Shown: positions 1 through 34,482 of the stretch, piece by piece | Position numbering within the stretch: the first letter of the stretch is position 1 | Layout: every line of letters begins with the position of its first letter | Source: a virus | Strand: one strand, 5' to 3' | IMG/VR virus record: IMGVR_UViG_3300044994_000233 | Coordinates: 1-34,482 of that record | Length of the DNA: 34,482 bases | The notes under the pieces: model-generated | Database searches by the model: none | The model's input: the letters and a program-made list of their open reading frames with translations, nothing else | Told to the model about the DNA's origin: nothing | Position numbers and translations under genes: made by a program

Positions 1-874
1 AGTTGAATGGCACATAATGCCGTAATTCTTCATTTTCAAATTCAACGCGCTGCACAATGTCGGCGTGGCAGACAAGCGATTCTATGCTGCCTGCGGACGT
101 TTCATAATGAAAATGATAGGCATTGCGGCGGTGTGCATCGTCGTAAAATTGCAGCGTTACAGTTGTGTTTGCATCTATCGTAAGCGTTGCAGTGCGTGCT
201 ATTTTGCCCGTAAGTGCCGTAATGCGGGCATGATGTACAGGTACTAAGACAGCTTGCAAGTTAACAGGCACAGTATAAGATATGTTGATATTGCTCGTGG
301 TGTTGTCTGTGTTTATCACCACGCAGGTTATGTTATACGTACCTGATGTGTTGCGTAGAAGCATTAAATGCTCTGCCTGCTGATAGCTAACCCGACGGGT
401 TAGCGGACGCGAAGTCATTAGCTCGCTCGTGCCATTGGCAAGCGTTGGCTTTGCATCCGGTTGCGTGGCGAACCCCACAAATCCCTTGCCCGCCAATACG
501 GCATATCCTGTATTAGCAGTGGTGTAGGTTACAGCAGTAGGATTTTGATTCTGCAAAAGCTCGGCAGTAGCAATGCGATAACGTTTGCACAAATGCAATT
601 GTGCGGTGTTGGTTGTAGCGTTGAGGTCGGAAGGCCACGTAAAAGACAAATAACGCCGCAGCACATCAGCAATATAAAATACAGCTCGTTTGTTCGCGTC
701 TGGTGGCGCTGCGAAAGTGTGCACGACGCTGTAAGTGTTACTGCCGGCTGTGTTTTCAATTTCTAAACGCAAAAGCAGCAGTTGCACAGTGGATAAATTC
801 GTTTGCAACTGAACTGCGCAGTTGTCATCCAGAGCTGTGGCAAATTGCCGGAAGGATGTAACAGTTACGGGCAT
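1..874 (-). CDS. tail-type structural protein, partial (C-terminus off the window)
   Basis: A leftward reading frame starts at an ATG at 874 (MPVTVTSFRQFATALDD) and stays open for 291 codons to position 1. Its start overlaps the stop of the upstream gene (865-1272), so the two are translationally coupled. The protein is rich in Thr, Asn, Val and Ala with many beta-prone stretches, as in phage tail-tip, baseplate or fibre proteins, and ends in the window at ...ENEELRHYVPFN. No catalytic motif or membrane segment is seen. If the genome is circular it may continue into the partial gene at 33624-34482. The tail role is inferred from strand, context and composition; I do not recognise the family. 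Confidence 0.7.
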   Translation of the reverse strand, partial: MPVTVTSFRQFATALDDNCAVQLQTNLSTVQLLLLRLEIENTAGSNTYSVVHTFAAPPDANKRAVFYIADVLRRYLSFTWPSDLNATTNTAQLHLCKRYRIATAELLQNQNPTAVTYTTANTGYAVLAGKGFVGFATQPDAKPTLANGTSELMTSRPLTRRVSYQQAEHLMLLRNTSGTYNITCVVINTDNTTSNINISYTVPVNLQAVLVPVHHARITALTGKIARTATLTIDANTTVTLQFYDDAHRRNAYHFHYETSAGSIESLVCHADIVQRVEFENEELRHYVPFN

Positions 875-1272
875 GGCTCTGATTGCGTAATGGTAAACTG
901 CAAACTGTTAAAGTCGCGCTTGGTTGCACCTGTATCACCTGCAAAGGACATCCTGCACGGATAGTCTTCCGAGCCTACTGTGTAGGTGTTTTTATTCAAA
1001 TCTGTAATCACAATTTGCAAATCAGTTTGCGACAGGTAAATCAAATCGGAAATAATGCTTGCCCTCAGCTTCGGGTGCGTACCTGTAACCGTGCAGCGAT
1101 TTATTTCGCCAAAAGCTGTCGGCACGACTTCAAAATTATAACTACAAGTTTCAGGCGTAAAATACAAGCTAATGAATGCTGTTCTGTTTTGCAGCAGTGA
1201 CTGCCTAAAAGCTCTTATCTGTAATCGCAAAACTGAACCGAAATTATCCCCCCAAGGTCGTGTCATTGCCAT
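865..1272 (-). CDS. hypothetical phage protein, likely tail module
   Basis: A 135-residue leftward protein. The ATG at 1272 and a second at 1266 (MTRPWGDNFG) are both possible; the second leaves more room for the operator-like palindromes just upstream. The sequence contains beta-rich stretches (FISLYFTPETCSYNFEVV, LQIVITDLNKNTYTVG) and ends SEPCP. Three cysteines are present but form no metal motif. It overlaps the next leftward gene by 10 bases, and is the first gene of a leftward transcript beginning in the 1273-1441 control region. The domain is not recognised. Placement with fibre-like genes suggests a small virion or tail component. Confidence 0.6.
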   Translation of the reverse strand: MAMTRPWGDNFGSVLRLQIRAFRQSLLQNRTAFISLYFTPETCSYNFEVVPTAFGEINRCTVTGTHPKLRASIISDLIYLSQTDLQIVITDLNKNTYTVGSEDYPCRMSFAGDTGATKRDFNSLQFTITQSEPCP

Positions 1273-1307
1273 TGCTTTATACGGTAAAATTACACTTTAT
1301 ACAGTAA
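1272..1307. promoter_or_regulatory. two operator-like palindromes at the leftward gene start
   Basis: TTGCTTTATACGGTAA (1272-1287) and ACACTTTATACAGTAA (1292-1307) are imperfect members of a 16-bp palindrome family with consensus TTACT-N6-AGTAA that recurs at 1397, 1417, 7439, 17132 and 17500. They touch the start codon of the leftward gene, so a bound protein would block its transcription. The likely ligand is the HTH repressor encoded at 6932-7393, by inference only. Confidence 0.5.
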
Positions 1308-1313
1308 TCTGCA

Positions 1314-1395
1314 TAAATTTGCGTGTAAGAGGTTGCTTATACACTTTATTTTCGGGGATTTTATAGCCTGTTGCATATTGTTACAGGCTATTTTT
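1314..1395 (+). ncRNA. candidate short structured RNA or attenuated leader
   Basis: TAAATTTG at 1314-1321 is an exact match to the Bacteroidota -7 element TAnnTTTG in the rightward direction; an operator palindrome lies just upstream. A transcript starting near 1328 would first meet a possible hairpin (GTGTAAG near 1324-1330 with CTTATACAC near 1337-1345), then a terminator-like hairpin with arms ATAGCCTGT (1363-1371) and ACAGGCTAT (1383-1391) followed by five T. This could release an RNA of about 65 nt, or attenuate expression of the genes from 1442. No -33 box is clear. It is a sequence-based suggestion only. Confidence 0.3.
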
Positions 1396-1396
1396 A

Positions 1397-1437
1397 TTAC
1401 CAAATAAAGTAATTTTATACTTTATAGAGTAAATTTA
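1397..1437 (+). promoter_or_regulatory. tandem operators and weak -7 box before the portal operon
   Basis: TTACCAAATAAAGTAA (1397-1412) and ATACTTTATAGAGTAA (1417-1432) are two further copies of the TTACT-N6-AGTAA palindrome, 20 bp apart. TAAATTTA at 1430-1437 is one base from the -7 consensus TAnnTTTG and overlaps the second copy. The first ATG of the operon is at 1442, so a transcript from here would have almost no leader. Confidence 0.5.
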
Positions 1438-1441
1438 CGAC

Positions 1442-1762
1442 ATGATTCGCAGGGCTGAAATGCTTGAATATATCGATTACCGCGACCACAAAGGCCGCCC
1501 GAAAGAGTTTTCTTTCGCATTTGTAAAATGTAATCGCTTGAAGCGCGAAGGCGGTGCCATAGTGCGCATCGAACGTGCTGCACGTTATCGGGTGCATGGT
1601 GAAAAAAGCGTTAAGCCACGCAGCAAACCAGATGCATCCCAAAAAAGTAGGAAGGTGCATGACAACTACCTGCGCACAATCATCGATTTGGACACCAATC
1701 GAATCATTCAGCCGCACGTCATGCTCATCGTTGAATTTAACGGCGAAAAGGTTATCACATGA
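1442..1762 (+). CDS. hypothetical phage protein
   Basis: A 106-residue basic protein (MIRRAEMLEYIDYRDHKGRP...), first gene of the rightward portal operon. Its ATG lies right after the operator pair and its stop overlaps the portal start (ATGA at 1759-1762), a sign of translational coupling. It has a Lys/Arg-rich centre and a C-terminal stretch RTIIDLDTNRIIQPHVMLIVEF that looks beta-rich. No domain is recognised. A small protein before the portal gene could be a head-assembly or connector accessory factor, but nothing in the sequence proves this. Confidence 0.65.
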   Translation: MIRRAEMLEYIDYRDHKGRPKEFSFAFVKCNRLKREGGAIVRIERAARYRVHGEKSVKPRSKPDASQKSRKVHDNYLRTIIDLDTNRIIQPHVMLIVEFNGEKVIT

Positions 1763-3051
1763 AACAGGTAAGCATCGGAAGTAAAGGTAATGCCTTGTTT
1801 GTAATAGAATCAAAATCGCCTTTGCCCTCAACGCCAAAGGTCAAAGACGATGTCTATTTCAGCATTACAGGTGATAAAATTTCGCCATGGGGCGATGATA
1901 ATTTATACCCGCAGCATGTGTATGAGTTAGCCTCGAAGAATAGCATTGTACCTGCGGCAATTGCCAAGCGCGCAGAGTTGCTGGTAAGCGCCGGATGGGA
2001 ACTCATCAACAAACGGACGAAAGAGCCTATAATTGACGGAAAGGCTGCCGAAATTGAGGATTGGCTATCCGACAGCAATTTTAATACATACTTGCTCGAA
2101 GCAGCAAGCGACCTGTATTGGTTCGCCAATTTCTTTCCTGAAATCGTCCGCGACCCGCTGTCGGACAAAATTGTAGCCATATCTGCGCAGGAGGCAATGT
2201 TTTGCCGATATTCGCGCCAGGCACCGAACGGGAGTATTCCGTTTTGCTACATCAACGCCAATTGGGGCATTAGCGACGAGCAATCTTTCATGCTCAAACG
2301 TCGCGTGATTGACAGGTATTTTAGACCTGACCAAGCCCTTCGCCAAATTTCGGGCACGCATTTTATTTACCCTGTTTCTTATCCTTCGCCCGGCAAGACT
2401 TTCTACCAGACTGCCACCTGGCACTCTGTAATCAATTCGCGGTGGTTAGAACTCTCTAACCAAATTCCTGCATTTAAAACGGCGCTGATGAAAAACCAAA
2501 TGACGATTAAATACATCGTCGAAATCGCTTACGAATACTGGGAATTTCGCTATCCCGATTTCAACCAAGTTGATGAAGCGACCGCCGCCAGATATGTAGA
2601 ACAAACCAAAGAAGAGATTGAGGAAAAACTGATGGGTGTTGAGCAAGCAGGTAAAACCTTGTTTATTCCTACGTCTATCAACCAATTGACCAACACAGCG
2701 GTAAGATACATCAATATCACACCGCTGGAAGACAAACTCAAAGACGGTGCTTACATAGAAGATTCGCAAGAGGCAAGCTCACACTTATTGTACGCGCTTG
2801 GCGTACCTGCGGCACTCATCGGCAATACGCCCGGCAAAGGTGGAATGGGAGCAGGCAGCGGCAGCGACGTGCGCGAACATTTAAATCTGTACCTGTTCAG
2901 TATCAGCATTCATCAAGACTTAATACTGGAACCTCTCAACAGGTTAGTGTTTCCATACAACGGTTGGAATGATGTGCTGATTCGCTTTAAAAAACCGTTT
3001 TTCACAACGCAAAATCAAACACCGCCCGCGAATCGCGTGGTAGGTTCATAA
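1759..3051 (+). CDS. phage portal protein
   Basis: The 430-residue length fits portal proteins, which form the ring at the capsid vertex through which DNA is packaged and to which the tail attaches. The N-terminal part (WGDDNLYPQHVYELASKNSIVPAAIAKRAELLVSAGW) matches the usual portal start, where a helical region follows a short lead. Around residues 335-380 the segment EDSQEASSHLLYALGVPAALIGNTPGK followed by GGMGAGSGSDVREH resembles the stem/crown region of Bacteroidota phage portals, which choose among sites by 'ALGVP...LIG'. It lies in an operon with connector-type genes (3081-4967). The large terminase is on the same strand but 19 kb away, which is unusual because the two are normally adjacent. 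Confidence 0.75.
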   Translation: MKQVSIGSKGNALFVIESKSPLPSTPKVKDDVYFSITGDKISPWGDDNLYPQHVYELASKNSIVPAAIAKRAELLVSAGWELINKRTKEPIIDGKAAEIEDWLSDSNFNTYLLEAASDLYWFANFFPEIVRDPLSDKIVAISAQEAMFCRYSRQAPNGSIPFCYINANWGISDEQSFMLKRRVIDRYFRPDQALRQISGTHFIYPVSYPSPGKTFYQTATWHSVINSRWLELSNQIPAFKTALMKNQMTIKYIVEIAYEYWEFRYPDFNQVDEATAARYVEQTKEEIEEKLMGVEQAGKTLFIPTSINQLTNTAVRYINITPLEDKLKDGAYIEDSQEASSHLLYALGVPAALIGNTPGKGGMGAGSGSDVREHLNLYLFSISIHQDLILEPLNRLVFPYNGWNDVLIRFKKPFFTTQNQTPPANRVVGS

Positions 3052-3080
3052 GCAAATAATCAATCCTAAATTTTATCAAT

Positions 3081-3311
3081 ATGGCTACAAATGTTGTCAA
3101 AACTGCCCAATTTCCAGTCTCAGGCACTACTATCGTTTTAGTTGCAGAAATCAGCTATACGCCCAAAACGATTGTCGTCAAGCAACAAATTGACGGCAAA
3201 AACTACGATTTACGTGTAGATAACCTTCCAATAGCAACCTACAACCAAGTAGTTACACGCATGGGGGAGATATACACATGGGCAAATGCAGAATTAAACC
3301 CTACACCGTAA
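3081..3311 (+). CDS. small hypothetical phage protein
   Basis: A 76-residue protein (MATNVVKTAQFPVSGTTIVLVAEISY...) with alternating hydrophobic residues suggesting a mainly beta fold and a short helical C-terminus (YNQVVTRMGEIYTWANAEL). It starts 29 bases after the portal stop and ends one base before the next ATG. The family is not recognised. Its place between portal and connector-like genes suggests a small virion or assembly protein. Confidence 0.6.
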   Translation: MATNVVKTAQFPVSGTTIVLVAEISYTPKTIVVKQQIDGKNYDLRVDNLPIATYNQVVTRMGEIYTWANAELNPTP

Positions 3312-3312
3312 T

Positions 3313-4200
3313 ATGTTCACAGATACTGACGATTTGCAGCGTTTCATACCGGTTACGCAGGCATTCAGCCCTGAAAGCCTGCTGCCTTTCATTGATGACG
3401 CTGCATATACCTACGTAGTGCCTTATTTAACAAAAAAGCAATACGATTTACTTCTGCAAAACGGCGGCGATGATGAGCTTTTGGATAAGGTCAAAGCAGT
3501 CATCGCCAACTTTGCGACGCTTGCCTACCTTCCTTGGCTGAACGTTCAAGCAAGCGATGCAGGGCTGCACAGGATAGAAACTGACACACAAAAGGCACTC
3601 TTCCGCTATCAGGAAACAGAGCTAAAACATTCGCTTTGGGTGAATGGATTTGCGGCAATCGAGGCAATGCTGCGGTATTTAGAAGAGGCAGGTTACAACA
3701 AATATCCGCACTACATTAACGGCGAGTATGCAAAGCGCATCAGGGAGTCTGTTATTCAGACAGCCGATGAGTTCAAATCAATATCCGGCAGCGATTCGCG
3801 AGTGCTGTTTTGGGAGCTGAGCACTTACATTCAATCGCAGCAAGACAATGTATTTGATTGGCTGCCGCCATACATCGTTGGCTTAATTAAGCATAATACA
3901 GAACATGCAATTGTGCAAAAAATGCTGCATTGGTTGCGCGAGCTGATAGGTTGCAGAGCGATGGAACAAGCCTTGCGATACAAAGCAATTGTCTTGCAAT
4001 CCGATGGAGCCTATCGGGTTAGCAAGTTCGGTTCTGAAACTACGCCGGAATATGCGCCTGCCGATGCAGTCTTTTTGCAGGACGTGCGCAACGGGTATGA
4101 AGAGCGGGCAAAGAGAGCCTACACCAAAATCAATGATTACCTCGTCGCCAATAACTACGCTACAAGGATAAAGAGCAAATCAAAAAACGTATGGCTATAA
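3313..4200 (+). CDS. head-tail connector-like protein (putative)
   Basis: A 295-residue, mainly helical protein. The N-terminus (MFTDTDDLQRFIPVTQAFSPESLLPFIDDAAYTYVVPYLT) resembles a group of Bacteroidota phage proteins annotated as a DUF6712-type family placed after the portal gene. The C-terminal third is charged and helical (GYEERAKRAYTKINDYLVANNYATRIKSKSK). It overlaps the next gene by 10 bases. A head-tail joining role is inferred from position; there is no catalytic motif. The DUF assignment is from memory of sequence style and is not certain. Confidence 0.6.
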   Translation: MFTDTDDLQRFIPVTQAFSPESLLPFIDDAAYTYVVPYLTKKQYDLLLQNGGDDELLDKVKAVIANFATLAYLPWLNVQASDAGLHRIETDTQKALFRYQETELKHSLWVNGFAAIEAMLRYLEEAGYNKYPHYINGEYAKRIRESVIQTADEFKSISGSDSRVLFWELSTYIQSQQDNVFDWLPPYIVGLIKHNTEHAIVQKMLHWLRELIGCRAMEQALRYKAIVLQSDGAYRVSKFGSETTPEYAPADAVFLQDVRNGYEERAKRAYTKINDYLVANNYATRIKSKSKNVWL

Positions 4201-4967
4201 ACACCGTGAAAATAGGGCGATTACGTTTCGGCGTTCCTGCTGATTGGGCAAGCATTAGCCTATCCGACAGAAGAGCTGTGTGCCGTATCCTATACGGCGA
4301 CAGTAGGAATTACCCTATCACGCGACTGTTTTATGCTATGTCTGGCATTCGACGCAGACCACTGTTTTGCATCTGGTGGCAGTTGGCGGTAGGTACAGAC
4401 GACCGCGAGTTTGTATCGCTGAAAATAACATCTTTCATCGGACGCAAGGTACTGCCGGACAAGGAAGGCAAACGCCTTTTTGTTGCGCCTGAACGCTTGT
4501 TGTTCATTCAGTTCATCCGCATACATGAACTGATGGAAAACAGTAAAAGCGATGAACAAGCCTTGCGCAGCACCTGTGCACGCATGTTGTCTGTGTACTT
4601 CTTGCCGGAAGGAGCTACTCTTTACAATGATGCGCAAGCGAGCGCACTGGAAGAACTATTTGTGCAGTTAGACACGCCATTTCTATTCAAATATGCAGAG
4701 CAGGTAAGCAATGAATTTGTGCGCATTTGCAATCAGTTTTCGCGGATTTTCAAAGGCGAACCCGGAGCAGCCAAAGAATCGCAAGCTACCGACGTAGCTT
4801 CGCAATGGATGGAACTTGCGCGCAACCAAGCAGGTTCGCCGCTGTATATCGAGCAAATTTTACAGTTGCCTGCGGAGGTTGTACTGTTCGATTTGCAAGG
4901 ACGCATAGATGACTATCATAGGATTAAAAATCAAATAAAACATGACCGCTATCGCCCTGATTGCTAA
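4191..4967 (+). CDS. hypothetical phage protein
   Basis: A 258-residue protein (MAINTVKIGRLRFGVPADWASISLSDRRAVCRILYG...). A helical centre contains RLLFIQFIRIHELMENSKSDEQALRSTCARMLSVYFLPEG, followed by AQASALEELFVQLDTPFLFKYAEQVSNEFVRICNQF. The 'helical bundle, loop, helical bundle' look is seen in small phage minor-head proteins, but I do not recognise a family. It overlaps the upstream gene by 10 bases and the downstream gene by 26, so it is part of the tightly packed portal operon. Confidence 0.6.
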   Translation: MAINTVKIGRLRFGVPADWASISLSDRRAVCRILYGDSRNYPITRLFYAMSGIRRRPLFCIWWQLAVGTDDREFVSLKITSFIGRKVLPDKEGKRLFVAPERLLFIQFIRIHELMENSKSDEQALRSTCARMLSVYFLPEGATLYNDAQASALEELFVQLDTPFLFKYAEQVSNEFVRICNQFSRIFKGEPGAAKESQATDVASQWMELARNQAGSPLYIEQILQLPAEVVLFDLQGRIDDYHRIKNQIKHDRYRPDC

Positions 4968-5430
4968 ATATTTTGAAAATATAGCAGCAGAAATTTTACA
5001 ACATAGCGAAACGCATCAACGCTTTGCTCGCTTCGCTTTTGGCGAAGAGCTGACCGCACAACGCTTTAAAATGGACACTAACCATATGTGTATGTTCTTC
5101 GCATTTCGGCGTTCGCAGTTGCGAGACAGTCGCAGCGACAACCCGATAGATTTGGTTGAATTGCAGTTTTTTCTTGGCAAAAAACACGAATCGGGCAACT
5201 ACAATCAAATGTTATCCAATCAAGATGAAGCGCAATTCACCCTTTACAGGATTTTAAGTCGCATAGAAAAGGACGTTATCAATAACTACGTCATATCGCC
5301 AGACATCATCCTGCACGGCTTTGACCGCAACAATGTGTCATATGAATATGTGTCTAATCTGCCTTTTGCAAACCTATCAGGCATTATTTGTTCTATGAAA
5401 ATTCCAGTTTATATCCCAACAGTCTTATGA
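4942..5430 (+). CDS. hypothetical phage protein, possible neck/tail-completion
   Basis: A 162-residue protein (MTAIALIAKYFENIAAEILQHSETHQRFARFAFGEELTAQ...). It mixes an N-terminal helix with later beta-type segments (NYVISPDIILHGFDRNNVSYEYVSNL). It starts inside the previous gene and its stop overlaps the endolysin ATG (ATGA at 5427-5430). In many phages small proteins of this size after connector genes are tail-completion proteins, and that is a guess from position here. No motif supports any specific function. Confidence 0.6.
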   Translation: MTAIALIAKYFENIAAEILQHSETHQRFARFAFGEELTAQRFKMDTNHMCMFFAFRRSQLRDSRSDNPIDLVELQFFLGKKHESGNYNQMLSNQDEAQFTLYRILSRIEKDVINNYVISPDIILHGFDRNNVSYEYVSNLPFANLSGIICSMKIPVYIPTVL

Positions 5431-6065
5431 GCAGATACCAACCAACTTATTTCAAATATAGTGAGTTTGACAGCCCTGATGCCCCCGGTTCAGGCGTCCA
5501 GATGAAAGATGAGTTTTTAATCATGCTTGACAATGCTCGTAAAATTGCAGGTATCGCGTTTGTAATTGTGTCAGGATTTCGCACGAGGACAAGACAGTTA
5601 CATATCATTAAACAGTTCCCGGAACGAGCTGCGCAGCATTCGGCGCACGAATTAGGCTTAGCGGCAGACATTCGTGCCAACAGCATGAAAGATGCACGCA
5701 CAATTCTTGAATCCTGTTTCAAAGCAGGCTTCAGGCGTTTTGGCATTATGCCAACGTCCATACACGTAGATTGCGACAACAGCCGACCAACACCCAGTTG
5801 CTACACATACAGCGACACTTCGAAAAAACGTTATAGCGAATTGAAGTCACTATTTGACAAGTTGATAGAAGATGAAGCGGCGGCGGCAGCAGCGCAAAAA
5901 AATACCGAGCATACTACAATCACAGACGATATACCGGTGAGCTTAGACGTACAGTCTGATATAAATTGGGAATTTTTAGCTGCCGACCTTGTGCAATTCG
6001 TCAAGCAATGGACAAAAGCGCATGACTATCTATTAGTTAAGGCAAAAAAATATGACAGCAATTGA
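5427..6065 (+). CDS. M15-family peptidase, probable endolysin
   Basis: A 212-residue protein that would cut peptidoglycan stem peptides during lysis. Around residues 49-52 SGFR, residues 72-81 SAHELGLAAD and residues 112-115 IHVD form the M15 signature SxHxxGxAxD plus a later His; His74, Asp81 and His113 are the expected zinc ligands. There is no signal peptide, so export would depend on a holin or similar. I start at the ATG overlapping the previous stop; an upstream in-frame ATG at 5388 lies inside that gene and is less likely. After the catalytic domain (about 1-135) comes an Ala/Glu-rich linker (EDEAAAAAAQ) and a helical tail of about 70 residues. The next gene overlaps by 14 bases. Confidence 0.8.
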   Translation: MSRYQPTYFKYSEFDSPDAPGSGVQMKDEFLIMLDNARKIAGIAFVIVSGFRTRTRQLHIIKQFPERAAQHSAHELGLAADIRANSMKDARTILESCFKAGFRRFGIMPTSIHVDCDNSRPTPSCYTYSDTSKKRYSELKSLFDKLIEDEAAAAAAQKNTEHTTITDDIPVSLDVQSDINWEFLAADLVQFVKQWTKAHDYLLVKAKKYDSN

Positions 6066-6588
6066 CGCTAAAATTTTGGAGGTGTTGGCGGCATTCGGAG
6101 CAGGCGCGACTATCGTTGGTCTGATAGCGATTGTCGTGCTAATTTATTCACGCAATTCTTTGAGAGAAAGACGAAGCTACAGCGATTCCCTGATAAAAAA
6201 CACCAACGATTTAAGTAAAAGTCTGACAGATAATTTTAATACTATTTTAGCAGCAGTATCCGATTCCAATAAAAGTTTTGTTCAATACTTACAAGAGAAG
6301 CGGCAAGAAGAGCAAATAGTTGTCAATGAAATTTTGACAACGCAAAGGCAGATGCAACTTGAAATGTCTAAAAACAATATTGTGCTTGAAAAGTTAGCCA
6401 GTAATATTGATATGCAGGGCAAAAACTTAGTTACACTTCGACAGCAATTATATAACAATCACATTGAACTCAGGCAATTGTTGCAATCGAACCAAGCACG
6501 TACAGATAAAGAGTTTGCTGAACTCATGCTGTTTTTGGCGGAAATAAAAATAGTCTCTAAAAAAGATAATAATGAGCGAGATTCATGA
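6052..6588 (+). CDS. N-terminal membrane-anchored coiled-coil protein (possible spanin or holin-like)
   Basis: A 178-residue protein with one clear membrane segment (VGLIAIVVLIY, about residues 17-35), then a basic stretch (RNSLRERR) and a long helical region with coiled-coil spacing (TNDLSKSLTDNFNTILAAVSDSNKSF... onwards). It lies right after the M15 endolysin and overlaps it by 14 bases. A single N-terminal membrane anchor plus a coiled coil is the layout of inner-membrane spanins, so a lysis role is a reasonable inference. It is also possible that it is a tail or assembly protein. No second spanin partner with a lipobox is adjacent. Confidence 0.6.
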   Translation: MTAIDAKILEVLAAFGAGATIVGLIAIVVLIYSRNSLRERRSYSDSLIKNTNDLSKSLTDNFNTILAAVSDSNKSFVQYLQEKRQEEQIVVNEILTTQRQMQLEMSKNNIVLEKLASNIDMQGKNLVTLRQQLYNNHIELRQLLQSNQARTDKEFAELMLFLAEIKIVSKKDNNERDS

Positions 6589-6916
6589 TTTGATGAGTCA
6601 ATGGAGCAGTCGCACAAGAGATATTTTGGAGGGAAACTTAGTGCGCATGAATATAGGCATATCCAATAAATTATCGCAGTCGTTGCGCGAAGAAACTACA
6701 ACAAGCGGCGACATGGTAAAATCCTCACTATCAATGCTTGCTCGTGGTCGCTTTCGCGATATGGGCGCAGGCAGCGGCAGTCGAGCCAATTCCAAAAAAA
6801 GAAAGCCCAAAAAATGGTACAGCAGAGCCTATTACGGTCGGCTGTCAAGTCTTTACGGCGCTATCGGCTACAAAATGTCTCAGGACACAATGTCAGCGCT
6901 GCGAAACATCAAGTAA
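6572..6916 (+). CDS. hypothetical phage protein with basic GSG linker
   Basis: A 114-residue protein, last in the rightward operon. Residues 1-60 are helical (DILEGNLVRMNIGISNKLSQSLREE); a flexible GAGSGSRANSKKRKPKKWYSRAYYG segment follows, then GRLSSLYGAIGYKMSQDTMSALRNI. The basic middle could bind nucleic acid or a membrane. It overlaps the preceding gene by 17 bases. The family is not recognised. Its stop faces the leftward repressor stop (6932) with 15 bases between and no clear terminator. Confidence 0.6.
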   Translation: MSEIHDLMSQWSSRTRDILEGNLVRMNIGISNKLSQSLREETTTSGDMVKSSLSMLARGRFRDMGAGSGSRANSKKRKPKKWYSRAYYGRLSSLYGAIGYKMSQDTMSALRNIK

Positions 6917-6931
6917 CTGATTGCCAATATT

Positions 6932-7393
6932 TTAGCCACACTGTCGTAAACACCCACTATACTGATTTTGAAGCAAATCAATCATTTTATCCTTTTGTTC
7001 GAGCAGCTTTTGTAGATAATCTATCTCTTGGATTAAAAGCTGCAATTCGCGTTTGTCATTGCGGCTATAATAGATAGCCTGCGAATCGTTGACGGCAGTT
7101 GTATTGCCCTCGCCAAATACGTATGCGTATATTTTTTTATCTATTTCAGATACAGGCTGATAATTTGGGTCAATATTGAAAGGATTGCCCTCACCTGTCA
7201 GCAACCAATGGAGATTTAACAGGTGATTTGTTTCACGAAGCGCCAATATCTTGGCAAGCGTTGGGTTTGCCTGCGGACGCTTCATACTGTAAAATGCGTT
7301 TTGTGATACCTTGTCTGTTTCGGGGCGAACAATATACCCATGCTTGTATAGCCACTCTAAGCGACTTCCAAAGCCTTTGTCCCAGTTATCCAT
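6932..7393 (-). CDS. HTH transcriptional repressor, CI-like
   Basis: A 153-residue protein on the opposite strand to both neighbouring operons, as expected for a phage switch repressor. The first 70 residues fit the HTH layout of Bacteroidota phage repressors: RLEWLYKHGYI, then VSQNAFYSMKRPQANPTLAKIL and a tail LNLHWLLTGEGNPF, a typical end of this domain. The C-terminus (about residues 111-146, ELQLLIQEIDYLQKLLEQ) is a likely coiled coil for dimerisation; no LexA-like protease part is present, so induction would differ from lambda CI. Its start (7393) lies 46 bases from the operator TTACTTTGTATAGTAA at 7439, so it is the likely reader of the TTACT-N6-AGTAA sites. Confidence 0.75.
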   Translation of the reverse strand: MDNWDKGFGSRLEWLYKHGYIVRPETDKVSQNAFYSMKRPQANPTLAKILALRETNHLLNLHWLLTGEGNPFNIDPNYQPVSEIDKKIYAYVFGEGNTTAVNDSQAIYYSRNDKRELQLLIQEIDYLQKLLEQKDKMIDLLQNQYSGCLRQCG

Positions 7394-7429
7394 AATTCAT
7401 TACTTTTTTTTTAAATTTTTACCATAAAA

Positions 7430-7462
7430 AGTTGCATATTACTTTGTATAGTAATATGTTTG
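7430..7462 (+). promoter_or_regulatory. early promoter with an operator between its boxes
   Basis: The -33 element AGTTG (7430-7434) is followed 20 bases later by TATGTTTG (7455-7462), an exact match to the Bacteroidota -7 consensus TAnnTTTG. Between them lies the palindrome TTACTTTGTATAGTAA (7439-7454). A bound repressor would block RNA polymerase here. Another weak half-site-type copy lies at 7419-7434 (TTACC-N6-AGTTG). The first gene read is at 7516, which leaves a leader of about 45 bases. Confidence 0.65.
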
Positions 7463-7515
7463 CAGTACCACGCTTTGCAGCGTTTTACCACATTTTACCA
7501 CAAAGTAACAAAGAT

Positions 7516-7761
7516 ATGATAACAAAAAATGAGCCTGTAATATTACACGGTAAAAAAACCTTTAAAAAGCGGAGGTTTTTACCGCTGCCGAAGAACATCC
7601 ATGTATCTGACGAACTCTTTCAAAATCTGAAAGAGTTGAAGCAGGATTTGATGCATAAGTCGTATGCACAGACATTACTTTACATCGCCAACGTTTACTT
7701 TAAAAAATCGCAAAAAGATGAAATTCTTTCTGAAAAGACTCTACCACAAGGGAGGGATTGA
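7516..7761 (+). CDS. small early protein, hypothetical
   Basis: An 81-residue basic protein (MITKNEPVILHGKKTFKKRRFLPLPKNIHVSDELFQ...). I choose the ATG at 7516, since two upstream in-frame starts (TTG 7432, ATG 7456) lie in or before the promoter -7 box. The N-terminal 25 residues are Lys/Arg-rich and the rest helical (LFQNLKELKQDLMHKSYAQTLLYIANVYF). First gene of the early operon. Size and charge fit a regulator, but no domain is recognised. It overlaps the next gene by 44 bases. Confidence 0.55.
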   Translation: MITKNEPVILHGKKTFKKRRFLPLPKNIHVSDELFQNLKELKQDLMHKSYAQTLLYIANVYFKKSQKDEILSEKTLPQGRD

Positions 7762-7891
7762 AGAGCTGCAAAAAGCGATTCAAGCAATCAGAACTGAAAT
7801 AAGCCGAGAAAAGGATGAGAGAGAGAAACAGCGGCTACGCGAAGAGCTAAATGCAGCAATGGAATATTTGAAAAAAATGAAAGAAATATGA
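7718..7891 (+). CDS. small coiled-coil protein
   Basis: A 57-residue protein from the ATG at 7718 (MKFFLKRLYHKGGIEELQKA). The rest is almost entirely charged helix with heptad-like spacing (AIRTEISREKDEREKQRLREELNAAMEYLKKMKE). It overlaps the previous gene and its stop overlaps the next start by 4 bases (7888-7891). No function can be given. Confidence 0.5.
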   Translation: MKFFLKRLYHKGGIEELQKAIQAIRTEISREKDEREKQRLREELNAAMEYLKKMKEI

Positions 7892-8115
7892 AAACCCTAC
7901 TATCTCTCATCGCAGCGGTGCTATTAGCATCCTGCTCAACGCAAATTATCAGCCCAAAAAAGATTTACTACCTGCAAAACGGTAGTAAAGTCTGGGCAAC
8001 TCACGCTGGAATGTTCATCATGGGGCCTCAAAAAAGGCTCATAACCGTTTGGTTCGATTCAAAGGAAGTTCTTGTAAGTGATTCGTTATCCTCAACCCTT
8101 ACAACCAATGAGTGA
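7888..8115 (+). CDS. small predicted lipoprotein
   Basis: A 75-residue protein with a lipoprotein signal peptide: MKTLLSLIAAVLLASC, where LASC is a lipobox and Cys16 would be lipidated after signal peptidase II cleavage. The mature part of about 60 residues has no known domain. In phages such early lipoproteins can act in superinfection exclusion at the cell surface; this is a possibility from size and signal only. Start overlaps the upstream stop; the end overlaps the next gene at 8108. Confidence 0.6.
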   Translation: MKTLLSLIAAVLLASCSTQIISPKKIYYLQNGSKVWATHAGMFIMGPQKRLITVWFDSKEVLVSDSLSSTLTTNE

Positions 8116-8302
8116 GAATTATCATGTAACCATCAATGTGCCCCCTTACAAAGACTTCAAAGGCATAGCTGAAAGAGTGCCAAATACTGATATGTACTTT
8201 GTAAAGTTCATTAATCGCCCTTGCGACTGCGTGCAGGGCGACATTTTTCACCTTAATCAATTGACCATTGACGATGTCAAAGATGGAGATTCGACCAGGT
8301 AA
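8108..8302 (+). CDS. small hypothetical protein
   Basis: A 64-residue protein (MSENYHVTINVPPYKDFKGIAERVPN...). Start chosen at the ATG that overlaps the lipoprotein stop. The VTINVPPYK and MYFVKFI segments suggest a compact beta fold, with a Cys pair (CDCVQGDIFHLNQL). It overlaps the next gene at 8283. Not recognised. Confidence 0.5.
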   Translation: MSENYHVTINVPPYKDFKGIAERVPNTDMYFVKFINRPCDCVQGDIFHLNQLTIDDVKDGDSTR

Positions 8303-8459
8303 AATTTACGGCAACGAGCAAGCCAATGTAAAGGTGCTTGTAAAGTTTGTCGGTAAAAGATTAGTAACCTATGTCCACATTATCGGCGACAGAACAGGGC
8401 GAATACAGCGCAAAATGAAAATTGAAGATTTTCTGCGAATTATGAAAGAAATAAAATGA
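8283..8459 (+). CDS. small hypothetical protein upstream of primase
   Basis: A 58-residue basic protein (MEIRPGKIYGNEQANVKVLVKFVGKR...). The ATG at 8274 is an alternative, adding three residues. It reads like a small beta barrel, similar in style to the protein just before it (both have KVLVKF / YFVKFI). The stop overlaps the primase ATG by 4 bases (8456-8459), so both are probably co-translated. Confidence 0.5.
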   Translation: MEIRPGKIYGNEQANVKVLVKFVGKRLVTYVHIIGDRTGRIQRKMKIEDFLRIMKEIK

Positions 8460-11400
8460 TTAGCAGCAACACTATTGATAGGGTAAAATCCCTGCCCGCT
8501 GACCAAGTAATTGGTCATTACCTGAGCCTGAAAAAGAGCACAGGCGGGAGGTTTGCAGGGCTTTGCCCTTTCCACGATGATAGGCATTTGGGGTCATTCT
8601 ACGTAACCCCAAACAGCAGCAAAGGGGATTATCACTGCTTTGCCTGTGGCGCGCATGGCGACCACATCAAGTTTGTGATGGAATATAAACAGCTTTCATT
8701 TGCCGATGCCGTAGAACTCATCGCCCGAGATAACGGCATACCAGTAGAATATGAAAAAAACGGCAAAACACCGGAACAGGTCAAAGCCGAAAAAGAAAAA
8801 AAGGAATCTCTATCCGATTTCCTGACGCGGGCGGGAAAGTGGTTTGCCGAAAATTTATCCAAATCCCCCAACATACAATACTACCTGCACCGCCTGCGAG
8901 GTATTCACTCAGACACTGCTGCTGCTTTTGGCTTAGGCTACGCGCCTATTGGCGACGTTATGAGCACTAAGTACAAAGAGCAAGCACTTGCCACCGGCTT
9001 AGCGTCGCAAAAACAGCATCGTATCTACGACACCATGCAGAACAGGCTAACCATCGCACTGCATGACCGTCGCGGAGTAGTAATCGGCTACTCAGGGAGA
9101 GCGATGGGCGACCAGCGCGCCAAATACATAAACCCCCCGGATACAGAGCTTTTTAAAAAGAACGAGTACGTGTTCGGCATACATCAAGCAGAACGCGCCA
9201 TTCGCACGGAAGGCTTTGTTTACTTAGTTGAAGGATACTTCAACGTCATGCGCTTGTACCAAAACGACATATGCAATGTCGTTGCGTGTATGGGTACAGC
9301 GCTTACGGATGAGCAAATAAGGATTATTAAAAGATATACGAAAGCTGTCGTATTGCTTTACGATGCAGACAGCGCAGGGCTGAAAGCTACAAAATCAGCC
9401 ATCAAACGCCTGCTCAAAGAAGGCTTTACTGTTAAAGTCTTTGATTGGCAATCATACGACGACACCGCCAAGACTGACATCGACGACATTGGTCTAATAA
9501 TGGAAGGCTACGAAGGACTGCTGCAAAGCACCCTTCGCGAACAAACTGTCCAGTGGTTAGACTGGTGGATAAAGTACACAGAAGAGACAGGAGAAACTGA
9601 TATAGATGCCGCAATCTACACAGAGCTTGCGGATATGATTATCAGTATTCCGGATGAGGTGATGCGCGAAATGTGGCAAACCCTTGCCATAAAAATTCGC
9701 CCGATTATGCGGAAGGTTATCCGCAGCCGGAAAAAAGCAGCTAACAACGATGACGAGGATGAAAAGCGCATTCGTGTGCGCATGGATGACACAGGCACGC
9801 AAGTAATCAACGGGCGCGGCTACATGACGCACATCGGCGACTTTAAAATCGCCATGCTTTATCAGTTGCAGATGAAAGCTAAAAACGACTGCAAATGGAT
9901 TGTCAAAGTATGGCGGGCTGGCGAAGAGCCTGTTTTCATTGTCATTACCAATGACGATTTACACAGTGTAAAAAACCTAAAAAAGGTATTCTTCCGCGAG
10001 CGCTACCCAATAGACCTTGACGAAAAGCAGCTTTCATATTTGCTTGAATTTTTACTGGAAGGCTGCAAATATGCAGAAGAGGTCAGCATCATCGGCTGGC
10101 ATCGTGAAGCCAAGATGTTCTTTTTTGCCAACGCAGCATACGACCCTTACCAGGACAAAGTATTCAATCCCAACGAGCTGTCCATCGTTGAAAAAGACGG
10201 CTACGGATATGCAATGCCCTACACGAATGATGAAAAGGTAAAGATGATGGGCTTTGAAGAACAGGCTCGTTACAAATATGAACCATCGCCCATCACACTT
10301 CGGCAAATTGCCGACTTTATCCGCGAAGGTTGGGGTGAAACGGCAATGGTTGCATTAAGTTTTGCAATTGCTACAATGTTTATTGACCACGTGAGCATGG
10401 CAGTCAATCCGCTGCAAAACTTTTTTCCGATTTTGTACCTGAAAGGCTATGCCGGTTCGGGTAAATCAACCTTAGCGAACTTGTTGGCTAACTTTTTTGG
10501 AAACAATCCGACATCCATCAGCTTGGGCAGCGTTACGCCTGCAGCCATCCCAAAGAGAATTGCGAAGTACTCAGGTACTGTGATGCACTTGGAAGACTAC
10601 GGCTCTAACCGCGACGAATTGCCCAAAATAACCGCATTGCTCAACGGGTTTTGGGAACGCCGCAGCAAAGAGATGACATCGCAGGACAACATTGACGAAA
10701 CTAAGTCTTATCCGTTTGAGTCATCCATCGTCGTTACATCTAACATCCTTCCACAAGACCCGGATAACCGCCTGCAAACCCGTGTGATATTTATGCTCTT
10801 GAATCAGACTAGCAGAACTCAGGAGCAGCGCACAAGGTTTAGCAATGCTTTGGAAGTGCTAATGAAGAACTCATGGACACATGTAACAACGCAAGTCATG
10901 CGTCATCGTGAGGTCATTGAGCAGCAGTTTCAAGATGTGTACAACAAAATTGCAGCTTCACTCAAAGATGTGATGGTTAATTATCACGTTGAGGACAGGA
11001 TAATTAACAACTACGCACAAGTGCTTACTGTGCCTTACATCCTTATCAAGGAGGGATTAATCGACATAGGTGTAAGGCAATTGGATTTGGCTGAAATATT
11101 TGCGAAGAACCTGCGCAACCAAGTCAGCAACTTGGCTGAAAGCACTCCTCTTGAAAAGTTTTGGGAGATACTGCAAGCGGGTTACGAGAAATATATGCAG
11201 GCGCGTCGCGCAGCTGCATATGTGGACGATAACGGCACTACGCATTTTAAGGAGGTGCCATTCAGCCCCATGTATTTCATGCCTGACGTACATTTCAAGG
11301 TGGATGATTGCTACATGGTTAGACATCTGGCTACACCAGCCATCAAGTCAAAAGTCATAAAGCTGAAATGGAACGTCACATATGACTTTTACAAACGTCA

Positions 11401-11659
11401 GTGCGACCAGTTGCGCACAGACGCGCTGCCAAAAGCAGAGCTGCGTCAGCTCTTGATGAATCACCCAAGCTACGACAAGACACCCATCACGTGGCCAAAC
11501 GGCAAGCAAACTGATTTGAGCTATGTCAAATCAATCAAAATGAACTGTGTTCCGGAAAACAACGACGGCGACAGCGATAAGCAGTATGCCGTAGGCGAAG
11601 GTTTCGTACTTCACTACGATAAGCTAAAAGAAGATTTTGGTATATCAATCACGTCATAA
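8456..11659 (+). CDS. primase-ATPase (CHC2 zinc finger, TOPRIM, AAA-type helicase-like domain)
   Basis: A 1067-residue replication protein. Residues 37-64 hold a CHC2-type zinc finger (Cys37, His40, Cys61, Cys64) followed by a DnaG-like DNA-binding block. Residues 254-328 look like a TOPRIM fold: FVYLVEGYFNV with Glu259, and YDADSAG with Asp303 and Asp305, which would bind the metal for primer synthesis. Residues 664-672 (GYAGSGKST) form a Walker A motif, followed by LEDYG and VVTSN stretches of an AAA/SF3-like ATPase, so it probably also unwinds DNA at a fork. The arrangement joins both activities in one chain, as in other phage primase-helicases. It dominates the early operon. No DNA polymerase gene is present, so the host enzyme must copy the genome. 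Confidence 0.9.
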   Translation: MISSNTIDRVKSLPADQVIGHYLSLKKSTGGRFAGLCPFHDDRHLGSFYVTPNSSKGDYHCFACGAHGDHIKFVMEYKQLSFADAVELIARDNGIPVEYEKNGKTPEQVKAEKEKKESLSDFLTRAGKWFAENLSKSPNIQYYLHRLRGIHSDTAAAFGLGYAPIGDVMSTKYKEQALATGLASQKQHRIYDTMQNRLTIALHDRRGVVIGYSGRAMGDQRAKYINPPDTELFKKNEYVFGIHQAERAIRTEGFVYLVEGYFNVMRLYQNDICNVVACMGTALTDEQIRIIKRYTKAVVLLYDADSAGLKATKSAIKRLLKEGFTVKVFDWQSYDDTAKTDIDDIGLIMEGYEGLLQSTLREQTVQWLDWWIKYTEETGETDIDAAIYTELADMIISIPDEVMREMWQTLAIKIRPIMRKVIRSRKKAANNDDEDEKRIRVRMDDTGTQVINGRGYMTHIGDFKIAMLYQLQMKAKNDCKWIVKVWRAGEEPVFIVITNDDLHSVKNLKKVFFRERYPIDLDEKQLSYLLEFLLEGCKYAEEVSIIGWHREAKMFFFANAAYDPYQDKVFNPNELSIVEKDGYGYAMPYTNDEKVKMMGFEEQARYKYEPSPITLRQIADFIREGWGETAMVALSFAIATMFIDHVSMAVNPLQNFFPILYLKGYAGSGKSTLANLLANFFGNNPTSISLGSVTPAAIPKRIAKYSGTVMHLEDYGSNRDELPKITALLNGFWERRSKEMTSQDNIDETKSYPFESSIVVTSNILPQDPDNRLQTRVIFMLLNQTSRTQEQRTRFSNALEVLMKNSWTHVTTQVMRHREVIEQQFQDVYNKIAASLKDVMVNYHVEDRIINNYAQVLTVPYILIKEGLIDIGVRQLDLAEIFAKNLRNQVSNLAESTPLEKFWEILQAGYEKYMQARRAAAYVDDNGTTHFKEVPFSPMYFMPDVHFKVDDCYMVRHLATPAIKSKVIKLKWNVTYDFYKRQCDQLRTDALPKAELRQLLMNHPSYDKTPITWPNGKQTDLSYVKSIKMNCVPENNDGDSDKQYAVGEGFVLHYDKLKEDFGISITS

Positions 11660-11672
11660 ATTATGGATAAGT

Positions 11673-12194
11673 ATGGAGCAACTAATTTATGTGGGTAGGA
11701 TTAAACAATCGCTTACCCCGCAGCAGCAAAAAGAACTGCTGGAGTTTGTATTTGCACAAGTCATTCGCGAAGCGATTCGCTTGTATTATAAGTATTACGT
11801 CCCCCCAAAAGGATTTCGCCAAATACTGCTGGTACTTCCAAAAAAGCCGAGAGGTATCGCTCAAGACATTGTCCATGAGGCAAATAAGTTTGCTATTTCG
11901 CTTGTCGAAGGGTCAATGCCAGATGTAAGCCGCAAAGAAATGCACAAAGCAATATTTGCACTAATACTTACATCGGCAGCCGAAATAATAAACCATTGTG
12001 CAGTTTACACCAACTACTACGCTTCGTCGGTGTTGGGCAGATTTGCCGAAGGCTTTTTTAAAAAATATACCAAAAGCCTCTCTGAGCAAAGCAGAGATGA
12101 AATACAGTATGACAATTATCCGCAGTTGGCAAATATTGTCAGAGGCTTTGGCGAAGGAGATTTGATAGAAGTACTCAAAATTAAAAAAAGATAA
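11673..12194 (+). CDS. hypothetical helical protein
   Basis: A 173-residue protein starting MEQLIYVGRIKQSLTPQQQKELLEFVFAQ. Mostly amphipathic helix with basic patches (YKYYVPPKGFRQILLVLPKKPRG) and a C-terminal KIKKR. No known motif. It starts 13 bases after the primase stop in the same operon, so a replication accessory role is plausible. Confidence 0.6.
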   Translation: MEQLIYVGRIKQSLTPQQQKELLEFVFAQVIREAIRLYYKYYVPPKGFRQILLVLPKKPRGIAQDIVHEANKFAISLVEGSMPDVSRKEMHKAIFALILTSAAEIINHCAVYTNYYASSVLGRFAEGFFKKYTKSLSEQSRDEIQYDNYPQLANIVRGFGEGDLIEVLKIKKR

Positions 12195-12197
12195 TAA

Positions 12198-12623
12198 ATG
12201 AAAGATTGCCAAAACAAAGGTCGCGTGAAATATTTGTTTACGCTTGACGAATCTTTTACCTATCAATCGGATATATACGGCTACCGATTTGAAGCGCCTT
12301 TCCTGTCCGTTTATGAAGACGGTTTAATTTACATCCCTGCCGGTTATAGTTGGGATGGAAATTCGCTGAAATTTTGCTTAGTTGGTCGCGTCGTAGGCAC
12401 ACCCGACGGCAGGATTGACCCACGCACGGGTAAACCTGTTACATACTATGCTTCGCTTGTGCATGATGCGCTTTATCAATACATACTTGCACACAAAATA
12501 CCACGCAAGCAAATTGATGATTTGTACTTAAAAATGCTGCGAGAAGCAGAATTTAAATCAGCAGGCTTATACTACCGTGCTGTAAGGCTATTTGGCGGAA
12601 TATTTATCAAACTTACCAGATGA
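12198..12623 (+). CDS. DUF1353-like phage protein
   Basis: A 141-residue protein whose middle reads IYIPAGYSWDGNS and later ASLVHDALYQYI, then PRKQIDDLYLKMLREA. That combination (PAGxxWDG, then xSLVHDALY) is typical of DUF1353 phage proteins, whose function is unknown. It starts 3 bases after the previous stop. The His-Asp in VHDALY may bind a metal; this is inference. Confidence 0.65.
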   Translation: MKDCQNKGRVKYLFTLDESFTYQSDIYGYRFEAPFLSVYEDGLIYIPAGYSWDGNSLKFCLVGRVVGTPDGRIDPRTGKPVTYYASLVHDALYQYILAHKIPRKQIDDLYLKMLREAEFKSAGLYYRAVRLFGGIFIKLTR

Positions 12624-12630
12624 AAATCAT

Positions 12631-13062
12631 ATGAAATGCAGTGTATGCGGCAAACCTCTTTCTGACCCAGTGAGCGTTAAAATTGGCATAGGTCCGATTT
12701 GCCGAATTAAATTAAAAAACAATGAACCGAAGAAAAAACAAGGTGATTTGTTTTCTGACAAAGCTCAGTACTACTATGAAATAGTAGGAGACGTAATCGT
12801 GATATACGATGAGAGCCAAGGAGGCAGAACTGTTACGAATGACATAGAGCGAGTTCTGGCCGAAATCGCCAAGGACTTGAAAGCGAATGGGAAATTTCTA
12901 AGAAATTTCAAGGTGATATACAAAGACACCCAGAAGGTCTTTGACGGTATTGCTTTGACAAAAGATGGTCAGTTTGACCATTTCTACTCTATCAACGAGT
13001 ATTTTTTAAAAGATGCTCTTAAAAAATTGGAGTATATACGAAACGAAAAATACAAGTTGTAA
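12631..13062 (+). CDS. zinc-binding N-terminal protein, DUF6011-like
   Basis: A 143-residue protein starting MKCSVCGKPLSDPVSVKIGIGPICRIK. The CxxC-(17)-C spacing with 'GIGPIC' is the signature of a small zinc-knuckle domain seen in DUF6011-type proteins of phages and plasmids. The rest (residues 45-143) is a mixed alpha/beta region with many Lys and Asp residues. It begins 7 bases after the previous stop; a 13-codon upstream extension in the same frame lies inside that gene and is unlikely. Function unknown. Confidence 0.55.
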   Translation: MKCSVCGKPLSDPVSVKIGIGPICRIKLKNNEPKKKQGDLFSDKAQYYYEIVGDVIVIYDESQGGRTVTNDIERVLAEIAKDLKANGKFLRNFKVIYKDTQKVFDGIALTKDGQFDHFYSINEYFLKDALKKLEYIRNEKYKL

Positions 13063-13089
13063 TCAGGCATTTTAAACCTTAAATGTACT

Positions 13090-13326
13090 ATGACCGTAAG
13101 CAAAGTTATTTTTGAATTATTTGACAAAAGTCAAATAATTTACATCAGGTCCGCAGACCTTGACCACTACTCAGACATTTGCCACAATGGCAACCCTAAT
13201 AATAGAAAATGGTTTGTGGGTTGGGTGGAATCCCCAAAAACAACAATAATTCATATCGGTTGGACTGACCGTAGTCCAAATCAAACCAACGCAGTCGAGT
13301 GGATTAAATGGCTTAAAAAATTATGA
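13090..13326 (+). CDS. small hypothetical protein
   Basis: A 78-residue protein (MTVSKVIFELFDKSQIIYIRSADLDHYSDICHNGNP...) with several Trp residues (KWFVGWVES, IHIGWTDR, AVEWIKWLKKL). No known domain. The stop overlaps the next start by 4 bases (ATGA at 13323). Confidence 0.5.
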   Translation: MTVSKVIFELFDKSQIIYIRSADLDHYSDICHNGNPNNRKWFVGWVESPKTTIIHIGWTDRSPNQTNAVEWIKWLKKL

Positions 13327-13577
13327 TGAAACCCAAAGTAAACCATCAATACACGTTGTTTTCGTTCGATGATGAGCGTAAAACACAAGTTGTATTTCAC
13401 AGCTACTCCGGAAGCGATGAATTTATTGCAAAAGTCCAGATTTGGGACACAGACACACAAGAGGCTCTTGTACTGTTCGAAACAATTACGAACGAAATCC
13501 CAAACGTGCAGACAGCAAAGTCATTGTACGAGTTGGTATATGGTAATAACCAATCTAATCAAGGAGGTGTCCAATGA
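13323..13577 (+). CDS. small hypothetical protein
   Basis: An 84-residue protein (MMKPKVNHQYTLFSFDDERKTQVVFHSYSGSDEF...). Its second ATG at 13326 is equally possible. Acidic, beta-rich N-terminus and a helical end. The stop overlaps the start of the following gene (13574). Function not recognised. Confidence 0.5.
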   Translation: MMKPKVNHQYTLFSFDDERKTQVVFHSYSGSDEFIAKVQIWDTDTQEALVLFETITNEIPNVQTAKSLYELVYGNNQSNQGGVQ

Positions 13578-13783
13578 AAATAGAATTTGCAGATTATAAA
13601 TCATCAGACGTATTAACAACTGATGTAAATTTTTACAACTCAGGATTTTTCCGCATACGTTTCAAATATGAAATGGAAGGCGAAAAAGAAGAACTGTCAG
13701 TGAGAATGCATATAGAAGAGTTGCAAGAGCTTATCGCAGCTTTGCAACGTGCTCAGCAACTTGCAACTAATCAATTAAAATGA
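13574..13783 (+). CDS. small hypothetical protein, last of the early operon
   Basis: A 69-residue protein (MKIEFADYKSSDVLTTDVNFYNSGFFRIRFKYEME...). It is preceded by a good purine-rich AAGGAGG near 13562, one of few Shine-Dalgarno-like sites in this window. Its last part (ELIAALQRAQQLATNQLK) is an amphipathic helix whose DNA (13719-13759) is repeated almost exactly at 14352-14392, beyond the tandem repeats. That second copy has an in-frame stop and no start and looks like a relic. Confidence 0.55.
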   Translation: MKIEFADYKSSDVLTTDVNFYNSGFFRIRFKYEMEGEKEELSVRMHIEELQELIAALQRAQQLATNQLK

Positions 13784-13825
13784 AACGAAAACTCACCTGT
13801 TGCAAGTGGCCGCTACCGGTACAAC

Positions 13826-14344
13826 TAATTAATTGATTATCAGTCTTTTAAGCAGTGCAATTCCGGACTTGTCCGGACTGATTGGGGAAAATCCGGAAAC
13901 GGTTACATCATTTGCTTGAAATGCGCTTGTAATTAATTGATTATCAGTCTTTTAAGCAGTGCAATTCCGGACTTGTCCGGACTGATTGGGGAAAATCCGG
14001 AAACAGTTACATTATTTGCTTGAAATGCGCTTGTAATTAATTGATTATCAGTCTTTTAAGCAGTGCAATTCCGGACTTGTCCGGACTGATTGGGGAAAAT
14101 CCGGAAACGGTTACATCATTTGCTTGAAATGCGCTTGTAGTTAATTGATTATCAGCATTTTAAGCATTGCAATTCCGGACTTGTCCGGACTGTTTTGGAA
14201 AATCCGGAAACGGTTACATCATTTGCTTGAAATGCGCTTGTAGTTAATTGATTATCAGCATTTTAAGCATTGCAATTCCGGACTTGTCCGGACTGATTGG
14301 GGAAAATCCGAAAACAGTTACATTATTTGCTTGAAATGCGCTTG
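13826..14344. repeat. five tandem 104-bp direct repeats (candidate origin iterons)
   Basis: Units start at 13826, 13930, 14034, 14138 and 14241, with period 104, 104, 104, 103 and 104. Each begins TAATTAATTGATTATCAG (or TAGTTAATTGATTATCAG) and carries the perfect 7+2+7 palindrome TCCGGACTTGTCCGGA, then AATCCGGAAAC and a tail GAAATGCGCTTG. The first three units are nearly identical; the last two share small changes, such as GCATTTTAAGCATT instead of GTCTTTTAAGCAGT. The tract lies right after the primase operon. Dense repeats with palindromes are common at phage and plasmid origins, and the units could bind a replication initiator or partition factor. They are too regular, and too long without unique sequence, to be a CRISPR array. 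Confidence 0.8.
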
Positions 14345-14351
14345 TAGTTAA

Positions 14352-14392
14352 AGTTGTAAGAGCTTATCGCAGCTTTGCAACGTGCTCAGCAA
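14352..14392 (+). pseudogene. relic copy of the 3' end of the gene at 13574-13783
   Basis: These 41 bases match 13719-13759 with one mismatch. Read in the same frame they give L-stop-ELIAALQRAQQYALAN-stop (continuing to about 14410), so the coding sense of the helix ELIAALQRAQQ is kept but there is no start. Either a gene pair was split by the tandem repeats, or a duplication spanned them. Confidence 0.6.
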
Positions 14393-14408
14393 TATGCATT
14401 GGCAAATT

Positions 14409-14450
14409 AACATATGTTAATATTAACATATGTTAATATTAACATATGTT
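14409..14450. repeat. three AACATATGTT palindromes in a 16-bp ladder
   Basis: AACATATGTT occurs at 14409-14418, 14425-14434 and 14441-14450, separated by AATATT-type spacers, so the whole tract is a perfect AT-only-rich palindrome of about 42 bp. Each 16-bp step is about one and a half helical turns. It is a candidate DNA-unwinding element or a cooperative operator next to the iteron-like repeats. Confidence 0.7.
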
Positions 14451-14473
14451 GATAAAATAATATAAAAAACCAG

Positions 14474-14508
14474 AACCCACCCTACAAGGCTACAAGGTGG
14501 GTTTTTTT
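14474..14508 (+). terminator. rho-independent terminator
   Basis: Arms AACCCACC (14474-14481) and GGTGGGTT (14496-14503) with a 14-base loop, followed by a T run to 14508. It sits right after the AT-rich palindromes and would stop transcription leaving the early operon and the repeat tract. Confidence 0.7.
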
Positions 14509-14519
14509 ATTAGAATAGT

Positions 14520-14830
14520 ACAATTTTCGCGCTTTTTTGGCTACACAAGTACGAAACATTTCGTACTTAAAAAATTTTTTTTTTTCAGGAAAACGAAAAC
14601 AGCCAAAAATCTCACTACTCACTACTCAACTACTATAATATATTAATAATCAATAAGTTAAGTAAGTAGTGAGTGAGTAGCCAGAGTAGTGAAAATGGCA
14701 AAAAGTAGTGAGTAGTGAAAAATGGCCTTTGGCTACTTCTCACTACTCGCGAGTAGCCACTTTTTTTGCTGATTATCAGGCACTTACGCGCTGAGTAGCG
14801 AGTAGCCAAGTAGCGGGCATTTTTTTCCCA
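14520..14830. other. gene-free, hairpin-rich low-complexity tract
   Basis: No convincing gene lies here. It contains a 22-bp inverted repeat with arms AAGTACGAAA (14547-14556) and TTTCGTACTT (14559-14568), then many permutations of AGTAGTGAGTAG and its complement CTACTCACTACT between about 14611 and 14830. These allow several nested hairpins, including GGCTACT ... AGTAGCC around a CTCGCGAG core near 14730-14757. TGATTATCAG, part of the 104-bp repeat start, recurs near 14769. The structure could be a lagging- or leading-strand start, a terminator cluster or a structured RNA; I cannot tell which. Confidence 0.5.
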
Positions 14831-14883
14831 AAAAAAAATTTTTTTTAAAACGACGGGTAAAAGTGCTTTTTGAAAAATAGCCA

Positions 14884-14922
14884 CCCCTCTCAGAATGCAT
14901 TCTAAGAGGGGTCGTTTTTTTT
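14884..14922 (+). terminator. strong hairpin with T run
   Basis: Arms CCCCTCT (14884-14890) and AGAGGGG (14905-14911) extend around the inner palindrome AGAATGCATTCT (14892-14903), with one C/A mismatch between. A T run follows at 14915-14922. It would end rightward transcripts from the repeat region. 14923-15100 shows nothing else recognisable. Confidence 0.65.
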
Positions 14923-15102
14923 TGATTACTTTTTTCGATGGTTTTATTCTGCTTGCATACTATTGTAATGACTACGATTTGCAAGTATCAGCGAATTTTC
15001 GCTGGACGACTATTGATAGGATAAGCAGGTAAAAACGGGAATGAGTAAAAAATAGCGATTGCTTGCTTCTGGCCGTTTTTCGAGGAAATCACAAAAAAAT
15101 AC

Positions 15103-15128
15103 AAAAGCCCTGAATGTTCAGGGCTTTT
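15103..15128 (-). terminator. terminator of the leftward lipoprotein gene
   Basis: AAAAGCCCTGAA (15103-15114) and TTCAGGGCTTTT (15117-15128) form a 12-bp stem ending 3 bases before the stop of the leftward gene at 15131. In the leftward direction it is followed by a T-rich run, as a terminator needs. Confidence 0.75.
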
Positions 15129-15130
15129 GA

Positions 15131-15451
15131 TTATCTCTCATATTTTACGTTTCGCAATTCATTGTTTGGCGCGTACCCGAAGATAAAAACTGATTTGATT
15201 TGATTAGTGCCTTTGGTGGTGATGTTCACCCACGGCTGCGCATGTGTTTTGCCGGCTTTGAGTATGTCAATAGTAAATCGATAATCGTCGTTTATCACCA
15301 CATCTACATCCGTGAGGTCAAATGCTTCTTTGTTTTGTATGTAGATAAAGTCTTTATCTACTTGAAAAGTTGCATTTAGTGGCGGTGGGTCTTCATTCGA
15401 GCATGAGCAGAGCAATGCGATGAGCAGTAGGCTAAGAAGAGTACTTTTCAT
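15131..15451 (-). CDS. predicted lipoprotein
   Basis: A 106-residue protein with signal MKSTLLSLLLIALLCSC, where LCSC is a lipobox, then an Asn/Asp/Pro start to the mature part (SNEDPPPL). The mature domain of about 85 residues is beta-rich (FQVDKDFIYIQNKEAFDLTDVDVVIND). It looks like a surface-anchored lysogenic-conversion or exclusion protein; this is inference. It overlaps the gene at 15432 by 20 bases, and has its own terminator at 15103-15128. Confidence 0.65.
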   Translation of the reverse strand: MKSTLLSLLLIALLCSCSNEDPPPLNATFQVDKDFIYIQNKEAFDLTDVDVVINDDYRFTIDILKAGKTHAQPWVNITTKGTNQIKSVFIFGYAPNNELRNVKYER

Positions 15452-15644
15452 TTTTAATTGATTTAATTTTTTTTATCGACTCTTCGACTTTGTTCATATT
15501 GTCTAATACGCATGAAGATATGAAGACATTGATGAGGTCTTGTGGTTGAACCCCTATCTGTTCAGAAAATTCCTGAAAACGTTCAATGTTTGAATAAGGA
15601 ACGCTTACCGTCATCCTTATTTTCTTTGACTTAGACATAGACAT
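15432..15644 (-). CDS. small DNA-binding-type protein, ribbon-helix-helix-like
   Basis: A 70-residue protein. ATG at 15644 or 15638 (MSKSKKIRMTVSVPYSNIERFQEFSEQIGVQPQDLINVFISSCVLDNM). The layout 'basic lead, short strand RMTVSVP, two helices' is that of ribbon-helix-helix regulators. It is divergent to the gene at 15777 and shares with it a promoter zone that holds a 12-bp inverted repeat, so it likely regulates that zone and itself. A toxin partner is not evident. Confidence 0.55.
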   Translation of the reverse strand: MSMSKSKKIRMTVSVPYSNIERFQEFSEQIGVQPQDLINVFISSCVLDNMNKVEESIKKIKSIKNEKYSS

Positions 15645-15661
15645 ATGCTTTAAAATATTAC

Positions 15662-15757
15662 CTGTAAATATACTAAAAATTGTATCTACAACACACTAAT
15701 TGCTAATTAATATTGATAATAATGTGTATTTAAGTAATACTTCGTGTATATTTACAG
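15662..15757. promoter_or_regulatory. divergent promoter zone with a 12-bp inverted repeat
   Basis: CTGTAAATATAC (15662-15673) and GTATATTTACAG (15746-15757) are exact inverted copies 72 bp apart. On each strand the copy contains TATATTTA, one base from the -7 consensus TAnnTTTG, placed about 20 bases before the starts at 15644 (leftward) and 15777 (rightward). They may be mirrored -7 boxes, or operator halves read by the ribbon-helix-helix-like protein. Confidence 0.5.
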
Positions 15758-15776
15758 TGCATTAAATACAAGATTT

Positions 15777-15971
15777 ATGAAAGAACAAAAAGAACAAAGA
15801 GAATTAAAAATTGGCGACAATGTCGTTTTAAAAGGGCAAGACAATAGCCCAATTATGACGGTGATATTGTTGCAGCTCCCCGACCAAGTGATGGTCGCAT
15901 GGTTTGACGAAAATCATAAAGAACACAAATCATTTTATAAAGTCCAAGCATTAGAAATTTATGAATCCTGA
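15777..15971 (+). CDS. small hypothetical protein
   Basis: A 64-residue protein (MKEQKEQRELKIGDNVVLKGQDNSPIMTVILLQLPDQVMVAWFDENHKE...). An upstream in-frame GTG at 15744 lies within the promoter repeat and is rejected. 'KIGDNVVLKGQDNSPIMTV' followed by 'VMVAWFDE' is the pattern of small beta-barrel proteins of the DUF2158 type (phage/toxin-region proteins of unknown role); confidence in that family is limited. It overlaps the next gene by 11 bases. Confidence 0.55.
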   Translation: MKEQKEQRELKIGDNVVLKGQDNSPIMTVILLQLPDQVMVAWFDENHKEHKSFYKVQALEIYES

Positions 15972-17025
15972 ATTTATGAATCCCGAAAGAGCTGCCGAGA
16001 ATTACGCTTCGAGCGAGCGTACAAAGCCGTTTGCCATGTTTAGCAAGCGGCAGTTTGAACTTTATGCTATGCAGAGTTTAGGCCCTCGCCCCTACTACGA
16101 GAGTCGAAAGGGGCTGTTTTATTTTGCGGTAGCGCTGACATTTATTTGCCAAATGGCAAGTGCTATATCCGGATATAGCTTTTTTGAATCGCTTATTGCC
16201 ATAAAGCTCACAGGACTTTGGCTCATTGCGGCAAGCGTTGTCGTTTTGTTAGTGTTGGAAGCGGCAAAGTACTTTGTCCTCAACACTGTTGCGCAGGACT
16301 ATTTCCACCTGTCGGGTGTGCGCAACGATGCCGGTACGCTGGTGGTAGCTCTTGCGCTGTCTGCCATATCTGTGTATGCAAGTATTAGTGGTGGAGCTGA
16401 TTTGGCGGATGACCCTGCATTGATTGCTTCGGCAGAAGCAAAGTATAAAGCAAAAGCAGATGTCATTCGCGGTGAAATTAAGGAGATTATCCGCAGAAAC
16501 ACTTGGAAAAACAGCACGTGGATTAAGAAGTCTGACCAAAAGCTCATTCAACAAAAGGAAATGCAGTTAGCGGATGTGCTTGCTGCGGAAAAAGCCGAGT
16601 TGAGTAATATCAACGCACGGAACAATCACAATAAAGACCTCTATCGCTATGGTTTCGCGTCTTTTGAGATAATATTTATTTTGTGTACCATGTTTGCATG
16701 GTATTTCCGCAAGCGCGTTGCGGTAGAGGCTGCATCGGTAGCAGCAGAGAGCAATAGGACTACCCAACAGCCACCTGCGCAGCCTCTACCCTACTCTCAG
16801 CAGACTACCGGAGAGCGCAGCATAGGTTTTACTTTCGGCTGGCAGCAGCCGGAAACGAAAGTTATTAAAGAGGTACAAAAGGAGGCGATACAGGGATATG
16901 AAATCACATGCCTACATTGCGGCAAAAAGTCGTTCAAAATCCGCAATACGGCAAAGTTTTGCGATGATAAATGCCGTAATGAGTATCATAAAATAAGATT
17001 GCAAAATGCCCGCAGTAAAAAGTAA
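15961..17025 (+). CDS. multi-pass membrane protein with C-terminal zinc finger
   Basis: A 354-residue protein. Likely membrane segments lie at about residues 51-70, 83-103 and 125-145, with a fourth near 229-247. Between the third and fourth is a charged helical stretch (about 155-225, AEAKYKAKADVIRGEIKEIIRR...). The C-terminus has CLHCGKKSF and later KFCDDKCRNEYHK: Cys317, Cys320, Cys334 and Cys338 would hold one zinc ion. Such zinc ribbons occur at the ends of plasmid and phage proteins as recognition tags. It is unusual to find one on a membrane protein of this size, and I do not recognise the family. A Gln/Pro-rich linker (about 265-300) separates the membrane part from the ribbon. Confidence 0.65.
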   Translation: MNPEFMNPERAAENYASSERTKPFAMFSKRQFELYAMQSLGPRPYYESRKGLFYFAVALTFICQMASAISGYSFFESLIAIKLTGLWLIAASVVVLLVLEAAKYFVLNTVAQDYFHLSGVRNDAGTLVVALALSAISVYASISGGADLADDPALIASAEAKYKAKADVIRGEIKEIIRRNTWKNSTWIKKSDQKLIQQKEMQLADVLAAEKAELSNINARNNHNKDLYRYGFASFEIIFILCTMFAWYFRKRVAVEAASVAAESNRTTQQPPAQPLPYSQQTTGERSIGFTFGWQQPETKVIKEVQKEAIQGYEITCLHCGKKSFKIRNTAKFCDDKCRNEYHKIRLQNARSKK

Positions 17026-17098
17026 ATATCTACTTTTTGCGGTAATTTTGCAGCGAGAGATAACTGCATAATCCTAATTGATTCATACTTTATCTTAA

Positions 17099-17127
17099 AA
17101 GCTATGCCCGATGGGTATGGCTTTTTT
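17099..17127 (+). terminator. rho-independent terminator
   Basis: An 11-bp stem, AAGCTATGCCC (17099-17109) with GGGTATGGCTT (17113-17123) around a GAT loop with two G-U pairs, is followed by TTTTATTTTT. It ends the transcript from 15777-17025, just before the next operator. Confidence 0.7.
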
Positions 17128-17131
17128 ATTT

Positions 17132-17147
17132 TTACTTTAAAAAGTAA
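17132..17147. promoter_or_regulatory. operator-like palindrome TTACTTTAAAAAGTAA
   Basis: A perfect inverted repeat TTACTTT-AA-AAAGTAA placed between a terminator and the ATG at 17156. It belongs to the TTACT-N6-AGTAA family found at the other operon starts. No clear -7 box was found. Confidence 0.6.
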
Positions 17148-17155
17148 TTTTAAAA

Positions 17156-17455
17156 ATGGAAAAAAAGTATCCAATATATCTACTGAAATTCAAGTCGCGT
17201 TTTTTCAGCAACAAACGCGATACACCACCGGAAGTCATTGAACTGCGCAAACTGTTCAATGTGGCTCTTTATAGCTACGTTGTGGGCAAAACTGCGACAG
17301 GCTACCCAATCCTGCAAGCCATACGCGATTTTTTGGCTGAGTGTAAAATAACAGAACTTGATTATCCTTTTCGCATCGCAAAACTGACCTATTACAGGCA
17401 ATGCAAGCATAAAAGATTATACCACCAATATGTGTACGATAAGCGTATAAGTTAA
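17156..17455 (+). CDS. small basic hypothetical protein
   Basis: A 99-residue protein (MEKKYPIYLLKFKSRFFSNKRDTPPEVIELRKLFNVALYSYV...). Very basic, rich in Tyr and Lys, with helical stretches ILQAIRDFLAEC and FRIAKLTYYRQC. The 17132 operator precedes it and a second operator follows at 17500, so it is a single-gene unit under the same control. A regulator role is possible. Not recognised. Confidence 0.55.
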   Translation: MEKKYPIYLLKFKSRFFSNKRDTPPEVIELRKLFNVALYSYVVGKTATGYPILQAIRDFLAECKITELDYPFRIAKLTYYRQCKHKRLYHQYVYDKRIS

Positions 17456-17499
17456 AAGTATCAGATTAAATATTTTTGTTTAACATGTGATACTTCGCT

Positions 17500-17515
17500 T
17501 TACTTTTAAAAGTAA
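17500..17515. promoter_or_regulatory. operator-like palindrome TTACTTTTAAAAGTAA
   Basis: A perfect 8+8 palindrome 18 bases before the start of the head operon (17534). It is the most regular copy of the TTACT-N6-AGTAA family, so the head genes may be controlled by the same repressor as the early genes. Confidence 0.65.
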
Positions 17516-17533
17516 TGATAAGTTCTTTGCGCT

Positions 17534-18718
17534 ATGGACTTAGAGCTTATCAGACAGATACATGCAGGCGTTTGGGCGATTGATGCGCAAAGTGCATATG
17601 GCTATTTGCAGCAGTTGCCTGATATTTTGTCCGGACAAATCACTGTAAAAGGTAATCTTCAACTACCTGTATCTGTTCAAAAAATAGAGCCTGCCTATTA
17701 CAAGTATAAATACCCAGATGAAACAGAATCGCGGTTAATAGTCATTGAAGGTCCTATACTAAAATCAGATGGATTGTGTGGTGAGCCGGGCAGTGCTACA
17801 ATTACGTCGTATGTGCGTGATGCAATGGCTACGGATAATGTACGTCGCATCGTGCTTTTGATAGATAGCGGCGGAGGAATGGTGGACGGCACGCAGCTCT
17901 TGTCCGAAGCAGTAAGGGATGCCGCAACCGTGAAAGAAGTAAAGGCAATTATTCAGGGCATTGCCGCAAGTGCAGCCTACTGGGTAGCATCAGGCGCTAC
18001 AACAATTGAATACAGCTCTGAAACAGATATGATAGGCAGCATTGGTGTAATGCTCACCATGCGCGATTACAGCAAGCAACTGGCAGAAATGGGCATCAAA
18101 GAAATGCGCATTTACGCTGACCAATCCAGCGAAAAGAATATTGCCTACGAAGAAGCTCTCAAAGGCAGCTTTACGCCAATCAAAGAGACTATCCTTAATC
18201 CTACTGCACAGATATTCATAGATGCAGTGAAAGCTAATCGTCCACACGTAAAAAATGAAGCCCTGAAAGGTCAATTGTACATCGCTTCGAAAGCGGTTGA
18301 AATGGGGCTTGTGGACGGCAAATCATCTCTGAAAAATGCGCTTACGGTAATCGTAGAAAATAAACAGTCTTATTATTATTCACCAAATCAACAAGCTATG
18401 CAAATCAAATTCATGCAAGCGCTTGGCGTGATAGGTTCATTCTTGGGTTTGCAGTCAATCAAACTCAATGAATCGAACAAAGCCGAGCTAACCCAAGAAG
18501 AAGCGGAACAGTTAAGTGGCCGCATTCAAGAGATGCAATCAAAAATCGCTGACTTGACTGCGCAACTTAGCAAAGTGTCAGCCGAACGCGATGAACTTAG
18601 AAATGCCTTGCAAAAGGCGCAGGAGCTAATTTTAACCGGTGAGAAACCAAAAGTAGTTTCTGAAAATCACAGTTTTAACAACAAGGAAGAGTATTACATG
18701 CTGCCTAACGAAGACTAA
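17534..18718 (+). CDS. S49 (SppA/ClpP-fold) prohead protease with C-terminal scaffold-like domain
   Basis: A 394-residue protein. The core (about 85-280) follows the S49 pattern: VLLIDSGGGMVDGTQ, then GIAASAAYW with Ser146 as the nucleophile, and a later lysine (K201 in SSEKNIAYEE) in the position expected for the general base. Such phage proteases cut the capsid precursor during maturation. After an NQQAMQ junction, residues 290-394 form a charged coiled-coil-rich part (KAELTQEEAEQLSGRIQEMQ...), as in scaffolding domains. An in-frame ATG at 18398 (residue 289) could start a separate scaffold product, like the C/Nu3 arrangement of lambda; there is no clear ribosome site there. The capsid gene follows after 12 bases. 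Confidence 0.85.
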   Translation: MDLELIRQIHAGVWAIDAQSAYGYLQQLPDILSGQITVKGNLQLPVSVQKIEPAYYKYKYPDETESRLIVIEGPILKSDGLCGEPGSATITSYVRDAMATDNVRRIVLLIDSGGGMVDGTQLLSEAVRDAATVKEVKAIIQGIAASAAYWVASGATTIEYSSETDMIGSIGVMLTMRDYSKQLAEMGIKEMRIYADQSSEKNIAYEEALKGSFTPIKETILNPTAQIFIDAVKANRPHVKNEALKGQLYIASKAVEMGLVDGKSSLKNALTVIVENKQSYYYSPNQQAMQIKFMQALGVIGSFLGLQSIKLNESNKAELTQEEAEQLSGRIQEMQSKIADLTAQLSKVSAERDELRNALQKAQELILTGEKPKVVSENHSFNNKEEYYMLPNED

Positions 18719-18730
18719 TTTTAACCAGCT

Positions 18731-19753
18731 ATGCCAGTAAATATTTCAGCAATAAAAACCCAATTCGGTAATTATTACATTAGCGGTGGGCAAAATGAAT
18801 CGCGCATCAGACAATTACTGCGCACACTCACGACGGAGTTAAACATATTTAACCTCATACGTACGGACGATACAGAATGGCGTACAGCACTTGGGCGAAA
18901 CACGGAGGTGCTGCAAGGCTTTCAAAATGGCTGGACACCGAAAGGCACAATCACTTTTACGCCTTTGACTATCAGAAACTTCAAGCATAAGGTCGATAAA
19001 GAGATAGAGGACATTGACCAACTGGAAGAATCTTGGTTAGGCTGGCCGTCATGGTTGCCAGAAAATGAAGATAGGAGTCAATGGCCTTTTGTGCGGTATA
19101 TCGCAGAGCAGTTTTTAGTGCCGCAAATTGCAGAAGATTTGCTTGTAGCAGCCTTTCACGGTCAATATACCGCACCAACACCCGGAACGCCGACTAATCG
19201 CCTGCAAAGCATGAACGGTTTGCGCAAAATTATTAACGATGCGATTGCAGCAGGTACTATCACGCCAATCGTTACAGGTGCGCCAACGCTTACGCCTGTT
19301 GCCTATGTAGATTACATAGAATCATTTGTGAATGGCATCCCTGAACGCTATCGCTCAAATGAGCAAATGGTGCTGCTTCTGCCTAAAAGTCGTTACAGAT
19401 TGTACCAACAAGGCTACGATTTAAAATATAACAGTAATTATGCACAAGCACCAAATAACGACACAATTCGCTATTACCCCAATATTCGCGTCTTTGGTGT
19501 AACAATGATGGAGGCAGCAAGTGCGACAAATGGCTTTACGACTGTAACACGCCCAATCAGCAATAAACTGATTTGTACACCTGCCCGCAACTTGCGCAAA
19601 CTTGAGAAGAAAACAGGCAATATGGGCAGACTGCAAATGGAAGTCGAAAAGTTTCGCAAGGTGCTTTTGACAACTCACTTCTGGATGGGAGTAGGTTTTG
19701 ATATTGCCGAAGAAGTATTCACAAACAATATGGACTTAACAAACTACGCATAA
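18731..19753 (+). CDS. major capsid protein (HK97-fold, putative)
   Basis: A 340-residue protein placed directly after a head protease/scaffold gene, with the size and layout of HK97-fold capsid proteins. The N-terminal region (MPVNISAIKTQFGNYYISGGQNESRI) is flexible. A middle stretch with AEQFLVPQIAEDLLVAAFHG is typical of the long spine helix and a C-terminal part (NNDTIRYYPNIRVFGVTMMEAASATNGFT... and LRKLEKKTGNMG) of the P and A domains. No cleavage site is certain. Identity rests on neighbours and general shape; a structural search would confirm it. Confidence 0.7.
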   Translation: MPVNISAIKTQFGNYYISGGQNESRIRQLLRTLTTELNIFNLIRTDDTEWRTALGRNTEVLQGFQNGWTPKGTITFTPLTIRNFKHKVDKEIEDIDQLEESWLGWPSWLPENEDRSQWPFVRYIAEQFLVPQIAEDLLVAAFHGQYTAPTPGTPTNRLQSMNGLRKIINDAIAAGTITPIVTGAPTLTPVAYVDYIESFVNGIPERYRSNEQMVLLLPKSRYRLYQQGYDLKYNSNYAQAPNNDTIRYYPNIRVFGVTMMEAASATNGFTTVTRPISNKLICTPARNLRKLEKKTGNMGRLQMEVEKFRKVLLTTHFWMGVGFDIAEEVFTNNMDLTNYA

Positions 19754-19755
19754 TA

Positions 19756-20073
19756 ATGGAAGAGCTAAAAAAAGAGTTAGAAGCACTCAAAACTGAAAAT
19801 GCGGAGCTAAAAGAGTTGCTGCGCGACGCGCAAAATCAAATTGAAGAACTTACTGCAAAAAAGGAGAGAGGTAGCAAAGTCTTGACCTTTGACGGCAAAC
19901 AGTACGAAGTATTACTGCCCGGCAAGTTTTATCATCCGATTACTCGTGAAATCACTGATGCAGAGAGCATCGAAATTTCCGAAGTAGAAATTATGGTACG
20001 TATGGGTGTACTGAAAGAGCTTGAAGAGCTTGAAGTTACAAAATCAGAACCTTCTAAAACGCGCAAAAAATGA
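19756..20073 (+). CDS. small coiled-coil plus beta-domain protein
   Basis: A 105-residue protein. Residues 1-38 (MEELKKELEALKTENAELKELLRDAQNQIEELTAKK) form a textbook coiled coil; the rest (VLTFDGKQYEVLLPGKFYHPITREITDAESIEISE) is a small beta domain, and the end is basic. It starts 2 bases after the capsid stop and overlaps the next gene by 4. It could be a head-decoration or head-tail protein; not recognised. Confidence 0.6.
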   Translation: MEELKKELEALKTENAELKELLRDAQNQIEELTAKKERGSKVLTFDGKQYEVLLPGKFYHPITREITDAESIEISEVEIMVRMGVLKELEELEVTKSEPSKTRKK

Positions 20074-20633
20074 TAAACTTTCGCCCAAAATATTCAGGCT
20101 TGGAGGGTCGCGACAACTTTTCAGGCACCAAGCAACGCCTTTACTTGGCTCGCGAAGATTTTTTTCAAACAATTGCGGATTTGGATAATCCACCTGATGG
20201 CACAACTCTCAATCCGTTTAACCCAAACGACGACGTAGGTATGGTTACAGTAACCGCTAACCATACGTTCGTAACCGGTAGAGGCTGGATAGAGCTGTAT
20301 ATGACGCGCGACACAAGCTCTGTTGTCATGGACATGCAGGAAGAGTTTGACCGGACAGGAGGCAATATCAACGTGGAGTTTTTCCATCCGGGTCTGCGGA
20401 AAGAAATTGCGGCATTCTTTCGCAAATCAAACGCTTACAACTGGATAGGTCTTGTCGAAACACTCGACGGCAAATTCTTGCAGCTGGGTAGGAAAGACTT
20501 GTGGGCATCTGTTCGCGCAGGTTTCACAACAGGAACGCTCACGGGTGATAGACGTGGATTTAACGGTATGCTCACGACTTACGACGGCGGATTAATATTT
20601 TATGAAGGGATTATTACCCCTTATCCATCATAA
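20070..20633 (+). CDS. virion protein, possibly tail tube
   Basis: A 187-residue beta-rich protein ending the head operon. It has TVTANHTFVTGRGWIELYMTRDTSSV and a C-terminal GFNGMLTTYDGGLIFYEGIITPY. Tail-tube proteins of this size sit between capsid genes and the tape measure in many siphophages, but here the tape measure is 8 kb away and leftward, so the role is uncertain. A hairpin terminator follows (20673-20703). Confidence 0.55.
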   Translation: MINFRPKYSGLEGRDNFSGTKQRLYLAREDFFQTIADLDNPPDGTTLNPFNPNDDVGMVTVTANHTFVTGRGWIELYMTRDTSSVVMDMQEEFDRTGGNINVEFFHPGLRKEIAAFFRKSNAYNWIGLVETLDGKFLQLGRKDLWASVRAGFTTGTLTGDRRGFNGMLTTYDGGLIFYEGIITPYPS

Positions 20634-20672
20634 TCATAATCCGTAATTAGTGATTTTTTAAAATTCAAAATT

Positions 20673-20703
20673 GCCTGCTTGCCTTTGCGGCAGGCAGGCT
20701 TTT
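20673..20703 (+). terminator. rho-independent terminator after the head operon
   Basis: GCCTGCTTGCC (20673-20683) pairs with GGCAGGCAGGC (20689-20699) over 11 bp, including one T-G pair, followed by TTTT. It ends transcripts of the head operon 7 bases before the ATG at 20710. Confidence 0.75.
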
Positions 20704-20709
20704 AAAATT

Positions 20710-21255
20710 ATGGACATAGAAGATAAATGTTTACTATACATTCAGGCAGGACCTAACAGAACCCTTGCAAAAATGATTGCCGACAACAATAGGTCGTCAT
20801 TTGTTATAAAAAAAGTAGAAGATTGGTATAAATCACTTCCGAAAAAACCTTTACAAAAAATTTCAGAAGAAAGAAAGCAAATTACAGGCGTTAATTCGGA
20901 AGAGATTAAAAAAATGGAGCGCGAGCGCAACGAATTATACCGTGAGCGTGATTATTTATTTGCACAACTTACACTTTACAAAACTGACGAAGAAAGATTA
21001 AATGCTGCTTTGAGAATACTTGACTTGGATGATATGATTCGTGAAAAATGGCAGGAAATAGAATACTATACGAAAACGGGCAAACTTGTGAATAAAAAAA
21101 CGAAAGAAGCTCTTTATGATAATCAAGAATGGTTGTATAAAAGACTTGTAACTGTTCGCGCAAATATTTCACGCGACAAAAAACTGAATAAAGATGTAAG
21201 CAAATGGGAGGAAGAAAAAAGACGAATATTAAACTCTTTGAAATATGTTAATTGA
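20710..21255 (+). CDS. hypothetical coiled-coil protein at the head of the packaging operon
   Basis: A 181-residue highly charged helical protein. I start at the ATG at 20710 (MDIEDKCLLYIQAGPNRTLAKMIADNNRSSF), since an upstream in-frame start would fall in the terminator hairpin. The middle (ISEERKQITGVNSEEIKKMERERNELYRERDYLFAQLTLY) looks like a long coiled coil. It overlaps the next gene by 11 bases. Its place before terminase genes suggests a packaging or assembly factor; no family is recognised. Confidence 0.55.
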   Translation: MDIEDKCLLYIQAGPNRTLAKMIADNNRSSFVIKKVEDWYKSLPKKPLQKISEERKQITGVNSEEIKKMERERNELYRERDYLFAQLTLYKTDEERLNAALRILDLDDMIREKWQEIEYYTKTGKLVNKKTKEALYDNQEWLYKRLVTVRANISRDKKLNKDVSKWEEEKRRILNSLKYVN

Positions 21256-21844
21256 CATCGGTAAAAAGAAAATAGCATCGGAAGAAGAAGAAAAGCCACT
21301 ATTTGGTAGCACTCAAATAGTGAATCAACAGTCTATTGTTTTTCAAAATAGCAAACTGTTGGAAGCGCAATTTCCAAAACTTGAAAAAAATACATTGTAT
21401 GACTACGTTAGTCATGGCAGCTTTGCCAAATGGCAATTGTTGTATCACATACTTTTGAATTTTTACAAAGAACCTGTAAAAATTTATGTATCATCGTGGA
21501 CAATCACAGAAGAACCGGCGAGACGATTTGTGCAGTTAATGGAAAGAGGTATTATTTCAGAATTGCACATCTTGCTTGACCATCGCGCAAAGATGCGCAA
21601 GGACGGGCCTGTTGGCATGATGAGAAAGGCAGCGACGGCATTCGGTACAGCGCTCAATCACGCCAAAGTAATTGTGATAGATTCGGAAGAAATGCCTTGT
21701 ACAATTGTTTGCAGTCAGAACTTGACAGGCAACCCGCGTACCGAAGCAGGCACCATCACAACTTTTAAGTCGTCAGCAGAATTTCACAAAGAATGGATAA
21801 ACGACCTTATTCAAAAGAGCAAAAAGCCCTTATTGAAGAATTAG
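21245..21844 (+). CDS. phospholipase-D-superfamily protein
   Basis: A 199-residue protein. The segment HAKVIVID (His139, Lys141, Asp146) is a complete HKD motif, and CSQNLTGNPRTEAG just after it fits the conserved Ser/Asn of the PLD fold. The single HKD motif and the size resemble PLD-type nucleases such as bacterial Nuc, which act as dimers on DNA or phosphodiesters. There is no signal peptide, so it works in the cytoplasm. Placed inside the packaging operon, it may process DNA ends, recycle host DNA or provide defence or exclusion. The family is sure; the substrate is not. Confidence 0.8.
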   Translation: MLIDIGKKKIASEEEEKPLFGSTQIVNQQSIVFQNSKLLEAQFPKLEKNTLYDYVSHGSFAKWQLLYHILLNFYKEPVKIYVSSWTITEEPARRFVQLMERGIISELHILLDHRAKMRKDGPVGMMRKAATAFGTALNHAKVIVIDSEEMPCTIVCSQNLTGNPRTEAGTITTFKSSAEFHKEWINDLIQKSKKPLLKN

Positions 21845-22056
21845 GGGCACTCTTTTTTACCGAAGAAGAAATCGAAGCGGCACTTTCAGATGATGAAAGT
21901 ATGACGCTTGAACAATTAGCAATGAAAGGACGGGTCAATTCAGAGTACAGAGTGCGCAAATCAATTTTTGATTTAGCAGAGTCTGGGAGCGCGCCGGCGC
22001 AATCGCTGGTAATGCAGATTATTAAAAATTACAAAATTTATAAGATTAGAAAATGA
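21793..22056 (+). CDS. small helical protein of the packaging operon
   Basis: An 87-residue protein starting MDKRPYSKEQKALIEELGALFFTEEEIEAALSDDE. It overlaps the PLD gene by 52 bases, in another frame, and the next gene by 4. Two helices joined by an acidic loop, then RVRKSIFDLAESGSAPAQSLVMQIIKNYK, read like a small terminase-associated or HTH-type protein. The overlap is long for an accidental one, and the acidic N-terminus and Lys-rich end look coding. Function unknown. Confidence 0.55.
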   Translation: MDKRPYSKEQKALIEELGALFFTEEEIEAALSDDESMTLEQLAMKGRVNSEYRVRKSIFDLAESGSAPAQSLVMQIIKNYKIYKIRK

Positions 22057-22640
22057 ATGAAGCTGTTGCACCTGACACAATCACAAGTCATTCAGAAGTA
22101 GCCATCATCAGGCAATATTTAGGACTTGACGAAATTGAGAGACAGAATTTTACTGTTTCTGATGTTTTGCTTCGCAAAATTGAGAAGATAGAATATTGTA
22201 GGGAACTTATATACAAAGGAGTTCCTAAATATCGCATTTTGGAAATCATTTCGGAAAAATTCAATTTATCAAAAAGGTATGCATATGAAATATTTTGGCA
22301 AACAGACGTAGTTTATTCTGTCCGCGATATTCGTTTGCAAAAAGTACTTGATGAAACAATAAAAGCGAAAGAAGCAGCCTATACACTTGGAGATATGAAA
22401 GGCGTAATGAATGCAATCAAGTTAGAAAAGGAAATTATAGTTGAGTTGTATGGAGATTACAAAACATACAACGCAAACAAATCTAAAGGCAAAATAAAAG
22501 ATAAAAAGATTGGTTTTGCACCTGAAAATTTGCCGGCTTATAGTACTGAGGATGTTATAAAAGCTCAAGAATTTGCAAGGAGATTTCTTGAATCGAAAGA
22601 ATTAGAAAACTACGAAGATGCAACATTCAGCGAATTATGA
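22053..22640 (+). CDS. possible small terminase subunit
   Basis: A 195-residue protein directly before the large terminase and overlapping it by 23 bases. The region around residues 50-85 (GVPKYRILEIISEKFNLSKRYAYEIFWQTD) has the two-helix look of a DNA-binding HTH; a long helix follows (VLDETIKAKEAAYTLGDMKGVMNAIKLEKEII). That layout, HTH then oligomerisation helix, is usual for small terminases, which recognise packaging sites. I infer the role from place and fold. Confidence 0.6.
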   Translation: MNEAVAPDTITSHSEVAIIRQYLGLDEIERQNFTVSDVLLRKIEKIEYCRELIYKGVPKYRILEIISEKFNLSKRYAYEIFWQTDVVYSVRDIRLQKVLDETIKAKEAAYTLGDMKGVMNAIKLEKEIIVELYGDYKTYNANKSKGKIKDKKIGFAPENLPAYSTEDVIKAQEFARRFLESKELENYEDATFSEL

Positions 22641-24156
22641 GATTGTACATCACAATCAACCGCAGATTGATTTTTTATTAACGGATGGAGCTATTTGTTG
22701 TCTGATATTCGGTCGTGGAACAGGTAAAACAGAAGGCTGTACTGCGCCTTGGCTGTTAGATAGATTACTTGCCATGCCAAGATGTACAGGTGGCCTGCTT
22801 ATTCCGGATTATGCGAACGGCGAAAAAATATTATCTCATATTTGGAAGTACTGGGATAGGTTAGGGTTTACCGAAGGTGAAGATTATATGATTGGCGTAG
22901 AGCCACCTGAGAATTGGCCGAAAGGATTCAATCAGCCGAAAAAAAAGTTTGATAGATACGTTACTTTTAAAAATGGCTCAGGTTTTTACATTCTTTCTTC
23001 TAAGACAAAACACAACGGCAGCGACCTTGATTTTTTAGCAGTAGAAGAGGCTCGGTTAATACCGGAAATAAAATTTAGAGAAATAGACTTAGCCGTGAGG
23101 GGAAATACTGAATATTTCGGGCATCTATATCAACATCACAGCAGATTATTTGTAACTGACCGTCCGCGAACACCGGAAGAGAAGTGGGTTGAAAAATATG
23201 AACTGATGCACAACCACGAATTATCTCAAAGTATTAAAACGCTTCATGTAGAAGCGATAAGGCTCGAAACAAAAGCAGAGAGAGCAGAGATTGATACAAA
23301 AGCAATTGAGTATATAACAAGAGCCAACAGACTGCGAAATCTGATAAATGAGCTAAGAAAAAACAATGTTTATTACGCTGAGGCAAGTACATTTGATAAT
23401 GTTCATGCGCTTGGTTTTAAAACTATTTTGCAGTTTTATAGAACACTAAGCAGACGTGATTTTGAGATTTCTGTTTTAAATAAAAAGAACTTGATGACGG
23501 ATAGTGCATTCTATCCGTATTTTTCCGAGACACATAAAATTGAAATTAAACTTGATGAAAGTTCAGAATTAGATATTGCCTTCGATTACAATCATGCAAT
23601 CAACAGCATGGTCATCGGTCAACAAGTAGGCAATTATTATTTCGTACAGGCAATGCATGTGAAGCATCCATTTAATCTTTCCGATTTAGTAGCAAAGTTT
23701 GCTAAGTATTATGAAAGTAATAAATTAAAGAGAGTGAATTATTATTTTAATCACACTGCATTGCAAGGTAAAAATGCGATAAGCAATGTAACATTCAAAG
23801 AACAAATAGTTAATCAACTTACTGCAAAAGGCTGGCGTGTTATTGAACGTTACAGCGGGCAAGCAACTTCTCACGATAGTAGATATGAATTTTTTAACAA
23901 GCTATTCGCAGAGGTAGATAAATCAATGCCGAAAGTTAGAATAGACATCCACACAGGCAAATTCCTTTGTAAATCATTAGAAAATGCAAAAGCCGGCACT
24001 CGTAATGGTCGCACAATAAAAGTCAAGACTGACGAATCCAACCCAAACATTGACCAAGCAACTACAACACATTACAGTGAGGCATTCGATGATTTAATCA
24101 TCGGCAAATTTGGCAAGCTCGCGAAAGGAGCTGCTTTGCGAGCTGTCCGCATATAA
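22618..24156 (+). CDS. terminase large subunit
   Basis: A 512-residue packaging motor. Residues 32-38 GRGTGKT are the Walker A (P-loop); residues 139-145 FLAVEEA are the Walker B with catalytic glutamate. The C-terminal nuclease half has ELDIAFDYNHAINSM with Asp323 in the first nuclease metal motif, and near the end YSEAFDD fits the last nuclease aspartate. The protein cuts and pumps phage DNA into the prohead through the portal. It starts at an ATG inside the preceding gene. The distance to the portal gene (19 kb) is unusual. Confidence 0.9.
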   Translation: MQHSANYEIVHHNQPQIDFLLTDGAICCLIFGRGTGKTEGCTAPWLLDRLLAMPRCTGGLLIPDYANGEKILSHIWKYWDRLGFTEGEDYMIGVEPPENWPKGFNQPKKKFDRYVTFKNGSGFYILSSKTKHNGSDLDFLAVEEARLIPEIKFREIDLAVRGNTEYFGHLYQHHSRLFVTDRPRTPEEKWVEKYELMHNHELSQSIKTLHVEAIRLETKAERAEIDTKAIEYITRANRLRNLINELRKNNVYYAEASTFDNVHALGFKTILQFYRTLSRRDFEISVLNKKNLMTDSAFYPYFSETHKIEIKLDESSELDIAFDYNHAINSMVIGQQVGNYYFVQAMHVKHPFNLSDLVAKFAKYYESNKLKRVNYYFNHTALQGKNAISNVTFKEQIVNQLTAKGWRVIERYSGQATSHDSRYEFFNKLFAEVDKSMPKVRIDIHTGKFLCKSLENAKAGTRNGRTIKVKTDESNPNIDQATTTHYSEAFDDLIIGKFGKLAKGAALRAVRI

Positions 24157-24166
24157 TAAAATTTTG

Positions 24167-24367
24167 ATGTGTGCGGACAGGGGCGGTCGTAACCATCCTG
24201 CTCCCAAAAAAAAAATTCGGAGGTATGCGCATAGGGGCAACCCTAATGCCAAACTCACATATTATACATTTTTTAAAGCAACTGCCAAAACGCGAGAGCG
24301 CATGGCGCGCCAATTTGTGCAATCATCGCAAGGCGATGATGTGATAAATGTATTCCATAAGCCTTAA
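24167..24367 (+). CDS. small basic hypothetical protein
   Basis: A 66-residue protein from the ATG at 24167 (MCADRGGRNHPAPKKKIRRYAHRGNPNAKL...), 10 bases after the terminase stop. Strongly basic in the first half, then helical (FFKATAKTRERMARQFVQSS). Its stop lies inside a terminator hairpin (24359-24377). A competing leftward frame over the same stretch looks worse. The basic character suggests nucleic-acid binding. Confidence 0.45.
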   Translation: MCADRGGRNHPAPKKKIRRYAHRGNPNAKLTYYTFFKATAKTRERMARQFVQSSQGDDVINVFHKP

Positions 24368-24377
24368 ATAGGCTTTT
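24359..24377 (+). terminator. small terminator, probably bidirectional
   Basis: AAGCCT (24359-24364) and AGGCTT (24370-24375) form a 6-bp stem with a 5-base loop and a T tail; read leftward it ends the HTH gene at 24385-24603 as well. It marks the border between the packaging operon and the accessory cassette. Confidence 0.6.
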
Positions 24378-24384
24378 TAACCAT

Positions 24385-24603
24385 TTATACGTTGTTAAGC
24401 CTTTCTAACAGCTCAAAATAATAAAATATTGCAGCCTTTGCAGGTGATGAAATATTAACCTTCCCAGATAACCACTTGTGAAGCGTGCTATCGTCAACGG
24501 CGCAAAGAGCCGAAGCCGCCCCTCTCTCTATTCCCCCTCTGCTATTGCGGCATTTTTTTGCGGAATCTTTTGACTTTTTGTTTTCTTGCCGCAGGCGCAA
24601 CAC
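24385..24603 (-). CDS. possible HTH regulator, start uncertain
   Basis: A leftward frame of up to 72 residues. The C-terminal part (SALCAVDDSTLHKWLSGKVNISSPAKAAIFYYFELLERLNN) has the spacing of a helix-turn-helix of the XRE type. The only upstream starts are GTG 24603 and TTG 24600, and the first 20 residues are unusually Lys-rich and poor in HTH-type sense, so the gene may begin elsewhere or be decayed. It is divergent from the operon at 24812, with the palindrome ATGTCCAAAAGTTTGGACAT between them, so it may be that operon's regulator. Confidence 0.45.
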   Translation of the reverse strand: MLRLRQENKKSKDSAKKCRNSRGGIERGAASALCAVDDSTLHKWLSGKVNISSPAKAAIFYYFELLERLNNV

Positions 24604-24708
24604 AAGAAAACAAAAATCATATTAACCCCGCAACGCGGTTAATTGGGTTCGCTAACGCCCCAAATAACACAATCCCAAACAAGCCCAAAAAAATTTTTTA
24701 AAAAAAAC

Positions 24709-24751
24709 ATGTCCAAAAGTTTGGACATTTCAAAAATCCATTATATCTTTG
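24709..24751 (+). promoter_or_regulatory. promoter with operator driving the accessory cassette
   Basis: TTTGG (24720-24724) is a -33 element and TATCTTTG (24744-24751) an exact -7 element (TAnnTTTG) with a 19-base gap, a near ideal Bacteroidota promoter. A perfect inverted repeat, ATGTCCAAA (24709-24717) and TTTGGACAT (24720-24728), covers the -33 box, so a bound repressor would silence the operon 24812-28206. Confidence 0.7.
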
Positions 24752-24811
24752 TATCAGAAATCAATTAGGAAATAAACCGGGGGACAGCGGTAAATCTGAA
24801 CGAATGAGGTT

Positions 24812-25174
24812 ATGAAATTAGAATTTAATTTCGAAAACAGAAAAGGGTACGTGTATTTTTGGCGTCGCGGTAGCGGCACATACATAGCCGAAATACATAA
24901 GTTTAACAAAGCAAACTCCAAAAAAATAGAAATCAGCATCCCAGAGGACGCGGATGACGATATACGAAATCTTTTACTGAACGAAAGCGTGAATCGCTCT
25001 TACTATTTCGGCGAGAAACTTAACTACGAAGACTTCCCCTCCGATGAGGAGTGGGAAGCAGCCGCAAACGCTGCCGATGAGGCGGCAACAGAGGAGGCCT
25101 GGGAATATCTCGAAAACATATTGAAGGAAGAAATAAAAACCCCCGTAGTGCGCAGACACTACTGGGAAAAATAA
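24812..25174 (+). CDS. small acidic hypothetical protein
   Basis: A 120-residue protein (MKLEFNFENRKGYVYFWRRGSGTYIAEIHKFN...). The first half is beta-rich with basic patches; the second half is very acidic (DFPSDEEWEAAANAADEAATEEAWEYLENILKEE). The fold is not recognised. An acidic surface is typical of DNA mimics and of many anti-CRISPR or anti-restriction proteins; given its neighbours that is worth testing but unproven. First gene of the cassette. Confidence 0.55.
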   Translation: MKLEFNFENRKGYVYFWRRGSGTYIAEIHKFNKANSKKIEISIPEDADDDIRNLLLNESVNRSYYFGEKLNYEDFPSDEEWEAAANAADEAATEEAWEYLENILKEEIKTPVVRRHYWEK

Positions 25175-25178
25175 ACAT

Positions 25179-25239
25179 AGGGTTGCCGAACCCTTAAAAA
25201 ATCGGACGGGGGTTGCCGAAAACCCGAAACAGAGTAGGC
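25179..25239. repeat. leader repeat: hairpins GGGTTGCCGAA...CCC with GAGTAGGC, copy A
   Basis: First AGGGTTGCCGAACCCT (25179-25194), a short hairpin, then a 34-base unit at 25206-25239 made of ACGGGGGTTGCCGAAAACCCG and AAACAGAGTAGGC. The same unit recurs at 25804-25839 and 26266-26299, each time before a gene. In RNA it forms GGGTT-gccgaa-AACCC. Copy A also precedes a longer leader up to the start at 25298. Confidence 0.7.
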
Positions 25240-25297
25240 AAGGGACGTAGCCCACGCCCTGCATGGTGCGAAAGTGGGTAGTAAAACAATTTAAAAA

Positions 25298-25752
25298 ATG
25301 GCAAAAATTTTCTGCAATTACAGGCTCTCTTTCAGTGAAGAGATAGTATGGCAAGCATGCAACGGGGCGACCCGTCAGAGATTAAAAGTAATCAACAAAA
25401 CAGCCCTTAAAGGGCAAATGGCCGTTTTTGAGGCCAGCATCGGAACTTATGAAAATGCCCGTTCATCTTATTTATTCCTTAACCCCGCCAAAAACGGGGA
25501 CACTCGGGTGTTAGGGATGTTTTTGAATGCAGACTACGGGTTCACCCTCAGAGAGGGTAAGGAGCTGTTCTCCGCCTCATCAGTTGGCGGGTACGGCAAC
25601 TCCGAATCCAGAATGGGCATTTATGAGGTAGGGGCACTTGTAGAAGTGCATACCTACAAAAACGCCGTCCGTCATCTTTTTATCGTTTGACAGAAACAGG
25701 TTGGGTCGAAGTGCCCAACCACGAGGTTATAGAATCTATTGCCGAAATATAA
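25298..25752 (+). CDS. small hypothetical protein with a frameshift near its end
   Basis: The uninterrupted frame gives 130 residues (MAKIFCNYRLSFSEEIVWQACNGATRQRLKV...) and ends at a TGA at 25690. In the -1 frame the next 20 codons read LTETGWVEVPNHEVIESIAEI and end at TAA 25750-25752, directly before CCTCGC and the terminator. The next gene also ends TAA-CCTCGC before a like terminator, so the end at 25752 seems the original one. The shift lies at a run of five T (about 25676-25681): a real one-base deletion, an assembly error, or programmed slippage. The protein is rich in beta segments, with no known motif. Confidence 0.55.
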
Positions 25753-25758
25753 CCTCGC

Positions 25759-25799
25759 CCCCTTGCCGCCCTCACGGGAGTAACGGCAAGGGGTTTTTT
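25759..25799 (+). terminator. strong terminator, copy 1
   Basis: CCCCTTGCCG (25759-25768) pairs with CGGCAAGGGG (25784-25793); a small inner hairpin lies in the loop and TTTTTT follows. The same arms recur at 26217-26254. Downstream, copy B of the leader repeat starts within 5 bases of the T run. Confidence 0.8.
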
Positions 25800-25803
25800 G
25801 TTT

Positions 25804-25839
25804 ACGGGGGTTGCCGAAAACCCGTATAAAAGAGTAGGC
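25804..25839. repeat. leader repeat, copy B
   Basis: ACGGGGGTTGCCGAAAACCCG followed by TATAAAAGAGTAGGC: same hairpin as copy A, with small changes between the hairpin and the GAGTAGGC box. It sits between terminator copy 1 and the gene at 25863, 24 bases before the ATG. Confidence 0.75.
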
Positions 25840-25862
25840 GCAACTTTTAAAAAATACAAAAA

Positions 25863-26204
25863 ATGGAAGAATCTTTCGTTACGGAGGTGTCTCATAAACA
25901 CCTCTATATGATTAAAGAAGACTTTTTCAAACAGTCATTTTCCTTCCCCAACGGCGGCGGTTACATGCTTGCCCGCGTTGAGGCAGTCGATTGCAACACC
26001 CCAGAGCGGGTGTATGCGCAGATTGTGTTGAAAGAAGGAATCTTTAATTCCCGCGTTTTTTTGTTCGCGGGTAAAAGAACCCAGCTGGAAGAATGGTTAA
26101 ACCAACAAGGTATAGAATTTGACGCATTCAAAAACTTAGAAATCGACGTACCATTTGTAGTTAGCGGTCGTGCCCTGTATATGATAGGGTACTTAAACGA
26201 CTAA
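25863..26204 (+). CDS. small hypothetical protein
   Basis: A 113-residue protein (MEESFVTEVSHKHLYMIKEDFFKQSFSFPNGGGYML...). Its leader carries leader repeat copy B and its stop (TAA CCTCGC) is followed by terminator copy 2. Not recognised, and not clearly related to the neighbouring gene at 25298, although the flanks are almost identical. Its position in a repeat-bounded cassette suggests it is an exchangeable accessory gene. Confidence 0.55.
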   Translation: MEESFVTEVSHKHLYMIKEDFFKQSFSFPNGGGYMLARVEAVDCNTPERVYAQIVLKEGIFNSRVFLFAGKRTQLEEWLNQQGIEFDAFKNLEIDVPFVVSGRALYMIGYLND

Positions 26205-26216
26205 CCTCGCTCCGCA

Positions 26217-26261
26217 CCCCTTGCCGCCGTCAACACGGGCAAAACGGCAAGGGGTTTTTTT
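26217..26261 (+). terminator. strong terminator, copy 2
   Basis: CCCCTTGCCG (26217-26226) pairs with CGGCAAGGGG (26245-26254), with a run of seven T. Almost the same as copy 1 in the arms but different in the loop, which suggests the stems are conserved by selection or by exchange of the flanks. Confidence 0.8.
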
Positions 26262-26265
26262 GTTT

Positions 26266-26299
26266 ACGGGGGTTGCCGAAAACCCGAAACAGAGTAGGC
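26266..26299. repeat. leader repeat, copy C
   Basis: ACGGGGGTTGCCGAAAACCCG plus AAACAGAGTAGGC, identical in its 34 bases to copy A at 25206-25239. It precedes the HTH gene (26332) and the Cas12f-like gene, just after terminator copy 2. If RNA from upstream has to pass the terminator, this hairpin could act as an antitermination (put-like) site, an inference only. Confidence 0.75.
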
Positions 26300-26331
26300 G
26301 TATATTAGATGAAGAAGATGAAAAGCTATAT

Positions 26332-26676
26332 ATGACGCAAATCATAAAATATTTAAAACGAATAAAGCCGCTCGTAAGCATTAACAAGCTCGAACGGCTT
26401 GCAAATATCCCACAGGGGACTTTAAACAAAGCATTTTCGGGGGGAAGGGCACTACCAGATGTTCACGTATTCCCACTCATGAAAGTGCTTATACGCATTT
26501 TAGGTGTAGTCGCCATCGATAAATGGCGCTACACAGCCGAAGATGATGACACGGTCATCTTTGTAGAAAGAGATGTCAATGCGCAAGAACGAGAGTTCTA
26601 CGATGCAATCGGTATAGCAGAGCTGCTTAATGTTGATGATAACACAAATAAAACTACTAATGATTATAACTCGTAA
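26332..26676 (+). CDS. HTH protein upstream of the Cas12f-like gene
   Basis: A 114-residue protein (MTQIIKYLKRIKPLVSINKLERLANIPQGTLNKAFSGGRAL...). The segment LVSINKLERLANIPQGTLNKAFSGGRALPDVHVFPLMKVLIRIL is a typical XRE-like HTH of Bacteroidota phages. The rest is acidic (AEDDDTVIFVERDVNAQERE). It overlaps the Cas12f-like start by 17 bases, so the two proteins are co-produced and might act together, for example as autoregulator or guide-complex partner. A frame extension upstream crosses the leader repeat and is rejected. Confidence 0.65.
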   Translation: MTQIIKYLKRIKPLVSINKLERLANIPQGTLNKAFSGGRALPDVHVFPLMKVLIRILGVVAIDKWRYTAEDDDTVIFVERDVNAQEREFYDAIGIAELLNVDDNTNKTTNDYNS

Positions 26677-27724
26677 AATCGAACTCTACGCAGGCAAGCA
26701 GGAATTTTGGGATTGGTTTCACAAAATTCGATATGCCGTGCCGCGCATGATGAATGCAATGATGCAAGAACTCATCGCAGCAGAAGCACTTGTATCCGCC
26801 GAAGCTCATAAACACGGCGCAAACAAAGATGCTTGGCAAGCTGCACGCAACGCTGCTTTTGGCCCGGAAAGCCTGTTCAACACCAGCAATCAAAACGTTG
26901 CGTACAGAGCAAGCAAGGCATTCGAGGACGACGTACCATCCGTTATCCGAAGCGCAGCAGCATCTGCGGTCTGGCAGCGATTTAAACAAGATGCGAATAA
27001 AGTACAAAAATTAGAAGCAACATATAGCTTCTACAAACTCTCTTCGCCAATTCCTTTCACTAAATCAGCCATTACACAAATAAATGAAGAAGGATTTACA
27101 GCCTTCAAACACGACTTCAAATTTGTATTTGGTGCAGATAAGCAAGGCAACAAATCAATTGTAAAAAAAATAATTTCAGGTGAGTATCAAATGTCCGACA
27201 GTGCGCTAAAATATGTGCGGAGAACAGGTCGCAAGCCCAAACTTTACCTGCTTCTAATTGTAAAACTGCCTGACGTGGAGAAACAGCCGCAAGAACGCAC
27301 TGCACAACTTGACATTTCACCATTTTGCCCTGTATTGTTCATTTTTGAAGGGAAAAGCATACCAATCGGGGATAGCTCAATCCTCATGCGCACAAGATTG
27401 AAGTTTGATGCACGCCGTCAGCAATTGCAAAAGAGTGTAACCACTGCCAAAGGCGGACATGGACGTAAAAGAAAAAACAAAGCAGCATGGGCATTCGCAG
27501 ATGCAGAAAAGCGATTTGCAGACACTTTTACGCATCAAATAACAGCCAAAGTTATTGAAAGATTGCAGACGCAAAGAATTGGCAAACTCAGTATATTACC
27601 CATTAATGTGCCTGAAAATTTTGATTTGAACGAAATTATCAGGTATGGTAGCTACAATAATATTGTGGAAAAATTGCGCTACAAATGCGCTAAATGTGGA
27701 ATTGATTTGGTAGATTTGCGTTAA
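26660..27724 (+). CDS. Cas12f-like RNA-guided protein, C-terminally truncated, nuclease-dead type
   Basis: A 354-residue protein from the ATG at 26660 (MIITRKIELYAGK), the start form of Cas12f and TnpB proteins. Residues 168-185 (VKKIISGEYQMSDSALK) and 245-276 (LKFDARRQQLQ with GHGRK at 266-270) match the Cas12f layout before and in the bridge helix. The RuvC-I block is LDIS with Asp218 where Cas12f has the metal Asp. The RuvC-II position (around residues 309-315, KLSILPI) has no glutamate, and the protein ends at YKCAKCGIDLVDLR, before the zinc ribbon and RuvC-III Asp. The remaining 86 bases before the array are too few to encode them. So it should bind a guide RNA and DNA but not cut. Family placement is by my own alignment of motifs; it is shorter than Cas12f (400-700). 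Confidence 0.8.
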   Translation: MIITRKIELYAGKQEFWDWFHKIRYAVPRMMNAMMQELIAAEALVSAEAHKHGANKDAWQAARNAAFGPESLFNTSNQNVAYRASKAFEDDVPSVIRSAAASAVWQRFKQDANKVQKLEATYSFYKLSSPIPFTKSAITQINEEGFTAFKHDFKFVFGADKQGNKSIVKKIISGEYQMSDSALKYVRRTGRKPKLYLLLIVKLPDVEKQPQERTAQLDISPFCPVLFIFEGKSIPIGDSSILMRTRLKFDARRQQLQKSVTTAKGGHGRKRKNKAAWAFADAEKRFADTFTHQITAKVIERLQTQRIGKLSILPINVPENFDLNEIIRYGSYNNIVEKLRYKCAKCGIDLVDLR

Positions 27725-27810
27725 GTGGCTATTCGCATTAGCCTTATGGTGAGGTCAGCCGAAAGGCGCAGGCACTCACTGAGGTACACAATTGCAACTA
27801 TAATCGCAGG
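27725..27810 (+). ncRNA. candidate structured RNA (tracrRNA- or scaffold-like) between the Cas12f-like gene and the array
   Basis: This 86-base gap can form two hairpins: GGCTA (27727-27731) with TAGCC (27739-27743), and GTGAG (27749-27753) with CTCAC (27775-27779), the latter enclosing GCC-GAAA-GGC (27758-27767), a GAAA tetraloop. Cas12f systems carry a tracrRNA in just this place. A strong anti-repeat is missing: only GGTAC near 27784 and TCGCA near 27804 can pair with parts of the repeat. The RNA might serve as a scaffold for the protein without a long anti-repeat, or be a leader only. Confidence 0.4.
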
Positions 27811-28206
27811 GTAGTAATGCAGCTTTTTGATAAAGTACCATTGCGACCAGCAAAGGCTAAATACAGGGAGTTTGATACACGAGTAGTAATGCAGCTTTTT
27901 GATAAAGTACCATTGCGACGCTTTAACAGGCTTGCGCATATCTGACGTACTGAGTAGTAATGCAGCTTTTTGATAAAGTACCATTGCGACGAATTTTCAA
28001 ATTACCAGAGCATTACGCTTGCGGAGTAGTAATGCAGCTTTTTGATAAAGTACCATTGCGACCAAAGATACTATGTTTGCCGTTAAAGATGCTGTTAGTA
28101 GTAATGCAGCTTTTTGATGAAGTACCATTGCGACGAATTTTCAAATTACCAGAGCATTACGCTTGCGGAGTAGTAATGCAGCTTTTTGATAAAGTACCAT
28201 TGCGAC
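27811..28206 (+). CRISPR. CRISPR array: six 37-nt repeats, five spacers
   Basis: Repeats at 27811-27847, 27883-27919, 27954-27990, 28026-28062, 28098-28134 and 28170-28206. They start GTAGTAATGCAGC and end AAAGTACCATTGCGAC. Spacers are 35, 34, 35, 35 and 35 nt. Repeat 5 differs by one base (A to G at 28119). Spacers 3 (27991-28025) and 5 (28135-28169) are identical. Each repeat folds on itself: GTAATG with CATTGC, CTTT with AAAG, ends GT with AC. Spacer 2 (27920-27953) reads ALTGLRISDVL, a tyrosine-recombinase motif. No cas1, cas2 or cas4 gene is nearby. The array ends 4 bases before the stop of the opposing tape-measure gene. Confidence 0.9.
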
Positions 28207-28209
28207 ATT

Positions 28210-31200
28210 TCATATCCCCCCAATCGCCTCTATATCCGCCTTTTTAGCTTCAAAATTCTTAAAATCTTCGTGAACGAAGACGACTTTAAGCTCGCGCTTC
28301 ATTGCAACAATTTCACTACGAAGCGCTTGCACCTCGCGGATAAGCGAACTCATCAGGCTATTGTCTTGCTCGGGTAGGGTAGGGGCGATGGTACTACCAG
28401 CCGCAGGCGCACCCTGTCGGCGCATGGACTCGGCAATATTGGCAAGCGCCGCACCGGACGGTGTGCGAAGTAACCAAGCAGGCATCACGTACTCGTTTGC
28501 ATGGACAGTGCCAACGGCTTTACTGTCGTCAGCAGCTTTATCTGTAAAGCCACCACTTTTATATCCGCCCGTTACTTCGCGTGCAGCAGGTGCTGGCGGT
28601 TCTGGGGCGCTTGCCAAAATCTCCTTCGCACGATTTATATTCGCAAAAACAGTGGCTACCGTCGTGGCGATTGCCGCTAAGTTGCCCGGAAACGGCACAG
28701 CCATAGCACTTGCGATGCCCGAACTGATTGCCTTTGCCGTATCAATCGCAATCTGTCCGATGGCAAGTGCTTTACCAAAGCGATTGTTTTCAGCAGCCGA
28801 ATTGTTAATAGCCTGATTGATTGCTTGCAGACTACGACCGACACTTGCCGCAGCTTCTAACCGCGCTTGTGTGATGCGCTCGCGCTCCGCAGCTACACGC
28901 TTTTCTTCGCGCAACTGTGCCTCGTTCGCCTCAATTTGAATAGCTAACAACCGGTTTTGTATCTCTTTCCGCTGTATCTCAGTCAAATTGCCAAACTCTG
29001 CATCCAACTCCAATTTGGCAAGTAAAAATTGCTTCTCAGAGTCAAGTTCCTGCTGCTTAAATTCAAATTCAATTGCCGCCAGTGCAGCTTCGCGCTCTTC
29101 AACCGACAGTTTTTCATTTGCCCACAGTGCAGCTTGCTTTTGCAGAAGCGAATTGTTAGCCTCTAACAAACTCAAATCGTAGTAGGCTTTTTCCCTTTGC
29201 AAACGCTCGTCTATTTCATTCTGACGCATTTGCATGAGCAATTCGCTTTGCTCTTGCTCACGCAGCAAGCGCTCATCCTCGTATTTACGCGTCAGTGCGT
29301 CAATTTCTCGCTGTAATTTTTCCTCGATTAGTAGCCGCTGCGTTGCCTTTTGTTCCTCCGAGCCTTTCAGCTCAGCCAACTGATTATCCGCATGCAAGCT
29401 AAGCAAAGCAAGTTCTTTATCATAACCATCCTGCATCAGCTCTATGCGCATCCTCTGGATTGCTTTTGCCGCTTCCTGCTCTGCTTTCAGCCGCTCTTCT
29501 TGCTGCCTTTTGAGTTCTGCATTGTTGCCGCCTTTTTTACCGTCGTTTCTTTCCAACTCCAATTGCCGCTTTCTGTTCGCTTCGGCAATGGCTTTGTCTC
29601 GCGCTTCTTTTTCCTCTTTGCTCATGCCTTTACCCATGTCGCGCGGCAATTTCGCCGTGCTGCCACCCAACAATGGATTGTTTTTGGGGTCGTACATGAC
29701 TTTTTTGGCATCCTGCATCTCCTCTTCCAACCTATCTTTCATGCCTTTGCCAAACGCACCCGCAATCCTGTCGCCGGCATTGGTGAACAGGTCGCCAAGC
29801 GCTTTGAAATCGAATGTGTAAAGCGCCTTGTAGAGTTCATACACGATTTTCGCTCCTTCTTTAAAGGCTTCCCAAAGCCCTACAACTTTCATCCGAAATA
29901 GTTGTGACTCTTTCCAAGCGGTGTAGAATGCAGCCGTAAGCGCTGCCACCGCTGCAATGACAATGCCTATCGGGTTGGCAGTCAATGCCGCGTTGAGTGC
30001 CCATTGAGCCATCGTTGCAGCGCGTGTGGCTATCATCTTTGCTTTTTCAGCCGCTGCCAAGCGAAGCGCATTCGCAGCTGCGGCTATTGACTGCGCATTG
30101 AAGGTTACTAACGCTACGCCAAGCGCGTAAAACCACTGCTGATTTTCCCGCACAAATTTCGGCAGTTCCCGAAGACCGTCAATCATCAGCAAAATCAACT
30201 TGATGCCCTGAGTAAGGGCAGGCAATATTAAATTTCCTAACGAAGCAACAAAACCGTCTATTTTCTTTTTCGCTTTCTCGTATTGCGCAGCAAAATTTTC
30301 ATTTTTGATGTTGAACTCATCAACAATAGATGTATTTTTCTGAAATTCTTCCGCCGCCAAACGCTGTTTCTCGCGTACCAAGTCTGTTTGGTTAGCCAGC
30401 AACGCCATCACCTTAGTAGCCTCTTGGCTGCCGATCTTCATCCGTTCAAGCGCTTTGGCTACTTGGTCACTGTCTAAGCCCTTGAAACTCTCCGCCAATC
30501 GCAAAAACATTTCGTTGGGGTCGCTGTTCAGCAAATCTTTAAACTCTTGCTCGGTAATGCCGATTTGGGCAGCGAAAGCCGCTGTCTCTTTACCGGCAGT
30601 AAGCAAAATATTCGAGATACCGCCAGAAGAGATTTCAGCCGAAAGCCCCAACTCTTGAAAAGCTGCCCCCAATGCAAGCGTTTGTTCAAGGCTCGGCGCT
30701 AAATTATCCCCTAACTGCCCGATACGTGCGGCAAACTCCGCTACTACCGGCGCAGTAGCCGTGCCGGCACTGCCCAGCGCATTCAGAGCAGAACCAATAC
30801 GCGACATTGCCTCGCCTGCTTTCAAATTCTTTGTCTCTTGGAATAACTGTTTAAGTGTGCCCAGCTCCTTTGCCGCCTGCTCCGCTCCGCCGGTAAACTC
30901 ATCGCCAAGCGCTACAACGATTTGGTCGGTCGCTTGGACAAAGCCTAAAATATCCTCTTTCGCAATGCCGATTTGCCCTGCTACTTTGGCGATTTCGCGC
31001 AAATCAGATGACGATGTGCGTGTATCAATCTTGCTCAACTCCTGATTTAATGCCTCAACTTCTTTCAGCGTTAGCCCTGTTGTCTTTTGAATGTCAGCAA
31101 ATTGGTCGGATATTTTAGCGGCATTGTCTAATACGCCGACCACAAATGCGCCAAAATTTTGAGCCAGCGTCGAAATAACATCACCCGCAACAGTTGCTGC

Positions 31201-31632
31201 GGCAAACACGCCAAACTCGCGAAAGCTATCTTTGAATCTCTCCCACGACGTGCGCGTGTCGTTTATATCTGCCTTGCGCGCGCGTAACTCCGCCCCGACT
31301 TCTTGCAGCTTTTTTTTGACAGCCTCATACTCGGCTGTGCCTTTGGTCATATTGCTGAGAGCCATATTCAGCTCACGCTGCTGCGCGGTGAGTTGCTTGG
31401 TTGTCATGCCCGTAATGCCGATTTCTTTGCGCAGCGATGACATGCGCGATTCCACCTCTTTGAGCTTCGCATTTTCGCGCACGTAATCTTTCGTTCCACG
31501 GGTCATTTTTGCCATTTCCGCGCGAATATCTTTCGCTTCCATCTCCAAACGCCCCAGCTCGTTGATAGCCTGTTTGCCATCGACCTCAACGGATGTGCGT
31601 ACTACGTCTTCAAATACTGCCATTTTTACCAA
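28210..31632 (-). CDS. tail tape measure protein
   Basis: A 1140-residue leftward protein. The N-terminus (residues 1-130) is coiled-coil (ELGRLEMEAKDIRAEMAKM) with a Cterm-like TMP region that reads KISDQFADIQKTTGLTLKEVEALNQELSKIDTRTSSSDLREIAKVAGQIG, typical of phage tape-measure families. A hydrophobic stretch around residues 500-590 may cross or line the membrane during DNA entry. The C-terminus has long charged coils (EREAALAAIEFEFKQQELD). Its length should set the tail length, about 170 nm by the usual 0.15 nm per residue. The ATG at 31632 (MVKMAVFED) overlaps the preceding gene by 23 bases; ATG 31623 is an alternative. It is the last gene of the tail module. Confidence 0.9.
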   Translation of the reverse strand: MVKMAVFEDVVRTSVEVDGKQAINELGRLEMEAKDIRAEMAKMTRGTKDYVRENAKLKEVESRMSSLRKEIGITGMTTKQLTAQQRELNMALSNMTKGTAEYEAVKKKLQEVGAELRARKADINDTRTSWERFKDSFREFGVFAAATVAGDVISTLAQNFGAFVVGVLDNAAKISDQFADIQKTTGLTLKEVEALNQELSKIDTRTSSSDLREIAKVAGQIGIAKEDILGFVQATDQIVVALGDEFTGGAEQAAKELGTLKQLFQETKNLKAGEAMSRIGSALNALGSAGTATAPVVAEFAARIGQLGDNLAPSLEQTLALGAAFQELGLSAEISSGGISNILLTAGKETAAFAAQIGITEQEFKDLLNSDPNEMFLRLAESFKGLDSDQVAKALERMKIGSQEATKVMALLANQTDLVREKQRLAAEEFQKNTSIVDEFNIKNENFAAQYEKAKKKIDGFVASLGNLILPALTQGIKLILLMIDGLRELPKFVRENQQWFYALGVALVTFNAQSIAAAANALRLAAAEKAKMIATRAATMAQWALNAALTANPIGIVIAAVAALTAAFYTAWKESQLFRMKVVGLWEAFKEGAKIVYELYKALYTFDFKALGDLFTNAGDRIAGAFGKGMKDRLEEEMQDAKKVMYDPKNNPLLGGSTAKLPRDMGKGMSKEEKEARDKAIAEANRKRQLELERNDGKKGGNNAELKRQQEERLKAEQEAAKAIQRMRIELMQDGYDKELALLSLHADNQLAELKGSEEQKATQRLLIEEKLQREIDALTRKYEDERLLREQEQSELLMQMRQNEIDERLQREKAYYDLSLLEANNSLLQKQAALWANEKLSVEEREAALAAIEFEFKQQELDSEKQFLLAKLELDAEFGNLTEIQRKEIQNRLLAIQIEANEAQLREEKRVAAERERITQARLEAAASVGRSLQAINQAINNSAAENNRFGKALAIGQIAIDTAKAISSGIASAMAVPFPGNLAAIATTVATVFANINRAKEILASAPEPPAPAAREVTGGYKSGGFTDKAADDSKAVGTVHANEYVMPAWLLRTPSGAALANIAESMRRQGAPAAGSTIAPTLPEQDNSLMSSLIREVQALRSEIVAMKRELKVVFVHEDFKNFEAKKADIEAIGGI

Positions 31633-32002
31633 TACTTTGCATATATGATTGCAATGATTCGCTGTAATCCTCTGGCACAGCGTTAAAAAACTCGTTTATC
31701 AGGCTGCGGTTGGTGGTGTCATCAGGCGCGTAAAACAAACTGTTTGCCTCTGCCTGCGCCCGCAAATGGGCGTGTTCATCTCTAAAATCAGTCAGCAAAC
31801 ACCAGACTGTTTCGTAACGGTAAATTTTACCATGTTCTTCGCTTTCAAAGATTTTCTCTTTTACTTTTAACGCGTTCCAGACAGAATACCTGCCTATTTC
31901 ATCGGTTGGTATTTGCATAAGCGCGGCGGTAAATAGGGCTGCGGCTTCCATGCCAAAAACGTAAAGCACGTTGTTTAATTCTTGTTCTTGTGTCTCTTCC
32001 AT
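31610..32002 (-). CDS. hypothetical protein before the tape measure, possible tail-assembly chaperone
   Basis: A 130-residue acidic helical protein (MEETQEQELNNVLYVFGMEAAALFTAALMQIPTDEIGR...). In siphophages the gene just before the tape measure is usually a tail-assembly chaperone (lambda G/GT). The position and the acidic, helical nature fit. I see no frameshift extension as in lambda GT. It overlaps the tape-measure start by 23 bases and starts 3 bases after the upstream stop. Confidence 0.55.
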   Translation of the reverse strand: MEETQEQELNNVLYVFGMEAAALFTAALMQIPTDEIGRYSVWNALKVKEKIFESEEHGKIYRYETVWCLLTDFRDEHAHLRAQAEANSLFYAPDDTTNRSLINEFFNAVPEDYSESLQSYMQSIGKNGSI

Positions 32003-32005
32003 ATG

Positions 32006-32827
32006 CTATAACGAATAAAAATCTGCGTATGTAGTGCCTGCGGTGTCTGGTGTTGTGTTGTTGTACGGTGTAACAGTTAATTGCCTACTGCCCGTGCGGC
32101 ATATAGGGGCTTGACCGTTGATTTGGTTAAAGTCTATGGATATATCCTGCGGCGTAATCAGACCTGCGGCGTGCGCCGTGCCAAAATTAAAAGCTCGTCG
32201 CAATTCTGCATCCGTCAATACCCTGCCGATTATTAATTCAACGCTGCGCATGTAACCAACGAAGCGACCTAAATTTGTATCAGTGTTGCCTCTGCCTATG
32301 CGAATTTGATTGCTTAGTGGCCCAAAATGACCGCTTAAAGTTTGCCATATTAAACTTGTTGGTCTTCTAAAAGAGTTGGTAAAAAATCTTACTGATGTAA
32401 CATTATTTATTACGCCGTTGTAAGTGCTTAACAAAATATGTTTCTTGTTTAATAAATTTACTGTGCCTGATGATGAATAAAACAGTTCTGTTGAAGTCTG
32501 ATTAATATGGTTCGTCCCTATTATTATATGCCAAAATAAGTCGCCTTGTACAAGAAAATTAAAAACACATCGTGGCCCACCGCCTGAATTTACAGTCGGC
32601 ATAGCTATTGCACACCTCCCTTGATTACCATCTATACCATTTATTTGCGGTATAAGTGCGGATATAAATGTCAAAGGTGTGGCAGAGCCTACTGATGGCA
32701 ACGGGTCTGAGCCTGCTGTTAGCAATACCCACCTGTTGGTGTTAAACAACATCGCATTGCCCGCCAATGCGCTGCGATGAAGTGGTGTGTCCGAATCGTT
32801 TAATGCTCTTGATAAATATCTGTTCAT
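32006..32827 (-). CDS. LamG/concanavalin-like lectin-fold tail protein
   Basis: A 273-residue protein. The C-terminal half reads RFVGYMRSVELIIGRVLTDAELRRAFNFGTA, the typical last strands and helix of LamG/lectin-like domains in phage and Bacteroidota surface proteins. Other parts are aromatic- and Asn-rich beta stretches (FNFLVQGDLFWHIIIG). It could bind a carbohydrate receptor on the host surface. It overlaps the next gene by 4 bases. The role is inferred from fold and place. Confidence 0.65.
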   Translation of the reverse strand: MNRYLSRALNDSDTPLHRSALAGNAMLFNTNRWVLLTAGSDPLPSVGSATPLTFISALIPQINGIDGNQGRCAIAMPTVNSGGGPRCVFNFLVQGDLFWHIIIGTNHINQTSTELFYSSSGTVNLLNKKHILLSTYNGVINNVTSVRFFTNSFRRPTSLIWQTLSGHFGPLSNQIRIGRGNTDTNLGRFVGYMRSVELIIGRVLTDAELRRAFNFGTAHAAGLITPQDISIDFNQINGQAPICRTGSRQLTVTPYNNTTPDTAGTTYADFYSL

Positions 32828-33639
32828 GGCGCAATAGTAGTGTTAATGGTTAATGTAGCAGATGTATTTGTGCCTGTATAATTGACAAAAATTTGCACAC
32901 CAAATTGCGCATCTATTGCCAATGCAGCGATGGCGCTGTTGAGCGCGGTTAAATTAGCAAATGGTGCTTCTACTAAACTTGTACCTGTCCCTGTTATTAA
33001 ATTGTAAGCAAGTGTAGCGGTAGGGCTTGCCGTTACGCTATTGTACGTTACGCGGCGCGTATGCCACACAATGACATCCTGTGAAATACCTGTCAATGTA
33101 GTAACCGTTGGCGGCGGCGCTCCTACTAAATTGTGTTGTAACACAATGCCGGCATCGCTATTAACTGCATATCCGCTAATACTTACGCGTATGCTGTAAG
33201 TATTAGACCCTGAATTAATATCGCTCTGCAACTGTGCTAAGGTGCGCGAAGGGTAACTTGTCCAATCCGTTACATTGTGCGCAGGTGCATATTGGTATTG
33301 AACGCCCGTTGCATTGTTAAAAATGTTTAAGGCAACTAAGCCTTGCAATTTGCTTGTCTCTTGCAACACATACGCACGTTTTTCTCCTCTAAAATGCAGT
33401 GAAATGAAGTGTAGGTCAGGAATAGGGATTAAACAAATTTCAAACCTGTGCTTCTCCCGCAAATTCGGAATCGTTACAGTCTGCCCGTTAATGTTAGTAA
33501 CGGGTATATCGGTTATTGCACCGCCTGCGGTAATGAGCTTGATAGTGCTCAAAGCGTAGCCACTCGGCGGCGTGATGGTATATGTGAAGTTATCCCCAAA
33601 CGGCGATTCAACTTCAAACTGATTTATAATAGTTGCCAT
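32824..33639 (-). CDS. tail fibre-type or virion surface protein
   Basis: A 271-residue beta-rich protein (MATIINQFEVESPFGDNFTYTITPPSGYALSTIKL...) with many Thr, Ser and Asn and repeated strand patterns, as in fibre or adhesin-type domains. It ends TLTINTTIAP. It overlaps the upstream gene at 33624-33639 (16 bases) and the downstream gene by 4. No specific domain is recognised. Confidence 0.55.
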   Translation of the reverse strand: MATIINQFEVESPFGDNFTYTITPPSGYALSTIKLITAGGAITDIPVTNINGQTVTIPNLREKHRFEICLIPIPDLHFISLHFRGEKRAYVLQETSKLQGLVALNIFNNATGVQYQYAPAHNVTDWTSYPSRTLAQLQSDINSGSNTYSIRVSISGYAVNSDAGIVLQHNLVGAPPPTVTTLTGISQDVIVWHTRRVTYNSVTASPTATLAYNLITGTGTSLVEAPFANLTALNSAIAALAIDAQFGVQIFVNYTGTNTSATLTINTTIAP

Positions 33640-34482
33640 GTGCCCGGTCTAAAATTAGCTTTCAAATAATACTGTCTGGCAGGTTTTACCCGTATAGAAA
33701 TCGTTGAACTGAAAATATTGCCGCTGACAAATTCTATCGGGTCAGGATCATTTGTACAAGTGCCTGTCGCTGTGTAGCATAGGGCATTTGTCGGCAAGCC
33801 CTCTATCGTCCAGTGTGTAAAGTTTGCCACACCTTGTGTTATTCTCGCGCTGAATATGCTGCCGCCTTCTAAGTGGTAGGCAATGCCGCCCACGGCTGCC
33901 GCATCGTTGGCTGCCGCGCTAAAATTGCCGTCCGCATCTGTGGCGAACAGATTGCGCACTTGCGGTGCCATTACACCGGCATAGATGGCATTTGTGAACT
34001 GCTGCGTACCTGAAATATTTTTCACGACATTGCTGCCGAAAGCGGTACCATCCGGTCTCACCGACCAATGCTCAACGGTTAAGTAGCTGCTGCCCGTATT
34101 TGGTAGCGGCAGCGGTGCAGGTACCTCTGGCGGTGTTGGCGGCGGCGGCGATGGCGGTGTTGGCGGCGGCGGTGGGTCTTCCGGCGGTGTGTAGTTCGCT
34201 ATTATTAATATATCCGAAGTCATCGCGTAATTATGAACGGGAATATTTGGAACCAATAAGCCCGCAGGGCGTTGTATCCAAAGCTGCTGCACACCAGAAG
34301 GTGGAAATTCTGAAAATGTGATGATCGCAATTTCGTTAAGCACGTAGGCAGGCTTATTGATAGTTACCCTCACCCCGCCCTTGGCAGCAGGGAATTTGTA
34401 AGTGTCTATCACCCTGTTATCCCAATCGTTCGCAAAAATGCGCAGATTGGGCACAACAGGCGCAGGCTCCGCGGGTAGCTCA
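33624..34482 (-). CDS. proline-rich tail protein, partial (N-terminus off the window)
   Basis: The frame is open to the window edge: upstream of a GTG at 34454 it continues as ELPAEPAPVVPNLRIF, so the real start probably lies outside. In the middle, PPEDPPPPPTPPSPPPPTPP is a long Pro-rich linker coded by GGCGGC-type repeats at 34135-34195, joining two beta-type halves (PAKGGVRVTINKPAYVLNE and TVEHWSVRPDGTAFGS). Modular fibre proteins often have such linkers. It may be the same gene as the partial one at 1-874 if the genome is circular. Confidence 0.65.
   Translation of the reverse strand, partial: ELPAEPAPVVPNLRIFANDWDNRVIDTYKFPAAKGGVRVTINKPAYVLNEIAIITFSEFPPSGVQQLWIQRPAGLLVPNIPVHNYAMTSDILIIANYTPPEDPPPPPTPPSPPPPTPPEVPAPLPLPNTGSSYLTVEHWSVRPDGTAFGSNVVKNISGTQQFTNAIYAGVMAPQVRNLFATDADGNFSAAANDAAAVGGIAYHLEGGSIFSARITQGVANFTHWTIEGLPTNALCYTATGTCTNDPDPIEFVSGNIFSSTISIRVKPARQYYLKANFRPGTWQLL

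What the first reader, a model, noticed from the sequence alone, without database searches (positions are those of the whole stretch)
24709..28206. Phage-borne, naturally nuclease-dead Cas12f-like protein with its own CRISPR array
The protein at 26660-27724 has the Cas12f start, bridge helix and GHG motif, and RuvC-I Asp218, but lacks the RuvC-II glutamate and everything after the YK..GIDLVD segment, including zinc ribbon and RuvC-III Asp. An array of six repeats follows 86 bases later; no adaptation genes. Nuclease-dead TnpB/Cas12 relatives that repress (TldR) and DNA-binding-only Cas12 types are known, but a truncated Cas12f with a phage CRISPR array in a Bacteroidota phage, next to an overlapping HTH gene, looks undescribed. 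It probably silences, rather than cuts, its targets.
Basis: partly seen in the sequence, partly recalled or inferred. Interest (0 to 1): 0.95.

Follow-up and report, generated by a model that had tools for sequence, protein, structure and literature searches.

The report
Phage-borne dead Cas12f with CRISPR array
A Bacteroidota phage carries a CRISPR protein that has lost its DNA-cutting parts but keeps its guide-RNA scaffold and a stored list of targets, so it probably switches genes of rival mobile DNA off rather than cutting them; such sigma-less phage versions look like relatives of the ancestors of known bacterial RNA-guided gene switches.

Summary
A 354-aa Cas12f homologue (26660-27724) is followed after 86 bp by six 37-bp repeats and five spacers (27811-28206) in an IMG/VR Bacteroidota-phage record. 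RuvC-I Asp218 is kept. The RuvC-II Glu, zinc ribbon and RuvC-III are absent. This is not a sequencing error: about 70 homologues, including the solved dCas12f (PDB 9n9c/9n9m), stop at the same point. So the truncated fold is known. What appears new is the context. Chromosomal dead Cas12f genes sit directly behind a sigma-factor gene and have no array (75 of 76; the exception is at a contig edge). The window and five phage or mobile-element relatives lack the sigma gene and have a tracrRNA plus CRISPR repeats (6 of 6). A covariance model built without the window finds the tracrRNA in the 86-bp gap, and its anti-repeat pairs with this array's own repeat. In trees the sigma-type clade nests inside the sigma-less phage types, with the window deepest (support 92/90, long branch). 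Relatives' spacers match a phage terminase gene, another phage gene and an early gene of a second integrated element. Best reading: RNA-guided silencing of rival mobile elements, like Cas12m. The window's own spacers have no known target.

The parts
24711..24751 (+). Likely operon promoter of Bacteroidota type (TTTG-N20-TATCTTTG, 24720-24751) with a perfect palindrome GTCCAAAAGTTTGGAC (24711-24726) over the -33 box, a possible repressor operator
   Evidence: Pattern scan finds only two such promoters on the + strand of the whole window. The palindrome is exact, but 1.6 matches with up to 3 mismatches are expected by chance.
24812..26204 (+). Three small genes of unknown function (24812-25174, 25298-25690, 25863-26204) at the head of the same transcription unit, with a recurring 34-nt hairpin element before the second, third and HTH genes
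   Evidence: ORF list; repeats D2; no Pfam family above cut-off.
26332..26676 (+). 114-aa HTH-like protein whose gene overlaps the start of the Cas12f gene by 17 bp; candidate regulator of the operon
   Evidence: Weak PHROG repressor match E = 0.022; no relatives in phages or viral contigs.
26660..27724 (+). Nuclease-dead, C-terminally truncated Cas12f (354 aa); RuvC-I Asp218 kept, RuvC-II Glu, zinc ribbon and RuvC-III absent
   Evidence: PADLOC Cas12f 8e-40; phmmer to PDB 9n9c dCas12f 2.7e-13, ending at chain residue 363 of 365; AlphaFold2 pLDDT 87.9; Foldseek best hits 9n9m and 9n9c.
27725..27810 (+). tracrRNA: two hairpins (27725-27782), then an anti-repeat GGTAC (27783-27787) that pairs with GTACC of the repeat
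   Evidence: Covariance model R1, built from eight phage/MGE elements without the window, gives its only hit in the window here (E = 0.022, 14.9 bits). 9 of 14 pairs of that model covary. Anti-repeat/repeat energy -8.1 kcal/mol against -4.4 or weaker with every other repeat.
27811..28206 (+). CRISPR array: six 37-bp repeats, five spacers of 34-35 nt (spacer 3 = spacer 5)
28063..28097 (+). Spacer 4 holds TATGTTTGC, a Bacteroidota promoter -7 consensus
   Evidence: TAnnTTTG in 4 of 40 spacers of sigma-less loci against 0.85 expected, p = 0.009; suggestive only.

Best explanation
It is a phage-borne type V-F-like CRISPR system without nuclease and without adaptation. The array is transcribed with or near the operon. 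The tracrRNA in the 86-bp gap pairs with each repeat and, with the crRNA, forms the guide of a truncated Cas12f. The complex binds DNA matching the spacer and blocks transcription or early replication instead of cutting, as Cas12m does. Its natural targets are probably other phages and mobile elements competing for the same host, with some spacers perhaps placed on promoters. Steps: truncation, loss of active-site residues, fold, array and tracrRNA are shown by sequence and model. Guide loading, DNA binding and silencing are inferred from the solved dCas12f and from Cas12m. The anti-rival role is inferred from the spacers of relatives, not of this phage.
For: Same end point and fold as the solved dCas12f-gRNA-DNA complex. 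All three catalytic motifs are altered or missing except Asp218. The tracrRNA is found by a model that did not include the window; tracr stems covary and anti-repeats match their own repeats (p = 0.0002). Six of six sigma-less dead Cas12f loci lie in phage, prophage or element-like contigs with tracr and repeats; no sigma factor in the four viral records. Two of 26 spacers of the L006 phage match its own contig with two mismatches, one in a terminase gene (shuffled spacers never below 8 mismatches). The single full spacer of the G029 prophage matches, with one mismatch, the start of a DUF6291 gene next to a DnaC-like loader in another integrase-bearing element of the same assembly. An active nuclease would be expected to harm a chromosome carrying such a target.
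Against: No target was found for any of the window's spacers: phages, plasmids and self, spacers 1 and 3 in viral contigs, spacer 3 in 396 Bacteroidota genomes. Asp218 is intact, so some residual chemistry is not excluded by sequence alone. The anti-rival inference rests on three spacer matches in two relatives, all with mismatches, one of them in an assembly whose contigs may come from different strains. The window protein is only about 27% identical to its nearest relatives and sits on a long branch.
Confidence: 0.62

Rival explanations
1. Phage regulator of host or phage promoters (TldR-like): the spacers are fixed guides aimed at promoters to remodel host or phage gene expression, not a record of rivals.
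For: Promoter -7 motif TAnnTTTG in 4 of 40 spacers, all on the spacer strand, including window spacer 4 (0.85 expected, p = 0.009). Spacers 3 and 5 of the window are identical. Phage-encoded TldR regulates flagellin by this means (PMC13418256). No adaptation genes.
Against: The known targets of relatives lie inside coding sequence of phage or element genes, not in promoters. The L006 phage has 26 diverse spacers, more like an immune record. No window spacer hits the phage itself within 11 mismatches.
Confidence: 0.22
2. RNA-guided transcription activation as in the sigma-associated dCas12f family, with the phage protein borrowing a host sigma factor.
For: The protein is homologous to, and ends at the same residue as, dCas12f, whose genes lie directly behind a sigma-like gene in 68 of 69 chromosomal loci and 7 of 7 more.
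Against: No sigma factor in the window record or the three other viral records (Sigma70_r2). Trees place the sigma association after the split from all sigma-less forms. The matched targets are within genes.
Confidence: 0.05
3. Decaying remnant: an ordinary phage Cas12f that lost its C-terminus and no longer does anything.
For: Only one locus of this exact lineage was found. It is divergent, and its array holds just four different spacers.
Against: The frame is intact over 354 codons. The tracrRNA fold and the anti-repeat/repeat match are kept. The same truncation is fixed in a large family. Model confidence is high.
Confidence: 0.08
4. Still a nuclease or nickase, through Asp218 and a partner supplying the rest.
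For: Asp218 is retained, unlike in every other truncated relative examined (S, T, Y, C or F there).
Against: RuvC-II Glu and the whole zinc-ribbon/RuvC-III region are missing. No partner gene with such a domain was seen next to it. In Cas12m2 the RuvC centre is used for binding without cleavage (PMC10442227).
Confidence: 0.03

Closest known systems
dCas12f of Bacteroidota (solved as PDB 9n9c, 9n9m, 9n9o, 9n9q; sigma-associated)
   Same: Length about 360 aa, same C-terminal end point, loss of the RuvC-II Glu and RuvC-III, same fold (top Foldseek hit), homologous guide-RNA scaffold.
   Different: Known type: RuvC-I Asp replaced by Ser or similar, sigma-like gene immediately upstream, no CRISPR array. 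Window: Asp kept, no sigma, a real six-repeat array with tracrRNA, phage genome, about 25% identity.
Phage-borne full-length Cas12f (type V-F)
   Same: Compact Cas12f with tracrRNA and array in phages (for example L003, L004, L012).
   Different: Those keep the D, E, D catalytic residues and the zinc ribbon.
Cas12m (type V-M)
   Same: Works by binding and silencing rather than cleavage, with a CRISPR array (PMC10442227).
   Different: Another Cas12 subtype of about 600 aa that uses a single crRNA without tracrRNA and has a complete though non-canonical RuvC; not the same subtype.
TldR (TnpB-like nuclease-dead repressors), some on prophages
   Same: Dead RuvC protein used as RNA-guided repressor by a prophage (PMC13418256).
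   Different: TldR derives from TnpB and uses a linked guide RNA, not a multi-spacer array with tracrRNA.
Viral type V-like effectors without RuvC motifs in landfill phages (PMC12607003)
   Same: Virus-encoded type V-like proteins near CRISPR arrays with missing RuvC motifs and no adaptation genes were reported.
   Different: Reported as tree clades; no tracrRNA, targets or link to dCas12f described in the passages read. Whether this family is among them was not tested.

Membership tests
Cas12f (type V-F effector) | Sequence and fold of Cas12f through the REC and RuvC N-terminal part | tested here: met
   PADLOC Cas12f 8e-40; Foldseek to Cas12f structures E down to 1e-20.
Cas12f (type V-F effector) | RuvC D-E-D triad and zinc ribbon giving DNA cleavage | tested here: not met
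   Only Asp218 remains; so it is a Cas12f homologue, not an active V-F effector.
Cas12f (type V-F effector) | tracrRNA plus CRISPR array next to the gene | tested here: met
dCas12f (sigma-associated) | C-terminal truncation after the YK..GI segment, loss of RuvC-II Glu | tested here: met
dCas12f (sigma-associated) | RuvC-I Asp replaced | tested here: not met
   Asp218 kept.
dCas12f (sigma-associated) | Adjacent sigma-factor gene | tested here: not met
   No Sigma70_r2 match and no significant tblastn match with the dCas12f-linked sigma.
dCas12f (sigma-associated) | Common ancestry with the sigma-type clade to the exclusion of full-length Cas12f | tested here: inconclusive
   Supported at 92/90 with C-terminal columns left out, 67/73 with another sampling; long branch.
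dCas12f (sigma-associated) | RNA-guided recruitment of RNA polymerase | not testable with these tools
   Needs experiments.
TldR | Descent from TnpB with a single linked guide RNA | tested here: not met
   Nearest structures and profiles are Cas12f/dCas12f, not TnpB; multi-spacer array.
Cas12m (V-M) | V-M sequence family, crRNA without tracrRNA | tested here: not met
   Cas12m structures rank far below Cas12f; tracrRNA present.

The most novel reading that the evidence does not exclude
Phages of Bacteroidota carry a sigma-less, array-bearing class of nuclease-dead Cas12f that silences rival phages and mobile elements, and the sigma-associated dCas12f gene activators of bacteria evolved from within this phage class, with the window the deepest known branch, still holding one catalytic Asp.
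Probability: 0.45. Interest if true: 0.9.

Novelty: new variant of a known kind. Interest (0 to 1): 0.8.

Why it matters
Naturally dead Cas12 proteins show how RNA-guided cutting became RNA-guided gene control. A sigma-less, array-bearing phage form would be a plausible intermediate between cutting Cas12f and the sigma-partnered dCas12f. It would mean that loss of cleavage came before the sigma partner and that phages may use CRISPR interference by binding against each other. It also offers a very small (354 aa) programmable DNA-binding protein with its own tracrRNA, testable in standard repression assays.

Tried and rejected
Rfam search of 27500-28300: nothing. Exact repeat in viral contigs: nothing. 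Close relatives of the protein in viral contigs and genome contigs with single-sequence patterns: none. Relatives of the HTH gene: none, so the idea of a conserved HTH partner was dropped. Spacer targets of the window: none in phages, plasmids or the window itself, spacers 1 and 3 none in viral contigs, spacer 3 none in 396 Bacteroidota genomes with up to 3 mismatches. Spacers of relatives in phages and plasmids: none. G001 spacers in their own assembly: only the array itself. Folding the tracr/repeat strand alone is not remarkable (z = -1.3); the support comes from covariation and the model search. Literature on the sigma-associated dCas12f is not in the open library, so its function is cited from PDB titles and my own knowledge. 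Sequencing error at the stop codon was considered and rejected because homologues end at the same place. The TAnnTTTGC form of the promoter motif was noticed after looking at the spacers, so only the prior TAnnTTTG form is used (p = 0.009).
Full report
What is there. The window is a complete 34,482-bp IMG/VR virus record. Its terminase and primase are closest to those of temperate phages of Porphyromonas, Flavobacterium and Cellulophaga, with a Microcystis phage also high for the terminase, and it has a tail tape measure gene on the minus strand ending at 28210. The operon of interest starts at a Bacteroidota-type promoter (24720-24751) whose -33 box lies in a palindrome. It runs through three small unknown genes, a 114-aa HTH-like gene, and the Cas12f gene, to the array.

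The protein. Read from the start used by all relatives (MIITRK), it is 354 aa. It matches the PADLOC Cas12f profile at 8e-40 and, by sequence, Cas12f structures including PDB 9n9c, named nuclease-deactivated Cas12f, up to residue 363 of its 365. Aligned to full-length Cas12f it keeps RuvC-I Asp218, has no RuvC-II Glu and ends where the zinc ribbon and RuvC-III would begin. AlphaFold2 with an alignment of fetched relatives gives pLDDT 87.9. The two best Foldseek hits in the PDB are the dCas12f-gRNA-DNA and dCas12f-gRNA complexes.

The truncation is a family trait. A scan of GTDB genomes with an alignment query returned 80 loci, most of them proteins of 359-381 aa ending at the same YKA.KAGIEL segment, with RuvC-I Asp replaced by Ser in nearly all. 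Among 71 truncated loci taken from the scans, 68 have a sigma-factor-like gene ending about 3 bp before the dead Cas12f gene (weak Sigma70 region 4 and region 2 matches). The three without are the L006 phage contig, L079 and one gene at a contig edge. Seven more from a separate sample of Bacteroidota all have the sigma gene. None of the sigma-type loci has a multi-repeat array near the gene.

The sigma-less group. Dead Cas12f with no sigma gene were found in three further viral contigs (L006, L105, L106), a prophage-like region of a Prevotellaceae-group genome (L139, beside RecE-like exonuclease, DNA methyltransferase and helicase genes) and an element-like region of a Prevotellaceae assembly (L079, beside an exonuclease V/Dda-like helicase gene). 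With the window, all six have tracr elements and CRISPR repeats; the other three viral records also lack a Sigma70_r2 match. L106 lies 1 kb from a terminase gene. Sigma versus mobile context separates completely apart from the contig-edge gene (Fisher p = 2e-8), with the caveat that loci are related.

The tracrRNA. An alignment of eight elements from L006, L079, L105 and L106 (window excluded) has 14 pairs in two helices. 97% of cells pair, 9 pairs have changes on both sides, and no shuffle reached this. A covariance model of these finds one place in the window, 27725-27782 on the plus strand, exactly the gap between gene and array (E = 0.022), and sits just downstream of many other Cas12f and dCas12f genes. 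Each array-linked element is followed by an anti-repeat complementary to its own array's repeat. Mean duplex energy is -7.9 kcal/mol for true pairs against -5.3 shuffled (p = 0.0002). The window's anti-repeat gives -8.1 with its own repeat and -4.4 or weaker with all others.

Ancestry. With the C-terminal columns left out, maximum-likelihood trees put all truncated proteins on one side (92/90). The sigma-type clade is nested next to the L006 phage protein (99/97), then the four other phage/element proteins (their clade 98/93; the 17 without the window 100/98), and the window is the deepest branch (a related sampling). An earlier sampling gave 67/73. The window's branch is long and the root is not inferred, so its exact place is not settled. 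The simplest story is loss of cleavage in array-bearing mobile-element systems, followed by one gain of a sigma partner.

Targets. No target was found for the window's spacers (spacers 2 and 4 were not scanned in viral contigs). In the L006 phage, two of 26 spacers match its own contig with two mismatches; shuffled spacers never get below eight. One match is in a terminase large-subunit gene, the other at the end of a phage gene of unknown function, as expected if the spacers were aimed at close relatives. The G029 prophage spacer matches, with one mismatch, a site 34 bp into a DUF6291 gene of another element in the same assembly that carries an integrase and a DnaC-like loader (chance about 2e-9). 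Coexistence with a near-perfect target fits silencing rather than cutting, with the caveat that contigs of such an assembly may come from different strains. Across sigma-less loci, 4 of 40 spacers hold a promoter -7 motif, one of them in the window (p = 0.009), which keeps a promoter-repression role open.

Mechanism. Shown: truncation, residues, fold, array, tracrRNA, absence of Cas1 and sigma. Inferred: guide loading, binding and silencing, by homology with the solved dCas12f complexes and by analogy with Cas12m, which lacks cleavage but protects by transcriptional silencing through strong DNA binding and uses its RuvC pocket for binding (PMC10442227). A kept Asp218 could have such a binding role. 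The use against rivals is inferred from relatives.

Known or new. The dead, truncated Cas12f protein is known from the PDB, and from my own knowledge the sigma-associated type drives RNA-guided transcription; that paper was not in the library. Viral type V-like proteins without RuvC motifs near arrays have been noted (PMC12607003). I found no description of a sigma-less, array-bearing dead Cas12f class in phages or of its basal position, but the literature available here is incomplete. I file it as a new variant of a known kind.

Noticed in passing
window 25206-25239, 25804-25837, 26266-26299: A 34-nt hairpin element (ACGGGGGTTGCCGAAAACCCGAAACAGAGTAGGC) recurs before three successive small genes of the operon, two of them just after terminator-like CGGCAAGGGGTTTTTT sequences; it could be a shared leader or regulatory RNA.
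   Followed up: no
L079 5866, 7240, 7790, 8235; G004 4235, 5648, 6202: Several dispersed tracr elements in one element or phage, some followed by different repeats with matching anti-repeats and others ending in GGACATCGAAG without a repeat, as if natural single-guide RNAs.
   Followed up: partly
window 27991-28025 and 28135-28169: Spacers 3 and 5 are identical while the repeat between spacers 4 and 5 carries one change; suggests duplication within the array without adaptation genes.
   Followed up: no
L020 (IMGVR 3300032007_000052): A full-length viral Cas12f with RuvC-I Asp to Ser and RuvC-II Glu to Gln but RuvC-III kept, next to an array: apparently an independent inactivation.
   Followed up: no
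L024 5986-7080: The dead Cas12f gene of Empedobacter tilapiae has an in-frame stop near codon 63, a possible pseudogene.
   Followed up: no
window 28210-31632: The tape measure gene runs convergent to the operon and ends 4 bp after the last repeat, so array transcripts could run antisense into it.
   Followed up: no
L030, L036, L052, L061, L073: Sigma-type loci often carry three or four tandem tracr-like scaffolds downstream of the gene, so one dCas12f may serve several guides.
   Followed up: no

What the first reader, a model, noticed from the sequence alone, without database searches (positions are those of the whole stretch)
27920..27953. Spacer 2 encodes a tyrosine-recombinase motif
Read in frame from its first base the 34-nt spacer gives ALTGLRISDVL. 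TGLRISD with the active-site Arg is among the best conserved parts of XerD/phage integrases. No integrase is present in this window, so the target is likely a rival phage, integrative element or host Xer gene. A dead effector blocking a competitor's integrase would be a form of conflict between mobile elements.
Basis: partly seen in the sequence, partly recalled or inferred. Interest (0 to 1): 0.8.

Follow-up and report, generated by a model that had tools for sequence, protein, structure and literature searches.

The report
Phage dead-Cas12f spacer resembles integrase gene
A small bacterial virus carries a DNA-cutting-dead CRISPR protein of the Cas12f family with its guide RNAs, and one guide almost certainly copies the active-site region of a tyrosine integrase of another mobile element, so the virus probably silences a rival's integrase; the exact target was not found.

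Summary
The 34-nt spacer at 27920-27953 is in a real six-repeat CRISPR array and reads ALTGLRISDVL in frame 0. The match to the tyrosine-recombinase Arg box is well above chance: 0 of 100,000 shuffled spacers reach its profile score. Of 34 IMG/VR stretches carrying the codon pattern for TGLRISDV, 29 lie in Pfam Phage_integrase ORFs. Its Asp after 'RIS' fits mobile-element integrases; 13 of 13 Xer-type proteins have Glu there. No protospacer was found, so the target and PAM are unknown. A 354-364 aa Cas12f homologue lies just upstream (PADLOC 8e-40; best fold match the dCas12f-gRNA complex); it has lost the RuvC-II Glu and everything from RuvC-III on. A conserved, covarying tracrRNA scaffold lies between gene and array. 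Chromosomal relatives have a nearby sigma factor in 72 of 80 loci; the window has none. Two other viral contigs carry the same sigma-less dCas12f plus array. Best reading: a phage-borne CRISPRi-like repressor with an integrase among its targets. Phage 'dCas14' and phage spacers against other phages are already published (PMC7162821), so this is a variant of a known kind.

The parts
26660..27724 (+). nuclease-dead, C-terminally truncated Cas12f effector (354 aa from ATG 26660; ORF can start at ATG 26630, 364 aa)
   Evidence: PADLOC Cas12f E=8.1e-40 and Cas12u3 2.3e-38; PDB sequence matches Cas12f 6.5e-18 and dCas12f 9n9c 2.4e-13; AlphaFold model pLDDT 85.8 with best fold match 9n9c. ATG 26660 matches the start of relatives.
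27725..27810 (+). tracrRNA-like scaffold: hairpin 1 GGCTA..TAGCC (27727-27743), stem 2 GTGAG/CTCAC, then GGTAC (27783-27787), complementary to GTACC in the repeat
   Evidence: Aligns with scaffolds downstream of or beside other Cas12f/dCas12f genes; 95% of cells paired, covariation 0.464 against 0.149 (sd 0.043) in shuffles, 0 of 500 as high. The GGTAC/GTACC pairing is read from the sequence and was not tested apart.
27811..27847 (+). CRISPR repeat 1 (37 nt)
27848..27882 (+). spacer 1 (35 nt), no match found
27883..27919 (+). CRISPR repeat 2
27920..27953 (+). spacer 2 (34 nt), frame 0 ALTGLRISDVL: tyrosine-recombinase Arg box, sense orientation
27954..27990 (+). CRISPR repeat 3
27991..28025 (+). 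spacer 3 (35 nt), identical to spacer 5
   Evidence: no match in phages; no exact central 21-mer in IMG/VR
28026..28062 (+). CRISPR repeat 4
28063..28097 (+). spacer 4 (35 nt), no match found
28098..28134 (+). CRISPR repeat 5, variant copy (GTAGTAATGCAGCTTTTTGATGAAG...)
28135..28169 (+). spacer 5, duplicate of spacer 3
28170..28206 (+). CRISPR repeat 6 (last); the tape-measure ORF on the other strand ends at 28210

Best explanation
The spacer is a guide derived from the Arg-box region of a mobile-element-type tyrosine recombinase, probably of a rival temperate phage or integrative element of Bacteroidota. The crRNA joins the tracrRNA encoded just downstream of the effector gene, and both load the nuclease-dead, truncated Cas12f encoded by this phage. 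The complex binds the integrase gene without cutting. The guide has the sense sequence, so it pairs with the template strand, the orientation in which dead Cas12a blocks elongation best. The likely result is lower integrase expression and a handicap for the rival's integration or excision. Shown here by sequence: array, spacer motif, effector homology, loss of catalytic residues, conserved scaffold, absence of a sigma partner and of Cas1. Inferred: the target's identity, DNA binding, repression, and the benefit to the phage.
For: Motif statistics and specificity. Asp instead of Glu argues for a mobile-element integrase rather than XerC/D. Effector is Cas12f. RuvC-II Glu is replaced (LSILPI against INLEDL) and the protein ends before RuvC-III and the zinc finger, as in 9n9c and the chromosomal dead homologues. 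The tracr scaffold covaries. No sigma factor while 72 of 80 chromosomal relatives have one matching RpoE of PDB 9n9q. The same arrangement without sigma occurs in viral contigs L038 and L039. Precedents: Cas12m silences by binding (PMC10442227, PMC11013384); dead Cpf1 represses best on the template strand (PMC5460296); a phage 'dCas14' and phage spacers against other phages (PMC7162821).
Against: No protospacer found in any collection searched, so the rival is hypothetical. None of the other three distinct spacers has a match, and none of 27 spacers of the related L039 array matches a known phage. No expression data. The effector is on a very long branch (2.2-2.4 changes per site) and keeps one Asp aligned with RuvC-I. 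PAM unknown.
Confidence: 0.66

Rival explanations
1. The guide acts on an integrase linked to this phage: its own integrase in an unassembled part, or that of a co-resident sister prophage, so the array controls lysogeny or superinfection rather than a true rival.
For: No end repeats were found, so the record may be a fragment. Related dead Cas12f genes sit a few kb from integrases: in viral contig L039 (integrase ORF 7559-9007) and in L063 (integrase ORF 6082-7455).
Against: No integrase and no spacer match elsewhere in the 34 kb. Self-targeting of a lysogeny gene would need regulation that is not evident.
Confidence: 0.12
2. The effector borrows a host RpoE-type sigma factor in trans and switches target genes on, as the chromosomal dCas12f-RpoE pair appears built to do.
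For: Closest fold match is dCas12f 9n9c, whose entry series includes RpoE (9n9q).
Against: No sigma gene in the window. The Arg box lies inside the coding region, a poor place to start transcription of a functional integrase. Viral relatives L038 and L039 also lack sigma nearby.
Confidence: 0.08
3. The array is used by another, active effector of the host (or of another element), giving cleavage of the integrase-bearing element.
For: Active Cas12f genes with arrays occur in other viral contigs (L035, L036, L044). Borrowing host Cas proteins was suggested for phages with lone arrays (PMC7162821).
Against: The effector and tracr lie directly beside the array on the same strand. The repeat was found in none of the 206 loci held.
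Confidence: 0.06
4. The resemblance is chance, and the spacer comes from an unrelated gene.
For: No integrase containing the spacer was found in any collection.
Against: 0 of 100,000 shuffles reach the score. 29 of 34 natural occurrences of the codon pattern are in integrases. The frame starts at base 1 and stays open for 11 codons.
Confidence: 0.04
5. The target is the host chromosomal XerC/XerD, to disturb dimer resolution or Xer-dependent integration.
For: XerC/D share the TG-R box; some phages depend on or interfere with Xer (general knowledge).
Against: 13 of 13 Xer-type proteins sampled have Glu at the position of the spacer's Asp, and none has the ALTGLRISD core.
Confidence: 0.04

Closest known systems
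Phage-encoded type V-F / Cas14 systems, including a 'dCas14' with a spacer against host glycyl-tRNA synthetase (Clades of huge phages, PMC7162821)
   Same: Phage-borne Cas12f-family effector with lost catalytic residues, short array without acquisition genes, proposed repression instead of cleavage; some phage spacers there target other phages.
   Different: Here the phage record is 34 kb, the protein is truncated before RuvC-III as well as lacking the RuvC-II Glu, and the recognisable spacer is integrase-like.
Bacteroidota dCas12f-RpoE (PDB 9n9c, 9n9m, 9n9o, 9n9q)
   Same: Truncated dead Cas12f of the same length and end point; related guide scaffold; best fold match.
   Different: Most chromosomal loci found have a nearby sigma factor and no evident CRISPR array; the window has an array with four distinct spacers and no sigma factor.
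Cas12m (type V-M)
   Same: Nuclease-deficient Cas12 that interferes by tight DNA binding and transcription block (PMC10442227, PMC11013384).
   Different: Different family; single crRNA instead of a tracr scaffold; retains a full-length RuvC with an altered triad.
TldR, phage-encoded TnpB-derived RNA-guided repressors (PMC13418256)
   Same: Dead TnpB/Cas12-like protein on a temperate phage used for RNA-guided gene control.
   Different: TldR regulates host flagellin genes; here there is a tracrRNA and a multi-spacer CRISPR array.

Membership tests
Type V-F (Cas12f) CRISPR system | Cas12f effector homology | tested here: met
   PADLOC Cas12f 8.1e-40; PDB Cas12f 6.5e-18; fold match
Type V-F (Cas12f) CRISPR system | CRISPR array beside the effector | tested here: met
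   Six 37-nt repeats, spacers 34-35 nt
Type V-F (Cas12f) CRISPR system | tracrRNA | tested here: met
   Conserved covarying scaffold 27725-27787; transcription not tested
Type V-F (Cas12f) CRISPR system | RuvC DED catalytic triad for DNA cleavage | tested here: not met
   RuvC-II Glu absent and RuvC-III missing through truncation; so it is a dead derivative, not an active V-F nuclease
Type V-F (Cas12f) CRISPR system | Adaptation gene cas1 | tested here: not met
   PF01867 not found in the record; minimal phage systems usually lack it too (PMC7162821)
dCas12f-RpoE transcription system | Truncated dead Cas12f | tested here: met
   Same end point as 9n9c
dCas12f-RpoE transcription system | Adjacent RpoE-type sigma factor | tested here: not met
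   None in the window by profile or Pfam; present in 72 of 80 chromosomal relatives
Spacer from a tyrosine recombinase gene | Arg-box motif TG-R-S-D/E in frame | tested here: met
Spacer from a tyrosine recombinase gene | Matching protospacer DNA with a PAM | tested here: inconclusive

The most novel reading that the evidence does not exclude
Small Bacteroidota phages repeatedly carry a sigma-less, nuclease-dead Cas12f with a tracrRNA and CRISPR array as a programmable repressor aimed at competitors' integration genes: an RNA-guided conflict between temperate elements in which the rival is silenced, not cut.
Probability: 0.35. Interest if true: 0.75.

Novelty: new variant of a known kind. Interest (0 to 1): 0.52.

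Why it matters
Dead Cas12f proteins in Bacteroidota chromosomes are tied to a sigma factor, but I know of no tested function for phage copies with arrays and without sigma. A spacer that can be read as an integrase active site gives a concrete prediction: repression of a competitor's integration. If true, it would show CRISPR interference by silencing in phage-phage conflict, and it offers a natural compact repressor with guide scaffold for testing.

Tried and rejected
Protospacer searches that gave nothing real: blastn of spacer 2 in phages (best 22-25 nt chance matches) and plasmids; full degenerate peptide ALTGLRISDVL and ALTGLRISD in IMG/VR; TGLRISDV pattern in IMG/VR gave integrases but at most 24 of 34 identical bases; exact 20-mer in genome contigs; up to 3 mismatches in 395 Bacteroidota genomes; exact 17-mer in IMG/VR gave three chance sites, none in an integrase frame. 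Spacers 1, 3 and 4 in phages and an exact central 21-mer of spacer 3 in IMG/VR: no match. The 27 L039 spacers against phages: no match. No close relatives of the effector or terminase in IMG/VR by single-protein search. A simple duplex search for an anti-repeat was not clearly above shuffles; the alignment and covariation approach was used instead. Whether the effector lost activity independently of the chromosomal dead clade stays open: window plus dead clade form one side of a branch with only 88/79 support, on a long branch. Papers on dCas12f-RpoE were not found in the held library, so that comparison rests on PDB titles and molecule names.

Full report
What was checked. The window is a whole IMG/VR virus record of 34,482 bases, with terminase, portal, S49 protease, tape measure and DnaG-type primase genes. 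Terminase relatives are mostly phages of Bacteroidota, although the closest is a Microcystis phage. The array has six 37-nt repeats (27811-28206), with spacers of 35, 34, 35, 35 and 35 nt; spacers 3 and 5 are identical and repeat 5 has one change. Spacer 2 reads ALTGLRISDVL from its first base.

Is the integrase reading more than chance? I collected 67 distinct Arg-box motifs from integrases of seven Bacteroidota genomes and two viral records, not chosen for this motif. The spacer scores 20.4 bits on their profile, inside the range of real motifs (40 of the 67 score as high or higher). No shuffle of 100,000 reaches it (maximum 15.9) and the other spacers are far below. Because this test was chosen after the motif was noticed, I add an independent check. 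A DNA pattern for TGLRISDV occurs in 34 IMG/VR stretches, and 29 of the ORFs are PF00589 integrases, 18 with Phage_int_SAM_5 and 12 with Arm-DNA-bind_5. Sequences such as ALTGLRWSDIE and FSCFTGLRISDVKNL occur in real integrases. The residue two after the Arg-x-Ser start of the box is Glu in 13 of 13 Xer-type proteins and Asp in most others; the spacer has Asp, which argues against host XerC/D.

Is there a known target? No. The collections and sensitivities are listed under 'tried and rejected'. A natural protospacer should share nearly all 34 bases; the best integrase site seen shares 24. This limits every statement about the target to 'a tyrosine recombinase of this type'. The record itself holds no second copy of the spacer.

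What reads the guide? The gene just upstream (26660-27724) is a Cas12f homologue, with a good model (mean pLDDT 85.8, pTM 0.61) whose best fold match is the dCas12f-gRNA complex 9n9c. Aligned with active relatives, it keeps an Asp at RuvC-I, lacks the RuvC-II Glu and ends before RuvC-III and the zinc finger, at the same point as 9n9c. Two of three catalytic carboxylates are missing, so cleavage is very unlikely; DNA binding is inferred. Between gene and array lies a scaffold shared with other Cas12f loci, with compensatory changes in two stems. It fits the orientation in which the guide is the 3' part of a plus-strand crRNA and has the sense sequence of the integrase motif.

How might it act? 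Among 80 relatives in genomes, 72 have a sigma factor gene close by, related to the RpoE chain of PDB 9n9q. The window has none, nor Cas1. Viral contigs L038 and L039 also carry dead Cas12f with arrays and no sigma in the stretch held, so this arrangement recurs. Without a nuclease or a sigma factor the simplest action is a transcription block. The sense guide pairs with the template strand, which is the effective orientation for dead Cpf1 (PMC5460296); whether this holds for Cas12f was not tested.

What is known already? PMC7162821 reports phage type V-F systems, a phage 'dCas14' with a spacer against a host gene, and phage spacers against other phages. Cas12m shows interference by binding (PMC10442227, PMC11013384). 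TldR shows phage use of a dead TnpB as a regulator (PMC13418256). The present case adds a truncated, sigma-less member in a 34-kb phage record with an integrase-like spacer. I rate it a new variant of a known kind; the dCas12f-RpoE papers themselves could not be read here, so some of this may already be described.

Noticed in passing
window 25206-25240, 25804-25840, 26266-26300 (+): Three nearly identical 35-37-nt copies of the Rfam DUF805b motif (RF02914), each shortly upstream of a small gene in the region before the effector; possibly a shared regulatory element.
   Followed up: partly
window 13826-14351: 104-bp unit repeated 5.1 times in tandem at 95% matches in a stretch without listed ORFs, followed by a short 16-bp-unit repeat at 14406-14454.
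   Followed up: no
window 27991-28025 and 28135-28169: Spacers 3 and 5 are identical and repeat 5 carries a single change, suggesting duplication of a repeat-spacer unit instead of new acquisition.
   Followed up: partly
L063 4353-5489 and 6082-7455: In a Bacteroidales genome a dead Cas12f of the branch that holds viral L038 lies near a tyrosine recombinase, without array or sigma factor found: probably a mobile element.
   Followed up: partly
L039 5263-7250 and 7559-9007: A viral contig with dead Cas12f has an array of at least 27 parsed spacers followed by a tyrosine integrase gene.
   Followed up: partly
L072 6097-6170 and L073: Dysgonomonas dead Cas12f loci with a scaffold downstream that looks like a single guide and no sigma factor found nearby: an exception to the sigma-linked pattern.
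   Followed up: no
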